A stretch of 64,000 nucleotides of DNA, taken from Oxalobacteraceae bacterium OTU3CINTB1. GTDB taxonomy: Bacteria; Pseudomonadota; Gammaproteobacteria; Burkholderiales; Burkholderiaceae_D. Both the position numbers and the translations under genes were made by a program. Positions 1 through 64,000 of the stretch are shown in pieces. Where the stretch lies: positions 2,790,001 to 2,854,000 of the forward strand of contig CP099652.1 of the NCBI GenBank assembly GCA_024123955.1, read 5' to 3'. The notes under the pieces were generated by a model. That model searched no databases. It was not told the DNA's origin and worked only from the letters and a program-made list of their open reading frames with translations. Within the stretch, counting starts at the first letter, position 1; each line of letters opens with the position of its first letter.

Positions 1-1239
1 ACGCGCGACTTGTTCGAGATGGCTGGCGGCAGCGCCGCCGTCGCGCTCGGCGTTGAGTACCGGCGCGAAAAGATGGCGTTTACGCCGTCCGCATTGCTGA
101 TGGCGGGGGAAATTCGCGGCGAAGGCACGGCCACGCCGTTTTCCGGCGGACGCAACGTCAAGGCCGCTTATGTCGAGTTCAACCTGCCGTTGCTGGCCAG
201 CCTCGAGGCGCAGTTGGCGCTGCGCCACGACCGCTACAACGATGTCGGTTCGACGACCAACCCGAAGGTCGGCGTGCGTTGGAATCCGATCAAGCAGTTG
301 GTGGTGCGCGGCTCGTACGGCACCGGCTTTCGCGCGCCATCGCTTGCCGACCTGTACAGTCCGGTGCGGCTGGGCCAAGCCAACGGCATCTACAACGACC
401 CGCTCGGCTGCATCAAGGTCGGGGCGATCGACAACACCGAAAATCCCGATTACTGCGGCCTGCAACCGGACAAGCTCAGGGGCGGCTCGTCGCAGCTGCG
501 CCCGGAGGAGTCGAAGCAGTATTCGCTGGGCCTAGTGCTCGAACCGCATCGCGACATCACGGCAACGCTGGACTATTGGCGCATCAAAAAAACCGATGTG
601 ATTGTCTCGCCGGAAGGGTCTTACTTTAGCGACCCGGTGCGCAATGCCGCCTACATCATCCGCGGCGAGCCAGACCCGGCCCTGCCAGGCATACCGGGAC
701 CGATTCTGTCGATCGATTCGCGCCTGCGCAATATCGGCGCGCTGGAAACATCGGGCATCGACCTGGGCTTCAACTGGCGCTCGCCGGCCACCAACCTGGG
801 TCGAGTGGGTGTCACGCTCAACGGCACCTATGTGTTCGACTACAAGACGCGCGAGGCGGCCGACGGCCCCGATATCAGCGCGCTGGGCGTCTACACCAAC
901 GACCAGGTCATCCAGCGCTGGCGCCATACGGTGAGCCTGGACTACGACCGCGGGCCGCTCAGCGTGACTTTGCAGCAAACCTTCCTGAGCGGCTATCGTG
1001 ACCAAAACCTGTTGGCCGATGGGACGGTCCATCGCGTCGATTCTTATTCCTTGCTCGACCTGACCGGCGCGTACCAAATTTCGGCGGCGCTAAAGCTCAG
1101 GGCAGGGATCAAGAACCTGCTCGACAAGAATCCCCCGCGCTCGAACCAGTTGTTCAGTTTTTCGGTCGGTTACGATCCCAGTTATACCGATCCGCGCGGA
1201 CGCCAGTTCTACACCGCGCTGGCGTACGCGTTCAGATAG
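1..1239 (+). CDS. TonB-dependent receptor, C-terminal part (5' end outside window)
   Basis: The reading frame is open from base 1, so the start lies upstream. About 412 codons remain and cover most of the outer-membrane beta-barrel; the plug domain is missing. The conserved barrel segment RGSYGTGFRAPSLADLY is visible, followed by an extracellular loop with two cysteines (LGCIKVG and DYCGLQP) and the RPEESKQYSLGL strand typical of this family. The protein ends in ALAYAFR, with the usual aromatic residue one place before the C-terminus rather than last. The family imports large nutrients using TonB-ExbBD energy; the substrate cannot be read from this fragment. It is followed by an M23 peptidase gene after about 100 bp. 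Confidence 0.9.
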   Translation, partial: TRDLFEMAGGSAAVALGVEYRREKMAFTPSALLMAGEIRGEGTATPFSGGRNVKAAYVEFNLPLLASLEAQLALRHDRYNDVGSTTNPKVGVRWNPIKQLVVRGSYGTGFRAPSLADLYSPVRLGQANGIYNDPLGCIKVGAIDNTENPDYCGLQPDKLRGGSSQLRPEESKQYSLGLVLEPHRDITATLDYWRIKKTDVIVSPEGSYFSDPVRNAAYIIRGEPDPALPGIPGPILSIDSRLRNIGALETSGIDLGFNWRSPATNLGRVGVTLNGTYVFDYKTREAADGPDISALGVYTNDQVIQRWRHTVSLDYDRGPLSVTLQQTFLSGYRDQNLLADGTVHRVDSYSLLDLTGAYQISAALKLRAGIKNLLDKNPPRSNQLFSFSVGYDPSYTDPRGRQFYTALAYAFR

Positions 1240-1344
1240 CCCGCACCGGGGAGGCGGCCGTCAAGTGGGCCGCGATGCCATGGTCTGGCAAAGCGGCCGT
1301 TCGCCCCCATCTGATCGGTTTCCCCTGAACATAACGAAACCGAC

Positions 1345-1890
1345 ATGCGGATTTTTCTACGCGCGCTTGTGATTGCCGTGGTCCTGATCCTGGGTACGGC
1401 TTTGCTCGAGCCTGTCGTCGAAAGGGCGCTTTATCCGATGCGCCTGGCGGCGATGCCCAAGCCCATTGCGCTTCCGGTGCCTGTCGAAGGCGTGCGGGCG
1501 CGTGCGCTGCGCGACACCTGGGGTGGCGCGCGTAGCGAGGGACGCAAACACCAGGGTATCGACATCTTCGCCAGGCGCGGCACCCCCGTGCTGTCGAGTA
1601 CCGAAGGCATTGTGCTACGGGCCGGCAGCAACCGGCTCGGCGGCCTGGTGGTGTGGGTGATGGGGCCGGGCGGTCAGCGTCACTACTACGCCCACCTGGA
1701 TCGCCATGCGCACGTGGAAACTGGCATGCGCATCGAGGCCGGCCGGGTTCTGGGTTACGTCGGCGATACCGGCAACGCCAAAGGCACGCCGCCGCATCTG
1801 CACTATGGCGTGTACGACGTTGGCGGTGCGATCAATCCGTATCCGCTACTGCGCGCTGAGCGTCTTACGGCCGGGATCGTGTCCGAATGA
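1345..1890 (+). CDS. M23 family (LytM-type) metallopeptidase
   Basis: This 181-residue protein has an N-terminal hydrophobic segment (about residues 5-23) that acts as a signal or anchor, then a compact LytM domain. The zinc and catalytic residues are visible: H69 and D73 in HQGID, H117 in YYAHLD, and H151/H153 in HLHYG. M23 enzymes cut peptidoglycan cross-bridges in the periplasm, and this one has a complete active site, so it is probably an endopeptidase and not an EnvC-type regulator. It stands alone on the plus strand between a receptor gene and a convergent MarR gene. The ATG start is chosen because it directly precedes the hydrophobic segment. Confidence 0.88.
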   Translation: MRIFLRALVIAVVLILGTALLEPVVERALYPMRLAAMPKPIALPVPVEGVRARALRDTWGGARSEGRKHQGIDIFARRGTPVLSSTEGIVLRAGSNRLGGLVVWVMGPGGQRHYYAHLDRHAHVETGMRIEAGRVLGYVGDTGNAKGTPPHLHYGVYDVGGAINPYPLLRAERLTAGIVSE

Positions 1891-1966
1891 TAGACTTGCC
1901 CCTCCGGCCTGTGATGAATCGTAGAATCAATTCAAGCGTCACGCTTTTACGAGCACGGAGGCGCTG

Positions 1967-2473
1967 CTAATCCGCCCGACGTGTCTCCGCAGGTTCGACG
2001 CGTTCGAGGTTCGCTCTCACGCGCTGTAATAGCGCCAACAATTGCGCGCATTCTTCATCGCTCATGCCGTCCACCGCGAGGTTCGATACCTCCGCCCCCA
2101 AGGCTTGCAAACCTTGAATCACCGTCAAACCTTCTTCGGTGAGCCGCAGCCGCGCGCTGCGCCGGTCGCTCTCGTCGACCTGCGCGTCGAGCAGGTTCTT
2201 CTCGCGCAGCCCCCGCATCAGACGCGCCAGCTGCGCCTTGTCACGTCCCGAGTGCGCCACCAGCTCGCTTTGGCTGGCGCCCGGATGCCTGGCGAAAAAG
2301 CCCAGCACCTTGTATTCCATGTGCGTGAGCTCGTGCCCGGTGTCGCGCAGGCTGCGCAGCTGCATCGACCGGTACATATGCATGAGCGTGTGGATCGCGT
2401 CAAAAACGGCCTCGGCCGGACCGCTGCCAAATTGGTTGACAACGTTAACTTGTTTCTGTAGATTGGAGGACAT
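1967..2473 (-). CDS. MarR family transcriptional regulator
   Basis: The product is 168 residues. The central winged helix-turn-helix runs from HMEYKVLGFFARHPG through SQSELVAHSGRDKAQLARLMRGL to the wing DESDRRSARLRLTEEG, as in classical MarR repressors, with helical dimerisation segments on either side. It is transcribed divergently from the siderophore-interacting protein gene, with only about 22 bp between start codons, so it probably represses both. A TTG two codons upstream could also serve, but the ATG at 2473 is preferred. Imperfect palindromes lie in its first codons. The ligand is unknown. Confidence 0.9.
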   Translation of the reverse strand: MSSNLQKQVNVVNQFGSGPAEAVFDAIHTLMHMYRSMQLRSLRDTGHELTHMEYKVLGFFARHPGASQSELVAHSGRDKAQLARLMRGLREKNLLDAQVDESDRRSARLRLTEEGLTVIQGLQALGAEVSNLAVDGMSDEECAQLLALLQRVRANLERVEPAETRRAD

Positions 2474-2480
2474 TGTCAAC
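2435..2480. promoter_or_regulatory. Candidate MarR operator region
   Basis: The 8-mer GTTGACAA (2435-2442) has its exact reverse complement TTGTCAAC at 2473-2480. The left arm is itself part of an imperfect 15-bp palindrome, GTTGACAACGTTAAC (2435-2449). The sites cover the start codon and first codons of the MarR gene and lie just upstream of the divergent SIP gene. This placement suits autorepression; binding is inferred. Confidence 0.4.
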
Positions 2481-2495
2481 TAAAAGGTGATTTGC

Positions 2496-3218
2496 ATGAA
2501 TGATAAACGACTACAGCGTGTCCGTCACGAACTCAAGGCGCGCGAAGTGACGGTCAGCGCGGTGAAGCAGCTGGCGCCGAATTTCGTTAGCGTAACATTC
2601 AAAGGCGAGAGCCTGCACGATTTCGTCTCGTTGTCGTATGACGATCACGTCAAGTTCATCCTGCACGACGCCGCCGGCGAGCGCGTGATGCGCGACTATA
2701 CGCCGCGCCGCTACGACCGCGACGCCCGCGAGCTGACCCTCGAATTCGCGCTGCACACCGAGGGTCATATGACCGATTGGGCGCGCCAGGCGCAGGTCGG
2801 CCAGCAGGCCGTCATCGGCGGACCGAAGGGATCGATGATCATCCCGGACGATTACACCTGGCAGATCCTGGCCGGCGACGCCACCGCCTTGCCGGCGATC
2901 CGCCGCCGCCTGGACGAGCTGCCGGCGTCCGCCGAGGTGCTGGTGCTGGTCACCGGCGAGGAAGCCGCTGCGTTGGAATTTGCCAGCCCCGCGCGGCTGC
3001 GCGTGCAGCATGTGCCGACGCCGGACGATATCGTCGCCGCCTTCCGCGCCATGCAACTGCCCGAGGGCGACGGCTTTATCTGGTGCGCGGGCGAGGCGCA
3101 GATGGCCAGGCAGGTGCGCGATATCCTGTTTGTCGACAAGGGCTTTTCGCGCGAGGCGGCGCGCATTTCGGCGTACTGGAAGAAGGGCGCGTCCGCCCAT
3201 CACGAGAACCTCGAATAA
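2496..3218 (+). CDS. Siderophore-interacting protein (FAD-binding ferric reductase)
   Basis: This 240-residue cytoplasmic flavoprotein belongs to the SIP/ViuB family, which releases iron from imported ferric siderophores by reduction. The FAD-binding motif is MRDYTPRRYD (RxYT type). It is followed by the family segment IIPDDYTWQILAGDATALPAI and the C-terminal signature RISAYWKKG. Length matches the family. The ATG at 2496 follows a good ribosome binding site (AAAGGTGA, 2483-2490), better than the upstream GTG at 2487. It is divergent from a MarR gene and convergent, only 8 bp away, with a lipoprotein gene. No Fur box was seen nearby, which is unusual for this family. Confidence 0.93.
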   Translation: MNDKRLQRVRHELKAREVTVSAVKQLAPNFVSVTFKGESLHDFVSLSYDDHVKFILHDAAGERVMRDYTPRRYDRDARELTLEFALHTEGHMTDWARQAQVGQQAVIGGPKGSMIIPDDYTWQILAGDATALPAIRRRLDELPASAEVLVLVTGEEAAALEFASPARLRVQHVPTPDDIVAAFRAMQLPEGDGFIWCAGEAQMARQVRDILFVDKGFSREAARISAYWKKGASAHHENLE

Positions 3219-3226
3219 TCCCGCTA

Positions 3227-3889
3227 TTACTGGAGCTGGGCTAGCAGGGCGTCGGCGCCGTTGCGCACCCCGGCTTTCGAGGCGTCCATCAGTCCCAGGC
3301 TGGCGCCCAGGTTATACGGCCCCGGATACTGCTTGGTGACATAGGCGTTGACCAGCAGATTGGTCGAGGCGTCGAACAGTTCAACCGCGTACATCACCGA
3401 CCCGGTGAAGGCGCCTTCCTTGCCGCGCGCCGCCTGCACCAGGTTATACGGCGCGCCGGCCAGGTCGAAGCGCGACGCCGTGCTCAGAAAACGCGTGCTT
3501 GATTTTGCGCCCGTCAAGGTCAGCTTGAGGCGCAGCGTATGCCGGCCGGGATCGCGTGTGAGGTTGAAGCGGCCGCGCAGCTTTGCTTCGAATTCGCTCT
3601 GCATATAAGTCGCCAGCGCAGTCTTGTCCTCCTCCGTCACTTCTTCAAACTGGCTGTCCTGGCCGCGATACACCACCACCGGATCGACGATGATGCTTCT
3701 GTAGTCGCGCAGGTTCACCTGCGTGGCGTAACTGTAGGGGATCCGTCCCGACCGGTCGTCGAGGTTGGGCCGCAGCTGGCCGGATGACGCCAGGCCGCCG
3801 TAGGGAGCCGGTTGGGTGGAGGCGCAGCCGGCCAGCGCCAGACAGGTGGCGATCAACAGGGGCGGGGCGGATTTGAGCGATGTGGTCAT
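3227..3889 (-). CDS. DUF3313 family lipoprotein
   Basis: The 220-residue product begins with MTTSLKSAPP and a lipobox LALAGC near residue 20, so it is exported and acylated. The remainder matches DUF3313-type proteins: NLDDRSGRIPYSYA, then YRSIIVDPVVVY, and a C-terminal segment on an accumulated extracytoplasmic fold. The molecular function of the family is unknown. The ATG at 3889 is chosen over upstream GTG/TTG codons because it places the signal peptide at the N-terminus and has an AAGG-type ribosome site. It is divergent from the TetR regulator at 4063, which may control it. Confidence 0.82.
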   Translation of the reverse strand: MTTSLKSAPPLLIATCLALAGCASTQPAPYGGLASSGQLRPNLDDRSGRIPYSYATQVNLRDYRSIIVDPVVVYRGQDSQFEEVTEEDKTALATYMQSEFEAKLRGRFNLTRDPGRHTLRLKLTLTGAKSSTRFLSTASRFDLAGAPYNLVQAARGKEGAFTGSVMYAVELFDASTNLLVNAYVTKQYPGPYNLGASLGLMDASKAGVRNGADALLAQLQ

Positions 3890-4033
3890 AGAAGTGCCTT
3901 TGTGAGGAGAGTTTGTGATTAAAACTGAACCAACATGTACAGTATTGACGCGCGGCTGAACAGGTGTCAAGCAAAAAATTGCCTGCAAAGCGAACTGTGG
4001 AGTCTGTTAATCCAGTTGGACATGCAATAAAAT

Positions 4034-4072
4034 GTACTTTCAGGTTTCGTTATGGGATTCGAATGAAAGTAC
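4034..4072. promoter_or_regulatory. Candidate TetR operator overlapping the regulator start
   Basis: The 9-mer GTACTTTCA (4034-4042) and its exact reverse complement TGAAAGTAC (4064-4072) form an inverted repeat with a 21-bp spacer that includes the ATG of the TetR gene. A bound repressor here would block its own translation start region and could affect the divergent lipoprotein promoter. Function is inferred from symmetry and position. Confidence 0.4.
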
Positions 4073-4680
4073 GTACGGAGGCGCGCCGCCAGGCAATCAT
4101 CGAGGCGGCGGCGGAGCTTTTCCAGGAGGCGGGCTACGAGGGCGCGTCGATGAACGAGCTGGCCAAGCGCTTGGGCGGTTCGAAGGCGACGCTTTACGGT
4201 TACTTCCCGTCGAAGGAGGAGCTGTTCGGCGCCGTCGTCAGGACCGTCGCCACGGCGCAGTTGTTCGACGCGACGCGCGAGCTGGCGGCCAATGTGGTCG
4301 GCCGCACCGCGCTGGAGATGGCACTGATCCACTTCGGCGAGCGCATGCTGCACGTGCTGACCAACGACAAAAAAGCCGTTGCCGTCTATCGGATGGTGGT
4401 GGCCGAGGCGGGGCGCTCGGACGTGGGCCAGCTGTTTTACGACGCCGGACCGAGCGAGTCGATCACGGCGCTGGCGTCGGTGCTGGAGGCGGCCATGCAG
4501 CGCGGCGAGATCCGGCGCGCCGACGCGCGCGTGGCGGCGCTGCAGTACACGGCGCTGGTGACGGCCGAGGTGACCGCGCGGATCTTCCAGCAGGACCCGC
4601 CGCCACTGGCGCTCAGGGAGATTCAGCAGATGGTGACGCGCGCCGCTGATTTGTTCTTCGCCGGTATGACGCCACGATGA
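4063..4680 (+). CDS. TetR/AcrR family transcriptional regulator
   Basis: The 205-residue protein has the TetR N-terminal DNA-binding domain: RQAIIEAAAELFQEAGYEGASMNELAKRLGGSKATLYGYFPSKEELF, roughly residues 9-55, in separate helices. The C-terminal ligand domain resembles AefR/AcrR types. The ATG at 4063 is used because the upstream GTG frame adds a stretch unlike the family. The closest potential target is the divergent DUF3313 lipoprotein; no efflux pump is adjacent. Ligand unknown. Confidence 0.9.
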   Translation: MKVRTEARRQAIIEAAAELFQEAGYEGASMNELAKRLGGSKATLYGYFPSKEELFGAVVRTVATAQLFDATRELAANVVGRTALEMALIHFGERMLHVLTNDKKAVAVYRMVVAEAGRSDVGQLFYDAGPSESITALASVLEAAMQRGEIRRADARVAALQYTALVTAEVTARIFQQDPPPLALREIQQMVTRAADLFFAGMTPR

Positions 4681-4788
4681 CACAGCCATAGTAAAAAATG
4701 ATGTGGCTAAATTGCCCAAAGTGAGCGAACGCACGCACCCGTCTGGTGCAACAAGCGCACAATAGCCCTCTTATTGAAGGAGATTGTC

Positions 4789-5034
4789 ATGTCCAGTAGC
4801 CACACTTTTCGTCCCGATCTGGTGTCGTCGGAAATCGTCAAAACCGGCATCGAGCTCGCGGATCGGGAAGGGCCGGACAGCGCCGCCGCCTACCTGAGCG
4901 AGCGCGGAGTGCTGGAACCGGTCATCAACCGGGTGATCGCCGAGCCGGCGCATCGCCGCAACATGGGCCGACTGCGCGGCAGGGACGACAGTCTGCTGGC
5001 GGAAGAGGCTTCGCGGTACAAGTTCATCCGCTGA
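4789..5034 (+). CDS. Small hypothetical protein
   Basis: This 81-residue soluble protein starts at an ATG with a strong ribosome site (AAGGAGA, 4777-4783). The sequence is charged, without signal peptide or membrane segment, and includes YLSERGVLEPVINRVIAEP and a basic region AHRRNMGRLRGRD. I do not recognise a family. The good ribosome site, codon use like its neighbours and isolated position support a real gene. Nothing nearby points to a function. Confidence 0.6.
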   Translation: MSSSHTFRPDLVSSEIVKTGIELADREGPDSAAAYLSERGVLEPVINRVIAEPAHRRNMGRLRGRDDSLLAEEASRYKFIR

Positions 5035-5205
5035 ATCGCCTGCCCGCACTGTTGAAGCATCTGTTGCGGGTGCGCCACGACCATGTTGCACCGCCGCGTG
5101 GCTGTTTCGCCGGGGCTGTATGCCCTTCGATAGGGACTCGCGTGCTGCGATGCAATATTAATAATCCTTTACAAAACTCTACGTTGCGCTAGAGTTCACC
5201 TATCG

Positions 5206-5221
5206 ATGATAACGCTAACTT
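5206..5221. promoter_or_regulatory. LacI/GntR-type operator O1
   Basis: ATGATAACGCTAACTT is a near-palindrome around the central CG that LacI-family proteins bind, and resembles gluconate-repressor sites of the TGTTACCGGTAACA type. It lies just downstream of a possible promoter. It matches the O2 site at 15 of 16 positions. No LacI-family gene is in the window, so the regulator must be encoded elsewhere. Confidence 0.55.
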
Positions 5222-5303
5222 CATGTTGGCCGACATCTCCAGATAAATTCCCATATCAGACAAGCGATAGCGCCCCCATTCAGGCGCTTCACTTGGAACT
5301 GAA

Positions 5304-5319
5304 ATGATAGCGCTAACTT
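5304..5319. promoter_or_regulatory. LacI/GntR-type operator O2
   Basis: ATGATAGCGCTAACTT lies 98 bp downstream of O1 and 17 bp before the gntK ATG, with the same sequence except one base. The core TAGCGCTA is a perfect palindrome. Two sites at this spacing suit repression by a looping or tetrameric LacI-family protein. Confidence 0.58.
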
Positions 5320-5335
5320 TAACTTGGAGAGATGG

Positions 5336-5869
5336 ATGGAGAGTTCCCGCAGCCCGCAAGACAGTGCGATACGCTGGGTCGTCATGGGCGTGAGCGGTTG
5401 CGGCAAGAGCACGATCGGCCAGGCGCTGGCAACCGCGCAAGGCGTCGAGTTCGTCGAGGGCGACCAATTCCATCCGGCGGCCAACGTCGCCAAGATGTCG
5501 GCCGGCCACGCGCTGACAGACGACGACCGTGCCGATTGGCTGCTGGCGTTGCAGGCGAAGGTGGCCGAGGCGCGCCGGGCCGGCATCGGACTGGTGCTCT
5601 CCTGCTCGTCGCTGAAGCGCCGCTATCGCGACCTGCTGCGCGTGGGCGACCCGGCGCTGCGCTTCGCCCATCTGAGCGGGGCGCGTGACCTGATCGCCGA
5701 CCGCATGCAAGCGCGCGTTGGACACTACATGCCGCCGTCGCTGCTGGACAGCCAGTTCAGGGACCTGGAACCGCTTCAGGCCGACGAGGCCGGAATCACC
5801 TTGGCCATTACGGCGCCGCCAGGGCAACTGGTCGCGCAGATCTTGGCCAGCGAGGGAGCGGCGGAATAA
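5336..5869 (+). CDS. gntK: Gluconokinase (GntK type)
   Basis: The 177-residue product phosphorylates gluconate to 6-phosphogluconate with ATP in the cytoplasm. The P-loop GVSGCGKS is at residues 18-25. The substrate-binding part EGDQFHPAANVAKMSAGHALTDDDR and the SCSSLKRRYRDLLR segment are characteristic of thermoresistant-type gluconokinases. An in-frame TTG at 5324 exists but the ATG at 5336 gives the usual N-terminus; the ribosome site is TTGGAGAG. It is the first gene of a set with a TBDR, a gluconate permease and exported processing enzymes, and follows two LacI-type operators. Confidence 0.93.
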   Translation: MESSRSPQDSAIRWVVMGVSGCGKSTIGQALATAQGVEFVEGDQFHPAANVAKMSAGHALTDDDRADWLLALQAKVAEARRAGIGLVLSCSSLKRRYRDLLRVGDPALRFAHLSGARDLIADRMQARVGHYMPPSLLDSQFRDLEPLQADEAGITLAITAPPGQLVAQILASEGAAE

Positions 5870-5959
5870 AACAGCAGCAAAGCGCAGGAAAAATCGAACA
5901 CGCAGCGGACCGTCAGCAGTACCGCGCAAACAATTACAGACTAAAAACCGGAGACTAAA

Positions 5960-8900
5960 ATGACTACACCTACACGTAACACCATCATGCGCCTGGCCGT
6001 CGCCAGCGCTTGCAGCTGGATCGCCTTGTCGGCTCAGGCCCAGGTTCAGGCGCAAGCCCAGGCCGGGGCTCAAGCCGAAGCTCAAACCCAAACCCAAACC
6101 CAAACCCAAACCCCGGCGGCCGGCGCCGAAGCGCAGCAAGGCGCCACCGCGCAGGACAACGCTCCGGTGGCCGCAGCCGCGGCGCCTGCCGCGCCGGAAG
6201 CGGCGGCGCCGGTGGAGAACGTCGTCACCGTGTCCGGTTCGCGCATCGCCGCGCGCGGCTTCACGCAGCCGACGCCGACCACAACCCTGAGCGCCGACGA
6301 CCTGGCCAAAGGCGCGCAGCCGAACATCTTCAACAGCATCGCCGAACTGCCGGCGCTGCAGGGCAGCACCGGCCGCACCACCAGCACCAACAGCACCAGC
6401 AGCGGCGTGCAGGGTCTGAGCTCATTGAGCCTGCGCGGCCTGGGCGCGATCCGCACCCTGACCCTGCTCGACGGCCAGCGCGTGGTCGGCGCCAACGTCA
6501 CCGGCGTGACGGACGTCAGCCAGTTCCCGCAACTGCTGATCAAGCGCGTGGACGTGGTGACCGGCGGCGCCTCGGCGTCGTATGGCTCGGACGCCATCGG
6601 CGGCGTCGTCAACTTCATCACCGACAAGCGCTTCCAGGGTTTCAAGGCCAATGTGCAGGGCGGGATGACCACCTACCACGACGACAAGAACGGCACCTTG
6701 CAGGCCGCGTGGGGCAAGTCCTTCATGGACGACCGCCTGCACGTGCAGGTCAGCGGCGAATACGGCCGCCAGAAGGGCATCGAGTCGCCGGGCTTCGGCG
6801 AGGTGGGTCCGAACGGCCGTACGTGGTATCAGAACCCGGCCTTCCAGGTCCGTCCGCTGTCGCAAACCAACGACGGCAAGCCGCAGTACTATTCGGTGCT
6901 GCACGCGCAGCAGTACCAGTACGCCAAGTATGGCCTGATCACCAACGGCCCGCTGCAGGGCACGGCCTTCGGCGACAACGGCCAGCCGTACAAATTCAAT
7001 TACGGTTCCAACGGCGTGCCGACCGGCACCGGCTCGGTGACCGGCTGTATCAATCCGCTGTGCGTCGGCGGTGACTTGAGCGGCAGCGTCGGCGCCGGCA
7101 CCAACCTGGCGATGGACCTGACCCGCCAGGTGGCCTATACGCGCGTCGGCTTCGACATCAACCCCGATCATGAGATCTACATGACGGCCAATTTCGGCAA
7201 GGTGAAGTCGGCCTTCTCGCCGAATCCCGGCGCCGCCAAAAACGCCAACCTGACCGTCCAGTGCAGCAATCCCTACCTGCCGGCGTCGATCGCCGCCGCT
7301 TGCGCGGCCAATAACATCACCAGCTTCCAGTACGGGACGGCCAACGCCAACTTCCCGGAAAATATCAACGTCCACCCGACCCGCCAGATGGAGCGCGTGG
7401 TGGTCGGCGGCACCGGCAAGTTCCAGTTGATGGGCAAGGAATGGTCGTATGACGCCTACGCCGAACATGGCGCCAACAAGACCGACATCATCGTCAACGA
7501 CATGACGCTGAATGCCCGCTACAACGCCGCCATCGACGCCGTGCGCGGCCCTGAGGGCACCATCGTCTGCCGCAATCCGGTCGCCGCCGCATCCGGCTGC
7601 AAACCGCTCAACATCATCGGCAACAACCCGATCGACGCGGCCACCTGGTCCTACATCGCGCCGGAAAACGGTCCGCGCCAGCACACCCGCCAGACGCAGG
7701 ATGTCGCCAGCGTGAACTTCAGCGGCGAGGCGTTCGAGTCGTGGGCCGGCCCGATCGCCGTGGCCACCGGCGCCGAGTACCGCCGCGAACACTATAAAGT
7801 CACCGGCGACCCATATGGCAACGGCATTTTCCCGGACAGCCAGAACACCGCGCAGTATCCTGCCGATCCGCTGCTGAATACCACCGTCGGTAACAACTGG
7901 TACGCGGGTAACTACCACAACGCCCAGGGCACGTACAACGTCAAGGAAGCGTATGTGGAGCTGAACGTGCCGGTGCTGAAGTCCGCCACCTGGGGTGAGG
8001 CCAATCTGAATCTGGCCGACCGCCATACCAAATACAGCACCTCCGGCCATGTGGAAAGCTGGAAGGTGGGCGCCAACTGGAAGACCGGCATCGACGGCCT
8101 GCGCCTGCGCGCGGTGACGTCCAAGGATGTGCGCGCGCCGAATCTGAGCGAGCTGTATGCGGCGCAGGTGGTGGTCAACAACGTGGTCGCCTATCAAGGC
8201 AACACGATCGGCATCCAGCAGCGCACCGTGGGTAACACCAACCTGCGTCCGGAGATCGCCCGCAACAGCACCGCCGGTATCGTGTTGACGCAGCCATCGT
8301 GGGCGCCGGGCTTCAGCGCCTCCATCGATTACTTCGACATCAAGGTCAAGGGCGTGATCTCGGCGCTGACCGCGCAGCAGGAAGTCGATCTGTGCGCGGC
8401 CGGCAACCAGGAAATCTGCGGTGCGATGGTGCTCAACAGCCCTGTGGCGACCAATAACTATGTGACGGTGCAGGCGTTCAACCTGGCGTCGCTGCACGTG
8501 AAAGGCTACGACATGGAGGCCGCCTACCGCATGAATCTGAAGGATCTGGGCCTGCCTGGCCGCCTGACGTTCCGCGGACTGGTTACCCGCAACATCAGCT
8601 TCCTGACCGATCCTGGCGTCGTCGGCACGATTCCTTCGGAGGGCGCGGGCGCCAACCTGGCCTTCGGCGTCAGCCAGGGCACGACGCCGAAGTGGAAAGG
8701 CTTGGCCTCGCAGTCGTGGGATACCGACAAATACAGCCTGACCTTGACCGAGCGCTGGATCAGCAAAGGCGTCTACAGCAATGAGTTCATCGAGTGCCAG
8801 ACCAATTGCCCCGTGTCGACGACGATCCACCCGACCATCTTCAACAACAAGATGAAGGGTGCGTTCTACGTCGATCTGGGTGGCTCGTACAAGCTGGGTG

Positions 8901-9049
8901 ACAAGACCACCGCCTACTTCAAGATCGACAATATCGCCAACGTCGATCCGGAGCCGGCGCCGCAGGCCAACCTTAGCTACGGCATCAACCCGCAGCTGTA
9001 CGATGTCCTCGGCCGCGTGTACCGCGTCGGCGTCCGCTACAACTTCTAA
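5960..9049 (+). CDS. TonB-dependent receptor, carbohydrate-type, with Gln/Thr repeat N-terminus
   Basis: This 1029-residue outer-membrane receptor has a signal peptide, then a low-complexity region (about residues 28-50) rich in QA and QT pairs, then Ala/Pro. The plug domain follows (about residues 85-230, with SGSRIAARGF, LRGLGAIRTLTLLDGQR and SYGSDAIGGVVNFIT) and a barrel ends in VGVRYNF. The ATG follows a GGAGA site after gntK. Placement between gluconokinase and a gluconate permease suggests import of gluconate-containing or uronate-rich material. The family resembles the large carbohydrate receptors of Xanthomonas, Caulobacter and Massilia; the substrate is inferred only from neighbours. 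Confidence 0.92.
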   Translation: MTTPTRNTIMRLAVASACSWIALSAQAQVQAQAQAGAQAEAQTQTQTQTQTPAAGAEAQQGATAQDNAPVAAAAAPAAPEAAAPVENVVTVSGSRIAARGFTQPTPTTTLSADDLAKGAQPNIFNSIAELPALQGSTGRTTSTNSTSSGVQGLSSLSLRGLGAIRTLTLLDGQRVVGANVTGVTDVSQFPQLLIKRVDVVTGGASASYGSDAIGGVVNFITDKRFQGFKANVQGGMTTYHDDKNGTLQAAWGKSFMDDRLHVQVSGEYGRQKGIESPGFGEVGPNGRTWYQNPAFQVRPLSQTNDGKPQYYSVLHAQQYQYAKYGLITNGPLQGTAFGDNGQPYKFNYGSNGVPTGTGSVTGCINPLCVGGDLSGSVGAGTNLAMDLTRQVAYTRVGFDINPDHEIYMTANFGKVKSAFSPNPGAAKNANLTVQCSNPYLPASIAAACAANNITSFQYGTANANFPENINVHPTRQMERVVVGGTGKFQLMGKEWSYDAYAEHGANKTDIIVNDMTLNARYNAAIDAVRGPEGTIVCRNPVAAASGCKPLNIIGNNPIDAATWSYIAPENGPRQHTRQTQDVASVNFSGEAFESWAGPIAVATGAEYRREHYKVTGDPYGNGIFPDSQNTAQYPADPLLNTTVGNNWYAGNYHNAQGTYNVKEAYVELNVPVLKSATWGEANLNLADRHTKYSTSGHVESWKVGANWKTGIDGLRLRAVTSKDVRAPNLSELYAAQVVVNNVVAYQGNTIGIQQRTVGNTNLRPEIARNSTAGIVLTQPSWAPGFSASIDYFDIKVKGVISALTAQQEVDLCAAGNQEICGAMVLNSPVATNNYVTVQAFNLASLHVKGYDMEAAYRMNLKDLGLPGRLTFRGLVTRNISFLTDPGVVGTIPSEGAGANLAFGVSQGTTPKWKGLASQSWDTDKYSLTLTERWISKGVYSNEFIECQTNCPVSTTIHPTIFNNKMKGAFYVDLGGSYKLGDKTTAYFKIDNIANVDPEPAPQANLSYGINPQLYDVLGRVYRVGVRYNF
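6083..6112 (+). repeat. Hexanucleotide tandem repeat (CAAACC x5) in a receptor gene
   Basis: Five perfect tandem copies of CAAACC encode five Gln-Thr pairs just after the signal peptide of the receptor. Because the unit is 6 bp, gain or loss of copies changes length but keeps frame. It follows a less regular Gln-Ala stretch encoded from about 6040. Confidence 0.9.
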
Positions 9050-9070
9050 CCTTCACGCCAAGGCGCGGTT

Positions 9071-10435
9071 ATGAACATTACCAGTCCGTTGGCGGCGCTG
9101 TTCGGCGTCACGCCAGCCGTCTGGGGCATGCTGGCCGTCGGCTTGTCCGTCGGCCTGCTGACCCTTTTGATCGCCTGGGGCAAAGTGCAGCCGCTGCTGG
9201 CGTTCGTGGTGGCCGCGCTGGTGGCGGCGCTGCTGCTCGGCATGCCGCTGGAGAGCATTCCCAAATCGATCGACAAGGGCATCGGCGACCTGCTTGGATC
9301 GCTGATCGTCATTGTCTGCCTGGGCGCGGTGTTCGGCAAATTAATCGCCGACAGCGGCGCCGCCCAGCGCATCGCCAGTTATCTGATCGGCGTATTCGGT
9401 TCGGCGCGCATGCCCGTGGCGCTGACCCTGACCGGCTTCGTGGCTGGTATTCCCCTGTATTACAACGTCGGCTTCGTGCTGCTGGTGCCGCTGGTGTTCT
9501 CGCTGGTGTACCAGAGCGGGCGGCCGGCGGTGGCGCTGGCGATACCGCTGCTGGCCGGACTGTCGATCGCGCACGGCTTCCTGCCGCCGCATCCGTCGCC
9601 GACCGCGCTGGTGGCGCAGTTCCATGCCGATATGGGCCGCACGCTGTTCTACGGGATGATCGTCGCCATACCGACGCTGATCATCGCCGGTCCGATCTTC
9701 GCGATGACGCTGAAGCGCATCCACAGCGAGCCGGCGCCGATGTTCCGCGCCGGGCTGCTGGAGGAGGCGCAGCTGCCGGGCGTTTTCAACAGCTTCGCCA
9801 CCGCGCTGCTGCCGGTCTGGCTGCTGGCCGGCGCCACCGCGCTGACCATGGTGCCCACCGAGGATGCGGCGCTGAAATCGGTCATCAACTTCATGGCCAA
9901 TCCGATGATCGTGATGTTGATCGCGCTGGCCGTGGCCCTGGTGACGCTGGGACTGGCGCGCGGTAAAAGCCTGCCGGCGCTGATGTCGGGCGCGCAGGAC
10001 GCCTTGCGCGACATCGCGCCCATCCTGCTGGTGATCGCGGGGGCGGGCGCGCTGAAACAGGTGCTGGTCGATTCGGGCGTCAGCGGGGAGTTGGGCCGGC
10101 AGCTGGGCGGCCTGCCGGTGCCGTCGCTGGTGCTTGGCTGGCTGGTGGCGACCCTGATACGTATCTGCCTTGGTTCGGCCACCGTGGCGGGACTGACGGC
10201 GGCCGGCATCGTCGCGCCGCTGGTGGAAAGCTCGGGTATCGATCCGAGCCTGATGGTGCTGGCGATCGGCGCCGGCAGTTTGATGTGCAGCCACGTGAAC
10301 GATTCCGGATTCTGGATGTTCAAGGAGTACTTTGGCCTGTCGCTGAAGGACACCTTCCGCTCGTGGACTTTGATGGAGACGCTGGTTGGCGTCTTCGGGC
10401 TGATTTTCGTGTTGCTCCTATCGATCTTTATCTAA
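9071..10435 (+). CDS. gntP: GntP family gluconate:H+ symporter
   Basis: This 454-residue inner-membrane protein has about 12 hydrophobic segments and the usual GntP length. Family motifs include FVAGIPLYYNVGFVLLVPL, the HGFLPPHPSPTALV loop, and near the C-terminus RICLGSATVAGLTAAGI and the SLMCSHVNDSGFW segment. GntP proteins import gluconate or related sugar acids with protons. The gene begins 21 bp after the receptor stop and ends 11 bp before the next gene, so it is within one operon with gntK. Specificity for gluconate rests on the kinase neighbour; other aldonates are possible. Confidence 0.92.
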   Translation: MNITSPLAALFGVTPAVWGMLAVGLSVGLLTLLIAWGKVQPLLAFVVAALVAALLLGMPLESIPKSIDKGIGDLLGSLIVIVCLGAVFGKLIADSGAAQRIASYLIGVFGSARMPVALTLTGFVAGIPLYYNVGFVLLVPLVFSLVYQSGRPAVALAIPLLAGLSIAHGFLPPHPSPTALVAQFHADMGRTLFYGMIVAIPTLIIAGPIFAMTLKRIHSEPAPMFRAGLLEEAQLPGVFNSFATALLPVWLLAGATALTMVPTEDAALKSVINFMANPMIVMLIALAVALVTLGLARGKSLPALMSGAQDALRDIAPILLVIAGAGALKQVLVDSGVSGELGRQLGGLPVPSLVLGWLVATLIRICLGSATVAGLTAAGIVAPLVESSGIDPSLMVLAIGAGSLMCSHVNDSGFWMFKEYFGLSLKDTFRSWTLMETLVGVFGLIFVLLLSIFI

Positions 10436-10446
10436 GGACTAAGCAA

Positions 10447-13400
10447 ATGAAATTATCTTTAACGCGGCTGCTGATGGCGACCGTGGCGATGCTGGCCGTC
10501 CCGTTGCAAGGTGCGCAGGCCGCACCGGCCGCGCCGGCCTCGGTTTCCGTTTATCAGACCATGCCGGACGACGCGCAGGCCGTCAAGGTCCAGGCCACCG
10601 GCGACGGCCGCACCGACGACACCGCGGCGATCCAGAAAGCCATCGACAGCGCGGCGAACAAAGGCGAGGGCGGCGTGGTGTTCCTGCCGTCGGGACGCTA
10701 TCGCATCACGCGCACCATCCTGATTCCGCTGGCGGTGCGCCTGTACGGCGTCGGCGCGACGCGGCCGGTGCTGGTGCTGGGCGAGCGCACGCCCGGCTTC
10801 CAGAAAGGCGTCGCCAACATGGTGGTGTTCACCGGCGGCGACCAGTACACGGTCGGCAAGGTGCCGGTTCCGGTAGCGAGCGCGGTGCCATTCAGCGAGA
10901 AGGTGCGCGACGCGAATTCGTCGACTTTCTATTCGGCGATGAGCAATGTCGACTTTGAAATCGGCGACGGCAATCCGGCGGCGGCGGCCGTGCGACTGCG
11001 CACCGCGCAGCACTCTAACCTGAGCCACATCGACTTCCATATCGGCTCCGGGCTGGCCGGTATCTACCAGGTCGGCAACGAGGGCTTCAACCTGAAGTTC
11101 TACGGTGGACGCTACGGCATCCTGTCGGAGAAGACGTCGCCGGCCTGGCAGTTCACGCTGATGGATTCGACCTTCGAGGGCCAGCGCGACGCCGCCATCC
11201 GCGAGCACGAAGCCGGCCTGACGATGATCAACGTCTCCATCCGCAATACCAAGGTGGGCATCGAGATCGACCGGGGTTACGGCGATTGGTTGTGGGGTAA
11301 GGATGTGCGCTTCGAGAACGTGTCGAAGGCGGCGATCATCATCTCGAACGAGGACAACGTCTACACCCAGGTCGGTTTCGACAACGCGGTCGCGCGTAAT
11401 ACGCCGGTATTCGCGCAGTTCCGCGACAGCGGCAAGAAGATCGCCGCGCCGGGGGCGATCTACCGCGTGGGTGAATTCAATTACGGCCTGATGCTGCGAG
11501 GCGTCGGCAGCACCGGCAAGTTCGGGACCAATTCCAAAATTGCGCCATTGAGCGCCATGCCGGCCGCGCCCAAGCGTGTGCTGCGCGCGCTGCCGCCAAC
11601 CACGCAGTGGGCCAATGCCCGCGCCTTGGGCGCGAAAGGCGACGGCCAGACCGACGATACGGCGGCGATCCAGAAAGCCATCGACAACAACCGCGTGGTG
11701 TACCTGCCGCTGGGCTTCTACATCGTCAACGATACCATTCGCATGAAGCCCGACACCGTGATCGTCGCGCTGCATCCGGGCTTGACGCAGCTGGTGCTGC
11801 CGAATGGCTCGCCGCTGTACGCCGGTGTTGACGGACCCAAGGCGCTGCTGGAGAGCGCCAAGGGCGGCGACGCCATTGTCTCCGGCTTTGGCCTGGCGAC
11901 CGGCGAAGTCAATCCGCGCGCGGTCGGCCTGCTGTGGAAGGCCGGCGAGCACTCGCTGGTCGACGACATCCGCATCCAGGGCGGTCACGGCACGCGGCTT
12001 TACGACGGCGTGCGCCGCGATCCGTATCAAAAACGCGCCGACTTCGATCCGACCGCGCATTGGGATCGGCAGTATCCGAGCATCTGGGTAACCGATGGCG
12101 GCGGCGGTACCTTTGTCGCGGTCTGGTCGCCGAGCACCTTCGCGCAGGCTGGGTTCTATGTCTCGGACACCAAGACGCCGGGCCGCGTCTACGAGCTCTC
12201 CGCCGAGCACCATGTGCGCGCCGAGATCGTGCTCGATAACGTGGAAAATTGGGAGTTCCTGGCGCCGCAAACGGAGCAGGAGGTCCGCGACGGCATGGAC
12301 GCGGTATCGCTGGAAGTCCGCAATTCGCGCAATATCCTGTTCGCGAACTATCACGCCTATCGCGTCACGCGCTCGATCAAGCCGGCGCCGGCCGCCGTGA
12401 AGATGACCAATTCCAGCGATATCCGCTTCCGCAATGTGCACGTCAACGGCGAGAGCGGCTATGCGACCTGCGACGACAACGGTTGCGACACCTATCTGCG
12501 CGCCAGCAAATTCCCGTTCGAGAACGCGCTGCTGGATGTGACGCACAAGCTGGAGGTGCGCGAACGCGAGTTCGCGATGCTGGATATCGTCGCCAATCCG
12601 GTGACGCCGCCGGCCAACCCGATTAAAGTGGAAAAGCTCGAGGAAGGCTTCTATTCGATCGCCGGCGGCGTGGTCGACGCCAAGGGCAAGCTGTATTTCG
12701 TGGACCGCCGCTTCCAGCGAATCTATAGCTGGTCGAAGGACAAGGGGCTGGTGGTGGTGCGCGACGCGCCGCTCGACCCGATCAATCTGGCCATCGACAA
12801 CAGCGGCGCGCTGATGGTGCTGTCGTCGCACGGCTTCGAGGGCACCGTGTATTCCTTCCATCCGGATCGCCCGGCTGGCGAGGTAACGGTGATCAAGCCG
12901 ACCCCGTTGAAGGCCCGTCCGGACGCCAAGACCGTGGTGCCGGTCAACTTCTGGCAGAACGGCGAGTTCCGCGACCAGCTCAATCCCGAGACCTATGAGT
13001 TCACCACGCTGGCCGAGATGTTCGCGCGCGACGTCGCGCTGCCGAAAAAGCGCGAGTATGTGTCGCCGGACGGCACGCTGGTGCTGCCGGCCTACCGCAT
13101 GTTCCAGCAGGGGCAGCCGAATCATCTGGGCTGGCGCTTCTCGGACTCGCTCGATACCCATGGACTGGTGTCGGCCGGGCGTAACGGCCGCGTGGTGTTC
13201 ACCAACGGCTCGGAGAACCGCACCTTCAGTGGCGTGATCGGCACCGGCGGCGGCATCACCGATCTCAAATTGGCGGCCAATCGCGGCGGCGAGAGCGCGG
13301 CCGTGGATGCGGCGGGCAATGTGTATGTGGCCAACGGCCAGATCTTCGTCTATGCGCCCGATGGCAAGGAGATCGGCCGCATCGATGTGCCGGAACGCCC

Positions 13401-13494
13401 GCTGCAACTGATCTTCGGCGGCGAGGGCGGACGCACGCTGTTCATACTGACCCACCGCGCGCTGTACGCGACCGGAGGCTTGAATGCTCTCTAA
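10447..13494 (+). CDS. Exported protein with two pectin-lyase-like beta-helices and an SMP-30-like propeller
   Basis: The 1015-residue product has a signal peptide (cleavage near GAQA-APAA, residue 25). Two Pectate_lyase_3/GH55-like beta-helix domains follow: the first starts near residue 48 (GDGRTDDTAAIQKAID) and the second near residue 390 (GDGQTDDTAAIQKAID). The C-terminal third (about residues 725-1015) looks like an SMP-30/gluconolactonase beta-propeller, with repeats such as GGVVDAKGKLYFVDRRFQ and AAVDAAGNVYVANGQ. GH55 enzymes are exo-beta-1,3-glucanases with this paired-helix layout. Location between a gluconate permease and an esterase suggests a periplasmic or secreted role in releasing or opening aldonolactones. 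The activity is not proven by sequence. Confidence 0.8.
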   Translation: MKLSLTRLLMATVAMLAVPLQGAQAAPAAPASVSVYQTMPDDAQAVKVQATGDGRTDDTAAIQKAIDSAANKGEGGVVFLPSGRYRITRTILIPLAVRLYGVGATRPVLVLGERTPGFQKGVANMVVFTGGDQYTVGKVPVPVASAVPFSEKVRDANSSTFYSAMSNVDFEIGDGNPAAAAVRLRTAQHSNLSHIDFHIGSGLAGIYQVGNEGFNLKFYGGRYGILSEKTSPAWQFTLMDSTFEGQRDAAIREHEAGLTMINVSIRNTKVGIEIDRGYGDWLWGKDVRFENVSKAAIIISNEDNVYTQVGFDNAVARNTPVFAQFRDSGKKIAAPGAIYRVGEFNYGLMLRGVGSTGKFGTNSKIAPLSAMPAAPKRVLRALPPTTQWANARALGAKGDGQTDDTAAIQKAIDNNRVVYLPLGFYIVNDTIRMKPDTVIVALHPGLTQLVLPNGSPLYAGVDGPKALLESAKGGDAIVSGFGLATGEVNPRAVGLLWKAGEHSLVDDIRIQGGHGTRLYDGVRRDPYQKRADFDPTAHWDRQYPSIWVTDGGGGTFVAVWSPSTFAQAGFYVSDTKTPGRVYELSAEHHVRAEIVLDNVENWEFLAPQTEQEVRDGMDAVSLEVRNSRNILFANYHAYRVTRSIKPAPAAVKMTNSSDIRFRNVHVNGESGYATCDDNGCDTYLRASKFPFENALLDVTHKLEVREREFAMLDIVANPVTPPANPIKVEKLEEGFYSIAGGVVDAKGKLYFVDRRFQRIYSWSKDKGLVVVRDAPLDPINLAIDNSGALMVLSSHGFEGTVYSFHPDRPAGEVTVIKPTPLKARPDAKTVVPVNFWQNGEFRDQLNPETYEFTTLAEMFARDVALPKKREYVSPDGTLVLPAYRMFQQGQPNHLGWRFSDSLDTHGLVSAGRNGRVVFTNGSENRTFSGVIGTGGGITDLKLAANRGGESAAVDAAGNVYVANGQIFVYAPDGKEIGRIDVPERPLQLIFGGEGGRTLFILTHRALYATGGLNAL

Positions 13495-14413
13495 GAAATC
13501 GTTATGGGCCTTGGTGCCCGCGTTTTTACTGGCCTGCGCGCAGGCGGCCGCCCAGCAGCCGGCCGCGCAGTCGACCACACAGCCGACCCACATTCTGTGG
13601 CCGGACGGCGCGCCGGGATCGGAAAAGCGCCACGGCGAGCCGGAGACGGTGCAGAACACCTACGTCAGCAACATCCACGATCCATCGCTGACGGTGGTCA
13701 AGGCCGACCCGCGTCACGCCAACGGCGCGGCGGTCATCATCGCGCCAGGCGGCGGGCATCGCATGCTGGTATGGATGAACGAGGGCATGGTGGCGGCGAA
13801 GTCGCTGAACCGCGTGGGCGTGACCGCCTTCGTTCTGAAGTACCGGCTGGCGCGCGACCAGGGCTCGAACTATAGCATCGAGAACGACGGCGCCGCCGAT
13901 CTGCGGCGCGCGGTGCGCTGGGTGAGGGCGCACGCGGCGGAATTCGGCGTCGATCCGAACCGGCTTGGCGTGATGGGATTCTCGGCCGGCGGCGAGCTGG
14001 TGTCGCTGGTGGCCGACAATCCGGCGCCGTCACAATCGTCCGGCGCGAAAAAGGACGCGGTCGACCAGCAAAGCGGGCGGCCCGACTTCCAGGTGCTCGT
14101 GTATCCGGGACCACTGGGCGTGCCGGCGAAGGCGGTGCAAAACGCGCCGCCGGCCTTCATCGTCGCGGGATCGGCGGACAAGTGCTGCGGGCCGCCGGCG
14201 GTGGCGCTGTATCAGCAGCTGGTGGCGGCCGGCGTGTCGGCGGAACTGCATATGTATGCGGACACCGACCATGCGTTCAACATGGGACAGCGTTCGGAGC
14301 GGCTGTCCGACGTGCATTGGCCTGATCGCCTGGCCGACTGGCTGGCCGACAGCGGCTGGCTGGTGCCGCACGGTGGCAAGGCGCCGCAAGGGGTGCCATC
14401 GCCGGCGCAATAA
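13484..14413 (+). CDS. Exported alpha/beta hydrolase (carbohydrate esterase-like)
   Basis: The 309-residue protein has a signal peptide (residues 1-23, ending AAAQQ). It has the esterase/lipase fold of the BD-FAE and acetylxylan esterase type: oxyanion-hole region VIIAPGGGHRML, the nucleophile motif MGFSAGGE with Ser167, and a late ADTDHAFNMG with the catalytic histidine. Such enzymes remove acyl groups from sugars or polysaccharides. Its start overlaps the end of the preceding gene by 11 bp, so the two are translationally coupled. It is the last gene of the gluconate-type operon. Confidence 0.87.
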   Translation: MLSKKSLWALVPAFLLACAQAAAQQPAAQSTTQPTHILWPDGAPGSEKRHGEPETVQNTYVSNIHDPSLTVVKADPRHANGAAVIIAPGGGHRMLVWMNEGMVAAKSLNRVGVTAFVLKYRLARDQGSNYSIENDGAADLRRAVRWVRAHAAEFGVDPNRLGVMGFSAGGELVSLVADNPAPSQSSGAKKDAVDQQSGRPDFQVLVYPGPLGVPAKAVQNAPPAFIVAGSADKCCGPPAVALYQQLVAAGVSAELHMYADTDHAFNMGQRSERLSDVHWPDRLADWLADSGWLVPHGGKAPQGVPSPAQ

Positions 14414-14438
14414 CGATTCAGTGACGCTGGGCTGATGC

Positions 14439-14621
14439 TCAGGCGGAGAGTCGCCTGCGCACTTCGTAGACGTTCCGCCCAACTTCGCGCACGACTTCCA
14501 GCAGCTTGGCCGGCGGGACATCGAATTCGTCGGCCCAGTAGCGCACAGCCTGTGTGAGCTTGGGATTGATGGTGGTCTGGAAGCGGAAATCCGCAGGGAC
14601 GGAGGGTTGTTGTGGCTGCAT
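14439..14621 (-). CDS. DUF3606-like small protein (copy 1)
   Basis: The 60-residue product has the core INPKLTQAVRYWADEFDVP, PAKLLEVVREVGRNVYEVRRRL, which resembles DUF3606 domains (short helical proteins of unknown function). It is clearly paralogous to the gene at 19195-19377: about 39 of the last 45 residues match. Both are on the minus strand and bracket the iron-uptake operon. The gene is convergent with the esterase gene. Confidence 0.78.
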   Translation of the reverse strand: MQPQQPSVPADFRFQTTINPKLTQAVRYWADEFDVPPAKLLEVVREVGRNVYEVRRRLSA

Positions 14622-14737
14622 GATGTTAAATAAATGGTATCGGGTGTCACAATGGTGGCAGCGATGCGCCGCTTCTACAGTGCATTACCGCACTTATGTC
14701 GGTAAATCGCGCGCTTGACCAAACAGAAAGATTTCCT

Positions 14738-14756
14738 GATAATGGTAATCATTCTT
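14738..14756. promoter_or_regulatory. Fur box
   Basis: GATAATGGTAATCATTCTT matches the classic 19-bp Fur consensus (GATAATGATAATCATTATC) at 16 of 19 positions. It lies about 135 bp upstream of the siderophore receptor gene and is the only AT-rich block in this spacer. Fur with iron is expected to repress the downstream receptor operon. Confidence 0.82.
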
Positions 14757-14889
14757 ATTTGCAAGCCACGCGCGTCAAGGCGCCAGCCAGCACACCATCT
14801 GCCCACCGATCGCCGGCGATTTCCTCGGATGTCTTCTTAGACCATGTTGGTCGGTACGGGCGGTTCCATGTACCGGAGAGCCAAGCGCT

Positions 14890-17040
14890 GTGAAATCCCT
14901 GAATCCCACGTTGTATCCCCGCGCGCGCCTGCCTGGCGCGATCATCGCCATCGTCGCGGTCTTGTCGGCGCCACAGGTCTCGGCCCAAGTGGCGGCGCAG
15001 GCGGCCGACGATGCCGCCGTGCCGGCGGTGCTGGTGTCGGCCTCGCGCTCGAACATCGCCGCCAACCAGGCGCCGCAAACGGTGGTCATCATCAAGCAGG
15101 AAGAGATCGAGCGCCAGATGGCGATTTCCGGTAATTCGTCCGACGTGTTGAGCAGCGTGCTGCCGTCCTATACGCCCAGCCGCGGCAAGATGAACGGCTC
15201 CGGCGAGACGCTGCGCGGCCGCACGCCGCTGCTGCTGGTAGACGGCGTGCCGCAATCGAATCCGATGCGGCCGACCGGACGTGAGGCGCACACGATCGAC
15301 TATTCGATGGTCGAGCGGATCGAAGTGGTGCAGGGCGCGAATGCGATCAATGGCCTTGGCGCGACCGGCGGCACCATTAACATCATCACCAAGCGCCCGG
15401 AGAAGGGTGCGTTCAACCAGTCGATCGACGTGCAGTCCACGCTGCCGACCAGCGATGTCGGTTCGGAGACGGCCAGCTACAAGACCGCTTATCGCCTGGA
15501 TGGCCGCAACGACAAGTTCGAATACCTGTTCGCGCTGTCCTATGAGGATCAGGGCCTGTACCTGGACGGCAAGGGCCGTTCGATCGGCACCGACAACACC
15601 CAGGGCGATTTGATGGACTCGCGCACCTACGATGTGCTGGCGAAGCTGGGCTACTGGATCGACGACGACCAGCGCCTGCAGGCTTCCGTCAACCGCTACA
15701 AGATCAAATCCAAGGCCGGCTACCTGGCCGTGGCGGGTGACCGCGCGCGCGGCATTCCCACCACTTCGATCGAGGGCACCCCGCCCGGCATCGCGCCGTG
15801 GAACGATGTGTGGACTTCGAGCCTGAGCTACCGCCACGCCAATCTGGCGGGGATGGAGCTGTCTGCGATGGTGTTCAACCAGGAGTTCGAGGGCCTGTTC
15901 GGTGCGGACATCTCGGCCACCTTCCAGGACCCGCTGATCGCGCCAAGCGGCACGCTGTACGATCAATCGCGCTCGGTCGCCTCCAAGTACGGCAGCAAAG
16001 TGGGGTTGAGCCGCGACGATCTGCTTAACGGCCGCCTGAAGCTGACCGTCGGTTTCGACACGCTGTTCGACAAGGGCAAGCAGGATCTGTATCTGACCAA
16101 CCGCACCTACGTGCCGCAATCGGAATACCGCAACCTGTCCTTGTTCCTGCAGGGGGAATACAAGCTGCTCGATACGCTGACGATGCACGCCGGCGTACGC
16201 AAGGAGAAGGCCGATCTGGAGATCGACACCTACCGCACGCTGGCGCAGTACCGCCGCGTGCTGGTCCAGGGCGGCACCATCGATTTCAACGAGACGCTGA
16301 TGAACGCGGGGCTGGTGTGGAATCCGGTCAAGGACGTGTCGCTGTTCACCAGCTACTCGGAGGGCTTCGGCATGCCGGATATCGGCCGCGTGCTCCGCTC
16401 CATCAACACAGCCGGCCAAAGCGTGGCCAACATGCGCGACCTGCAGCCGATCCTGACCAAGAGCGTGGAAGTGGGCGGGCGCTATCATAGCGGCGCCTGG
16501 GATCTGGATGCGAGCCTGTTCCGCTCCGATTCGGATTTCGGCACGCGCGTGGTGCCGATCAACGGCGCCTTCATGATGGCGCGCGAGAAGACGCGCATCG
16601 AGGGCGTGGACCTGAGCCTGGGCCATCGTTTCACCAAGGCGCAACGCGCCAAGCTGTCCTACGCCTATACCAAGGGCCGTTACGACAGTGACGAAAACGG
16701 TACGCTCGACGCCAAACTGGATGGCTTGAACGTGGCGCCAAATCGCCTGATCGCCACCTGGAGCGCGGACTGGAACGGCAAGTTCTCGACCTTCGTGCAG
16801 GGGCAGCACGCTTTCAGCCAATCGTTCGACGATCCGGCCAAGGATTTCGGCGGGTACACGCTGGTCGACGCGAGCGCCAACTACAAGCTCGGAAAAAACG
16901 GCGAACTGCGCCTGTCGATGGCCAACCTGTTCGACCGCAGCTACATCACGTACTACTCGCAAAGCGCGCTGGTGGAGCCTAAGCGCTACTTCGCGGGTCG
17001 CGGCCGCACCGTGAGCCTCGGCTACGCGCTGCGGTTCTGA
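14890..17040 (+). CDS. TonB-dependent siderophore receptor
   Basis: The 716-residue protein starts with a GTG, followed by a signal peptide ending near VSAQVAAQ. The plug domain contains VLVSASRSNIAANQAPQTVV, LRGRTPLLLVDGVPQ and GANAINGLGATGGTINIITKRP; the barrel ends in VSLGYALRF. Length and motifs fit ferric-siderophore receptors (FepA, IutA or FhuE-like). A Fur box lies upstream, and the next three genes are the DUF3649, PepSY and DUF3325 partners found with such receptors. The siderophore is not identifiable by eye. Confidence 0.92.
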   Translation: MKSLNPTLYPRARLPGAIIAIVAVLSAPQVSAQVAAQAADDAAVPAVLVSASRSNIAANQAPQTVVIIKQEEIERQMAISGNSSDVLSSVLPSYTPSRGKMNGSGETLRGRTPLLLVDGVPQSNPMRPTGREAHTIDYSMVERIEVVQGANAINGLGATGGTINIITKRPEKGAFNQSIDVQSTLPTSDVGSETASYKTAYRLDGRNDKFEYLFALSYEDQGLYLDGKGRSIGTDNTQGDLMDSRTYDVLAKLGYWIDDDQRLQASVNRYKIKSKAGYLAVAGDRARGIPTTSIEGTPPGIAPWNDVWTSSLSYRHANLAGMELSAMVFNQEFEGLFGADISATFQDPLIAPSGTLYDQSRSVASKYGSKVGLSRDDLLNGRLKLTVGFDTLFDKGKQDLYLTNRTYVPQSEYRNLSLFLQGEYKLLDTLTMHAGVRKEKADLEIDTYRTLAQYRRVLVQGGTIDFNETLMNAGLVWNPVKDVSLFTSYSEGFGMPDIGRVLRSINTAGQSVANMRDLQPILTKSVEVGGRYHSGAWDLDASLFRSDSDFGTRVVPINGAFMMAREKTRIEGVDLSLGHRFTKAQRAKLSYAYTKGRYDSDENGTLDAKLDGLNVAPNRLIATWSADWNGKFSTFVQGQHAFSQSFDDPAKDFGGYTLVDASANYKLGKNGELRLSMANLFDRSYITYYSQSALVEPKRYFAGRGRTVSLGYALRF

Positions 17041-17041
17041 T

Positions 17042-17338
17042 ATGTCCGATCAGCGCCATGGCCGCCTGCCGCGCGCCGCCGTCACAGCACTGCGCGTGCT
17101 GGGCGCGGTCGGCGGCGGCTATGCGCTGACGGCGTTGAGCGTGGCCGTCGGCGCGGTGGCGCTGTCCCGCGCAGGCATGCCGCGCTCCGAGGCGGTGGCG
17201 GTGGCGGCGATGCTGGGCTTTGTGCTGTATCTGGGGCTGCTGCTGTGGGGCTTCAGCGTGCGCAACGTCGGCCGCCTCTGGCTCGCCTTTGCCGTCGGCG
17301 CGGCCGCCGTGTGGGCGTTATGGCGCTTGCTGGACTAA
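17042..17338 (+). CDS. DUF3649-type iron-uptake membrane protein
   Basis: The 98-residue protein has three hydrophobic helices (roughly 16-40, 50-70 and 78-95). This size, with its position between a siderophore receptor and a PepSY protein, matches DUF3649 proteins annotated as iron-uptake factors. It starts one base after the receptor stop, so it is co-translated. Its molecular role is unknown; it likely assists ferric-siderophore handling in the inner membrane. Confidence 0.75.
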   Translation: MSDQRHGRLPRAAVTALRVLGAVGGGYALTALSVAVGAVALSRAGMPRSEAVAVAAMLGFVLYLGLLLWGFSVRNVGRLWLAFAVGAAAVWALWRLLD

Positions 17339-17347
17339 GGGTGCGGG

Positions 17348-18868
17348 ATGGGCGATACCTTCACTAAATCGATGGCGGCATTGCACACATGGGCGGGCGT
17401 GACGATCGGCGCCCTGTTGTTCGCTATCTTCTGGATGGGGACATTGAGCGTTTTCAGTAACGAGATCGATCGCTGGATGCTGCCGGACACGCGCCTCGAG
17501 GTCCGTAACGCGGCGGCGGCGCCTTCGCTGGACAGCATCGCGCAGGCGGTTGTGCCCAGCGTGCCGGCCGGCGCGCGGCAGTGGCGCGTCGACCTGCCGA
17601 CTGCGCGCATGCCGGTGATGGAGTTCTCCTATCGCGGCGCCGACGGCGTGGAACACGGCCGCCTGCTTGACCCGTCCAGCTACGCTTTCCTGCCGCCGCA
17701 AGGCTCGGCCGGCGCGAGCGGTTTCATCGTGCCGTTCCACTATCACTTGCATCTGAACTGGATGGAGGTCGGCAAATGGCTGGTGGGCGTGGCGGCGATG
17801 ACAATGCTGGTGATGCTGGTGTCCGGCGTGATCGTCCACAAGAAAATCATCGCCCAATTTTTCACCTTCCGTCCGCGCAAGCGCCTGCAGCGCAGTGCCC
17901 TGGACCTGCACAATCTGACCGGCGTGCTGGCTTTGCCGTTTCATTTTGCGATCGCCTTGTCTGGCCTGATCATCTTCATGACAATCTATTTTCCGCAATC
18001 GTATTACGGCGCGTATGGCAGTACCGCCAAGGACAAGGCCGCGTTCACGGCCGAGGCCTACGGGCGCTACACCCGCAAACCGGCCAAAGCGCCGGGGACC
18101 CTGGCGTCGCTGGATGCCATGCGTGAACGCGCGGAGCGGGAGTGGCGGGGCGGGCAGCCGTATTTTGTGCGTGTGTGGAATCCGGGCGACGCCAACAGCT
18201 ATGTCGAATTGCGCCGCTCATATGCCCACGACATGACGATGAACCTGGACCAGATCTATTTCGACGCCGCCACCGGCGAAGTGCTGGAGCGGTTCGAGGC
18301 CGGCCCGGTGATGACGGTGCAGCGCTTTTTCTCGGGTTTGCACTTCGTCCGTTTCGAGCGCTGGACCTTGCGCTGGCTGTACTTCTTCGGTGGCATTTCC
18401 GGTTGCGTGATGATAGCGACCGGCTTTTTATTCTGGCTTGAGGGGCGCCGCGCGAAACATGCGAAGCACGGACTGGCCGGGGTGGCGGTCGTGGAGGGCC
18501 TGACCATCGGCAGCGTGACCGGTATTTTGCTGGCGACATTGGCCTTCTTCGTCGCCAATCGCTTGCTGCCGGCGGATGCGGGCTACGCGGACGTGGACCG
18601 CGCGGGGATGGAAATGCGCGTGTTCTATCTGGTCTGGGTACTGGCGTTTTGCCACGCATGGTGGCGGCGGGCGTGCGCATGGCGCGAGCAGCTGTGGGCC
18701 ATCGCCGGGCTCTGTGTGCTGGCGGTGGGGGCGAACTGGGTGACGACCGGCGCACATGTGCTGAAGGCTTTGGCGCAAAGCCAGTTCGCCGTCGCCGGCA
18801 TGGATTTGGGATTGTTAGCCACCGCTTTGCTGGCGCTGATGGCACTGAGGAGTATCAAGCGTGCTTGA
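17348..18868 (+). CDS. PepSY-associated membrane protein (PiuB-like)
   Basis: The 506-residue inner-membrane protein has the PepSY_TM layout: helix near residues 15-35, a large periplasmic part, helices near 140-160, 195-215 and 340-365, and three to four C-terminal helices. The motifs FHYHLHLNWMEVGKWLVG and DLHNLTGVLALPFH carry histidines that suit heme or metal contact. Members (PiuB, FegB-type) are Fur-regulated and are thought to reduce ferric siderophores across the inner membrane. It lies in the Fur-box operon. Confidence 0.88.
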   Translation: MGDTFTKSMAALHTWAGVTIGALLFAIFWMGTLSVFSNEIDRWMLPDTRLEVRNAAAAPSLDSIAQAVVPSVPAGARQWRVDLPTARMPVMEFSYRGADGVEHGRLLDPSSYAFLPPQGSAGASGFIVPFHYHLHLNWMEVGKWLVGVAAMTMLVMLVSGVIVHKKIIAQFFTFRPRKRLQRSALDLHNLTGVLALPFHFAIALSGLIIFMTIYFPQSYYGAYGSTAKDKAAFTAEAYGRYTRKPAKAPGTLASLDAMRERAEREWRGGQPYFVRVWNPGDANSYVELRRSYAHDMTMNLDQIYFDAATGEVLERFEAGPVMTVQRFFSGLHFVRFERWTLRWLYFFGGISGCVMIATGFLFWLEGRRAKHAKHGLAGVAVVEGLTIGSVTGILLATLAFFVANRLLPADAGYADVDRAGMEMRVFYLVWVLAFCHAWWRRACAWREQLWAIAGLCVLAVGANWVTTGAHVLKALAQSQFAVAGMDLGLLATALLALMALRSIKRA

Positions 18869-19178
18869 ATTGCTGACCATGCTGGGCGCGGCGGCGATGT
18901 CGTATGTGGCATTCGCGTGGCTGGCGCTGTCGCAGGCGGGACACTGGCGTGCGCTTCCAGGCAACGCCGATCAAACCGCGCCGGCGGCCGATGTGCTGCG
19001 GCGGTGGCGCTGGTGGGCGGCGTGTCTGCTGGCCTGCGCTTACGCGCTTTGCCTGTGGGGCCACGGACCAAGTTTCGGGACCGTGTTGTGGGTGCTGCTG
19101 TCGGCCGTCGGCGCGATGGCGGTGGCCTTCACGATTAGCTGGCGCGTACGTTGGCTGCGCGTGCTGGCTTTTCAGTAA
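18861..19178 (+). CDS. DUF3325-type membrane protein
   Basis: The 105-residue product has three hydrophobic helices, with LLTMLGAAAMSYVAFAW at the start, and is typical of DUF3325 proteins that follow PepSY genes in siderophore operons. It begins with GTG overlapping the stop of the PepSY gene by 8 bp, a sign of translational coupling. Function is unknown beyond iron-uptake association. Confidence 0.75.
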   Translation: MLELLTMLGAAAMSYVAFAWLALSQAGHWRALPGNADQTAPAADVLRRWRWWAACLLACAYALCLWGHGPSFGTVLWVLLSAVGAMAVAFTISWRVRWLRVLAFQ

Positions 19179-19194
19179 ATAGCCACTGTCGAAC

Positions 19195-19377
19195 TTACGT
19201 CGACAGGCGCTTGCGGACTTCGAGCAGGTTGCGGCCCACTTCGCGGACGACTTCGAGCAGCTTGGATGGCGGCACGTCGAACTCGCTCGCCCAATAGCGC
19301 ACGGCCTGCGTCAGATTCGGGTTGATCGTATGTTGGCAGCGGAAATCCGCTTCGTTGGCGTTTTGGTATGCTTGCAT
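19195..19377 (-). CDS. DUF3606-like small protein (copy 2)
   Basis: The 60-residue paralogue of the gene at 14439-14621 has the same core, INPNLTQAVRYWASEFDVP, and a KLLEVVREVGRN helix. It is convergent with the DUF3325 gene and 17 bp from it. The N-terminal 15 residues are diverged (QAYQNANEADFR), so this is an old duplication. Function is unknown; DUF3606 proteins are often stress-related in annotation, but this is not supported by anything seen here. Confidence 0.78.
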   Translation of the reverse strand: MQAYQNANEADFRCQHTINPNLTQAVRYWASEFDVPPSKLLEVVREVGRNLLEVRKRLST

Positions 19378-19498
19378 GATGTCTCATTTATTGATAGTGG
19401 GACGTTAATCAAATGGCACCGATTGCGTTGTCCTGCATTGCTATAACGCATGGTGATTCGATCCGGATGACAAGCTGACGCAAAAAAGTTGGGATTTC

Positions 19499-19534
19499 CG
19501 TGTGGCGGATTTGGCCGGGCCACTCCGCCACACG
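19499..19534. terminator. Hairpin downstream of the ABC binding-protein gene
   Basis: CGTGTGGCGGA (19499-19509) pairs perfectly with TCCGCCACACG (19524-19534) across a 14-base loop. It lies just beyond the stop of the minus-strand binding-protein gene. There is no T run, so it is either an mRNA 3'-end stabiliser or a degenerate relative of the REP-like palindromes found elsewhere in the window. Confidence 0.5.
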
Positions 19535-19547
19535 TATCGGATGCGGA

Positions 19548-20723
19548 TTATTTGCCCGGATCCTTCTGGTTCGCGAACTGGTCGAACTCCACGTTGTAAA
19601 CCTCATTGCCGATCTTTTCGACCTTGCGCACATAGACCGTCTGCACGATATCCCGCGTTTGCGGGTCGATCGAGATCGGGCCGCGAGGGCTATTGAGCTT
19701 GATGGTCTTGAGGACCTCCATGGCCTTGTCGCCGTCGATTTTGCCATTCAGCTTGCGGGCCACTTCATAGATCGCGGCCATGCCGTCATACGCCGCCACC
19801 GCCATGAAGTTCGGGCGGCCGCCGTTTGGATTGGTGGCCGCAAAGCTTTTCAGGAACGCCGCGTTTTCCGGCGACTTGTGCGCGGCCGAATAATGGAAGG
19901 TGGTGATCACGCCCAAGGTGGCGTCGCCCATCGCCGGCAGCACGTGGTCGTCGGTCAGGTCGCCGGTGGCGATGACCTTGATGCCCGCTTCGGCCAGGCC
20001 GCGCTCGCGATAGCCCTTCATGAAGGCGATGCTTTGTTCGCCGGCCGGCACGAAGATGAACACCGCATCCGGCTTGGCGTCCTTGATGCGCTGGATGTAG
20101 GGCGCGAACTCCGGGTTGCGCAGCGGGACGCGGATCGATTCGGTCACCGTGCCGCCGCCCTTGACCAGTTCATTCTTGAACGCTGTTTCGGCATCGATGC
20201 CGGGACCGTAGTCCGCCACCAGGGTGACAACCTTCTTGATCTTGTTCTTCACCGCCCATGTCGCCATCGGCGCCGAGATCTGCGGCAGCGTCATGGAGAA
20301 GCGGGTGATGTAATTGGACTTGGTGGTGATGATCGACGTGGCCGCGTTCATGATGATCATCGGCTTCTTGGCCTGTTCCGCGATCGGCGCCACTGCCAGC
20401 GCCTCCGGCGTCAGGCCGAAGCCGGCAAGGAAATCGACCTTGTCGCGTACCACCAGCTCCTGCGCCAGGCGCTTGGCGATTTCCGGCGACGGGCCGGTGG
20501 TGTCCTTGACGATGATCTCGATCTTCTTGCCGGCCACAGTGGCGCCGTTCTGCGCCATGTAAGCCTTGATACCGCCTTCCATCTGCTTGCCGTAGTCGGC
20601 GAAGGGGCCCGAGAATGCGGCGATCACGCCGACCTTGATGGTGTCCTGCGCCCGCGCCAGCGGCATGGCGGCCAGGGTGATGGCCGCTAGTGTCGCAATA
20701 TTTACAAATTTTTTCATCGTCAT
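19548..20723 (-). CDS. ABC transporter substrate-binding protein, aromatic-acid type (HAAT family)
   Basis: The 391-residue protein has a signal peptide (MTMKKFVNIA... ending LARAQD) and the type I periplasmic-binding fold of branched-chain amino-acid binders: KVGVIAAFSGPFADYGKQ, KRLAQELVVRDKVDFLAGFG and LVADYGPGIDAE. It has a good AGGAGA ribosome site. Homologues near aromatic catabolic genes bind benzoate-type acids. It is divergent from a porin, and the shared spacer carries a PcaR box, so it likely captures protocatechuate or 4-hydroxybenzoate for LivHMGF encoded at 25839-29197. A paralogue is at 31927. Confidence 0.9.
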   Translation of the reverse strand: MTMKKFVNIATLAAITLAAMPLARAQDTIKVGVIAAFSGPFADYGKQMEGGIKAYMAQNGATVAGKKIEIIVKDTTGPSPEIAKRLAQELVVRDKVDFLAGFGLTPEALAVAPIAEQAKKPMIIMNAATSIITTKSNYITRFSMTLPQISAPMATWAVKNKIKKVVTLVADYGPGIDAETAFKNELVKGGGTVTESIRVPLRNPEFAPYIQRIKDAKPDAVFIFVPAGEQSIAFMKGYRERGLAEAGIKVIATGDLTDDHVLPAMGDATLGVITTFHYSAAHKSPENAAFLKSFAATNPNGGRPNFMAVAAYDGMAAIYEVARKLNGKIDGDKAMEVLKTIKLNSPRGPISIDPQTRDIVQTVYVRKVEKIGNEVYNVEFDQFANQKDPGK

Positions 20724-20869
20724 GCCGGTCTCCTGTCTGGTTCTGTTTTTGTCTATGTGGGGGCGATGCGAAGCGCCATGTCGCGGCCATTTTAGTGCCG
20801 TTTTGTCGAGGCATCGCTGCCGTTCTGTTTCTTGACAACGCCCCGCGACAATCATAGTATCCAATTTAT

Positions 20870-20903
20870 GTGCGATTAACAACCTATTGTTCGATAATCG
20901 CAC
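20870..20903. promoter_or_regulatory. PcaR operator (site 1)
   Basis: GTTCGATAATCGCAC (20889-20903) is identical to the 15-bp site known for PcaR of Pseudomonas putida. An inverted partner GTGCGATTAACAAC starts at 20870, 19 bp upstream of the first. The site lies just ahead of the porin ribosome site and in the divergent spacer with the binding-protein gene. PcaR is encoded nearby, so beta-ketoadipate-responsive control is expected. Confidence 0.85.
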
Positions 20904-20929
20904 ATCCAATAAAATAACAGGAGACAGTA

Positions 20930-22021
20930 ATGAAAAACAGTATCCGTTGCGCCGTGGCGCTTCTGGCAGGCATGGGCGCATCCGCAGCGATGGCGCAATC
21001 CAATGTGACCGTGTACGGCTTGCTCGACACCGGCCTGGTTCACGTCACCAACGTCAATGCCGCCGGCGATTCCGTGACCAAGATGCCTTCGTTGACAGGG
21101 TCCTTCCCGTCGCGCATCGGCTTCCGCGGCGTCGAGGATCTGGGCGGCGGACTGCAGGTGGTCTTCACGCTGGAATCGGGCCTGGCGCTCGACACCGGCA
21201 CCAGCCAGCAGGGCAACCGCCTGTTCGGCCGCCAGGCGTCGGTGGGATTGAAGGGCGCCTTCGGCACCGTGACCCTGGGACGCCAGATCAACATGACCTA
21301 TATCGCCGGCCAGAAGGCCGACGTGATGGGACCGAACCTGTTCGCGATCGGCAGTATCGATCCGTATCTGCCGAACGCGCGCAGCGACAACGCCATCGGC
21401 TACCTGGGTAACTTCAATAACTTCGTGGTGGGCGCCACCTACAGCACCGGGCGCGATTCGTCGGCGGCCGGCGGTCCGGCAGCCACCGGCTGCGCCGGCG
21501 AGGTGCCGGGCAATTCGAAGGCCTGCCGCCAGGTCACCGCGTTGTTCGGCTATGAGTTGCCGGCTTACGGCTTGAATGCGTCCTACGACATCCTGTACGG
21601 GAACACCGGCGCGGCCGCCGGTTTGACGAGCAGCGACAACAGCGACAAGCGCATCACCGTCAACGGCTACTTCAAAGTTGGCGAGGGCAAGATCGGCGCC
21701 GGCGTGGTCGATCGCACCACGCGCGCGGTGACCGGGCTGACGGAATCGGAGCTGTACTTCCTGGGGGCGAGCTATCCGGTTACGCCACTGACGACGCTCG
21801 ATGCGCAGGTGGCCAAGCGTGATGTGAAGAACAGCAGTGCGGATGCGACCTTGCTGGTGGCGCGCTTGACCTATTACTTCTCGAAGCGGACCGCCGTTTA
21901 TGGCGGTATCGGCCGCATGAAGAACAGCGGCTTGTCGGCGATTGCGCTCGATGCCGGCGGCACCGTTGGCGTGGGCAAGACGCAGAATGGTGTGATGGGC
22001 GGTTTGCGCCACAACTTCTAA
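20930..22021 (+). CDS. Gram-negative porin
   Basis: The 363-residue product has a signal peptide (ends AMAQS) and the opening strand VTVYGLLDTGL of Burkholderiales trimeric porins (OmpC/Omp32 type). It also has RIGFRGVEDLGGGLQVVFTLE and GLKGAFGTVTLGRQ, and ends in LRHNF with a terminal Phe. It carries small solutes over the outer membrane. A PcaR box just upstream suggests it feeds aromatic acids to the divergent binding protein. It ends near a pair of REP-like palindromes. Confidence 0.92.
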   Translation: MKNSIRCAVALLAGMGASAAMAQSNVTVYGLLDTGLVHVTNVNAAGDSVTKMPSLTGSFPSRIGFRGVEDLGGGLQVVFTLESGLALDTGTSQQGNRLFGRQASVGLKGAFGTVTLGRQINMTYIAGQKADVMGPNLFAIGSIDPYLPNARSDNAIGYLGNFNNFVVGATYSTGRDSSAAGGPAATGCAGEVPGNSKACRQVTALFGYELPAYGLNASYDILYGNTGAAAGLTSSDNSDKRITVNGYFKVGEGKIGAGVVDRTTRAVTGLTESELYFLGASYPVTPLTTLDAQVAKRDVKNSSADATLLVARLTYYFSKRTAVYGGIGRMKNSGLSAIALDAGGTVGVGKTQNGVMGGLRHNF

Positions 22022-22040
22022 GGCGGCATTGGCGGCTTGT

Positions 22041-22172
22041 GGCGGATTACGGCGTTCCGCCTAATCCGCCCTACGTGGAACCGTGGTATGCGTTGGCCGG
22101 CATTCAACGTGGCATGCGGCCGGCGATATATCGCGGAGACACGTAGGGCGGATTAGCGTAGCGTAATCCGCC
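22041..22172. repeat. Inverted pair of REP-like palindromes
   Basis: A first element (22041-22076) runs from GGCGGATTACGGCGTTCCGC to CTACGT, and a second (22141-22172) starts ACGTAGGGCGGATTAGCG in the opposite direction. Each is itself palindromic. The pair lies between the convergent ends of the porin and pcaR, where it can form hairpins and may act as a transcription barrier. Confidence 0.85.
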
Positions 22173-22202
22173 ATTCCGGCGTCACCACAGGCGCGTGACG
22201 AA

Positions 22203-23042
22203 CTACGGCAGCAGAATCGCCAACTCCTGCGCGCCGCGCAGCAGCACCGGCAAAAACTCCTTCTCCAGCTGCTTGACGCTGACCCGGGCCGCTTGCGCGC
22301 CCACGTTCAGCGCCGCCAGCACCTGGCCGGAGGCGCCGCGCACCGGCACCGCGATCGAGCGCAGACCCAGCTCCAGTTCCTCGTCGTTGATGGCATAGCC
22401 GTCACGGCGCACGTCGGCCAGGATCTCGCGCAAACGCTTCTGGTTGACGACCGTGTTCTCGGTCATCGCGCGCAGTTTGGTCCTGGCCAGATACTGCTCC
22501 AGTTCAGCGCTCGGCAAGTGCGCCAGCATCACGCGGCCGAGCGAGGTGCAATAGGCCGGCAAACGGCTGCCCGTGTTGAGCGCCACCGACATCACACGCG
22601 AAGTGGACGCGCGCGCGACATACAGCACTTCGCCGTCCTCCAGAACCGCCATCGAACTCGATTCATTCAGCGTGCGGCTGATGTCGTTCAGGTAGGGCTG
22701 GGCCGACACCGTCAACGGCGTCGACGACAGATAGGAGTAGCCCAGCGTGAGCACCTTGGGGCGCAGCGAAAAATTATTCAGCTCCGCGTCCACATAACCC
22801 AGTTCACGCAGCGTGTGCAGGCAGCGGCGTACCGCAGCGCGCGGGATGCCCGTTTTCTGACTGATGTTGGCGATGGTCTGCGGCTTGCGCGAATCGCTGA
22901 AGGCCTGCACCACGGCCAAACCCCGTGCGAGTGAGGTCATGAAACTGGGATCGGTCATCGCGTCTATCTGTTCGGCGATGGTCGGTTCGCGCTCGTCATC
23001 CTGCCCGGCGGCGCTGGTATCGGTGGTGGTGGCTTTTGACAT
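22203..23042 (-). CDS. pcaR: IclR family regulator PcaR
   Basis: The 279-residue protein has an IclR winged helix-turn-helix (residues about 35-95, with SLARGLAVVQAFSDSRKPQTIANISQKTG in two parts and AAVRRCLHTLRELGYV) and the C-terminal effector domain (ISRTLNESSSMAVLEDGEVLYVA, GSRLPAYCTSLGRVMLA, LELGLRSIAVPV). Length and motifs fit PcaR/PcaU. It is divergent from pcaI, and canonical PcaR boxes lie in front of pcaI and the porin. In Pseudomonas PcaR activates pca genes with beta-ketoadipate. An N-terminal tail of about 25 residues precedes the domain. Confidence 0.92.
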   Translation of the reverse strand: MSKATTTDTSAAGQDDEREPTIAEQIDAMTDPSFMTSLARGLAVVQAFSDSRKPQTIANISQKTGIPRAAVRRCLHTLRELGYVDAELNNFSLRPKVLTLGYSYLSSTPLTVSAQPYLNDISRTLNESSSMAVLEDGEVLYVARASTSRVMSVALNTGSRLPAYCTSLGRVMLAHLPSAELEQYLARTKLRAMTENTVVNQKRLREILADVRRDGYAINDEELELGLRSIAVPVRGASGQVLAALNVGAQAARVSVKQLEKEFLPVLLRGAQELAILLP

Positions 23043-23119
23043 GGCGTGATTTTAATGCAGACGGTGGATTTAATTGGCGTTTTTTCTTGACCAAGGCAGG
23101 CGCAAGTTCTACACTGGCT

Positions 23120-23153
23120 GTGCGGTAATCAATCATTAGTTCGATTATCGCAC
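23120..23153. promoter_or_regulatory. PcaR operator (site 2)
   Basis: GTTCGATTATCGCAC (23139-23153) differs from the known PcaR box at one base. An inverted partner GTGCGGTAATCAATC starts at 23120, exactly 19 bp before it, the same distance as at site 1. It lies between divergent pcaR and pcaI, 46 bp before the pcaI start, and should control both. Confidence 0.85.
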
Positions 23154-23198
23154 ACGAAGCGACGAATCATCAAGGCAGCGAATCATCAAGGCAGAGAT

Positions 23199-23864
23199 AT
23201 GATCGATAAAACTTTTGAATCACTGGAGCGCGCGGTGGCCGATATCCATGACGGCGCGACCGTCATGATCGGCGGCTTCGGCAACGCGGGCATGCCATCG
23301 GCGCTGATCGACGCGCTGATCGCGCAGGGCGCGCGCGAGCTCACCATCGTCAACAACAACGCCGGCAACGGCGAAACCGGGCTGGCCGCGCTGCTCAAGG
23401 CCAAACGTGTACGCAAGATCATCTGCTCGTTCCCGCGCCAGGCCGACTCCCAGCATTTCGACGCGCTGTACCGCGCCGGCGAGATCGAACTGGAACTGAC
23501 CCCGCAGGGCAACCTGGCGGAGCGCATCCGCGCCGCCGGCGCCGGCATCGGCGGCTTCTTTACGCCGACCGGCTATGGCACGCTGCTGGCCGAGGGCAAA
23601 GAGACGCGCCTGATCGACGGCCGCCACTACGTGCTCGAATCGCCGATCCACGCCGACTTCGCCCTGATCAAGGCACTGCACGGCGACCGTTGGGGCAATC
23701 TGGTCTACCGCAAAACCGGCCGCAATTTCGGCCCCATCATGGCGATGGCCGCCAAGGTCACCATCGCGCAGGTGCGCAAGGTGGTTGCGCTGGGCGAAAT
23801 CGATCCGGAAGCGATCGTCACGCCGGGCATTTTCGTTCAACGCGTCGTCCAGGAGGCCGCATGA
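23199..23864 (+). CDS. pcaI: 3-oxoadipate CoA-transferase subunit A
   Basis: The 221-residue alpha subunit carries the family signature DGATVMIGGFGNAGMPSALI (CoA-transferase glycine-rich part) near residues 18-38. It combines with PcaJ to move CoA from succinyl-CoA to 3-oxoadipate in the cytoplasm. Its stop overlaps the pcaJ start (ATGA). It is the first gene of pcaIJF and follows a PcaR box. Confidence 0.95.
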   Translation: MIDKTFESLERAVADIHDGATVMIGGFGNAGMPSALIDALIAQGARELTIVNNNAGNGETGLAALLKAKRVRKIICSFPRQADSQHFDALYRAGEIELELTPQGNLAERIRAAGAGIGGFFTPTGYGTLLAEGKETRLIDGRHYVLESPIHADFALIKALHGDRWGNLVYRKTGRNFGPIMAMAAKVTIAQVRKVVALGEIDPEAIVTPGIFVQRVVQEAA

Positions 23865-24523
23865 CTAACCGATACACGCGCGACCAGATCGCCGCCCGCG
23901 TGGCGCAGGACATCCCCGAAGGCGCCTACGTCAACCTTGGCATCGGCCTGCCGACCAAGGTGACCCGCTACCTGCCGTCCGAACGCGAGATATTCCTGCA
24001 CAGCGAGAACGGCCTGCTGGGCATGGGGCCGCCCCCCGTGCCGGGCGAGGAGGACGAGGACCTGATCAACGCCGGCAAGGAGCCGGTCACGCTGCTGGTC
24101 GGCGGCGCCTACTTCCACCATGGCGATTCGTTCGCGATGATGCGGGGCGGCCATCTGGACGTGTGCGTGCTGGGCGCTTTCCAGGTGTCCGAAAAGGGCG
24201 ACCTGGCCAACTGGCACACCGGCGCGCCCGACGCGATACCGGCGGTCGGCGGCGCGATGGACCTGGCCATCGGCGCCAAGCAGGTGTTCGTGATGATGGA
24301 CCATCTGACCAAGACCGGGGAGAGTAAAATCGTCGGCCGGTGCACCTATCCGCTGACCGGCGTCGCCTGCGTCAATCGCATCTATACCGACATGGCGGTG
24401 CTGGATGTCACGCCGGAAGGCCTGTCCGTGCGCGAGATGGCGCCCGGCTTGACCTTTGAAGAGCTGCAGGCGGCCACCGGCGCCAAGCTGCTGCCACCGC
24501 CAACCGCCAACAACAGAATTTAA
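23861..24523 (+). CDS. pcaJ: 3-oxoadipate CoA-transferase subunit B
   Basis: The 220-residue beta subunit has the catalytic glutamate E49 in LHSENGLLGMGP and the NLGIGLPTKVTRYLP segment. It overlaps pcaI by 4 bp and is followed 15 bp later by pcaF. It works only with PcaI; together they make 3-oxoadipyl-CoA. Confidence 0.95.
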   Translation: MTNRYTRDQIAARVAQDIPEGAYVNLGIGLPTKVTRYLPSEREIFLHSENGLLGMGPPPVPGEEDEDLINAGKEPVTLLVGGAYFHHGDSFAMMRGGHLDVCVLGAFQVSEKGDLANWHTGAPDAIPAVGGAMDLAIGAKQVFVMMDHLTKTGESKIVGRCTYPLTGVACVNRIYTDMAVLDVTPEGLSVREMAPGLTFEELQAATGAKLLPPPTANNRI

Positions 24524-24538
24524 TACGAGGATCGAAAC

Positions 24539-25741
24539 ATGAACGAAGCTTATATCTGCGACGCGGTCCGCACCCCGATCGGACGCTACGGCGGCGCCCT
24601 GAAGGATGTGCGTGCCGACGATTTGGGCGCGGTGCCGCTGCGCGAACTGATGAAGCGCAATCCCGGCGTGCAGTGGGACCAGGTGGATGACGTGATTTAC
24701 GGCTGCGCCAACCAGGCGGGCGAGGATAACCGTAACGTGGCGCGCATGTCGGCGCTGCTGGCCGGACTGCCGGAGCAGGTGCCAGGCACCACGCTGAATC
24801 GCCTTTGCGGCTCCGGCATGGATGCCGTGGGCACGGCTGCGCGCGCGATCCAGGCGGGCGACGCCTGCCTGATGATCGCCGGCGGCGTCGAATCGATGAC
24901 GCGCGCGCCTTTCGTCATGGGCAAGGCCGATTCGGCCTTCTCGCGCAGCGCCTCGCTGCAGGACACGACGATGGGCTGGCGCTTCGTCAACAAGAAGATG
25001 AAGGAAGCCTACGGTACCGACACCATGCCGGAAACGGCGGAAAACGTCGCCGAGGATTTCGGCGTCAGCCGGGCCGACCAGGATGCGTTCGCGCTGGCGA
25101 GCCAGGAACGCGCCGCCACCGCGATCGCCGCAGGGGTCTTCGAGCGCGAGATCGTGCCGGTGTCGATCCCGCAGAAGAAAGGCGATCCGGTCGTGTTTGC
25201 GCAGGACGAGCATCCGCGCGCGACGACCATGGAGGCGCTGGCCAAACTCAAAGGCGTGGTGCGCCCCGATGGCAGCGTGACCGCCGGTAACGCGTCCGGC
25301 ATCAATGACGGCGCCTGCGCGCTGTTGATCGCCAGCGGCGACGCCATGCAAAAGCACGGACTGAAGCCGTTGGCGCGCATCGTCGGCATGGCCACCGCCG
25401 GCGTTGCCCCGCGCGTGATGGGCATCGGTCCTGTGCCTGCGGTGCAAAAGCTGCTGCGCCAGACCGGACTGACGTTGGAGCAGATGGACCTGATCGAATT
25501 GAACGAAGCATTTGCCGCGCAAGGCCTGGCCGTGCTGCGCGAACTTGGTTTGAGCGCCGACGATCCCCGCGTGAACCCCAACGGCGGCGCGATCGCGTTG
25601 GGCCATCCGCTGGGCATGAGTGGCGCGCGCTTGGTCACCACCGCCACCTATCAGTTGCATCGCACCGGTGGCCGCTATGCGCTGTGCACCATGTGCATCG
25701 GCGTGGGGCAGGGCATCGCGATGATCATCGAAAAGGTGTAA
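24539..25741 (+). CDS. pcaF: 3-oxoadipyl-CoA thiolase
   Basis: The 400-residue thiolase splits 3-oxoadipyl-CoA into succinyl-CoA and acetyl-CoA, the last step of the pathway. The acylated cysteine is C90 in [11 protein letters not shown], and the general-base histidine and cysteine are in [10 protein letters not shown] and CMCIGVGQG. The N-terminus [16 protein letters not shown] and length agree with PcaF/PaaJ. It has a GAGGA ribosome site and ends the pcaIJF set before the ABC importer. Confidence 0.95.
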
Positions 25742-25782
25742 AGCCGCTTTGATTTAATGCAGTTAAAAGTGCGGGAGACAAA

Positions 25783-25845
25783 ATGAACAAGCAAAAAAAT
25801 GGCGCCAACGAGCGCCTTGCGTATCGACGGAGGCAGCCATGCTAG
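25783..25845 (+). CDS. 20-codon leader ORF overlapping livH
   Basis: An ATG preceded by a good ribosome site (GGGAGAC) opens a 20-residue frame, MNKQKNGANERLAYRRRQPC, that stops at TAG inside the livH start (ATGCTAG, 25839-25845). It could couple translation into livH. Its position is where a substrate-binding protein gene often lies in such operons, so it may also be the stub of a deleted gene. Coding status is uncertain. Confidence 0.35.
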   Translation: MNKQKNGANERLAYRRRQPC

Positions 25846-26705
25846 CGAATCTGGCCGGCGTGCTGTTTGACGGCATCGCCTATGGCAGCCTCCTTTTCCT
25901 CATCAGCGTCGGCCTGTCGGTCACGATGGGGATGATGAACTTTATTAACCTGGCCCACGGCGCGTTCGCGATGTTGGGCGGGTATGTCAGCGTGATGCTG
26001 CTGTCCCGCCTCGGCGTGCCGTTCCTGGCGTCGCTGCCGCTGGCGTTCATCGCCTCCGCCGTGGTGGGGCTGGTGCTGGAGCGGACGCTGTACCGCCGCC
26101 TGTACAAGGCCAGCCACCTCGATCAGGTGCTGTTCTCCATCGGCCTGACCTTCATGTCCGTGGCCGCCGCCACCTTCTTCTTCGGACCGACGCAGCAGCC
26201 GGTCACGCTGCCGGCCTGGCTGCACGGACAGGTATCGTTGTTCGGCCTCGATGTCGGCGCCTACCGGCTGTTCCTGATCGGTATCGTGGTGCTGATCACC
26301 ATCGCGCTCGGACTGCTGATCGAGCGCACCCGCTTCGGCGCGCAGATCCGCGCATCGGTCGATAACCAAACCGCGTCGGCGGGCCTCGGCATCAACGTCA
26401 GCCTGGTGTTCAGCCTGACCTTCGCGCTGGGTTCCGGCCTGGCCGGCTTGGGCGGCGGGCTTGGCATCGACGTGCTGGGCCTCGATCCGACCTTCCCGAT
26501 AAAGTACATGGTCTACTTCCTGCTCGTGGTGGCGGTGGGTGGCGCCGGCACCATCAAGGGGCCGCTGCTGGCCGCGCTGATACTGGGCGTGTTCGACGTC
26601 GCCGGCAAATACTACGTGCCTGAAATCGGCGCCTTCGTCATCTACGCGCTGATGGTGGTGCTGCTGATCGTCTTCCCGGCTGGCCTGGTAAGGAGGAAAG
26701 CATGA
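25839..26705 (+). CDS. livH: Branched-chain/aromatic acid ABC importer permease (LivH type)
   Basis: The 288-residue membrane protein has eight or so hydrophobic helices and LivH motifs: MGMMNFINLAHGAFAMLGGYV, DNQTASAGLGINV (cytoplasmic contact loop) and VVAVGGAGTIKGPLLAALILG. It is one half of the channel with LivM. It lies after pcaF and before livM, overlapping by 4 bp. In this setting it probably imports aromatic acids such as protocatechuate instead of amino acids. Confidence 0.92.
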   Translation: MLANLAGVLFDGIAYGSLLFLISVGLSVTMGMMNFINLAHGAFAMLGGYVSVMLLSRLGVPFLASLPLAFIASAVVGLVLERTLYRRLYKASHLDQVLFSIGLTFMSVAAATFFFGPTQQPVTLPAWLHGQVSLFGLDVGAYRLFLIGIVVLITIALGLLIERTRFGAQIRASVDNQTASAGLGINVSLVFSLTFALGSGLAGLGGGLGIDVLGLDPTFPIKYMVYFLLVVAVGGAGTIKGPLLAALILGVFDVAGKYYVPEIGAFVIYALMVVLLIVFPAGLVRRKA

Positions 26706-27748
26706 ACGCCTTTACCGAAACCGCAGTTCAACCTGTTCCAGTCGCAAAGACCGTCATGACGCCACTACAGAAACGCCAACTGAACCTGCCGAACGACCGC
26801 TGGAAGCCGCTCGAAATCGTCTTCTGGCTGATGCCGGTGGCCGCGTACTTCTTCTTTCCCGGCTATCTGGTGTTGATCAGCCAGATCATGATCATCGGCC
26901 TGTTCGCGCTGTCGCTGGATCTGATCCTCGGCTACGCCGGCATCGTCTCACTGGGGCATGCCGCATTCTTCGGCCTTGGCGCCTACACCGCCGGTTTGCT
27001 GGCGGTGCATGGCTGGGGCGAGCCGTTGAGCGGCCTGCTGGCCGGCGCTGTGGTGGCGGGCCTGTTCGGCTTCGTCACATCGTTCCTGGTCGTGCGCGGC
27101 CAGGATTTGACGCGGTTGATGGTCACCATGGGCATCTGCCTGATGCTGCACGAAGCGGCCAACAAGGCGTCCTTCATCACCGGCGGCGTCGATGGCCTGT
27201 CCGGCATGATGGTCGGTAAGCTGTTCGGCGTGTTCGAATTCGATTTGAACGGAACGGTGGCCTTCTGGTACAGCTTTGCCGTGCTGTTCATCCTGTTCGT
27301 GGTGCTGCGCCGCGTGGTCAAGTCGCCGTTCGGTCTGAGCCTGATCGGTATTCGCGAGGGCGTGCGCCGCATGCCTTCGCTGGGCGTCAACGTCAACCGC
27401 CGCCTGATCGCCATTTTCACCGCGGCCGCTGCCATCGCCGGCGTGGCCGGCGCGCTGCTGGCGCAGACGACGCAATTCGTCGGACTCGATGCGCTGGGCT
27501 TCCCGCGCTCTGCCGAACTGCTGATCATGCTGGTGCTGGGCGGGGCCGGGCGCCTTTACGGAGCGCTGATCGGCGCCGCCGTGTTCATGGTCGCGCAGGA
27601 TTACATTTCGGGCCTCAATCCGGCCTACTGGCAGTTTTATATCGGCCTGTTGCTGGTACTGATCGTGCTGTTCGCGCGCGGCGGCATCCTCGGTGGCCTT
27701 GAGAGGATCGCCCAGCGTTTCAAACCATCCCGTAAGGAGCAGGCATGA
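26702..27748 (+). CDS. livM: Branched-chain/aromatic acid ABC importer permease (LivM type)
   Basis: The 348-residue membrane protein has a hydrophilic N-terminal extension of about 35 residues, then LivM helices and motifs: LDLILGYAGIVSLGHAAFFGLGAY (in parts), GIREGVRRMPSLGVNV and MLVLGGAGRLYGALIGA. It forms the second channel subunit. It overlaps both livH and livG by 4 bp each, a tight operon arrangement. Confidence 0.92.
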   Translation: MNAFTETAVQPVPVAKTVMTPLQKRQLNLPNDRWKPLEIVFWLMPVAAYFFFPGYLVLISQIMIIGLFALSLDLILGYAGIVSLGHAAFFGLGAYTAGLLAVHGWGEPLSGLLAGAVVAGLFGFVTSFLVVRGQDLTRLMVTMGICLMLHEAANKASFITGGVDGLSGMMVGKLFGVFEFDLNGTVAFWYSFAVLFILFVVLRRVVKSPFGLSLIGIREGVRRMPSLGVNVNRRLIAIFTAAAAIAGVAGALLAQTTQFVGLDALGFPRSAELLIMLVLGGAGRLYGALIGAAVFMVAQDYISGLNPAYWQFYIGLLLVLIVLFARGGILGGLERIAQRFKPSRKEQA

Positions 27749-28503
27749 GCCAGGACACTACACTGCGCACCGAGGGCCTGGGCAAGCGCTGGGGCGGATT
27801 CGTCGCCAACAGCGACGTGACCCTGACCTTCAAACCCGGCGCGCGCCACGCGCTGATCGGCCCTAACGGCGCCGGCAAGACCACCTTCATTAACCTGCTG
27901 ACCGGCGGCTTCATGCCCAGTAGCGGCAAGGTCTATCTGGGCGGCGAGGATATCACCAACCTGCCGCAGCATGAGCGGGTACATCGCGGCATGACGCGCA
28001 CCTTCCAGCTCAACACCCTGTTCGCGGGCATGACGGTGCTGGAATCGGTGGCGCTGGCCGTCAGCGAGCGTCGCGGCTTGCAGTCGGTCTGGTACAAGAC
28101 GGTGGAAAACCATCCCGACGTCGTCGACGAGGCGATGGCGCTGCTGGCCACCCTGAAACTGACCGACCAGGCCAATAGCATCACCCGCAGCATGGCTTAC
28201 GGTAAGCAGCGGCTGGTGGAGATCGCGCTGGCGCTGGCGACCAAGCCGCGCATCCTGCTGCTGGACGAGCCGGCGGCCGGCATTCCTTCGGCCGAGAGCA
28301 AGGAGCTGTTCGAAGTACTGTCACAACTGCCGCGCGATGTGACGGTGCTCTTCATCGAACACGATATGGGGCTGGTGTTCCGCTTCGCCGACCGCATCAC
28401 CGTGATGGTGGGCGGGAAGGTGCTGACCGAAGGCACGCCGGAGGAAATCGCGGCGGACCCGCGGGTGAAGGAAGTGTATCTGGGGGAGGCCGAACATGCG
28501 TGA
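27745..28503 (+). CDS. livG: ABC importer ATPase (LivG type)
   Basis: The 252-residue ATPase has Walker A GPNGAGKTT, a long linker typical of LivG (HERVHRGMTRTFQLNTLF), an LSGG-like segment replaced by RSMAYGKQRLVEIALAL, and Walker B ILLLDEPAAGIP. The SMAYGKQR signature instead of LSYGQQR is a mild variant. It powers the aromatic-acid importer with LivF. Confidence 0.93.
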   Translation: MSQDTTLRTEGLGKRWGGFVANSDVTLTFKPGARHALIGPNGAGKTTFINLLTGGFMPSSGKVYLGGEDITNLPQHERVHRGMTRTFQLNTLFAGMTVLESVALAVSERRGLQSVWYKTVENHPDVVDEAMALLATLKLTDQANSITRSMAYGKQRLVEIALALATKPRILLLDEPAAGIPSAESKELFEVLSQLPRDVTVLFIEHDMGLVFRFADRITVMVGGKVLTEGTPEEIAADPRVKEVYLGEAEHA

Positions 28504-29197
28504 GTTACTGGCGCTCGATAAAGTCACCGCCGGCTACGGCGAGTCCATCGTGCTGGAAGATGTGTCGTTTACGATGAATGAAGGCGACAGCCTGGCGCTG
28601 TTGGGCCGCAATGGCGTGGGTAAAACCAGCCTGCTGGTGACGTTGATGGGATTGACGCGGCTGCACGGGGGCGGTATCCGCTGGGACGGCAACGACATCG
28701 CGCGCATGCCGACGCACAAGCGCTCGCGCTCGGGGCTTGGCTGGGTGCCGCAGGAACGCCATATGTTCCCGTCGCTGACAGTGGAGGAGCACTTGACCGT
28801 GGTCGCGCGTCCCGGTCCGTGGAATCTGCAAAAGGTCTATCAGATCTTTCCGCGCCTGTTCGAGCGCCGCGGCAACATGGGCAACCAGTTGTCCGGCGGC
28901 GAGCAGCAGATGGTGGCGATCGCGCGCGCGTTGATGACCAATCCGCGCATCCTGCTGCTCGACGAGCCGATGGAAGGCCTGGCGCCGATCATCGTGCAGG
29001 AGTTGGTGCGCGTGATCCGCAAGCTGGTCGAGGAGGAGGGCATGTCGGTGATCGTGGTCGAGCAGCATGCGCGCCTGGCGCTGTCGCTGACCAAGCGCGC
29101 CATCGTGCTCGATCGCGGCCGCATCATTCACGACTCGGACAGCGCCAGTTTGCTGGCAGACGGCGACAAGCTCGATAGACTGGTTTCGGTCGCCTGA
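28496..29197 (+). CDS. livF: ABC importer ATPase (LivF type)
   Basis: The 233-residue ATPase has Walker A GRNGVGKTS, the signature QLSGGEQQMVAIARAL and Walker B ILLLDEPMEGLAP. Its start overlaps livG by 8 bp. It ends the pcaIJF-livHMGF transcription unit and is followed by a strong terminator. Confidence 0.93.
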   Translation: MRELLALDKVTAGYGESIVLEDVSFTMNEGDSLALLGRNGVGKTSLLVTLMGLTRLHGGGIRWDGNDIARMPTHKRSRSGLGWVPQERHMFPSLTVEEHLTVVARPGPWNLQKVYQIFPRLFERRGNMGNQLSGGEQQMVAIARALMTNPRILLLDEPMEGLAPIIVQELVRVIRKLVEEEGMSVIVVEQHARLALSLTKRAIVLDRGRIIHDSDSASLLADGDKLDRLVSVA

Positions 29198-29209
29198 GTC
29201 TCGCTTTGC

Positions 29210-29238
29210 AGGCGCGCCATCGCGGCGCGCCTTTTTTA
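29210..29238 (+). terminator. Rho-independent terminator after livF
   Basis: AGGCGCGCC (29210-29218) and GGCGCGCCT (29224-29232) form a perfect 9-bp stem with a 5-base loop, followed by a T-rich run TTTTTATT. It ends the pca-liv transcript and separates it from the convergent MarR gene. Confidence 0.9.
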
Positions 29239-29242
29239 TTCG

Positions 29243-29764
29243 TTATGTTTTGTAGACGCCGACGCCGACGGTCGATGCCGATGCGGGGGCGGGGGCGGGA
29301 GCGGTCAAAGGCGCCCGGCTTTGCTCATTGTTTTCCTGTACCAGCTTGGTCAACAACTCCATGAACTTCAGCTGTTCTTCGCTGCTCAGCGGCGCCAGAA
29401 GACGGCGACGCAGACGTTGCGCGCCAGGGATCATATCGTCCAGCAGCTGCTGGCCGGCCCGGGTGATGGTCAGAGCGCGCTGGCGACGATTGGTCGGAAT
29501 GACTTTGCGCTCCAGCAGGCCCTTTTCCTCCAGCCGCGCGCACACGGTGGCGCCGGTGGAGGTGTCGATACCACTGCTGGCCGACAGCGAGACCTGGTCG
29601 ATGCCTGGATTGCCGGCGAGGTTGCGCAGCATCGCGTACTGCACCGGCGTCAATTCGCCGCCCATCTCGTCGTAGAAAATCGACACCGATATCTGCTGCG
29701 CGCGACGCAGCAAGTGCCCTGGATGCTCATATAAATTGGTCAGAGTGCTTTCGGTTTCTGGCAT
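29243..29764 (-). CDS. MarR family regulator, probable repressor of vanAB
   Basis: The 173-residue product has the MarR winged helix (ELTPVQYAMLRNLAGNPG, SASSGIDTSTGATVCARLEEKGLLERK, wing TNRRQRALTITRAG) and a proline/alanine-rich C-terminal tail. The ATG at 29764 (MPETEST) is favoured over an upstream TTG. It is divergent from vanA, and a palindrome ATTCAGT-ac-ACTGAAT lies in the spacer. In other bacteria vanAB is repressed by a GntR-type VanR; a MarR-type local regulator is the likely substitute here. Confidence 0.88.
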   Translation of the reverse strand: MPETESTLTNLYEHPGHLLRRAQQISVSIFYDEMGGELTPVQYAMLRNLAGNPGIDQVSLSASSGIDTSTGATVCARLEEKGLLERKVIPTNRRQRALTITRAGQQLLDDMIPGAQRLRRRLLAPLSSEEQLKFMELLTKLVQENNEQSRAPLTAPAPAPASASTVGVGVYKT

Positions 29765-29850
29765 GGCGTATTCTCTGCTTGTGCGGCGCAATACAAAAAG
29801 AATTGGGCCTGGGTGTTTACTTCCGCGTTTTCCGGTCTATACTTTACGAT

Positions 29851-29866
29851 ATTCAGTACACTGAAT
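29851..29866. promoter_or_regulatory. Candidate MarR operator upstream of vanA
   Basis: ATTCAGTACACTGAAT has perfect 7-bp arms around a 2-bp centre and lies 30 bp before the vanA start, in the divergent spacer with the MarR gene. Size and symmetry fit a MarR dimer site. Confidence 0.65.
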
Positions 29867-29895
29867 GTTAAGCTGAAAACCAATAAGGAGACAAG

Positions 29896-30948
29896 ATGTA
29901 TCCAAAAAACACCTGGTATGTGGCTTGCACACCCGACGAGATCGACGTCAAACCGCTGGGCCGCCAGATCTGCGGCGAGAAAATCGTTTTTTATCGTGGC
30001 GCCGAGGGCAAAGTGGCGGCGGTGGAGGATTTTTGTCCGCATCGCGGCGCGCCGCTGTCGCTGGGCTTCGTGCGCGAGGGGCAGCTGGTCTGCGGCTACC
30101 ACGGCCTGGAGATGGGCTGCGACGGTAAGGTGATCAGCATGCCGGGCCAGCGCGTGCGCGGCTTCCCCTGCATCCGCAGCTATCCGGTGGAGGAGCGCTA
30201 TGGCTTCATCTGGGTCTGGACCGGCGACAAGGAGCTGGCCGATCCGGCGCTGATCCATCATCTGGAATGGGCGGACAATCCGGAATGGGCTTACGGCGGC
30301 GGCCTGTATCACATCCAATGTGAATACCGTCTGATGATCGATAACCTGATGGACCTGACGCACGAGACCTACGTCCACGCGTCGAGCATCGGCCAGAAGG
30401 AGATCGACGAGGCGCCGGTCAACACCCGCGTCGAGGGCGAGGAAGTTGTCACCAGCCGCTATATGGAGAACATCATGGCACCGCCGTTCTGGCGCGCGGC
30501 GCTGCGCGGCAACGGCCTGGCCGACGACGTGCCGGTCGACCGCTGGCAGGTCTGCCGCTTCACGCCACCGAGCCATGTGATGATCGAGGTGGGCGTCGCA
30601 CACGCGGGCAATGGCGGCTACGACGCCGATCCGAAGTTCAAGGCGTCGAGCATCGTGGTCGACTTCATCACGCCGGAGACGGAGACGTCGCACTGGTACT
30701 TCTGGGGCATGGCGCGCAGCTTCAAGCCCGAGGACAAGGAATTGACGGCGACCATACGCGAAGGGCAGGGCAAGATCTTCGCCGAAGACCAGGAGATGCT
30801 GGAGCTGCAGCAGCAGAACATCCTGCGCCATCCCGACCGCAAGCTGCTGATGCTGAACATCGACGCCGGCGGCGTGCAGTCGCGCCGCCTGCTGGATCAG
30901 TGGATGGAGAAGGAGAACGCGCAGCAGAAGCCGGAGCAGGCGGCATGA
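29896..30948 (+). CDS. vanA: Vanillate O-demethylase oxygenase subunit
   Basis: The 350-residue Rieske oxygenase converts vanillate to protocatechuate and formaldehyde. The Rieske cluster ligands are C47, H49, C66 and H69 (CPHRGAP and CGYHGLEM). The mononuclear iron site is in NLMDLTHETYVHASS. The C-terminal part SRRLLDQWMEKE is typical of VanA. The ATG has a strong AAGGAGA ribosome site. It overlaps vanB (ATGA) and is preceded by a MarR palindrome. Confidence 0.95.
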   Translation: MYPKNTWYVACTPDEIDVKPLGRQICGEKIVFYRGAEGKVAAVEDFCPHRGAPLSLGFVREGQLVCGYHGLEMGCDGKVISMPGQRVRGFPCIRSYPVEERYGFIWVWTGDKELADPALIHHLEWADNPEWAYGGGLYHIQCEYRLMIDNLMDLTHETYVHASSIGQKEIDEAPVNTRVEGEEVVTSRYMENIMAPPFWRAALRGNGLADDVPVDRWQVCRFTPPSHVMIEVGVAHAGNGGYDADPKFKASSIVVDFITPETETSHWYFWGMARSFKPEDKELTATIREGQGKIFAEDQEMLELQQQNILRHPDRKLLMLNIDAGGVQSRRLLDQWMEKENAQQKPEQAA

Positions 30949-31907
30949 GCGCCGGCCTGCTGAACGTCCGGGTCGAGCGCCGCACCAGCGAGGCGGAGGA
31001 TATTTGCAGCTATGAGCTGGTCAGCGCGGATGGCGCGCCGCTGCCGGCCTTCAGCGCCGGTTCGCACATCGACGTGCATGTGGGACCGGACCTGGTGCGC
31101 CAGTATTCGCTGTGCAATCCGCCGCACGAAACCCACCGCTACCTGATCGGTGTATTGCGCGATCCGGCGTCACGCGGCGGCTCGCAGGGCATGCATGAAA
31201 AGATCCATGTCGGGGCTTCGCTGACCATCAGCGCGCCGAAAAACCACTTTCCCCTGGTGGACGCAAAACGCAGCCTGCTGCTGGCCGGTGGTATCGGTGT
31301 GACGCCCGTGCTGGCGATGGCGGAGGCGTTGTCGGCGCAGGGCGCGGACTTCGAGATGCATTACTGCGCGCGCTCGCCCGAGCGCACCGCCTTCCGCGAG
31401 CGCATCGCCGCCTCACCGTTCGCCGCGCAGGTGCACTTCCACTACGATAGCGGCGCGCCCGAACAAAAACTCGACCTGGCGGCGCTGCTGGCGGGGTTGG
31501 ATCGCGAGACCCACATCTACTTCTGCGGCCCGACCGGCTTTATCGACTACGTGAAGGCGGCAGCCGCCGCGCAGCAGTGGCCGGAGGCGCAGCTGCACCT
31601 GGAGTACTTCGGCGCGGCCGCCGTCGATACGGGCGGCGACCGGGCCTTCGAAGTCAAACTGTCGTCCACCGGCGCGAGTTACAGTGTTCCCGCCGGCGTC
31701 ACCGTGATGCAGGTGCTGCGGGCCGCCGGCGTATTTGTCGCGGCTTCCTGCGAGCAGGGCGTGTGCGGCACCTGCCTGACACGCGTGATCGAAGGCGTAC
31801 CTGATCACCGCGATCTGTATTTGACCGAAGAAGAACAGGCAGCCAACGACCAGTTCACCCCTTGCTGTTCCCGTTCCAAAAGTCCGACCCTCGTGCTCGA
31901 CCTATAA
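30945..31907 (+). CDS. vanB: Vanillate O-demethylase reductase subunit
   Basis: The 320-residue reductase has an FMN-binding part (VRQYSLCNPPHETHRY), an NAD-binding part (LLLAGGIGVTPVLAMAE) and a C-terminal plant-type 2Fe-2S domain with CEQGVCGTC and a later CC pair. It passes electrons from NADH to VanA. It overlaps vanA by 4 bp and is followed 19 bp later by a binding-protein gene. Confidence 0.95.
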   Translation: MSAGLLNVRVERRTSEAEDICSYELVSADGAPLPAFSAGSHIDVHVGPDLVRQYSLCNPPHETHRYLIGVLRDPASRGGSQGMHEKIHVGASLTISAPKNHFPLVDAKRSLLLAGGIGVTPVLAMAEALSAQGADFEMHYCARSPERTAFRERIAASPFAAQVHFHYDSGAPEQKLDLAALLAGLDRETHIYFCGPTGFIDYVKAAAAAQQWPEAQLHLEYFGAAAVDTGGDRAFEVKLSSTGASYSVPAGVTVMQVLRAAGVFVAASCEQGVCGTCLTRVIEGVPDHRDLYLTEEEQAANDQFTPCCSRSKSPTLVLDL

Positions 31908-31926
31908 AAAACAAGAAGGAGACACC

Positions 31927-33111
31927 ATGTCACACAATATCAATACGCATCGCCGTCACATCCTGCTGGGCGCGGCCGCCTTGTCCGCCGGCGTGCTGCC
32001 GACTGTCGCTGCTGCGGCCGAGCCGTTGAAGGTGGGTCTGATCGTGCCGATGTCCGGACCGTTCGCCTCCACCGGCCGCCAGATCGAGGCAGCCGTCAGA
32101 CTGTTCATGCAGCAGAACGGCGCCACCGTTGCCGGGCGCCAGATCGAAATCATCCTCAAGGACGACGGCGGGGTGGCGCCGGATGTCACCAAGCGTCTGG
32201 CGCAGGAACTGGTCTCGCGCGAGAAGGTGCAGGTGCTTGCCGGCTTCGGCCTGACGCCGCTGGCCTTCGCCGCCGCGCCGGTGGCCACGCAGGCCAAGGT
32301 TCCCATGATCGTGATGGCCGCGGCGACGTCGGTGATTCCGCAACGCTCGCCGTACATTGTGCGCACGGGCTTTACGCTGGCGCAGGTGACCGCGCCGATG
32401 GCGCAGTGGGCCGCCAAGAACAAGATGAAAACCGTGGTGACGCTGGTGAGCGACTATGGTCCCGGGCTGGACGCGGAGAAGGTGTTCGTCAAGGATTTCA
32501 ACGAGGGTGGCGGCAAGGTGGTGGAAAGCTTGCGCGCGCCATTGCGGAATCCGGACTACGCGCCGTTCCTGGCCAAGGTGAAGGACTTGAAACCGGACGC
32601 GCTGTTTGTATTCGTGCCGTCGGGCGAGGGCGCGGCGGTGCTCAAGCAGTTCACCGAACGAGGTCTGGCCGGCGCCGGCATTCGCTTGATCTGCACCGGC
32701 GACGTGCTGGACGACGATCTGATGGCGAGCATCGGTCCGGCCGTAGCAGGTGTCGTCAGCAGCCATCATTATTCGGCCGCGCATCCGTCGGCGGAGAACA
32801 AGGCGTACGTCGAGGCGTTCGGCAAGGCGAACAAGGGAATGCGACCAAACTTCCACTCGGTCGGCGCCTATGACGGCATGCATCTGCTGTATGCGGCGCT
32901 CAAGAAGACCTCTGGCGACAGCAGCGGCGACAAGCTGCTGGCGGCGATGAAGGGCATGGAATGGACCAGCGTGCGCGGTCCGGTCAGTATCGATGCCGGC
33001 ACCCGCGATATCGTGCAAACAGTTTATATCCGCAAAGCCGAGGCTAGCGGCGGCTCCTTCTTCAACGTGGAGTTCGACAAAGTCGATAAAGTGCGCGACC
33101 CGGGCACATGA
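31927..33111 (+). CDS. ABC substrate-binding protein linked to vanAB (second HAAT paralogue)
   Basis: The 394-residue protein is a clear paralogue of the binding protein at 19548-20723 (for example KRLAQELVSREKVQVLAGFG and TRDIVQTVYIRKAE). The signal region contains THRRHILLGAAALSAG, a possible twin-arginine motif, unlike the Sec-type signal of its paralogue. It is in one unit with vanAB, 19 bp after vanB, and no permease follows. It most likely delivers vanillate or a related methoxylated acid to the LivHMGF channel at 25839-29197. Confidence 0.9.
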   Translation: MSHNINTHRRHILLGAAALSAGVLPTVAAAAEPLKVGLIVPMSGPFASTGRQIEAAVRLFMQQNGATVAGRQIEIILKDDGGVAPDVTKRLAQELVSREKVQVLAGFGLTPLAFAAAPVATQAKVPMIVMAAATSVIPQRSPYIVRTGFTLAQVTAPMAQWAAKNKMKTVVTLVSDYGPGLDAEKVFVKDFNEGGGKVVESLRAPLRNPDYAPFLAKVKDLKPDALFVFVPSGEGAAVLKQFTERGLAGAGIRLICTGDVLDDDLMASIGPAVAGVVSSHHYSAAHPSAENKAYVEAFGKANKGMRPNFHSVGAYDGMHLLYAALKKTSGDSSGDKLLAAMKGMEWTSVRGPVSIDAGTRDIVQTVYIRKAEASGGSFFNVEFDKVDKVRDPGT

Positions 33112-33125
33112 TTCGTTGCTGATCC

Positions 33126-33159
33126 ACGTAGGGCGGATTAGCGCAGCGTAATCCGCCAA
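33126..33159. repeat. REP-like palindrome
   Basis: This single copy of the element runs CACGTAGGGCGGATTAGCGC and closes with GTAATCCGCC. It sits between the convergent ends of the binding-protein and RpiR genes, and is near-identical to the copies at 22141 and 48979. Confidence 0.85.
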
Positions 33160-33174
33160 GAGCCGCCAAGATAA

Positions 33175-34047
33175 TCACAACTCGTTCAGTTGCGCGTGCA
33201 GCTCCTCGATCTTGACCAGGCGCTGGCGGCCGGCCTGACCGGTCTTGTCGATCAATTGCGACGCCAGCACGTGGCACAGCGCCATCACCGCCGCATGATT
33301 GTCCAGCGGGGTGGCGCTGCCCGTATCGCACTTCAACACCCAGGTGGCGCCAAGGTCGCTGTGATTCGACGAATCGGTGATCAGCATCGTCTTCACGCCC
33401 GCCCGGCTGACGGCGGCGACCAGCGCGCCCAGTCCGGGCGTGCGCCGGCGCAGGCCGAACACGATGAAAATATCGTTCGGCTGCAGTCCCACCAGATACT
33501 CCGCCATCGTTTCGCCTGATACCGGAAGTAGATACACGTTGCTTCGAAACTGGATGAACTGCCAGCGCAGGTACGCGGCAAAAAAATAGTTGTTTCGTTG
33601 ACCGAACACGCGCACCTGCCGCGCCTTGGCGATCGCGGTGCCGACTTCACCCACCTGTGTCGCCGACATGCCCGCGAAGGTGCGCTGGATGTTTTGCACG
33701 CTGGCCGACACATGGCGATCGAACGGACCGCCATCCTTTCCTCCCTCGTCCGATTCGCGGCGATCCATCAAATACAGCGGCGAGCCCCAATCCTTGCCTT
33801 CGCGCGCAAGACGGCGCATCTGGTCGTAATTCTCATACCCCAGTCGATGAACCAGCCGCGTCATCGTCGCATTGGACACCCCCGCCATGCGCGTCACCTC
33901 CGAAGCCGAATAGCTGGCCAATTGTCCGGGCGACTCCAGTATCACATTCGCCAGGCGCTTTTCGGCCTGCGGCAGCTGGTCGAGATGCTGCTTGATGGTG
34001 GTCGAGAGGCTGTCTATGAAAGGAGTTTTTTTTGTCATCGATCGCAT
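33175..34047 (-). CDS. MurR/RpiR family transcriptional regulator
   Basis: The 290-residue protein has an N-terminal RpiR helix-turn-helix (LPQAEKRLANVILESPGQLASYSASEVTRM and GVSNATMTRLVHRLGYENYDQMRRL in parts) and a C-terminal SIS domain that would bind a phosphosugar or other small molecule (VRVFGQRNNYFFAAYL, NDIFIVFGLRRRTPG, LITDSSNHSDLG). It is divergent from dctA, and a TGAAAA-TTTTCA palindrome in the spacer is its likely operator. An ATG 9 bp inside (34038) is an alternative start. Confidence 0.9.
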   Translation of the reverse strand: MRSMTKKTPFIDSLSTTIKQHLDQLPQAEKRLANVILESPGQLASYSASEVTRMAGVSNATMTRLVHRLGYENYDQMRRLAREGKDWGSPLYLMDRRESDEGGKDGGPFDRHVSASVQNIQRTFAGMSATQVGEVGTAIAKARQVRVFGQRNNYFFAAYLRWQFIQFRSNVYLLPVSGETMAEYLVGLQPNDIFIVFGLRRRTPGLGALVAAVSRAGVKTMLITDSSNHSDLGATWVLKCDTGSATPLDNHAAVMALCHVLASQLIDKTGQAGRQRLVKIEELHAQLNEL

Positions 34048-34179
34048 TCCAGGAAAAGCGCGTAAGGATCACCCGCCGCAGCGCCAATATACACCGCCCC
34101 GGCGTTTGCGGTTGTCGGCGGAATGCGACTAACGCCGCGCCTATTTCGATGCAAGCGACAGGAAAATGTTGACGCTTGA

Positions 34180-34195
34180 TGAAAAACGATTTTCA
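34180..34195. promoter_or_regulatory. Candidate RpiR operator upstream of dctA
   Basis: TGAAAAACGATTTTCA has 6-bp inverted arms and a 4-bp centre and lies in the spacer of a possible promoter (TTGACG with TTCAAT, 17 bp apart). RpiR-family proteins commonly bind TGAAA-type palindromes. Confidence 0.5.
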
Positions 34196-34297
34196 ATGAA
34201 TTGAGAGGTGAAAAAGAATTATCAGCGGTCGGGCAGGCCTGGCAAAAGAAACCAAAGGTAGTTTTGTGCGTGTTGAATAAATAGCGAGGGATCAGCA

Positions 34298-35563
34298 ATG
34301 CGGTTTTTCAAATCACTGTTTGGCCAGATCATCGTCGCGATGTGCGCGGGCATATTGCTGGCGGTGTTCTACCCGGATATCGGCCGGAGTCTCAAGCCGC
34401 TGGGCGATGGATTCATCAAGTTGATCAAGATGATCGTTCCGATGATCGTGTTTTGCGTTGTCGTGCAGGGCATCCACGGCGCGGGCGAATTGCGCAAGGT
34501 TGGACGTGTGGGCCTGAAGGCCCTGATCTATTTCGAGGCGGTGACGACGGTCGCGCTGTTGCTGGGTATCGTGTTCGCTTACGTCTTCCATCCCGGGGCT
34601 GGCATGAACATCGATGCCGCCACGCTCGACGCCAGCTCGCTGACCAGCTATGTCGATAACGCCGAGGGCGTGCGCAAGGCCGGCCTGGCCGAATTCATGC
34701 TCAAGCTGATCCCCACCACCGTAGTCAGCGCCTTCACCTCCGGCGACGTGCTACAGGTGCTGTTGTTCTCCATTATATTCGGCTGCGCCCTGTCGCTGAT
34801 CGGCGAGAAGGCGCAGCCGGTGGCGACCCTGATCGACGGCCTCGCCACCGCCTTCTTCAAGTGCATGTCCTTCATCATCAAGCTGGCGCCCATCGGCGTG
34901 TTCGGTGCGATCGCCTTCACGGTCGGTAAGTATGGTATCGGCTCGCTCAAGCAGTTGGCCATGTTAGTGCTGCTGTTCTACGGCGCGGTGATCGTGTTCG
35001 TGTTCGTCATCCTTGGCGCCATCCTGCGTGCAGCTGGCTTCAACATCTTCAAGCTGATCGGCTACCTGCGCGAGGAACTGCTCATCGTACTGGGCACCGC
35101 TTCCTCGGACAGCGTGCTGCCGCAGGTGATGCGCAAGCTGAAGTTCATGGGCATCAAGGATTCGACCGTTGGATTGGTTATCCCGACCGGCTACTCCTTC
35201 AATCTGGATGCGTTCTCGATCGACCTGACGCTGGCCGCCGTATTTATCGCGCAGGCCACCAACACGCCGCTGGCGACGGGCGATCTGCTGTCCATCCTGG
35301 CAATCGCGCTGATCACTTCCAAGGGCGCGCACGGCGTACCCGGTTCGGCCATCGTGATCCTCGCGGCCACCCTGACGGCGATACCCGCCATTCCGGTGGT
35401 CGGCCTGGTGCTGGTGCTGTCGGTCGATTGGTTCATCGGCATCGCGCGCGCGGCCGGTAATTTGATCGGCAACTGCGTGGCGACCGTGGTGGTGGCGGTA
35501 TGGGAGAAGGATATCGATCGCGAGCGGGCGCACGCGGTTTTAAATGGAAAGGAAAAAGCATGA
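34298..35563 (+). CDS. dctA: C4-dicarboxylate/amino-acid:cation symporter (DctA type)
   Basis: The 421-residue membrane protein is of the DAACS family: GQIIVAMCAGILLAVFYP start, MIVPMIVFCVVVQGI, the two re-entrant serine- and threonine-rich loops (TASSDSVLPQVMRKL) and VIPTGYSFNLDAFSIDLTLA, then TSKGAHGVPGSAIVILAATL. It imports succinate, fumarate, malate or similar acids with cations. Its stop overlaps the next gene (ATGA). The family has a few aromatic or keto-acid members, so a pathway intermediate cannot be ruled out here. Confidence 0.92.
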   Translation: MRFFKSLFGQIIVAMCAGILLAVFYPDIGRSLKPLGDGFIKLIKMIVPMIVFCVVVQGIHGAGELRKVGRVGLKALIYFEAVTTVALLLGIVFAYVFHPGAGMNIDAATLDASSLTSYVDNAEGVRKAGLAEFMLKLIPTTVVSAFTSGDVLQVLLFSIIFGCALSLIGEKAQPVATLIDGLATAFFKCMSFIIKLAPIGVFGAIAFTVGKYGIGSLKQLAMLVLLFYGAVIVFVFVILGAILRAAGFNIFKLIGYLREELLIVLGTASSDSVLPQVMRKLKFMGIKDSTVGLVIPTGYSFNLDAFSIDLTLAAVFIAQATNTPLATGDLLSILAIALITSKGAHGVPGSAIVILAATLTAIPAIPVVGLVLVLSVDWFIGIARAAGNLIGNCVATVVVAVWEKDIDRERAHAVLNGKEKA

Positions 35564-36591
35564 AGAAATCGTTTTTTGCGCTGGTGGTGTTGGCGGTGTT
35601 GGCTGCCAGCGGCGTGGCGCAGGCGCAGTCCGGGGTTACCGTTTATGGCAACATCGATCTGGGCATATCCAAGAAAACCGGCGGCGCGCTGACCGAGGGA
35701 CGGCGCGATAACAACCGGCTTGGCTTCAGGGGCGTGGAGGACCTGGGCAACGGCTTGAAGGCCTTGTTCCAGCTTGAGATACGCTACGACCCGGATATCG
35801 GGGCTGTCGAAGGTGTATCGCGTCCGCTATTCCAGGGGCAGAGCCGCGTCGGTCTCCAGGGCGATTTCGGCACCGTGCGGATCGGGCGCGGCTTGACCGC
35901 CTATCAGGACTCGAACGTGGCGTTCGAGCCGTTTCGGGGCACGCCCAGTACTGCCGGTTTTGAAACCGACTTGATGGTGGCGGGTTACAACAGCCAGCCG
36001 CTCGACCCTGCCGGGTCGTCGGCAAATCGTTTTTCCAATGCGGTGTTTTATAACTCGCCGGTGGTGGGTGGGTTGCAGCTCAACGTCACCGTCGCCAGCA
36101 AGGAGGCGCTTGGCAATCCGGTGCTGATCGGGCGCGGGACGGCGGCGGCTCCGCAGTATCCGGCCAATTCGAAATTGAACAGCAATCCGTATTCCGCCAC
36201 CCTGGTGTACAAGGCGGGCATGTTCGGGGCGATGCTGGCGTCGGAACGCAATGCCGCCGAAACCCGTTTGTGGTCGGTGGCGGCGTCGGTTCAGCCCAGG
36301 CGCGATCTGAAGCTGATGGCTTCTTACCAGAGCCAGGACCAGGATCATACCGTTGCCGTCAATTCGGTGACGAAGGCCTGGGTGGTGGGGGCGAATCTGG
36401 ATATCGGCCCCGGAACGCTGTTGGCCGGCTATGGCCGCAAGTCGCCGGATGGCATGGAGCCGACCAAACAGATCGGGGTGGGGTACGAATACAACCTGTC
36501 GACGCGGACGTTCTTGTATGCCGATGCGTCGCAGCGCAAGACTGCGACGTCGGTTAACTTTTATGGTGTGGGCATACACCACCGGTTTTAA
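35560..36591 (+). CDS. Gram-negative porin co-translated with dctA
   Basis: The 343-residue porin has a signal peptide (ends AQAQS), the first strand VTVYGNIDLGI, NRLGFRGVEDLGNGLKALFQLE and LQGDFGTVRIGRG, and ends GIHHRF. It resembles the porin at 20930 but is diverged and shorter. The ATG overlaps the dctA stop, so outer- and inner-membrane transport of the same acids is likely. It converges with the pca operon on the minus strand. Confidence 0.92.
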   Translation: MKKSFFALVVLAVLAASGVAQAQSGVTVYGNIDLGISKKTGGALTEGRRDNNRLGFRGVEDLGNGLKALFQLEIRYDPDIGAVEGVSRPLFQGQSRVGLQGDFGTVRIGRGLTAYQDSNVAFEPFRGTPSTAGFETDLMVAGYNSQPLDPAGSSANRFSNAVFYNSPVVGGLQLNVTVASKEALGNPVLIGRGTAAAPQYPANSKLNSNPYSATLVYKAGMFGAMLASERNAAETRLWSVAASVQPRRDLKLMASYQSQDQDHTVAVNSVTKAWVVGANLDIGPGTLLAGYGRKSPDGMEPTKQIGVGYEYNLSTRTFLYADASQRKTATSVNFYGVGIHHRF

Positions 36592-36609
36592 GCTGCCTCC
36601 CCGGCTGGT

Positions 36610-37872
36610 CTAAAGTTCCGCGATGAACGAGCGGACCGCCTGGCTGAAGGCTGACGGCTGCTCGATGTAGCTCAGGTGGGAAGCGTCGCGGAGTATCGCC
36701 AGCTTTGCGCCGGGGATGCCGTCCACCAGTGTTTGCGACATCTCGATTGGCGTTCCCTGATCCAGTTCGCCAGCGATCACCAGGGTTGGAGTCTGGATCG
36801 CCGTCAGGCGCGCGGTCGTGTCGACGGTGCCGACGGCGTTGCAGCAGCCGGTGTAGCCGACGGCGTCGGTCGAGACCACGCGGCGGCGGAAGCGGGCGAC
36901 CGTCGCCGCGTGCTCGGCGCGGAAGCCATCGTGGAAGTAGCGTCCCATGACGGCGTCGGCGATCGCCTCGATGCCGCTCTCGTTCACCGTGGCGATACGC
37001 TGATTCCAGGCGTCGCGCGCGGCTTGCGGATAGCCGGAAGTGGTATTGGCCAGCACCAGCGCGCGCACCAGCGCCGGGTGGCGCAGCGCCAGTTCCTGCC
37101 CCACCATGCCGCCCATCGACAGCCCTACCCATACCACCGGTCCGGTATCGAGTTCGCGCAGCAGTGCGGCCGCGTCGTCGGCCAGATCGGCCATTGCGTA
37201 CGCTCCCGCCGGCGACTCCGAACTACCATGGCCCCGGTGATCGTAGGCGATGACGCGGCTATCCTCCGACAGCTGATTCGCCAAGCCGTCCCACATCGTC
37301 AAGTCGCAGCCGATGGCGTGGCTTAGCACGACGGTGTGACGGGGCGCCTTGCCGTTGCGCGGCTCGCGCACAGTGTAGTGCAGCGATGGCCGGCTGCCTG
37401 TGCGGCCTTCGCGGCCTGCGCCGGGGTGGCTGGCGTAGGCGGGGGCCGCAGGTTCCAGCTCGTAGCCGATCTGCGAGCCCACCTCGCGCAGGATTACCAG
37501 CGCATGCGTGAAGGCGGTGTTCGCCGCCGGCACGCCCGCGTAAATGGCCGATTGAATCAGCACTTCCTTCAGTTCGTCCGGCGTCAGGCGGTTGGTTTCG
37601 TCGCCCAGCAGCGCTGCGCGCACGTGAAGATCAAATTCTTCCCAACGGCCCAGGGCGATGGTGATGGAGAGGACAATGGCGCGGCGGGTTTTTTGTTCAA
37701 GACCCGGACGTCCCCAGATCTCGTTCCAGGCGAAACGCGTAATCAGGTTCTGGAAATCGGCATTGAAGTTGTTCGCGTTGCCGAGTGACCGGTCCACCCA
37801 AGCATCGCCCAGGATGGCGCGGCGGTTGTTCAGGCCACGTTCGAAGTCGTGGTCGATGGGATCGTAGCTCAT
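36610..37872 (-). CDS. pcaCD: Fusion: 4-carboxymuconolactone decarboxylase + 3-oxoadipate enol-lactonase
   Basis: The 420-residue protein joins two consecutive pathway enzymes. Residues about 1-130 are the PcaC decarboxylase domain (RAILGDAWVDRSL, LEQKTRRAIVLSITIALGRW, YAGVPAANTAFTHAL). After a 30-residue linker (about 140-165), residues 165-420 form the PcaD lactonase with the triad Ser252 (GLSMGG), Asp371 (GELDQG) and His399 (DASHLSYIEQP). In actinobacterial PcaL the lactonase comes first; here the order is reversed. The gene is the last of a pcaHGB-fusion operon. Confidence 0.93.
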   Translation of the reverse strand: MSYDPIDHDFERGLNNRRAILGDAWVDRSLGNANNFNADFQNLITRFAWNEIWGRPGLEQKTRRAIVLSITIALGRWEEFDLHVRAALLGDETNRLTPDELKEVLIQSAIYAGVPAANTAFTHALVILREVGSQIGYELEPAAPAYASHPGAGREGRTGSRPSLHYTVREPRNGKAPRHTVVLSHAIGCDLTMWDGLANQLSEDSRVIAYDHRGHGSSESPAGAYAMADLADDAAALLRELDTGPVVWVGLSMGGMVGQELALRHPALVRALVLANTTSGYPQAARDAWNQRIATVNESGIEAIADAVMGRYFHDGFRAEHAATVARFRRRVVSTDAVGYTGCCNAVGTVDTTARLTAIQTPTLVIAGELDQGTPIEMSQTLVDGIPGAKLAILRDASHLSYIEQPSAFSQAVRSFIAEL

Positions 37873-37879
37873 GGTGTCT

Positions 37880-39259
37880 TCACTTGTGGTTGAGCGAGGC
37901 GATATCGCCCCGCAGGCTTTGCAGCTGTTTTTGCGCAAGCCGTTGTGCCGGCGCGGTGGCGGCGACCGGATCGAACAGCGTGCGCAGATGCGCCATGTCG
38001 ACGTGGGCGCGCAGCTTGTCGTCCTGTTTCACGGCTTCCTCCAGTACGTCGGCGAGGTGGCGCTGGCTTGACAGCGCCTCGCCGGTCATTTTTTCCAGCA
38101 GCGCGTGCGCCGCCTGCTTGCCGATCGTGGCAGCCAGATAGGCCGATGCCGCCTCGGCGAACACCAGCCCTTGCAGCGCATCGATATTGCGCAGCATGCG
38201 CGCGCTGTCGATGTGCAGGCCGGCGAAGGCGTCGTTCAGCGCTTGCAGCGCGCCGTGGGCGCTCAGGAACAGGTTGGGCCACTCGGCGAGTTCCGCCTGC
38301 CAGTTGCCCAGTCCCCGCTCATGCTGCTGGCCCATGCTGGCCAACAGCGCCGCCGCGTGCTGCGGCGTGCGCGTGGCGGCGGCCAGGGCGATCATCGCCG
38401 ACACCGGGTTGCGTTTGTGCGGCATGGCCGACGAGCCGCCGCGCCCATTGCCGGATGGTTCGGCCAGTTCGGCGATTTCGCCTTGTGCCATCAGGCTCAG
38501 GTCCGTGGCCAGCTTGCCCAGGCTACCCGACAACACCGCCACTTCCAGGCCCAGACGCACCCACTCGTCGCGCTGCGTGTGCCAGGCCGCATCGGCCACC
38601 TTGAGTTTGAGCGCGGCGGCGACACGGCCGGCGACCGCCGGACCTTGTTCTCCCATCACCGCCAGGGTGCCGACGGCGCCCCCCAGTTGCAGCTGCAGCG
38701 CGCGCGATGCGCTGTCGCGCAGGCGCAGGCGCGCGCGCACGAGGGGCGCCAGCCAGCCTGTCAGCTTGAAACCGAAGCTGGTTACCTGGGCCGGTTGCAT
38801 CAGGGTGCGCGCCAGCACCGGCGTTGCCAGGTGCCGCTCAGCCAGTTCCAGCAGATGCCCGGTCAGGTCGTGCAGGCCGTCATCGAGCAGTTGCAGCGCG
38901 TCGCGCGTGGCCAGCACCATGGCGGTGTCGATCACGTCCTGGCTGGTGCTGCCCCAGTGGACCTTGCCTGCGGCTTCCGCGTCGTACAGCGCCACGGTCT
39001 TGGTCAATTCCTTGACCAGCGGGATGGCCAGGCTGCCGGCGCGGCGGCCGGCGCTGATGATGGCGGGGATGTCGTAAAGCTGCGCGTTGCAGACGCCGGC
39101 GATCGCGCGTGCGGCGGCGGGTTCCATCAGGCCTTCATCCGCCTGGGCCTGCGCCAGCGCTTCCTCGAAACGGAACATCGCCTGCACGATGGCCGCGTCG
39201 TCAAATACGGCGATCATGTCGGTGGTGGTCAGGAAGCTGTCGAAAATCGATACACTCAC
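37880..39259 (-). CDS. pcaB: 3-carboxy-cis,cis-muconate cycloisomerase
   Basis: The 459-residue enzyme belongs to the fumarase/argininosuccinase superfamily. The signature GSSAMPHKRNPVSAM is present, along with HWGSTSQDVIDTAMVL. It closes 3-carboxymuconate to 4-carboxymuconolactone. It follows pcaG and is 7 bp ahead of the pcaC-pcaD fusion, so all are co-transcribed. Confidence 0.95.
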   Translation of the reverse strand: MSVSIFDSFLTTTDMIAVFDDAAIVQAMFRFEEALAQAQADEGLMEPAAARAIAGVCNAQLYDIPAIISAGRRAGSLAIPLVKELTKTVALYDAEAAGKVHWGSTSQDVIDTAMVLATRDALQLLDDGLHDLTGHLLELAERHLATPVLARTLMQPAQVTSFGFKLTGWLAPLVRARLRLRDSASRALQLQLGGAVGTLAVMGEQGPAVAGRVAAALKLKVADAAWHTQRDEWVRLGLEVAVLSGSLGKLATDLSLMAQGEIAELAEPSGNGRGGSSAMPHKRNPVSAMIALAAATRTPQHAAALLASMGQQHERGLGNWQAELAEWPNLFLSAHGALQALNDAFAGLHIDSARMLRNIDALQGLVFAEAASAYLAATIGKQAAHALLEKMTGEALSSQRHLADVLEEAVKQDDKLRAHVDMAHLRTLFDPVAATAPAQRLAQKQLQSLRGDIASLNHK

Positions 39260-39277
39260 TGCGGCTCCAGTTCAGGT

Positions 39278-39799
39278 TCAAACATAGTCGAAGAAGGCGG
39301 TTTCCTGTTCGCCCTGCATATGGATGTCCCAGCGGTACTGGCCATCGGCGGTTTTCGCCGCGAGCAGGGTGGGGCGGCGCGCCGCCGGAATTTGCTCAAG
39401 TATCGCCGATTCCGCCAGTCCGGCGTCGTCTTCCAGGAAAACGGCGGTGAACTGGTGCTTGACCAGGCCGCGCGCGAACACGGTGATGTAAGCCAGCGGC
39501 AGGCCCGGTGCCTGCGGGATGGCGGACAGGCGCAGGGTGAACTCGCCCTGGTCGCCGCTCGGCACGCGGCGGAAGCCCGCCAGTGGCTGCGACGCTTCCG
39601 CATCGGCTGCCGCCGGCTGCCAGGCTTCGATCTGGGCATCGTTGATCGCCACGCCGTCGCCGTCGTAGATGGTGCCGCTGATGGTGATGGCATCGGCCGG
39701 CTTGGCGGCGTCGCTGAGATCCACCGCCCATTGCCACGCCGCGTGCGAGAACGGGCCGATGGTCTGCGAGGTGGTGATCGGTTTTGCTGGATTGGTCAT
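39278..39799 (-). CDS. pcaG: Protocatechuate 3,4-dioxygenase alpha subunit
   Basis: The 173-residue alpha subunit has TTSQTIGPFSHAAW at the start and the dioxygenase beta-sandwich core (GTIYDGDGVAINDAQIEAWQ, AYITVFARGLVKHQFT). It lacks the iron ligands, as expected for PcaG. It lies 11 bp after pcaH and builds the (alpha-beta)n ring-cleaving enzyme with it. It is a little shorter than typical PcaG (around 190-200 residues). Confidence 0.94.
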   Translation of the reverse strand: MTNPAKPITTSQTIGPFSHAAWQWAVDLSDAAKPADAITISGTIYDGDGVAINDAQIEAWQPAAADAEASQPLAGFRRVPSGDQGEFTLRLSAIPQAPGLPLAYITVFARGLVKHQFTAVFLEDDAGLAESAILEQIPAARRPTLLAAKTADGQYRWDIHMQGEQETAFFDYV

Positions 39800-39810
39800 G
39801 TCGGTTCCCT

Positions 39811-40503
39811 TCAGATGCCGGTTGGCGTGGCGTCGCGGCCGCGCAGCACGATGTCGAATTCATAGCCCAGCATTTCGGCGCCGACCGTGTGCTCAAGGCT
39901 GAAGCGCGAGACCAGGCGCTGGCGCGCGGCCAGGTCTGGAATGCTCTGGAAGATCGGATCGTAGTCGAATAGCGGATCGCTGGGGAAGTACATCTGCGTG
40001 ACCAGCCGCTGCGCATAGACGTTCCCGAACAGCGAGAAGTGGATGTGTGCCGGACGCCAGGCCTTGTCGTGGTTCCCCCATGGGTACGGGCCGGGCTTGA
40101 TGGTGACGAAGCGGTAGCGGCCATCGTCGTCGGTCATCATCTTGCCCCAGCCGTTAAAGTTGGGGTCCAGCGGCGCGTTGTGCTGGTCGCGCTTGTGGCG
40201 ATAGCGGCCGGCCGCGTTGCACTGCCAAACTTCCAGCAGCGAGTTGCGTACCGGTTTGCCGTCTTCATCGAGCACGCGGCCCGTGACGACGATCTTCTCG
40301 CCCAGCGGTTCCGATTCTCCGTGCGCGGTCAGGTCCATGTCGTTCGGCAGCAGGATGCGCGGCGATGGCGCGATATTCTGCGTCACCGGGACCGGCGCGA
40401 CGATGCGCAGCGCCGGCTGCACTGGCCCCCGCTTGGCGGTCGATTTATATTCTGGGTAAATCAGCTCCGGATAGACGCCGGGCGCGATAGCATCGAATTT
40501 CAC
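39811..40503 (-). CDS. pcaH: Protocatechuate 3,4-dioxygenase beta subunit
   Basis: The 230-residue beta subunit holds the non-heme Fe(III). Ligands are Y101, Y140, H153 and H155, with the same spacing (39, 13 and 2) as the Pseudomonas enzyme. It cleaves protocatechuate to 3-carboxy-cis,cis-muconate. The start is taken as GTG at 40503, since it has an AGGAGA site and gives a normal N-terminus; longer upstream frames run into the regulator spacer. It is the first gene of the operon and divergent from an IclR regulator. Confidence 0.94.
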   Translation of the reverse strand: MKFDAIAPGVYPELIYPEYKSTAKRGPVQPALRIVAPVPVTQNIAPSPRILLPNDMDLTAHGESEPLGEKIVVTGRVLDEDGKPVRNSLLEVWQCNAAGRYRHKRDQHNAPLDPNFNGWGKMMTDDDGRYRFVTIKPGPYPWGNHDKAWRPAHIHFSLFGNVYAQRLVTQMYFPSDPLFDYDPIFQSIPDLAARQRLVSRFSLEHTVGAEMLGYEFDIVLRGRDATPTGI

Positions 40504-40602
40504 TGCTGTCTCCTGAGGTGGGTGCGGTGGTTGTTCTGTAGCTGATGGTACGAAAGTGGGCTTGCCGTCACAAGCGGCTGGGGGCGTGTTATATTCGCTA
40601 AA

Positions 40603-40617
40603 CGCACAATTTGTGCG
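40603..40617. promoter_or_regulatory. Candidate IclR operator between pcaH and its regulator
   Basis: CGCACAATTTGTGCG is a perfect odd palindrome with 7-bp arms. It lies 32 bp before the IclR start and 100 bp before pcaH. Its CGCAC arm resembles the ATCGCAC half of the PcaR boxes, so it may be bound by the local IclR protein, by PcaR, or by both. Confidence 0.6.
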
Positions 40618-40648
40618 CATATCGCCCAAATTGCCATTTTTCTTCGTT

Positions 40649-41422
40649 ATGAGCACTGAAAACGACGCGCCAGCCAAGCGCGACATGATCGCCGGCCTCG
40701 AGAAAGGCTTGCAGGTGATCGAGGCGTTCGACCAGGAGCGCGGCCGCCTGAGCATCGCTGAAGTGGCCGAGCGCACCGGCCTGACGCGCGCGGCGGCGCG
40801 GCGCTACCTGATCACGCTCACGCATCTTGGCTATATGCGACATGAGAACAAACTGTTTTCGCTGACGCCGATGGTGCTGCGGCTCGGCCAGTCCTACCTG
40901 CATTCGGCGCGCCTTCCGCGGTTGGCGCAGCCGCTGTTATACCGGCTCGCCTATTCGGTGGGGGAGGCGGCATCCGTCGGCGTGCTCGATCACGATCAGT
41001 TGGTGTGCGTGGCGGCTGTCAGCGCCGGTCAACTGGTATCGGCGACCCTGCAGCCGGGGACGCGGGTGCCTGCGTGGTGCACCGCGAACGGCCGCATGCT
41101 GTTGGCCAGCCTACCGCAGGACCAGTTGGACGCCTTTCTGGTCCGGGTACGGCCGGAGCAGATCACCGAGCATACGATTGTCGGCAAGGAGCGCCTGGCG
41201 CTGGAGATTGCGCGCGCCCGGGCGCAGGGCTATGCGCTGGTGGACCAGGAGCTGGAGCTGGGACTGCGCACGATGGCTGTCCCGTTGAAGAATTTTCGCG
41301 GCGAGGTGGTGGCGGCCATGAACATCAGCGTCCACGCGGCGCGCATGCCGCTCGACCAGATGGTGGAGCGCTGCCTGCCTGCGCTGATCAAGATGCAGGT
41401 GGAGTTGAACGCTTTGCTTTAG
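40649..41422 (+). CDS. IclR family regulator of the pcaHGB operon (PcaU/PobR-like)
   Basis: The 257-residue protein has an IclR helix-turn-helix (GLEKGLQVIEAFDQERGRLSIAEVAERTGLTRAAARRYLITL in parts) and the effector domain (SVGVLDHDQLVCVA, GTRVPAWCTANGRMLLA, LELGLRTMAVPL). The ATG at 40649 gives the usual N-terminus. It is divergent from pcaH, with a palindrome between. It shares the IclR plan with PcaR (22203-23042) but is clearly different, so the two pca operons seem to have separate regulators. It overlaps the end of the AraC gene by 4 bp. Confidence 0.9.
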   Translation: MSTENDAPAKRDMIAGLEKGLQVIEAFDQERGRLSIAEVAERTGLTRAAARRYLITLTHLGYMRHENKLFSLTPMVLRLGQSYLHSARLPRLAQPLLYRLAYSVGEAASVGVLDHDQLVCVAAVSAGQLVSATLQPGTRVPAWCTANGRMLLASLPQDQLDAFLVRVRPEQITEHTIVGKERLALEIARARAQGYALVDQELELGLRTMAVPLKNFRGEVVAAMNISVHAARMPLDQMVERCLPALIKMQVELNALL

Positions 41423-42312
41423 TCGTTTTTGCGGAATTCCTTGGGCTTGAGGCCCATGCGCTTCTTGAACAGGCGGCTGAAATAGGCCGGATCCTGGAAT
41501 CCCAGTTCGTAGGCGATGCTGGCGATGCTGGCCGGGACGTAAGTCAGTTTGCGGCAGGCCTCCAGCATCAGCCGGTCCTGGGTGATGTCGAACGCCGATT
41601 TGCCGGACAGCTTGAGACACAGGCGGTTCAGGCGCACCGGCGACGCCTTGAGCACATCGGCATACTGGCCGACCTGCCACTGTTCCTTGAAATGACGCTC
41701 CACCTCCGCCCTGAAGCGGCTGAACAACTCAAAGTCTCCCCGGCCCGACTGGTCGGCAAAGCGGTGGTCGGCCTGCACCCGCACCAGCAACAGCAGGGCG
41801 GCGCGCGCCAGCCACTCGAGCATCAGCGTGTGGCCGTACTGTGGCCACGCCGCTTCGGCCAGCAGCTGTTGCAGCAGCGCCTCCAGACGGGCGCGCGCCT
41901 CCGGCAGTCCCGTCAAGTCGATCGCAAGCGGTTCGACGAACAGCGGGGAATACAAATCCCCCTGGTTGTCGGCCGCCGAGAAAATCACATTCTGGTCCAC
42001 CGTCAGCACGTAACCCTGCGCCTCCGGCGAAAAATCGAAGCCGTGCACCACCGACGGATGGATCGTCAAAACGGCGGGGCCGCGCCGCTCCCAGAGCGTG
42101 TCGTTGACGCTGGCGCGCACTTCGCCCCCGAATAAAAAAAGTACCTGAAATAGTCCCGGGTGTGTGTGGTTGTCGATATGCCAGTCGTACCTGCGGCTGC
42201 GCGTTTCGATCAGCTCTATATGCACGAATTCGGCGTTTTCAGTACGGGTTTGTTCGCCGTAGAGGGCAAACTTGGGTATCTCGGCGCGTGGCTCTTGGGC
42301 TGGGGAGGGCAT
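41419..42312 (-). CDS. AraC family regulator of pobA (PobC-like)
   Basis: The 297-residue protein has an N-terminal cupin-like ligand domain (YDWHIDNHTHPGLFQVLFLF, FSPEAQGYVLTVD) and a C-terminal AraC DNA-binding domain with two helix-turn-helices (ADVLKASPVRLNRLCLKLSG, SIASIAYELGFQDPAYFSRLFKK). It is divergent from pobA, as is PobC/PobR in Pseudomonas. It probably activates pobA in the presence of 4-hydroxybenzoate. Confidence 0.9.
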   Translation of the reverse strand: MPSPAQEPRAEIPKFALYGEQTRTENAEFVHIELIETRSRRYDWHIDNHTHPGLFQVLFLFGGEVRASVNDTLWERRGPAVLTIHPSVVHGFDFSPEAQGYVLTVDQNVIFSAADNQGDLYSPLFVEPLAIDLTGLPEARARLEALLQQLLAEAAWPQYGHTLMLEWLARAALLLLVRVQADHRFADQSGRGDFELFSRFRAEVERHFKEQWQVGQYADVLKASPVRLNRLCLKLSGKSAFDITQDRLMLEACRKLTYVPASIASIAYELGFQDPAYFSRLFKKRMGLKPKEFRKND

Positions 42313-42341
42313 GGTGTGGAATCCGCTGTTTGTCTAAATAG

Positions 42342-43616
<1,275 letters not shown>

Positions 43617-43791
43617 ACCCGGGTAGGAATACAAGAGAGACCGCGTAGGACTGGGATGACAAAGTGCTATGTTCCTAGCCTACATAAGGCTCCTACGCGC
43701 TCCTATGAGCTAGCGCACATAGCGGAGATATAGTGTATCCATCAGGTCGGCAACGATCTACCGGAATAAAACACACTATAAGAGGCTCGCC
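43617..43791. other. Palindrome-dense spacer between pobA and a Crp-like gene
   Basis: There is no gene here, but several inverted repeats. CGCGTAGGA (43642-43650) pairs with TCCTACGCG (43691-43699) and encloses TATGT/ACATA (43668-43672 and 43682-43686). CTATG/CATAG lies at 43703-43707 and 43718-43722. TATAGTGT (43729-43736) mirrors ACACTATA (43773-43780) around the probable promoter of the next gene. It may hold the pobA terminator, a small RNA or operator sites. Confidence 0.45.
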
Positions 43792-44550
43792 ATGCAACAA
43801 GCTACTCACACCACCGCTACCGGCAACGCAGTACTGGCAATGCACGCTGTTACCCCTGCCGCTGCGCCGTCGCCCGCCATCAGCATCATCGGCGCACAGC
43901 AGAATGAACTGCTGCGGGCCCTGTCGCGTGAGGAACTGGTTAGCTTGTTCGACCACCTGGAGCTGGTGCCCCTGACCGCCGGCAAACACCTGTTCGACTT
44001 CGGCGACAAAATGGAATACGCCTTCTTCCCGACCAATGCCATCGTCTCGCTGCAGTATGTGACGGAAGACGGCGGCGCGACCGAGATCGCGGTTGTAGGC
44101 CGTGAAGGTGTGGTCGGCGTGTCGATGTACGAAACCGAACGCGCAAATTGTTCGGCAGTGGTGCAGAGTGCCGGTTACGGCTATCGCATCAAATCGGCCG
44201 TGCTGCGCGAAGCCTTCTTCAGCGGCGGCGCACTGGCGCAGCAACTGATGCGCCATACCAGCGCGCTGTTCGCCCAACTGGCGCAAACGGTGGCCGGTGT
44301 CCGTCACGGCAGCATCGAGCAGCGCCTGTGCCGCTGGTTGCTGGAGCGTCTGGACCGCTCCACTTCCAACGAACTGAAAGTGACGCAGGAGATGATCGCC
44401 AATATGCTGGGCGTGCGCCGCGAGAGCATCACCTGCTCGGCCGGCAAACTGCAGGAGGAAGGCTTGATCGAATACCGTCGCGGCACCGTCACGGTTCTGG
44501 ACCGCAGCGGCATGGAACGTCGTGCCGGCGGTTGCTACGTCGCCGCGTAA
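43792..44550 (+). CDS. Crp/Fnr-type transcriptional regulator
   Basis: The 252-residue protein has a 35-residue low-complexity start, a cyclic-nucleotide-type beta-roll (ELVPLTAGKHLFDFGDKMEYAFF, IVSLQYVTEDGGATEIAVVG) and a C-terminal winged helix (LKVTQEMIANMLGVRRESITCSAGKL). The cNMP-binding arginine and glutamate pattern is not evident, and no cysteine cluster for FeS is present, so another ligand or none is likely. Such proteins are common in several copies in Oxalobacteraceae. Target genes are not evident. Confidence 0.85.
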   Translation: MQQATHTTATGNAVLAMHAVTPAAAPSPAISIIGAQQNELLRALSREELVSLFDHLELVPLTAGKHLFDFGDKMEYAFFPTNAIVSLQYVTEDGGATEIAVVGREGVVGVSMYETERANCSAVVQSAGYGYRIKSAVLREAFFSGGALAQQLMRHTSALFAQLAQTVAGVRHGSIEQRLCRWLLERLDRSTSNELKVTQEMIANMLGVRRESITCSAGKLQEEGLIEYRRGTVTVLDRSGMERRAGGCYVAA

Positions 44551-44586
44551 CAGGTCCTCAACCAGTACCTCCCCGCTTCAAACCTC

Positions 44587-44781
44587 TTAGTGCAGATACC
44601 TCGGCGCATGCTGGAGCTGATCCAGCTTGCGCTGCACCAGGCAGTACCAAGCCATCGCCCATTTGGACGCCAGCATCGATTCCTCCACCGTCGGCGCGGA
44701 CATGGTCCGCTGAACCGCCATCATCTGGCGATGTAGGGCGCGCGCGGCGGGCGTGTGTTTGGGGGCTTTTGAAGTATCCAT
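44587..44781 (-). CDS. Small hypothetical protein
   Basis: The 64-residue frame reads MDTSKAPKHTPAARALHRQM, then SAPTVEESMLASKWAMAWYC and a basic C-terminus. It has good codon use and no stop for its length, but lacks a clear ribosome site; a longer version from 44808 is possible. Unknown family. It lies between convergent-to-divergent neighbours on the opposite strand. Confidence 0.4.
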   Translation of the reverse strand: MDTSKAPKHTPAARALHRQMMAVQRTMSAPTVEESMLASKWAMAWYCLVQRKLDQLQHAPRYLH

Positions 44782-44952
44782 GGGTCTTATTGTGGCCTCG
44801 TCCCACAACTCCGGCTGTGCGGTGTACCACGTTGGCGCACAGCTACTTTCTTTTCCAATTTTCTTCTAAGCAAGCGCGTTTATCTTCCTTTCCCAGTCTT
44901 TTCCGGGTCTATATACTGTTTTCTCATGGTATAGGCTGCTTAATAAGGAAAA

Positions 44953-47229
44953 ATGATGGGGAAGAGGGATTTTCGGGTCGCTGTCGTGTTGTCGGCTGGG
45001 GTCATTGCCGGCGCTCAGGCGCAGACCGCAACGCCTCCGCAGGACGGCGACCGGATAGAAAAAGTGGAGGTCACCGCGACGCGTTCGGCCAGCGCGGTCG
45101 ATGTGCAGCAGGTGCCGGCGGCGATCACCGTGCTCAAACCGGACAATCTGACCAAATATGGCCTCGGCAGCCTGACCGATATCGCCAGCCTGGTGCCGGC
45201 GATGTCGGTGCAGGAGCAGGGACCGGGTATCAACAACATCACGATGCGCGGGTTGGTTGTGCGCGGCATCGTCCCTTCCGAAGTGCAGGACGCGTCGCTT
45301 GTCGCGGTGTACATCGACGACATGCCGGTGACGCTGAAGTCGTCCAATCCGGACCTGAAGGTGCTGGATCTTGAGCGCATCGAGGTGCTGCAAGGCCCGC
45401 AGGGTACCCTGTTCGGCGCCGGCGCGATGGCGGGCGCGGTCCGCCAGATCACCCAGAAACCCGATGTGACCGATTTATTCGGCTCGGTGGAGGCGGTCGG
45501 CTCCAGCACATCCAAATTTGGTGGTGGAAATCACAACCTGCGCGGCATGGTCAACCTGCCGCTGAAAAACGATGTGCTGGGACTTCGTCTGACTGCCTAC
45601 ACGGGCGACGACTCGGGCTACATCCGCAACCAATACAACGGCGCCGTCACCAACGCTGTCTCCACCAACCAGGGACGGGCGGCGCTGCGCTTGAAGGCTT
45701 CGCGCGATCTGGTGATCGACGCCAGCGTCACCGCGTCCAATGTCAAGGCGGGTGTCAACGACGCTTACGGCGATCTGGCGCCGTACACCACCTTCGCGCT
45801 GATCCCGCAGACCAGCAACGACAAACTGCAGCTGTATAACGTTGGCGTCAACTACGATTTGGGCGGTGCGCAGCTGGTTTCGTCGACCTCCTACCTGCAT
45901 CGCGACACGCTGTACGTGACATCGGCGCAGTATCCGGCGACGGCGTTTATCTTCGGCGGACAAAATCTGCTGATGCAGGCCGCCTACACGATCGGCAACA
46001 AGGTCGATGACTTCGCGCAGGAGTTCCGCGTCAATTCCAAGGGTGAAGGCCCGTTCAAGTGGACCGCCGGCGCTTTCTTCGAGAAGGGCAAGCGCAATAC
46101 GCTGCAGGACGAGCCGACTGTCGGTTTCGATGCGCGCTACGCCGAGACCCGCAATTTTCCCGGCTATAACTCGCAGACCAACGAACTGGCTTTCAATCCG
46201 GACGATTTCTTCTCTGGCGCGCAAAACACCAAATCGCGCCAGGCCGCGCTGTTCGCCGAAGCGACGTACACCGTTTGGGAAAAGCTGGACCTGACGGCCG
46301 GCGTGCGGCTGTTCCGCGGCACGCAGGACTTCGATCTGCGTTTCAGCGGCTTGTTCGGCAATCTGGTCGGCGCCACGCCGGCCGCGCCGGTCGGGCAGCC
46401 GACCCTCAGCAACAGCAGCGCGACGTCGAAAGGCGCCAATCCGCGTTTCGTCGCCGCCTACCGTCTCGATCCAGATCACACGCTTTACGCCTCGGCGGGC
46501 AAGGGCTTCCGCTATGGCGGCAACAACCAGCCGGTGCCTTTCAACTTCTGCGGCATCAACGCGCCCACCACGTTCGAACCTGACAGTCTGTGGAACTACG
46601 AGGTCGGCTCGAAAAACACGCTGCTGAATCATCGTATGACGTTCAACGCCAGCGCCTATGTGATCGAATGGAAGGACGTACAGGTGTTCAACCGCCTGCC
46701 TTGCACTTACTACTTCACGCAAAACGCCGGCAAGATCCGCAGCGAAGGACTGGAACTGGAAACTGCCTTCAAGCTGACGCGCCGCGCATCGGTGGGATTG
46801 AGTGCCGCCTACAACCACGCCTACGCTACGCGGACTGTCGTCACCGGCATCGCAGCCCAGAACATCCCCGAAGGCAGCCGCGTTCCGTATGCGCCGCGCC
46901 TGTCGGCCACCGCCACCGCCAGCTACAGCATTCCGGTGCGCGGCACGGACGAAGTGGGCGTCTCCGCCAGCTACGCGTATCGCGGCGACGCCTACACCAA
47001 CTTCGCGCCGGAGCAGGGAAGTTATGCGCGCATTCCGTCGTCGAACACGGTCAACGCCACGGTGACGTACAAGACCGGCGCCTACGAGGTTGGCCTGTTC
47101 GGCACCAACCTGACCAACGGCGCCAAGGTGAGCGACGTGGTACCCAACACCATCGCCATCCAGCCTGGTAATCTGGTGTACATGGCGCGTCCCCGCACCG
47201 TGGGCCTGCGCGTTAAAGCGAGATTCTGA
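44953..47229 (+). CDS. TonB-dependent receptor (unknown substrate)
   Basis: The 758-residue receptor has a short signal peptide (ends AGAQAQT), a plug domain (VEVTATRSASAVDVQQVPAAI, YIDDMPVTLKSSNPDLKVLDL and LQGPQGTLFGAGAMAGAVRQI) and a barrel ending GLRVKARF. The ribosome site is AAGGA at 44944. Its stop overlaps the desaturase start (TGATG). The FyuA/iron-complex-like plug is not specific. Linked genes are a membrane desaturase and a PhnD-like protein, an unusual set. Confidence 0.92.
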   Translation: MMGKRDFRVAVVLSAGVIAGAQAQTATPPQDGDRIEKVEVTATRSASAVDVQQVPAAITVLKPDNLTKYGLGSLTDIASLVPAMSVQEQGPGINNITMRGLVVRGIVPSEVQDASLVAVYIDDMPVTLKSSNPDLKVLDLERIEVLQGPQGTLFGAGAMAGAVRQITQKPDVTDLFGSVEAVGSSTSKFGGGNHNLRGMVNLPLKNDVLGLRLTAYTGDDSGYIRNQYNGAVTNAVSTNQGRAALRLKASRDLVIDASVTASNVKAGVNDAYGDLAPYTTFALIPQTSNDKLQLYNVGVNYDLGGAQLVSSTSYLHRDTLYVTSAQYPATAFIFGGQNLLMQAAYTIGNKVDDFAQEFRVNSKGEGPFKWTAGAFFEKGKRNTLQDEPTVGFDARYAETRNFPGYNSQTNELAFNPDDFFSGAQNTKSRQAALFAEATYTVWEKLDLTAGVRLFRGTQDFDLRFSGLFGNLVGATPAAPVGQPTLSNSSATSKGANPRFVAAYRLDPDHTLYASAGKGFRYGGNNQPVPFNFCGINAPTTFEPDSLWNYEVGSKNTLLNHRMTFNASAYVIEWKDVQVFNRLPCTYYFTQNAGKIRSEGLELETAFKLTRRASVGLSAAYNHAYATRTVVTGIAAQNIPEGSRVPYAPRLSATATASYSIPVRGTDEVGVSASYAYRGDAYTNFAPEQGSYARIPSSNTVNATVTYKTGAYEVGLFGTNLTNGAKVSDVVPNTIAIQPGNLVYMARPRTVGLRVKARF

Positions 47230-48191
47230 TGCTGAAGCAGCGGCCCTCCGAGTATATCGATGCGCATCAGCGCGGCGAGGTCGCTGCGGAACGGGGTCGC
47301 TTGCTTTGGCTGGGCGAGTGGCCGACGTGGGTGCTGATCGCCGTTATCCACGGCGGCTGGCTGCTGACGCTTGCATATTGGCGTGAGATCGGTACCGTGC
47401 CCGCGACGTTGCTGATGATTTGGTGGTGTGCGTGGTACATGTCGCTGCAGCACGAACTGATACATGGCCATCCCACCCGCTGGCCGGCGGTGAACCGCCT
47501 GTTCGGCTATCTGCCGCTGGCGGTGTGGTACCCATATGGCCTTTATCGCGACAGCCATCTGCGCCACCATAACGACTTTCACTTGACGATGCCTGCGCTG
47601 GACACCGAGAGCAACTACGTCGCACCGGCGCGGTGGGCGGAAATGAATAAGCCCTTACGCGCGCTGCACTGGTTTAACAAGACTTTTTGGGGACGCATGC
47701 TGGTCGGTCCGGCGCTGGCCGTCACCGGCGCCTGGGTCGAGGCGGTGCGCGAACCGCTGCGGGGCGAATGGCGCAATGTGCCGATGTGGCTGACCCATGT
47801 CGCCGTGCTGGCGGCGATGTTGTGGTGGGTGCGGTCGGCCTTCGGCGTCGAGCCTCTGTATTATCTGCTGGCGATCTCGTATCCGGCGCAATCGCTGGCG
47901 ATGGTGCGTTCCTACTATGAGCACCGGCCTGCGGCGGATCACAAGCAGCGCATCGTGCTCAATGAAGCCGGTTTCGTTTGGCGGGTGCTTTTCCTGAACA
48001 ATAATCTGCACCTGGTCCATCACGACCTGCCTTCGGTGCCGTGGTATCTGCTGCCGCGCGTCTACAGGGCGCGGCGGCTGGCTTACAATACGCGCAGTGG
48101 CGGTTTTCATGTCCAGGGTTATGGACGGTTGATGCGCCGTCTCGGTTTCGGCGCGATCGACGCGCCGGTGCATCCCCATATGCCGGATTAG
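47229..48191 (+). CDS. Membrane fatty-acid desaturase/hydroxylase-type di-iron enzyme
   Basis: The 320-residue protein has four or more membrane helices and the three histidine boxes of the di-iron family: H75-H79-H81 (HELIHGH), HLRHH at 110-114, and HLVHH near 260-264. The family includes acyl desaturases, carotene hydroxylases and alkane hydroxylases. It overlaps the TBDR stop and is 4 bp from the next gene, so the three form an operon. The substrate is unknown; it may modify a compound imported by the receptor. Confidence 0.88.
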   Translation: MLKQRPSEYIDAHQRGEVAAERGRLLWLGEWPTWVLIAVIHGGWLLTLAYWREIGTVPATLLMIWWCAWYMSLQHELIHGHPTRWPAVNRLFGYLPLAVWYPYGLYRDSHLRHHNDFHLTMPALDTESNYVAPARWAEMNKPLRALHWFNKTFWGRMLVGPALAVTGAWVEAVREPLRGEWRNVPMWLTHVAVLAAMLWWVRSAFGVEPLYYLLAISYPAQSLAMVRSYYEHRPAADHKQRIVLNEAGFVWRVLFLNNNLHLVHHDLPSVPWYLLPRVYRARRLAYNTRSGGFHVQGYGRLMRRLGFGAIDAPVHPHMPD

Positions 48192-48195
48192 TTAA

Positions 48196-48984
48196 ATGAC
48201 CTGGATTGCCGCTCTGCCGATGTACAACGTCTCCGAGCGGCTTGGACAGGCCTATGAAGGGCTGCTTGCCGCGCTGGCGGAGGAGGCCGGGCAGGTGGTT
48301 TCGCTGGCATCGCCTTCGGACCTGCCGGCGTTTTGGCGGCAGCGGGATCTGCTGCTTAGCCAGACTTGCGGTTATCCCTATATGACCCAGTTGCGGGGCA
48401 AGGTGACATTGGTCGCCACGCCCTGCTACGATTTCGCCGGGTGCTCCGGTAGCGATTATTCGAGCGTCATCGTGGTGCGCGAGGGTGCGGAGGTCGATGT
48501 GCTGACCGATGCGGTCGGGCTGGTCGCGGCGATCAATGATTCGAGTTCCAATAGCGGGATGAATGTGCTTCGCCATGCGGTGGCGCCGCTGGCGCGGGGC
48601 GGGCGGTTCTTCGGTAAGGTGATTCAGTCGGGGAGCCATGCCGCCAGCGTGCGCATGGTGCGCCAGGGCGCGGCCGATATCGCGGCGGTGGACTGCGTCA
48701 CGTGGGGGTATCTGGCGCGGGAGGATTCAGGGGCGGTGAGGGGGCTGAAGGTGCTACGGTATTCGGTGGCGTCGCCAGGTTTGCCGTTGATCGCGGGTGG
48801 TGGGGTGGAGGAGGCGTTGGTGGTGCGGCTGCGCGGGTCATTGTTGCGGCCGAGTGCGCGGGTGCGAGCGTTGATGGAGGTGTTAAGTATTCGCGGCTTC
48901 GAATATCGTGACGACGCCGATTACGCGCGGATTCTCCAGCTTCAAACGGAGGCCGAGACGGCGGGTTATCCGGGAATCACGTAG
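48196..48984 (+). CDS. PhnD-like periplasmic-binding-fold protein without signal peptide
   Basis: The 262-residue protein matches phosphate/phosphonate binding proteins: WIAALPMYNVSERLGQAYEGL start, SQTCGYPYMTQL, NDSSSNSGMNVLRHAVAPLA, GSHAASVRMVRQGAADIAAVD. There is no signal peptide, so it should stay in the cytoplasm, which is odd for a transporter protein and suggests a sensor or enzyme-partner role. It ends next to paired REP-like palindromes. Confidence 0.82.
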   Translation: MTWIAALPMYNVSERLGQAYEGLLAALAEEAGQVVSLASPSDLPAFWRQRDLLLSQTCGYPYMTQLRGKVTLVATPCYDFAGCSGSDYSSVIVVREGAEVDVLTDAVGLVAAINDSSSNSGMNVLRHAVAPLARGGRFFGKVIQSGSHAASVRMVRQGAADIAAVDCVTWGYLAREDSGAVRGLKVLRYSVASPGLPLIAGGGVEEALVVRLRGSLLRPSARVRALMEVLSIRGFEYRDDADYARILQLQTEAETAGYPGIT

Positions 48985-49075
48985 GGCGGATTAGCGTAGC
49001 GTAATCCGCCAATGCATGCTCCGTCGACGGCTCATAGATGGCGGATTACGGCTTCGCCTAATCCCGCCCTACGTG
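48979..49075. repeat. Inverted pair of REP-like palindromes
   Basis: The first element (48979-49012) reads CACGTAGGGCGGATTAGCGT and closes with GTAATCCGCC, overlapping the last codons of the PhnD-like gene. The second (49040-49075) runs GGCGGATTACGGCTTCGCCT to CTACGTG in the opposite direction with one extra C. The pair lies between convergent gene ends. Confidence 0.85.
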
Positions 49076-49113
49076 TCTCTGTGGTTGTTCAAACGTTCAG
49101 GTGCGCGGGTACT

Positions 49114-50079
49114 TTACTTCGTGCCGCGCCACAGCGGCACCGCTGTCGCATCCAGCTTGCGCGGCAGCAGACCCTCGCCGTAAAACGCGTCGGCGATGCG
49201 CTGCTGCTCGCCCAGCGCGTCCTTCTGCACCAGCCGCACATCATAGCTGCGCCGGCTATTGGCCAGTTCCACCGTCTTCGCATCCAACCCCCACGCCGGT
49301 GCCAGCAACTCCGCCGCCTCCTTCGGCGATTGCTTGACCCATTTGCCGGTCTTGCGCAAAGCTTCAAAAACCACCGCCAGCACGTCCGAACGCGCCTCCG
49401 CATAGCTGCTCGACGCCAGGTAATAGCGCTGATAGTCGGCGATGTTGCGGCCATCCGCCAAAATCTTCACCGGCGACTGCCGCTGCACGCCAGCCAGATA
49501 CGGGTCCCAGGTCACCCAGGCCGCAACACTGCCACGCTCGAACGCCGCGCGGCCATCGGCCGGCGTCAGGTAAGCCGGTTCTATGTCCTTGAATCGCAAT
49601 CCCGCCTTGTCCAGCGCCGCGATCAGCAGGTAGTGGCTGCCCGCCGCCTTGGTCAGTGCGATCTTCTTCCCCTTCAAATCCGCCACGGTTGCATACGGCG
49701 CGTCGGCGCGCACCACGATCGCCTGCGCGGACGGCGACGGCGCCTCCTGCGCGAAATAGGTCAGCTGCGCGCCGGCAGCCTGCGCGAATACCGGCACCGT
49801 ATCCGCGACGTCGGCGCTTAAATCCACGCCGCCGACATTGAGCGCTTCCAGTAGCGGCAGGCCGCTGGAGAACTCGTGCCAACTGACCTTGACGCCCAGC
49901 GGCGCGAGATCCTGTTCCAGTTGGCCGCGTACTTTGAGGATGGTGAGCAGGGTGGAAGACTTCTGATAGCCGATGCGCAGCGTCGATGGTTTTTGCGCCA
50001 ACGCCGGCAAGGAAGCCAGCGGCAGCAAGGATGTCAATGCAAACAGGGATAGCACGGTACGGCGGCGCGGGGTGAACAT
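49114..50079 (-). CDS. Aliphatic-sulfonate-type ABC substrate-binding protein (SsuA-like)
   Basis: The 321-residue protein has a signal peptide (ends LPALAQK) and the SsuA/TauA/NrtA fold: LRIGYQKSSTLLTILKVRG, HEFSSGLPLLEALNVGGVDL, KIALTKAAGSHYLLIAALDKAGL and WVTWDPYLAGVQ. It captures sulfonates or sulfate-ester-like organosulfur compounds. It is divergent from the oxidase gene, and their spacer holds one of two related 42-bp modules; the permease and ATPase (ssuC, ssuB) lie 6 kb away under the other. No other transporter of this kind is adjacent, so they probably work together. Confidence 0.9.
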   Translation of the reverse strand: MFTPRRRTVLSLFALTSLLPLASLPALAQKPSTLRIGYQKSSTLLTILKVRGQLEQDLAPLGVKVSWHEFSSGLPLLEALNVGGVDLSADVADTVPVFAQAAGAQLTYFAQEAPSPSAQAIVVRADAPYATVADLKGKKIALTKAAGSHYLLIAALDKAGLRFKDIEPAYLTPADGRAAFERGSVAAWVTWDPYLAGVQRQSPVKILADGRNIADYQRYYLASSSYAEARSDVLAVVFEALRKTGKWVKQSPKEAAELLAPAWGLDAKTVELANSRRSYDVRLVQKDALGEQQRIADAFYGEGLLPRKLDATAVPLWRGTK

Positions 50080-50204
50080 GAAGACTCCGGAAGTTGGTTA
50101 TCTTTCGATTGTAGGTCGCGTGTCACGGTCCCCGGAACGAATGGTTTCGCGTTTGGATATAGCGTCGGCACATATCGCCCACGTAAATACATTATTCTCA
50201 AAAT

Positions 50205-50246
50205 TCATATTTCAATATGATAAACAATTAGTTTCTACATAATTAT
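50205..50246. promoter_or_regulatory. Shared 42-bp promoter module (copy A)
   Basis: This 42-bp block is identical to copy B (55837-55878) at 34 positions without gaps. Its core AAACAATTAGTTT (50222-50234) is exact in both, with ACATAAT after it. The block lies between the divergent SsuA-like gene and the Tat oxidase gene. Shared sequence in front of two linked operons suggests a common regulator, possibly CysB- or SsuR-like. Confidence 0.75.
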
Positions 50247-50292
50247 CCGCGTCATAAGATCGCTCCAACTTGACCAATTCGTGGAGCTACTA

Positions 50293-51882
50293 ATGACAGT
50301 ATCGCGTCGGAACTTCCTCATGCAGCTTGCTGCGACCAGCGGCTACGCCGCAGCCACCGCCGCCATGACGACCCTGGGTTTAGGCGCGCCGTCGATCGCG
50401 GTGGCCGGCCAAACCACCGGTTTGCAACTGGCTCCCGGTTCGGGAAAGGGCTTGCGCGTGCTGGTGCTGGGCGCAGGCATTGCCGGCCTGGTGTCGGCCT
50501 ACGAGCTGCGCAAGGCTGGCTATGAGGTGCAGGTGGTGGAGGCGCGCGAGCGCGTCGGCGGTCGTAACTGGACCATACGCAACGGCACCCGCATCGAGTA
50601 CGAAGACGGCACCACGCAGACCGCCGAATTTGAGCCGGACCACTATTTCAACGCGGGGCCGGCGCGTTTGCCCAGCCATCATCAGACCATCCTGGGCTAC
50701 TGCCGCGAGTTCGGTGTCGAGTTGGAGGCGGAGGTCAACACCAGCCGCAGCGCCTATTTTCTGCCGGATCCTGCCAAGGGCGGCCAGCCGATCCAACTGC
50801 GCCGCGCCATCAACGATGCGCGCGGCCATATCTCCGAGCTGCTGGCCAAGTCGGTCAACCGCGGCGCGCTCGATCAAGAGCTGAGCGTTGACGACCGTGC
50901 GCGCCTGGTCGAATTCCTGAAGGTTTATGGCGACCTGACCCCAAAGTCTGAGTTCAAGGGCACCGAGCGTTCCGGCTACAAGGTCTTTCCGGGATCGGCG
51001 GAGCAGGTGGGCGAACGCCAGGAACCGTTGTCGCTGGAGGCCTTGCTCCACCCCGACCTCTGGACGTCGTTGATTTTCGACGAGCTGCTGATCTTCCAGC
51101 CGACGATGCTGCAACCGGTCGGCGGCATGGATCGAATCCCCCACGCCTTCTACGAGCGGCTGAAGGATGTGGTGCGGCTGAATACAGAGGTCAAGGCTAT
51201 CCGCAACAAACCGGCGGGCGTCGATGTGACGGTGCGCGACCGCGCCAGCGGCACTGTGCAGGTGCTGTCGGCCGATTTCGCTGTCACGACTTTCCCTTTG
51301 CCGGTGCTGGCGCTGGTCGACACCAATTTCTCGCCGGAGGTGAAAGCCGCGATCTCCGGCGTTCACTACGACACCGCCAGCAAGATCGCCTGGCAGTCGC
51401 GCCGCTTCTGGGAAACGGATACCCATATCTATGGCGGCATCTCCATCGTCAAGCACGAAACGGCGCTGATCTGGTATCCCAGCGGCGGTTTTCACAAGGC
51501 CACCGGCGTACTGGTTGGCTGCTACAACATCGGCCAGGCCGCGCGCGACTTCACCGCCAAATCCCTGGCGGCGCAATTTGCGTCCTCTCGCGGCGTCATC
51601 GACCGCGTGCATCCGGGACGCGGCGCCGAACTGCAACGTCCAGTCAGCGTGGCCTGGCACAAGGTGCCTTACAGCCTTGGGTCGTGGGTGCACTGGGCCA
51701 CGCCGGCGGAGAAGGAATACACGTTACTGAATAAGCCGGAGGGGCGCGTCCACTTCGCCGGCGAGTACCTGAGCCAGATCGGCGCATGGCAGGAGGGTGC
51801 CGCGCTGTCGGCCCACCATGCAATCGCCGCCATCGCACACCGCGTTGCCACCGGCGCTACCTTCGCCAAGCGCGCCGCCTGA
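50293..51882 (+). CDS. Tat-exported flavin monoamine/amino-acid oxidase
   Basis: The 529-residue protein starts at the ATG at 50293 with a GGAG site; the N-terminus has a twin-arginine signal SRRNFLM (residues 4-10) and a hydrophobic stretch. The FAD-binding domain follows (LVLGAGIAGLVSAYELRKAG, EARERVGGRNW), and the C-terminal FAD/substrate region has VHFAGEYLSQIGAWQEGA. These belong to the monoamine and L-amino-acid oxidase family, producing imine (then ammonia) and H2O2 in the periplasm. It is followed 27 bp later by a RidA gene. Confidence 0.9.
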   Translation: MTVSRRNFLMQLAATSGYAAATAAMTTLGLGAPSIAVAGQTTGLQLAPGSGKGLRVLVLGAGIAGLVSAYELRKAGYEVQVVEARERVGGRNWTIRNGTRIEYEDGTTQTAEFEPDHYFNAGPARLPSHHQTILGYCREFGVELEAEVNTSRSAYFLPDPAKGGQPIQLRRAINDARGHISELLAKSVNRGALDQELSVDDRARLVEFLKVYGDLTPKSEFKGTERSGYKVFPGSAEQVGERQEPLSLEALLHPDLWTSLIFDELLIFQPTMLQPVGGMDRIPHAFYERLKDVVRLNTEVKAIRNKPAGVDVTVRDRASGTVQVLSADFAVTTFPLPVLALVDTNFSPEVKAAISGVHYDTASKIAWQSRRFWETDTHIYGGISIVKHETALIWYPSGGFHKATGVLVGCYNIGQAARDFTAKSLAAQFASSRGVIDRVHPGRGAELQRPVSVAWHKVPYSLGSWVHWATPAEKEYTLLNKPEGRVHFAGEYLSQIGAWQEGAALSAHHAIAAIAHRVATGATFAKRAA

Positions 51883-51909
51883 TTTCTTTTTACATCGAGA
51901 GAGCACACC

Positions 51910-52410
51910 ATGAAAACCACCGCTAAAGTATTGTTTGCAAGCCTGTACTTGTCCACCGTCGCCGCCCAGGCGCAGCAGATCAAGCGCACGCCCATCCCCA
52001 ATTCCAATTTCCCCATCTCGGTCGCCGTCACTGTGCCGGCCAACGCGGAAACCATCTATTTCAGCGGCGTGCTGCCGGATGTCGCCGACGCCACCGCGCC
52101 GAAAGGAACGCCGGCCGCCTATGGCAATACCGAGACGCAGACCGCGTCGGTGCTGCGCAAGCTGCAGTCCGCGCTCGCGGCCGAAGGGTTGTCTTTCGGC
52201 GATGTCGTCTCGCTGCGGGTGTTCCTGGTGGGCGATCCGAAGCTGGATAACAAGCTTGATTTCAGCGGGCTGAATACCGCCTTCGGCCAGTTCTTTGGTA
52301 CCGCCGCGCAGCCGGCCAAGCCGGCCCGCACCGCCTTGCAGGTCGCAGCGCTGCCGCTGCCCGGCGCCCTGGTGGAGATCGACCTGGTCGCCGCCCGCGT
52401 CAAGCCATAA
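51910..52410 (+). CDS. Exported RidA-family protein
   Basis: The 166-residue protein has a signal peptide (MKTTAKVLFASLYLSTVAAQAQ) and a RidA/YjgF fold (IYFSGVLPDVADA, YGNTETQTASVLRKLQSALAAEGLSFGDVVSL in parts, PLPGALVEIDLVAA). RidA enzymes hydrolyse reactive 2-aminoacrylate and other imines. Most are cytosolic; this one is exported, and its gene follows an exported amine oxidase that makes imines. The pairing suggests periplasmic imine clean-up or completion of the oxidase reaction. Confidence 0.87.
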   Translation: MKTTAKVLFASLYLSTVAAQAQQIKRTPIPNSNFPISVAVTVPANAETIYFSGVLPDVADATAPKGTPAAYGNTETQTASVLRKLQSALAAEGLSFGDVVSLRVFLVGDPKLDNKLDFSGLNTAFGQFFGTAAQPAKPARTALQVAALPLPGALVEIDLVAARVKP

Positions 52411-52439
52411 CTTTTCATATCCTTCAGGAGCTGAACCGC

Positions 52440-54827
52440 ATGAATCAACCATCATCGATCCGACCACGTCTTCTTCCCTTAGCATTGGCAATCTCGCTGT
52501 TATACGCAGCCGCGTCGCCGGCCATGGCCGCCGAAGCCGAACCCGAAGCGGCGGCGCTGGCCGCCGCCGTCGTGCAGGACGTCGTCGTCACCGGCACCCG
52601 CGACCTTCAACGCTCGGCCGGCGAAAGTCTCAGTCCCATCGATGTGATCAGCGCCAAGGATTTGCAGCGCACCGGCCAGACCGATTTACGCGACGCGCTG
52701 GTCAAGCTGCTGCCGTCGATCAACCGGCTGGCGCAGACCGGCGACGCCGCTAACCTGACCAGCGCACTGACCTTGCGCGGGCTCAGTCCCAATCACGTTC
52801 TGCTGCTGGTGAATGGCAAGCGCCGTCACACTTCTGCCAACATTACTGCCGATGCAGGCTCGCAGCAGGGCGCCACGCCTGTCGACATCGACCTGATACC
52901 GGTCAGCGCCGTCGACCATATCGAGGTGCTGCGCGACGGCGCGGCGGCGCAATACGGGTCCGACGCCATCGCCGGCGTGATTAACGTCATACTCAAGTCG
53001 TCGAGCCAGGGCGGACGCCTGACCGCCACCACCGGCGAATACTACAAGCACGACGGCTTCACGCTGGGCGGCGCGGCCGATATCGGCCTGCCGCTCGGCG
53101 CGGACGGTTTCCTGCATCTGAGTGCGGAATACCGACGGCATGAGCACAGCATGCGCAGCGGCGCCGACGAGCGAACCGGAACTTTTGTCAACCGTACGCT
53201 CGGCGACCCGCAGATCCGCCGCGAATCGTTCGGCGCCAACGCGGGCATCGTGGTCAGCAAGGATGTCGAGATGTACGCGTTCGGTACCGCCGCCCATCGC
53301 ACAGGCGGCAGCTATCAGAACTACCGGCTGCCATCGCGGCTGCCGCAGGTGCATCCCAACGGCTTCAGCCCCATCGAAACCAGCAACGAGACCGATGCCG
53401 CGCTGACCGCCGGAGTGAAAGGTACCGACCTGGCGGGGTGGCGCTGGGACCTGAGCGCCAGCTACGGCATCGACAACGTCAAGATCAACATGGTCGATTC
53501 CGCCAACACCGATTTGTACGCCGCCACCGGGGTCACGCCCACCAGCTTCCATCTGGCGCAGTACAAGAATATCCAGCAAAGCGCGAATGCGGATCTGGCG
53601 CGCTCGCTCGATACCGGCTTTCTGCCATCCTCGTTGAGTGTGGCGCTGGGCGCGGAATTTCGCCGGGAGAGTTATGAGGTGGGGGCGGGCGACGATGCTT
53701 CTTACTTCGGCAGCGGCTCGCAGGCCTTGCCTGGACTGTCCCCGGTCAGCGCCGGCAAGCACTCGCGCAATATCGGCGCCGCCTATGTCGATTTCTCGAC
53801 CAAGTTGACGAGCCAGTGGGAGGCCGAACTGGCCGGCCGCTATGAGCACTACAGCGATGCCGGCAGCACACGCAACGCCAAGGTCTCGACGCGCTATGAG
53901 TTCAGTCCCCGCTTCGCGGTGCGGGGTACCGCCAGCACCGGCTTCCGCGCGCCGTCGCTGGCACAGGCGAATTACACCAGCCTCGCCGTCTCGCCCACAA
54001 CGGCCGGCGGCCAGCTGGCCGTCAATTCGGAGGCGGCTCGCAAACTGGGCGCCCTGGCGCTGCGGCCGGAGAAGTCGCGCAGCTTCAATCTGGGCCTGGT
54101 CGCCGAGCCGATAGAGAATCTGCATGTGACGGTGGATGCCTATCGTATCCTGATCCGCGACCGGATCGTCCAGGGTGGCACCTACACCGGCCAGGCGGCG
54201 ATCGATGCGCTGACGGCGGCCGGCATCAGCTTGCCGGCCGGGCTGTCTTCGGTCAGTGCCAGCTACTACGCGAACGGTGTCGACACGCGCACGCAGGGGC
54301 TTGATTTTGTCGCGGGCTACCCCACCAACCTGGGAACCCTGGGCCGCGTCGACTGGGACTTCAGCGCCAACATCAACACGAGCAAGGTCACCAAGGTTGC
54401 CAACGACGGCAACGGACAGACCCTGCTCAACGCCCAGCAAGTCGGTTACCTGACCACTGCCACGCCCAAGAACAAGCTGATTATCGGTGGCGTCTGGACG
54501 CTGGACGACTGGAGCGTCAGCCTGCACGCCACTCGTTACGGCAAGACCGCCACCGAAGCGACTTTCTATTCGGGACCGAATATCTACTCGACGACGGTGT
54601 TCAACCACATAGAGAACAAGCCGAAGACGCTGACCGATCTGGAATTGCGCTACGCGGTGACGAAAAAGCTGCAAGTGGCCGCCGGCGCGACCAACCTGTT
54701 CGACGTCTATCCGACCAGGGTGCCGCCCATCAGCCGGTATCTGGGCGTGTATCAGTACGATACGGCGGCCGCGCAGATACCGTTCAATGGCGGCTATTAC
54801 TACGTCAGGGCAAACTACAAGTTCTGA
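52440..54827 (+). CDS. TonB-dependent receptor of the oxidase/organosulfur cluster
   Basis: The 795-residue receptor has a signal peptide (ends SPAMAAEA), a plug (VVTGTRDLQRSAGESLSPIDVI in parts, LRGLSPNHVLLLVNGKRRHTS, YGSDAIAGVINVIL) and a barrel ending YYVRANYKF. It follows ridA by 29 bp, so it is in the oxidase operon. Its substrate may be an amine, amino acid or organosulfur compound handled by the neighbours. A dedicated tonB-exbB-exbD set lies 7 kb downstream. Confidence 0.92.
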   Translation: MNQPSSIRPRLLPLALAISLLYAAASPAMAAEAEPEAAALAAAVVQDVVVTGTRDLQRSAGESLSPIDVISAKDLQRTGQTDLRDALVKLLPSINRLAQTGDAANLTSALTLRGLSPNHVLLLVNGKRRHTSANITADAGSQQGATPVDIDLIPVSAVDHIEVLRDGAAAQYGSDAIAGVINVILKSSSQGGRLTATTGEYYKHDGFTLGGAADIGLPLGADGFLHLSAEYRRHEHSMRSGADERTGTFVNRTLGDPQIRRESFGANAGIVVSKDVEMYAFGTAAHRTGGSYQNYRLPSRLPQVHPNGFSPIETSNETDAALTAGVKGTDLAGWRWDLSASYGIDNVKINMVDSANTDLYAATGVTPTSFHLAQYKNIQQSANADLARSLDTGFLPSSLSVALGAEFRRESYEVGAGDDASYFGSGSQALPGLSPVSAGKHSRNIGAAYVDFSTKLTSQWEAELAGRYEHYSDAGSTRNAKVSTRYEFSPRFAVRGTASTGFRAPSLAQANYTSLAVSPTTAGGQLAVNSEAARKLGALALRPEKSRSFNLGLVAEPIENLHVTVDAYRILIRDRIVQGGTYTGQAAIDALTAAGISLPAGLSSVSASYYANGVDTRTQGLDFVAGYPTNLGTLGRVDWDFSANINTSKVTKVANDGNGQTLLNAQQVGYLTTATPKNKLIIGGVWTLDDWSVSLHATRYGKTATEATFYSGPNIYSTTVFNHIENKPKTLTDLELRYAVTKKLQVAAGATNLFDVYPTRVPPISRYLGVYQYDTAAAQIPFNGGYYYVRANYKF

Positions 54828-54889
54828 TTAGGAGGTAATATGGCGTCTGTTTTTGCAGGGTTTAACTTGATACATACGTCGATACTTAC

Positions 54890-55816
54890 ATGAAAATAGA
54901 TGACATCAGTGCGTTCGTGGCGGTGGTGCGCAGCCAGTCGGTCAGCGCCGCCGCCGAAACGCTGGGGCTGACGCAGTCGGCGATCACGCGCCGCGTGCAG
55001 AACCTGGAGCAGGAGCTGGGCGTGGAACTGCTCGACCGCAGCGTCAAGCCGCCCAAACCTAGCCTGATGGGCAAGCAGGTGTTCGAGCAGTGCGGAAAAG
55101 TGCTGCTGGAAGTCGACCGCCTGCGCGACCTGGTGCAGATGGACCAGGCGCCCACCGGCGTATTCCGCATCGGTGTCATTCAAACCATCGGCGACGTGGT
55201 GCTGCTCGATACGCTGCAAAATTTGAACCGCACCTTCGACGGCTTGCATACGGAGGTGACGTCGGGCTGGGGTTCGCAGTTGGTCGAGCGGGTCGCCAAC
55301 GCGGAGATCGACGCCGCCGTGGCGCTGTTCCCGGCCACGAAAGTGCTGCCCGAAGGGCTGCGCGGGCGCACGCTTGGCCGAATTGAGCTGGTGATCGTCG
55401 CGCAGAAGGGCGCCATGCCCAAGCGCAGTTACAAGCTGCGCGACATTTTCAGTACCGGCTGGGTGCTCAATCCGGACGGTTGCGGCTTCCGCGCCGGGCT
55501 GGCGCGCGCATTGATGGAGCAGGGGCTGTCGTTCAAGATCAATCTCGAGACCTTCGGCACCGACCTCCAACTGGGCTTGGCCGCCAGTGGACTGGGACTG
55601 GGACTGATGCCGCGTCCCATACTGGAGCGCAGCCGCCACCGCGCGCAGCTCGATATCGTTAACGTGGTGGACTTCAAACCGGTGCTGGATATCTGGCTGG
55701 TGCAGCCTTTGCAGCCAGGCCCAGTGCAACATGCGATTGATTTCTTCGCGCAGGCGGTGCAGCACGCGTTCGCCGAAGCGCCGCTGAAGGCGGTGCCCAA
55801 GGTCGCCTCCCGCTAG
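54890..55816 (+). CDS. LysR family transcriptional regulator
   Basis: The 308-residue protein has an N-terminal LysR helix-turn-helix (DISAFVAVVRSQSVSAAAETLGLTQSAITRRVQNLEQELG in parts) and an effector domain with a GVFRIGVIQTIGDVVLL start. It lies between the TBDR gene and the second 42-bp module, in front of ssuC. It is a good candidate for the regulator binding both module copies, by analogy to SsuR/CysB-type LysR control of sulfonate genes in Burkholderia; this is inferred. Confidence 0.88.
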   Translation: MKIDDISAFVAVVRSQSVSAAAETLGLTQSAITRRVQNLEQELGVELLDRSVKPPKPSLMGKQVFEQCGKVLLEVDRLRDLVQMDQAPTGVFRIGVIQTIGDVVLLDTLQNLNRTFDGLHTEVTSGWGSQLVERVANAEIDAAVALFPATKVLPEGLRGRTLGRIELVIVAQKGAMPKRSYKLRDIFSTGWVLNPDGCGFRAGLARALMEQGLSFKINLETFGTDLQLGLAASGLGLGLMPRPILERSRHRAQLDIVNVVDFKPVLDIWLVQPLQPGPVQHAIDFFAQAVQHAFAEAPLKAVPKVASR

Positions 55817-55836
55817 TTTTTAATTATTCCTGAAAA

Positions 55837-55878
55837 TCATATATCAATAGTCGAAACAATTAGTTTTGACATAATCAT
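55837..55878. promoter_or_regulatory. Shared 42-bp promoter module (copy B)
   Basis: This copy, upstream of ssuC, matches copy A at 34 of 42 positions, with core AAACAATTAGTTT at 55854-55866. A TTGACA hexamer starts inside the block at 55865, and TATACT lies 15 bp beyond it, a plausible if short-spaced promoter. It probably drives the long ssuC-to-exbD operon. Confidence 0.75.
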
Positions 55879-55945
55879 TTGCTACCTATACTAGATTTCA
55901 ACGGCTCGAAAAGCCTTCGAATCCTCAGCATAGGGAAGCAAAGAC

Positions 55946-56788
55946 ATGTCGGTTTCAACTCCTGCCTACGGCGGCGCGACAGTACCAGTATCCTCAGATA
56001 CCGCGCCCGCTAAAACCAAGCCTTCCGTTTTGCTCTCCGTGCTGCGGCGCGCCGCCAGCCCGCTGGTGCTGCTCGCGCTGTGGGAGGCGGCCTCGCGCAC
56101 CGGCTTTCTGCCCGAGCGCGTGCTGGCGGCGCCGTCGCAGATCTTCGTCACGCTGGGCGAGTTGATCGCCTCCGGTGAAATGGGCAGCAACGTATGGGTG
56201 TCGCTGCATCGCGTCGTTACCGGCCTGTCGGTGTCGCTCACCTTGGGCACCGCGCTGGCGCTGATCGCCGGCCTGTCGCGCCGGGGCGAAGTGGCGGTCG
56301 ATTCGACCATGCAGATGGCGCGCACCTTGCCTTTCCTCGGCCTGGTTCCGCTGTTCATTCTGTGGTTCGGCATCGGCGAGTTCACCAAAATTGCGCTGAT
56401 CGCCTTCGCCACCACCTTCCCGATGTACCTGACGCTGTATAGCGGCATACGCGGCATCGATTCCAAGCTGGTGGAGGCGGCGCGGCTGTTCGGCTTGAGC
56501 TACCCGCAGTTGATCGTCCATGTGATCCTGCCCGGCGCCTTGCCATCCTTCCTGGTAGGCCTGCGCTATTCGCTTGGCGTGAGCTGGCTGTCGCTGGTGG
56601 CGGTGGAGCAGATCAACGCCACGGCGGGCCTGGGCTACCTGATCAACAACGCCCGCGACTTCATGCGCACCGACGTCATCGTCGTCTGCCTGCTGGTCTA
56701 CAGCCTGCTGGGCCTCGCCACCGATCTGCTGGTGCGCGCCATCGAACACTATGCGCTGGCCTGGCGTCCGACCTTCATCAAGGACTGA
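55946..56788 (+). CDS. ssuC: Sulfonate-type ABC transporter permease
   Basis: The 280-residue membrane protein has about six helices and the EAA-like loop of SsuC/TauC/NrtB: GIDSKLVEAARLFGLSYPQ, ILPGALPSFLVGLRYSLGVSW. It starts the long downstream operon after the 42-bp module and is 2 bp before ssuB. The partner binding protein is most likely the SsuA-like product of 49114-50079. Confidence 0.92.
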   Translation: MSVSTPAYGGATVPVSSDTAPAKTKPSVLLSVLRRAASPLVLLALWEAASRTGFLPERVLAAPSQIFVTLGELIASGEMGSNVWVSLHRVVTGLSVSLTLGTALALIAGLSRRGEVAVDSTMQMARTLPFLGLVPLFILWFGIGEFTKIALIAFATTFPMYLTLYSGIRGIDSKLVEAARLFGLSYPQLIVHVILPGALPSFLVGLRYSLGVSWLSLVAVEQINATAGLGYLINNARDFMRTDVIVVCLLVYSLLGLATDLLVRAIEHYALAWRPTFIKD

Positions 56789-56790
56789 GC

Positions 56791-57654
56791 ATGCAAACCA
56801 TCCAACTCGATCTGCCAGGGACCGGCATCTCCGCACGCAACGACGGCGCCTCCAGCTTCCGCCCCGAAGCGCCGGTCGCGCCGCGTACCCCGGTGCAGGC
56901 ACGCTTGCTGAGCAAGCACTTCGGCCCCAACGTCATTCTCGACCAGCTCAATCTTGACATCCGTGCCGGCGAATTCGTCGCGCTGCTGGGCCGCAGCGGC
57001 TCCGGCAAGACCACGCTGCTGCGCGCACTGGCGGGATTGGACCGCATCACCTCCGGCACCCTGGAGGTGCCGCAAGCGCGCGCCGCCGTGTTCCAGGAGC
57101 CGCGCCTGATGCCGTGGAAGCGCGCCTGGCGCAACGTCACTTTGGGATTGAAGATCGACCAGCCGCGCGAACGCGCGCGGCGGGCGCTGGCCGAAGTGGG
57201 GCTGGATCACCGCGAGAACGCCTGGCCGGCGACGCTGTCCGGCGGAGAAGCGCAGCGCGTGGCCCTGGCCCGGGCGCTGGTGCGCGAACCGCAATTGCTG
57301 CTGCTCGACGAGCCGTTTGCCGCGCTCGACGCGTTGACCCGCATCCGCATGCACCAGCTGATCCTGTCGTTGTGGCGCCAACACCGGCCGTCCGTGCTGC
57401 TGGTGACGCACGACGTCGACGAGGCGGTGCTGCTGGCCGACCGCGTGCTGGTACTGGAAAAGGGCCGCATCGTCTCGGACATCGCAATCGCCCAACCGCG
57501 TCCCCGCAGCGCGGAGCGGCCGGAGTTCCAGCGGGTTCGCGCCCAACTGCTGCAATTACTGGGCGTGGAAGCCGATGCTCCGGCGCCAGCGCCCGAGCCG
57601 AAAGTCCAGGCGCCGGTTCACACGCCATTCAACTTCAGTAACTTCTCGATCTGA
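56791..57654 (+). CDS. ssuB: Sulfonate-type ABC transporter ATPase
   Basis: The 287-residue ATPase has Walker A GRSGSGKTT, signature TLSGGEAQRVALARAL and Walker B LLLLDEPFAALDAL, all as in SsuB/TauB. It has a 40-residue N-terminal extension and a short proline-rich C-terminal tail. Gaps to ssuC and to the next gene are 2 bp each. Confidence 0.93.
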   Translation: MQTIQLDLPGTGISARNDGASSFRPEAPVAPRTPVQARLLSKHFGPNVILDQLNLDIRAGEFVALLGRSGSGKTTLLRALAGLDRITSGTLEVPQARAAVFQEPRLMPWKRAWRNVTLGLKIDQPRERARRALAEVGLDHRENAWPATLSGGEAQRVALARALVREPQLLLLDEPFAALDALTRIRMHQLILSLWRQHRPSVLLVTHDVDEAVLLADRVLVLEKGRIVSDIAIAQPRPRSAERPEFQRVRAQLLQLLGVEADAPAPAPEPKVQAPVHTPFNFSNFSI

Positions 57655-57656
57655 TC

Positions 57657-58895
57657 ATGACCACATCCGTCCTTCGCCTGCCCGTCATAGATCCCGCCCA
57701 TCAGCTGGACAGCCCGGAATTCGCCGCGCTGCTGGAGGGCCTGAGCGCCGAATTCGCGGCCACCGCCGAACGGCATGATCGCGACGGCAGCTTCCCGCAC
57801 CAAAATTTCGAACGCCTGCACGAACTAGGTCTGCTCGGCCTGACGGTGCCGCGCGCCCTGGGTGGGCTGGGCGCCAGCCTGGCGCAGACGACGCGCGTGG
57901 TTGCCGCCGTGGCGCGCGGCGAGCCGTCCACCGCGCTGGTACTGACGATGCAGTATCTGCACCACGCGTCGGGCCGGCAGTCGAAGTGGCCGCCGCACCT
58001 GCTGCACCGTGTCGTCGAGGAGACTCTGCGCGACGGCGCGTTGATCAACGCGCTGCGCGTGGAGCCGGAACTGGGCACGCCTGCACGCGGCGGCCTGCCC
58101 GCGACCACGGCGCGACGCACACCGGAGGGGTGGCGCATCAGCGGCCGCAAGATCTATTCGACCGGCATACCGCGTCTGACCTGGCTGGGCGTTTGGGCCC
58201 GCAGCGACGATCCGGAACCGCTGGTCGGCAGCTGGCTGGTGCGCCGCGACACACCGGGCATCACAGTTATCGAAAACTGGGATCACCTGGGCATGCGCGC
58301 CACCGGTAGCCACGAGGTGGTGTTCGACGACGTGCTGGTGCCGCTCGATCATGCGGTGGAAGTGGCGCCGGCCGGTGCCGCGCCGGATCTGGATGCCTCG
58401 CTGCTGCTGTGGATGTCGGTGCTGCTGTCGGCGATCTACGACGCGGTGGCCCGCGCGGCCCGCGACTGGCTGGCGGCGTGGCTGGAAGAACGCGTGCCGG
58501 CCAATCTCGGCGCGCCGCTCTCGACGCTGCCGCGCTTTCAAGAGGCGTTGGGCCAACTGGATGCCTGGCTGTTCTCCAATCGGGTGCTGATTGATGCCGC
58601 CGCCAACGGCGCGGTGCCGCCGCAGGACGCCTTCCGCATCAAATACCTGGTCACGAACCAGGCTATCCAGGTAGTGGAAAAGGCGATTGAATTAAGCGGA
58701 AACCCCGGCCTGTCGCGCGCCAACGCGCTGCAGCGTCACTACCGCGATGTGCTGTGCAGCCGTATCCACACGCCGCAGAACGACACCATTTTAGTCAACA
58801 GCGGCAAGGCGGCTTTCGCCGCGCGCGCCGCCAGCAAAACCTCATCGTCCGGCGTGGCCGGCATTTCATCCATCACTGCAAAGGAAGCATCATGA
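57657..58895 (+). CDS. Acyl-CoA dehydrogenase-fold sulfur-acquisition flavoprotein (SfnB/DszC-like)
   Basis: The 412-residue flavoprotein has an acyl-CoA dehydrogenase fold: LGLLGLTVPRALGGLGASLAQ, GWRISGRKIYSTGIPRLTWLG, WDHLGMRATGSHEVVFDDVLV. Members beside ssu genes are SfnB or DszC-type monooxygenases that use reduced FMN to oxidise organosulfur compounds. It overlaps the next LLM gene by 4 bp. Its exact substrate is unknown. Confidence 0.85.
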   Translation: MTTSVLRLPVIDPAHQLDSPEFAALLEGLSAEFAATAERHDRDGSFPHQNFERLHELGLLGLTVPRALGGLGASLAQTTRVVAAVARGEPSTALVLTMQYLHHASGRQSKWPPHLLHRVVEETLRDGALINALRVEPELGTPARGGLPATTARRTPEGWRISGRKIYSTGIPRLTWLGVWARSDDPEPLVGSWLVRRDTPGITVIENWDHLGMRATGSHEVVFDDVLVPLDHAVEVAPAGAAPDLDASLLLWMSVLLSAIYDAVARAARDWLAAWLEERVPANLGAPLSTLPRFQEALGQLDAWLFSNRVLIDAAANGAVPPQDAFRIKYLVTNQAIQVVEKAIELSGNPGLSRANALQRHYRDVLCSRIHTPQNDTILVNSGKAAFAARAASKTSSSGVAGISSITAKEAS

Positions 58896-60007
58896 GCATC
58901 GAATTCATCGGCTTTAGCGCCACCCAAGAAGTATCCGAAACCGTGCTGCCGCAGGGTTCCGTCGTCAACAAGAGCTTCCTGGGAGCGGTGGCCCGCGCCC
59001 ACGAATACGCCGGTTTCGACCGCGTGCTGGTCGCCCACAGCAGCGCCTCGGTGGACGGCTTCCAGGTCGCCTCCTATATCGCTTCGCAGACGCAGAAGCT
59101 GGGCATCCTGCTGGCCCATCGCCCCGGCTTCGTGTCGCCGACGCTGGCGGCGCGCCAGTTCGCGACGCTGGACCATTTCAGCGACGGCCGCCTGGCGGTC
59201 CACGTCATCAGCGGTGGCGACGACACCGAACAGCAGCGCGATGGCGACTTCCTTGACCACGACCAGCGCTACCAGCGCACCGACGAATACCTGGACGTGG
59301 TCCGCAAGACGTGGACCTCGCAAGGGCCGTTCGACCACGAGGGCCCGATCTACCGCTTCAAGGGGCAGAACGCCGGCGTGCGCCCGCTGAACAACCAGCA
59401 CATACCGGTCTACTTCGGCGGCTCGTCCGAGGCGGCCATCGAAGTCGCCGGCAAGCATGCGGACGTGTACGCGCTGTGGGGCGAGTCGCTGGCCCAGGTG
59501 GCGGAGACGATCGCCCGCGTGCGGGCCGCCGCCGCCAGGCATGGCCGCGCCGACAAGATCCGTTTCAGCCTGTCGCTGCGCCCCGTGCTCGCCGCGACCG
59601 AGGATCAGGCCTGGGCCAAGGCCGACGCCATCCTGGCCACCGCCACCGAACGCGTAAAGGGCAATGTCCATTTCAGCCAGCGCCCGCAGCAACCGCAGAA
59701 CGCCGGCTCCCAGCGCCTGCTCGATACCGCTGCGCAGGGCAGGGTGGTCGACGAGCGCCTGTGGACCGGCATCGCCGCGCTGACCAAGGCGGCCGGCAAT
59801 TCCACCGGCTTGGTGGGCACGCCGGAACAGGTGCGCGACGCGCTGCTCAAGTACTGGGAACTGGGCGTGACCACCTTCCTGATCCGTGGCTTCGACCCGA
59901 TCCAGGACGCGCTGCAATACGGCCGCGAGCTGATTCCCCTGGTGCGCGCGGCGGTGGCCGAACGGGAAGCGTTGCAGGCCGGCGAACCTTCGCGCCTGGC
60001 CGCCTGA
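58892..60007 (+). CDS. FMNH2-dependent (LLM class) monooxygenase, SsuD-like
   Basis: The 371-residue protein starts at the ATG at 58892 (AAAGGAAGC site), overlapping the preceding stop. It has the SsuD core: YASQ-type KLGILLAHRPGFVSPTLAAR, RLAVHVISGGDDTEQQRDGD and PVYFGGSSEAAIEVAGKHADVYALWGE in parts. It desulfonates alkanesulfonates or related compounds in the cytoplasm, releasing sulfite. No FMN reductase gene is present in the window, so one must be supplied from elsewhere. Confidence 0.9.
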   Translation: MSIEFIGFSATQEVSETVLPQGSVVNKSFLGAVARAHEYAGFDRVLVAHSSASVDGFQVASYIASQTQKLGILLAHRPGFVSPTLAARQFATLDHFSDGRLAVHVISGGDDTEQQRDGDFLDHDQRYQRTDEYLDVVRKTWTSQGPFDHEGPIYRFKGQNAGVRPLNNQHIPVYFGGSSEAAIEVAGKHADVYALWGESLAQVAETIARVRAAAARHGRADKIRFSLSLRPVLAATEDQAWAKADAILATATERVKGNVHFSQRPQQPQNAGSQRLLDTAAQGRVVDERLWTGIAALTKAAGNSTGLVGTPEQVRDALLKYWELGVTTFLIRGFDPIQDALQYGRELIPLVRAAVAEREALQAGEPSRLAA

Positions 60008-60020
60008 TACGGAGCAGTCG

Positions 60021-60989
60021 ATGACCCAGACCACCAGTCTAAATAGAGCCAACATCATTGTCGCCAGCCAGTTCGACGCCAAGGTCAACGCCTTGTTGGC
60101 CCAGCGTACGGGCCTGGCCGTGCGCGACGTCCCACCGGGTCCGCTGACGGCACTGCCGCAAGGCGCCGACGTCCTGTTCGCGCTGCCCGCGCCGAAAGGC
60201 CAGACGCTGTTGCAGACACCCGCGCCGGCCGGCTGGAACGAGGTGCGCTGGGTGCAACTGGCCTCGGTCGGCATCGATTACTACCCCGATTGGCTGTTCG
60301 ACGGGCCGGTGGTCACCTCGGCGCGCGGCACCGCCTCGGTGGCCATCGCCGAATACGTGCTGGCTGCGATCTTCACAGCCGCCAAGCATATTCCGGAAAT
60401 CTGGCTGGAGCAGGCCAGCGACTGGCGCCGCCTGTCGCTTGGCCTGGTGCAGGGGACGACGTTGGGGCTCTACGGCTTCGGCTCGATCGGCCAGGCGCTG
60501 GCGCAACGGGCGCTCGCGCTGGGAATCAAGGTGGTGGCGCTGCGCCGCTCCGACGCGCCGTTCGGTGTCGAAGGCGTCGAGCGGGTCGACTCGCTCGATC
60601 AACTGGTGGCGCGCTCGGATCATCTGGTGCTGGCGGCGCCGTCGACCGCCGAGACACGCCACGCCATCAGCCGCGCCGCGCTAGCCCATGCCAAACCCGG
60701 TCTGCACCTGATTAATATCGCGCGCGGCAACCTGGTCGACCACCAGGCGCTGCTCGACGCGCTCAACGAAGGCAAGGTGGCGTTGGCGACACTGGACGTG
60801 ACCGACCCCGAGCCCCTGCCGGCCGGCCATGCGTTCTACGGCCACCCGCGCGTGCGCCTGTCGCCGCACATTTCGCCCAGCACCGATCAGATCGTGCCGG
60901 CGCTGATCGACAAGTTCGTGCTGAACCTGGACCGCTTCCGCAGTGGCGAACCATTGACCGACGTGGTCGACACCGCGCGCGGCTACTGA
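60021..60989 (+). CDS. D-isomer-specific 2-hydroxyacid dehydrogenase
   Basis: The 322-residue oxidoreductase has the NAD(P)-binding motif LGLYGFGSIGQALAQRALALG and the catalytic region HLINIARGNLVDHQALLDAL, then a DVTDPEPLPAGHAFYGHPRVRLSPHIS segment with a histidine. It lies in the sulfonate operon, 13 bp after the SsuD-like gene. It may act on a 2-keto or 2-hydroxy acid left after desulfonation; this is inferred. Confidence 0.9.
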   Translation: MTQTTSLNRANIIVASQFDAKVNALLAQRTGLAVRDVPPGPLTALPQGADVLFALPAPKGQTLLQTPAPAGWNEVRWVQLASVGIDYYPDWLFDGPVVTSARGTASVAIAEYVLAAIFTAAKHIPEIWLEQASDWRRLSLGLVQGTTLGLYGFGSIGQALAQRALALGIKVVALRRSDAPFGVEGVERVDSLDQLVARSDHLVLAAPSTAETRHAISRAALAHAKPGLHLINIARGNLVDHQALLDALNEGKVALATLDVTDPEPLPAGHAFYGHPRVRLSPHISPSTDQIVPALIDKFVLNLDRFRSGEPLTDVVDTARGY

Positions 60990-61006
60990 ACCTTTAAGGA
61001 ACCACT

Positions 61007-61876
61007 ATGAGCAGCTCCTCACCACTTTACTCGGCGCCCCTGTCGCGGCCACACCTGCGCCAAGTCGGCAAGAACACGCCGCGTCCGGCGATCTACGCCG
61101 CGCCGCGCGACGCCAATGGCGCCATCATCTTCGCCGAGCCACCACCGCCGCCGACTATCGAAGCCCAGCGCCAATATCGCAAAGAGCGCCTGGCCGTCTC
61201 CTTCCGCCTGTTTGCGCGCTATGGCTACGACATGGGCGGGGCGGGGCACATCACCGCGCGCGATCCTGAATTCCCGGACCATTTCTGGGTCAATCCGGCC
61301 GGCGTCTATTTCGGCCACATTCGCGTATCGGACCTGATCCTGGTCAGCCACGACGGCAAGGTCGTCGAAGGCGATGGTCTCCTGAACCGCGCCGCGTTCG
61401 CGATCCACTCGGAGCTGCACAAGGCGCGGCCGGACGTCATCGCCGCGGCCCATTCGCATGGCTTGTATGGCAAGGCGTTCGCTGCCCAAGGCAGGCTACT
61501 CGACCCGCTGACCCAGGACTCCTGCGCTTTCTACCAGGACCACGCGATCTTCTCGGACTTCAGCGGCGTGGTGCTCGATTCGAGCGAGGGCGAACGCATC
61601 GCCGCTACTTTGGGGCCGCGCAAAGCGGTGATCCTGCAGAACCACGGCCTGCTGACTGTAGGCGCGTCGGTGGAGTCGGCGGTGTGGCGCTACATCGCCT
61701 TCGAAAACGCCGCCCAGGCGCAGTTGCTGTCCGAGGCGGCCGGTCCGACCAAGCCGATTCCGCACGAGGTGGCGTTGCACACGGCCGGCCAGATCGGCTC
61801 CGACGCCGGCGGCTGGTTCAGCTTCCAGCCGTTATGGGACGTGATCACGCGCGAAGAGCCCGACCTGTTCGACTAA
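61007..61876 (+). CDS. Class II aldolase/adducin family protein
   Basis: The 289-residue protein has the aldolase II zinc-site pattern: AGHITARDPEF, HSELHKARPDVIAAAHSHGLYGKAF in parts, and ILQNHGLLTVG. These enzymes cleave or decarboxylate small hydroxy-keto or sugar phosphates. Its presence beside a 2-hydroxyacid dehydrogenase suggests the operon also processes a carbon skeleton. The exact reaction is unknown. Confidence 0.88.
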   Translation: MSSSSPLYSAPLSRPHLRQVGKNTPRPAIYAAPRDANGAIIFAEPPPPPTIEAQRQYRKERLAVSFRLFARYGYDMGGAGHITARDPEFPDHFWVNPAGVYFGHIRVSDLILVSHDGKVVEGDGLLNRAAFAIHSELHKARPDVIAAAHSHGLYGKAFAAQGRLLDPLTQDSCAFYQDHAIFSDFSGVVLDSSEGERIAATLGPRKAVILQNHGLLTVGASVESAVWRYIAFENAAQAQLLSEAAGPTKPIPHEVALHTAGQIGSDAGGWFSFQPLWDVITREEPDLFD

Positions 61877-61893
61877 TCAAAGGAGGACCATCA

Positions 61894-62697
61894 ATGTCTA
61901 GCGCCACACTGTCAGTTAATGACGCATACCAGACCGACCAGGTTGACGCAGTAGCGTTGAGTGCTGGATTCGCCACTTCCTACCTGAACGCAGCAGCGGC
62001 CAAACCGGCCGGCTGGCTGCGCAGCCCCGGCGCCGCCGGCACGGTGCTGGTGCATGGTGCGGCGCTGCTGGCCATCTGGAGCTTCTCCAGCGCTGTCGTT
62101 AAACCTGCGGTGACGCCGCCGGTGGTGGAGTTGATCCGATTGCAGCCGGAGCCCAAGAAAGAACTGGCGCCGCCAAAACCGGAGCCGGTGAAGGAAAAAC
62201 CGGTGCAACTGGCGCCGCCCAAACCGGTGGCCCAGCCCTTGCCCACGCCGAAGACGGTGGAGACTTCGGCCGAGAAAGCCGAGACCTACACGCCGCCCGC
62301 GCCGCCGGTACAGGCAGCGCCCATCGGGCCGGTGACGCCCGTGGCGCCGGCGCCGCCGCAGCCGCCAGCTCCCGCGCCGGTTGCCGCCGCGCCCAGGCAA
62401 ATCAGCACCGAAGGCATTCCGACCGATTATGTGAACCAGGTCTACTCCCGTATCAACAGCAATGCCGATTATCCGCGCGAAGCGAAGATGCGCCGCCAGC
62501 AGGGCAAGGTCGGCTACCGCCTGACCCTCAACCCGCAGGGCGCGCTGATCTCCTTCGATATCCAGCCGTCCGGCGTGGAAGCGCTGGACGAGGCGGCGCG
62601 TGACGCGATTCGGCGCGCGGCGCCATTCCCCCGGTTGCCCGATCTGGGCGGCAGCACTTATCTGCTGGCCGGGAACATCGTCTTCAAAATTAACTAG
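61894..62697 (+). CDS. tonB: TonB-family energy transducer
   Basis: The 267-residue protein has one N-terminal membrane helix (about residues 48-66, AGTVLVHGAALLAIWSFSS), a long proline/lysine-rich periplasmic stretch and a C-terminal TonB domain (YPREAKMRRQQGKVGYRLTL, GVEALDEAARDAIRRAAPF). The ATG has a strong AAAGGAGG site. It heads the tonB-exbB-exbD end of the organosulfur operon, supplying energy to a dedicated receptor. Confidence 0.92.
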   Translation: MSSATLSVNDAYQTDQVDAVALSAGFATSYLNAAAAKPAGWLRSPGAAGTVLVHGAALLAIWSFSSAVVKPAVTPPVVELIRLQPEPKKELAPPKPEPVKEKPVQLAPPKPVAQPLPTPKTVETSAEKAETYTPPAPPVQAAPIGPVTPVAPAPPQPPAPAPVAAAPRQISTEGIPTDYVNQVYSRINSNADYPREAKMRRQQGKVGYRLTLNPQGALISFDIQPSGVEALDEAARDAIRRAAPFPRLPDLGGSTYLLAGNIVFKIN

Positions 62698-62711
62698 TCA
62701 AGGAAAACGCC

Positions 62712-63515
62712 ATGAGTGCTACCCAAGTTGTCGCCCAGTCTGTCGCCCATCTCTCGCCGTTGCAGCTGTTCGAGCAGGCCGACTTTATCGTTAAATCCAT
62801 CATGGTGGTGCTGGTGCTGGTGCTGGCGTCGCTCGCCAGCTGGGGCGTCATCATCGACAAGATGTTGCGCTTTTCTCGCCTGCGCCGACATGCCATCGCC
62901 TGGACCGGCGCGCTGGCGGGACAGCGCTCGCTAACGCGGCTGGCGCAGGCTCTCAAGCAAAATACGCAGGACCCGTTCGCGCGCATCTATCACGCCATCG
63001 TCGACGAGTGGAATACCAGCCATCGCCAGCATCTGCATGTCGACGCGGCGGGTCGCGACAGCCTGAAGGAACGCATCAACCGCGTGGGGCAGATCAGCAG
63101 CAATGTCGAGGTGGAGGAACTGCAAAAAGGCTTGTCGATACTGGCGACGGTCGGCTCGGTCGCACCCTTCGTCGGCCTGTTCGGTACCGTGTGGGGCATC
63201 ATGAACGCATTCCAGGGCATCGCCGCCAGTAACAGCACCAGCCTGGCCGTGGTGGCGCCGGGCATCGCGGAGGCTTTGTTCGCCACCGCGCTGGGCCTGG
63301 TGGCCGCGATTCCCGCCGTCGTCGCCTACAACCGTGCCTCCGGTGACTTGAACAGTTACGCCGCCCGCCTTTCCACCCTGGTCGGACTGGTGGAGGTGCA
63401 GCTGTCACGCCAACTGGAAGCGGGGGAGGCGTTGGTGGAGACTATCGAGGCCGCGCCGGCCAAGGCCGACCGCGCCGCACGCAACATCACGCCGCTGGCG
63501 GCGCAGGGAGTCTGA
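62712..63515 (+). CDS. exbB: ExbB/MotA/TolQ family proton channel
   Basis: The 267-residue membrane protein has three helices and the ExbB motifs: KGLSILATVGSVAPFVGLFGTVWGI and LAVVAPGIAEALFATALGLVAAIPAVVAYN (in parts). It forms the proton-driven motor with ExbD and TonB. It begins 14 bp after tonB and ends 1 bp before exbD. Confidence 0.94.
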   Translation: MSATQVVAQSVAHLSPLQLFEQADFIVKSIMVVLVLVLASLASWGVIIDKMLRFSRLRRHAIAWTGALAGQRSLTRLAQALKQNTQDPFARIYHAIVDEWNTSHRQHLHVDAAGRDSLKERINRVGQISSNVEVEELQKGLSILATVGSVAPFVGLFGTVWGIMNAFQGIAASNSTSLAVVAPGIAEALFATALGLVAAIPAVVAYNRASGDLNSYAARLSTLVGLVEVQLSRQLEAGEALVETIEAAPAKADRAARNITPLAAQGV

Positions 63516-63516
63516 C

Positions 63517-63939
63517 ATGGGCGTTCGTTTATCTTCAGGTCCGGCACACCGGCCAGGTCCGGTCAGCGATATCAACGTCACGCCGCTGGTCGATGTCATG
63601 CTGGTGCTGCTGATCGTGTTCATGGTGGCGGCGCCGATGATGACGGCCGGCGTCAAGGTCGATCTGCCGACTTCCAGCGCGAAGCCGCTGGAGGAGCCCA
63701 AGCCGCCTATCGTCGTCAGCATCGACGCCAGCGGCACGGTCTTCGTCAACCAGACCGCCGCCACGCCGGACACGCTGCTGCCGCTGATGGCGCAGGAGGC
63801 CGCCGGCGACAAGGAGCGCCGCATCCACCTTCGCGGCGATCAGGCGCTGGCCTACGGCCGCATCGTCAAGACCATGGGAACCCTGAACGACGCCGGCTAC
63901 GCCCGCATCGCGCTGGTTTCGGAAGCGCCCGCGCCCTAA
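63517..63939 (+). CDS. exbD: ExbD family biopolymer transport protein
   Basis: The 140-residue protein has a single helix (PLVDVMLVLLIVFMVAAPMM) with the key aspartate of the ExbD motif DINVTPLVDVMLVLL and a periplasmic domain. It completes the TonB-ExbBD unit. The next gene starts 28 bp later. Confidence 0.94.
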   Translation: MGVRLSSGPAHRPGPVSDINVTPLVDVMLVLLIVFMVAAPMMTAGVKVDLPTSSAKPLEEPKPPIVVSIDASGTVFVNQTAATPDTLLPLMAQEAAGDKERRIHLRGDQALAYGRIVKTMGTLNDAGYARIALVSEAPAP

Positions 63940-63967
63940 ACACCTACAAATCAAAGAGGCTGGAAAA

Positions 63968-64000
63968 ATGGATTCGATCACTTCGAAGGGCGACGCTCGC
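63968..64000 (+). CDS. Start of the next gene (truncated by window end)
   Basis: An ATG at 63968, with an AGAGGCTGGA-type ribosome site upstream, opens a frame reading MDSITSKGDAR that continues past the window edge. Only 11 codons are visible, so no function can be assigned; it may belong to the exbD operon. Confidence 0.5.
   Translation, partial: MDSITSKGDAR

Follow-up and report, generated by a model that had tools for sequence, protein, structure and literature searches.

What brings a sulfonate-binding protein, a flavin amine oxidase with a RidA protein and an outer-membrane receptor, and a set of sulfonate transport and monooxygenase genes side by side in Oxalobacteraceae bacterium OTU3CINTB1, and are they controlled together? 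The window, that is, the whole stretch of 64,000 nucleotides of this genome that was analysed, holds three adjacent gene groups whose purpose is unclear (Table 1). A preliminary description had proposed that a 42-bp module, repeated between ssuA and the oxidase gene and again before ssuC, joins a split ABC transporter and the oxidase genes into one probable regulon. The answer reached here is that the repeat is, judging by its conservation, a real control site at both places, and that it turns the three groups into one testable sulfur-scavenging unit with a candidate regulator and candidate sites.

Table 1. Genes and site elements of the locus, in window coordinates
Feature	Position	Strand	Remarks
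SsuA-family sulfonate-binding protein	49114..50079	-	NCBIfam TIGR01728, 184.5 bits, above the cutoff of 163.5
Third, diverged copy facing ssuA	50108..50164	-	30-mer 50135-50164; -10-like TACAAT 50108-50113
Copy 1, oxidase promoter	50191..50260	+	ATTATTC 50191-50197; dyad TCATATTTCAATATGA 50205-50220
Copy 1, downstream part		+	core AAACAATTAGTTT 50222-50234; CATAAT 50238-50243; -10-like TAAGAT 50255-50260
Flavin amine oxidase	50293..51882	+	nearest solved structure is the L-amino acid oxidase 2jae
RidA/YjgF-family protein	51910..52410	+	N-terminus signal-like (judged by eye)
TonB-dependent receptor	52440..54827	+	
LysR-type regulator, final gene of oxidase group	54890..55816	+	proposed reader of strong sites
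Copy 2, ssuC promoter	55823..55892	+	ATTATTC 55823-55829; core 55854-55866; CATAAT 55870-55875
Copy 2, -10-like TATACT	55887-55892	+	
SsuC-like permease	55946..56788	+	233.5 bits, below the equivalog cutoff of 347
SsuB-like ATPase	56791..57654	+	262.0 bits, below the equivalog cutoff of 395
SfnB-like acyl-CoA-dehydrogenase-fold oxidoreductase	57657..58895	+	
Luciferase-like (SsuD-related) FMN monooxygenase	58892..60007	+	start codon picked by eye

The SsuA protein falls below the cutoff of a second SsuA model (PRK11553, 262.2 against 299), and the SsuC-like and SsuB-like proteins are, by their scores, related to their namesakes and not equivalogs; the monooxygenase likewise scores 233 bits against the SsuD (FMNH2-dependent alkanesulfonate monooxygenase) equivalog, whose cutoff is 518.2. 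The oxidase resembles the solved L-amino acid oxidase 2jae over its full length (281.4 bits, residues 55-520), the closest among solved structures, and is predicted by this similarity to have the same activity; its N-terminus is Tat-like, as judged by eye. RidA-family enzymes hydrolyze imines.

Copy 1 (50205-50246) and copy 2 (55837-55878) are identical at 34 of 42 bases in an ungapped pairwise alignment and share the exact 13-bp core, starting at 50222 and 55854, which reproduces what had been claimed, and the likeness extends beyond these 42 bp, from ATTATTC to CATAAT. None of 2000 shuffles (dinucleotide, within 50-bp blocks, of both spacers) reached 34 matches, the mean of the best shuffled matches being 22.9 and their maximum 30. 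Both spacers are AT-rich, with a GC content of 23% and 26% over 61 bp against 64% in the window, as would be expected if two AT-rich promoters merely resembled each other by chance, with no common regulator, but the local shuffles rule out chance AT-richness.

The exact core is present at two places in the 6,868,374-bp genome. Allowing up to one mismatch gives four matches, and the reversed control gives four as well, so the core alone says little. A 38-bp pattern built from both copies, allowing three mismatches, matches twice in the 6.87 Mb against none for the control, the two matches being copies 1 and 2 themselves, and a pattern of invariant positions, also with up to three mismatches, gives the same result (two against none). 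A profile made from 24 sites, which recovers its training sites by construction, found only copies 1 and 2 at E values up to 10 in a search that scored 150 of 457 initial candidates and may have missed weak sites; genome sets of more than 40 were scanned with stricter filters. The many unrelated promoters carrying the core that would have spoken against a dedicated module are thus absent genome-wide, for the exact core and for the longer pattern alike.

The anatomy of the site is best seen in 42 sites which, by our own count, come from 22 genomes and align in one ungapped register from ATTATTC through the core. The elements follow in the order ATTATTC, dyad TCATATTTCAATATGA, core AAA-N2-ATTAGTTT, CATAAT and -10-like hexamer, and the alignment contains two imperfect dyads, TCATAT..ATGA and AAAC..GTTT. 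In the window, 20 nt separate the end of the core from the -10-like hexamer in both copies, and eight oxidase-type sites have one additional base there. In the hexamer scan CATAAG, two bases before TAAGAT, scores equal or better, so the hexamer assigned to the oxidase promoter is a choice. The two-part site, with dyad symmetry and directly upstream of a promoter, is arranged as the sites of LysR-type activators are, and binding by a LysR-type regulator is the most likely prediction from it. No Rfam family reached the gathering threshold in 49000-60100.

The same AT-rich stretch ahead of its -10-like hexamer could be read as only a core promoter or UP-element for RNA polymerase, and copy 2 even has a perfect TTGACA (55866-55871), but its spacing to TATACT is only 15 nt. 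A promoter scan found no -35/-10 pair with 16-18 nt spacing on the plus strand at either copy, so a consensus sigma-70 promoter was rejected as the explanation, and neither the 38-bp pattern nor the profile turns up a further promoter of this kind in the genome; this reading is therefore improbable. The scan did find one consensus sigma-70 promoter at copy 2, but on the minus strand.

A search with the oxidase protein gave 24 loci, 11 from Oxalobacteraceae and 13 from others (Pseudomonas, Stutzerimonas and Caulobacter relatives). The 11 Oxalobacteraceae loci maintain the gene order oxidase, RidA, receptor, LysR, SsuC, SsuB, SfnB-like protein and monooxygenase, and every one keeps both copies, facing the oxidase and ssuC genes; none of the 13 other loci contains a profile match, including those at seven Pseudomonas oxidase promoters. 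With a looser matrix, two of the seven Pseudomonas loci gave matches equalled by 14 (L020) and 21 (L021) of 1000 shuffles, the other five being no better than shuffles. The copies go with the promoters of the oxidase gene and of ssuC, because each stays with its gene in rearranged loci: the oxidase copy persists in four loci without an adjoining ssuA (L013, L014, L102 and L103), and in L013, where about 1.2 kb lie between lysR and ssuC, the site remains with ssuC. In one genome, G187, an oxidase-type promoter now stands before lysR itself. Details peculiar to oxidase-type and to ssuC-type copies are each retained between species, which argues against recent duplication and led to its rejection; since copies also occur at unlinked genes, duplication and chance likeness taken together are very improbable.

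The claim of one regulon had to be amended in one respect. A conserved regulatory site is indeed present at both places, but the copy in the spacer between ssuA and the oxidase gene faces the oxidase, not ssuA. The link to ssuA nevertheless holds, because a third copy on the minus strand, reversed, diverged and overlooked earlier (50135-50164), faces that gene. This copy, CGCTATATCCAAACGCGAAACCATTCGTTC, is the third-best site of the 64 kb at 9.0 bits (the next, at -2.4, overlaps copy 1) under a weight matrix made from the 42 sites, none of them ssuA-facing, and TACAAT follows 21 nt after the element on the minus strand. The element is the top minus-strand position in all 13 spacers with an adjoining ssuA, with two near-zero scores among them (L159, -0.5; L010, 2.3), and it was equalled by none of 2000 shuffles in ten spacers and by one of 2000 in three, although these spacers are orthologous and so are not 13 independent tests. 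A second profile that included ssuA-facing sites gives the third copy E=6.9e-9 in the window, the copy by then being training data. The idea that ssuA needs no copy, suggested by a genome (G199) in which the oxidase, RidA and receptor genes were lost together with copy 1 and ssuA was kept, was dropped when ssuA was found to retain its own reversed copy there.

The strong sites (profile E<1e-6) follow the LysR-type regulator encoded at 54890. Among 74 genomes of the genus the regulator is present in 17, the site in 18 and both in 17; the single site among the 57 remaining genomes is that of G254, a decayed locus in which the oxidase match covers only residues 1-187. Among 294 genomes of the family, LysR at 60% identity or more occurs in 15, strong sites in 13 and both in 12. 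SsuC at 75% identity or more occurs in the same 12 family genomes, and one genome with a 58% SsuC (G020) has neither LysR nor site. Linkage and common descent could account for much of this co-occurrence, and sites away from lysR therefore matter. Strong sites off the lysR locus were found only in genomes with this LysR. In G112, lysR lies on a different contig from a divergent ssuC/sfnB-like spacer that holds one strong and one weak site, the latter with E=9e-4 and without CATAAT. In G226 a site precedes a TonB-dependent receptor gene on another small contig, which may or may not be linked to the locus. In G309 and G341 an additional site stands before a gene for an FMN lactate-oxidase-like enzyme with a Tat-like start, which is probably exported; the two genes are 76% identical to each other, no other genome of the 74 has one at E<=1e-100, and in G341 gene and site lie 1.24 Mb from the main locus.

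Diverged relatives of the regulator behave less uniformly. Three genomes with a LysR of 65-66% identity (G054, G077 and G096) have no strong sites genome-wide; the loose match in the lysR-side spacer was equalled by 11 of 1000 shuffles in G096 and by 169 in G054. Loose matches beside other LysR relatives were equalled by 3 (G112), 23 (G252), 1 (G287) and 12 (G216) of 1000 shuffles, and in two Pseudomonas loci (L017 and L022) where a 58-59% LysR adjoins the oxidase no profile match was found. The five sites of the diverged-LysR genomes read ATTCGTTT, but a lactate-oxidase site in one close genome is identical there, so covariation of site and regulator at the core was set aside as too weak.

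Looser sites with this arrangement of elements are also found at other sulfur genes. The looser profile gave 72 matches, 26 of them strong or ssuA-facing and 46 weaker, of which 32 were inspected (28 and 4). Weaker matches in 18 genomes are laid out as CATAT-N-AAA-N2-ATTCGTT, in many cases together with a -10-like hexamer; CATAAT is present in none of 14 looser sites checked and in 41 of the 42 strong-set sites, a contrast partly built into the profile. Such sites stand before a TauA gene in G187, which has this LysR, before an SsuE gene in G254 (both proteins exceed their NCBIfam cutoffs, the former an equivalog cutoff), before TauD-like genes in G067 and G106, and also before TonB-dependent receptor, EAL-domain and amidotransferase genes. 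Of the 28 matches, four lack an ORF in range, and at least three (L206, L215 and L221) resemble chance hits, judging by their score, match length or gene; Pfam was run on 20 of the 24 ORFs, the four omitted being relatives of genes in the set. The genome of OTU3CINTB1 has an EAL-domain gene with a looser site, and in a 1.2 Mb sample of it weak sites cluster at a sulfate-binding-protein gene (3 of 11 matches above 11 bits) under a matrix trained partly on such weaker sites. This wider sulfur motif, to whose looser kind the third copy belongs, may have the strong copies as its AT-rich form.

This LysR is absent from G040, G067, G106, G120 and G254, so the looser sites before SsuE and TauD-like genes weaken the case for the local LysR as sole reader of the motif and make a global sulfur regulator a serious rival. 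In Burkholderia, the CysB/SsuR regulon covers sulfonate genes in the order Burkholderiales, both as in this locus. A global LysR-type regulator of sulfur limitation, CysB or SsuR-like, would then read all three copies, the local LysR being otherwise employed or modulating. The spread of same-layout sites over TauA, SsuE, TauD-like and receptor genes, the cluster at the sulfate-binding-protein gene and the looser kind of the ssuA-facing copy all favor it. Against it, the strong form accompanies only this LysR across the 294 genomes of the family and the 74 of the genus that were scanned, the one decayed locus excepted; the looser sites lack CATAAT, with the reservation on the profile given above; and the upstream DNA of E. 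coli tauA and ssuE, targets of CysB and Cbl, is no better than shuffles (129 and 581 of 1000 as good), so that no such site was recognized there. We regard this reading as quite possible, though short of even odds.

The explanation we favor, at slightly better than even confidence, is that a LysR-type transcriptional activator uses the module as its operator, the activator being most likely the LysR encoded at 54890, with the upstream dyad (TCATAT...) and the downstream AT-rich element AAA-N2-ATTAGTTT as its two halves and no -35 at normal spacing. Its three copies would serve ssuA, the oxidase-ridA-TBDR-lysR group and the ssuC-ssuB-sfnB-like-monooxygenase group, predicted operons that would form a single sulfur-scavenging regulon, and the regulator, encoded last in the oxidase group, would boost its own level. 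We infer binding and activation from the sites and the regulator that accompanies them. Organosulfur amino acids would be taken up and deaminated outside the cytoplasm by the receptor and the exported oxidase plus RidA; the product would then enter through SsuABC and, with the monooxygenase, give up its sulfur. Organosulfur compounds of the amino type are thus the probable sulfur source that the locus scavenges, though the substrate itself is a guess. A fuller version is offered tentatively and as a rather unlikely one: under a dedicated LysR regulon, organosulfur amino acids, joined in some species by hydroxy acids, would be oxidized outside the cytoplasm (by the exported oxidase with exported RidA, and by the exported lactate-oxidase-like enzyme of two genomes) to one oxo acid, for example from cysteate and sulfolactate, followed by import through the split Ssu system and desulfonation. 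An exported amino acid oxidase, a RidA protein and an outer-membrane receptor would in either version be tied to sulfonate use, and the several lineages in which pieces of the unit have disappeared or been relocated are natural tests of its wiring.

A literature search found no description of this gene set or motif, nor any binding sites shown for Burkholderia CysB or SsuR, the available text of PMC10179380 naming no motif. LysR-type activators, as the available part of PMC11739112 describes them, are tetramers on recognition and activation sites; the module resembles such an operator in having two elements directly upstream of the promoter, the first an imperfect dyad, and differs in that the regulator gene is the last of the group it would control and is not divergent from it, and in that binding here is a prediction. 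In E. coli the ssu and tau operons are under CysB and Cbl, both LysR-type, according to the accessible portion of PMC4501297. The present locus shares with them SsuA, SsuB and SsuC-like proteins, an FMN monooxygenase and a predicted LysR-type control; unlike them, its ssuA is split off and divergent, the oxidase, RidA and receptor genes are added, the regulator scores far below the NCBIfam CysB family cutoff (53.2 bits against 402), and the module motif is unmatched upstream of E. coli tauA and ssuE. The type of site and of regulator is known, and what is of interest here is the unusual gene team that the site joins.

A looser site, that is, a weaker motif with the same layout as the 42-bp module, lies upstream of an EAL-domain gene in the bacterium's own genome (G000). 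Such a site precedes the same gene in several genomes, which suggests that sulfur supply is linked to cyclic-di-GMP. Three weak motif matches were also seen around the sulfate-binding-protein gene of this genome.

In the window, the neighbours of ssuA are a receptor gene, an ORF judged desaturase-like by eye, and a further, short ORF; these three adjoin ssuA also in several Duganella loci. Neither an oxidase nor RidA nor a close receptor was found within 19.5 kb in G187, where lysR is now preceded by an oxidase-type promoter and an apparent gene remnant. The decaying locus of G254 keeps both divergent sites, next to ssuA and an oxidase gene that is truncated.

In loci L105 and L106, the spacers between ssuC homologues and divergent, distant LysR relatives (45-46%) are rich in AT and resemble the module; their weight-matrix scores were equalled by 1 and 12 of 1000 shuffles, respectively, although the profile search gave no match in either spacer.

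Coordinates of the features described
Feature	Genome	Position
Genes adjoining ssuA	own (window)	44953-48984
Looser site, EAL-domain gene	G000	C1 ~3070881 (L193:4882-4911)
Weak matches, sulfate-binding-protein gene	G000	L193:2110-3299
Oxidase-type promoter before lysR, apparent remnant	G187	L095:13200-13900
Decaying locus	G254	L093:9335-10083
AT-rich spacer		L105:812-1142
AT-rich spacer		L106:8890-9215

The Pseudomonas oxidase homologues (L016-L022) carry, about 200 bases upstream, a conserved leader, CATAATTAACTTAGAACC..., then CCGACCCC...GGAGGCAAATGGATTT, which a custom pattern search retrieved in L017 only and which was seen by eye in other loci too. It may contain a small upstream ORF, and it differs from the module.
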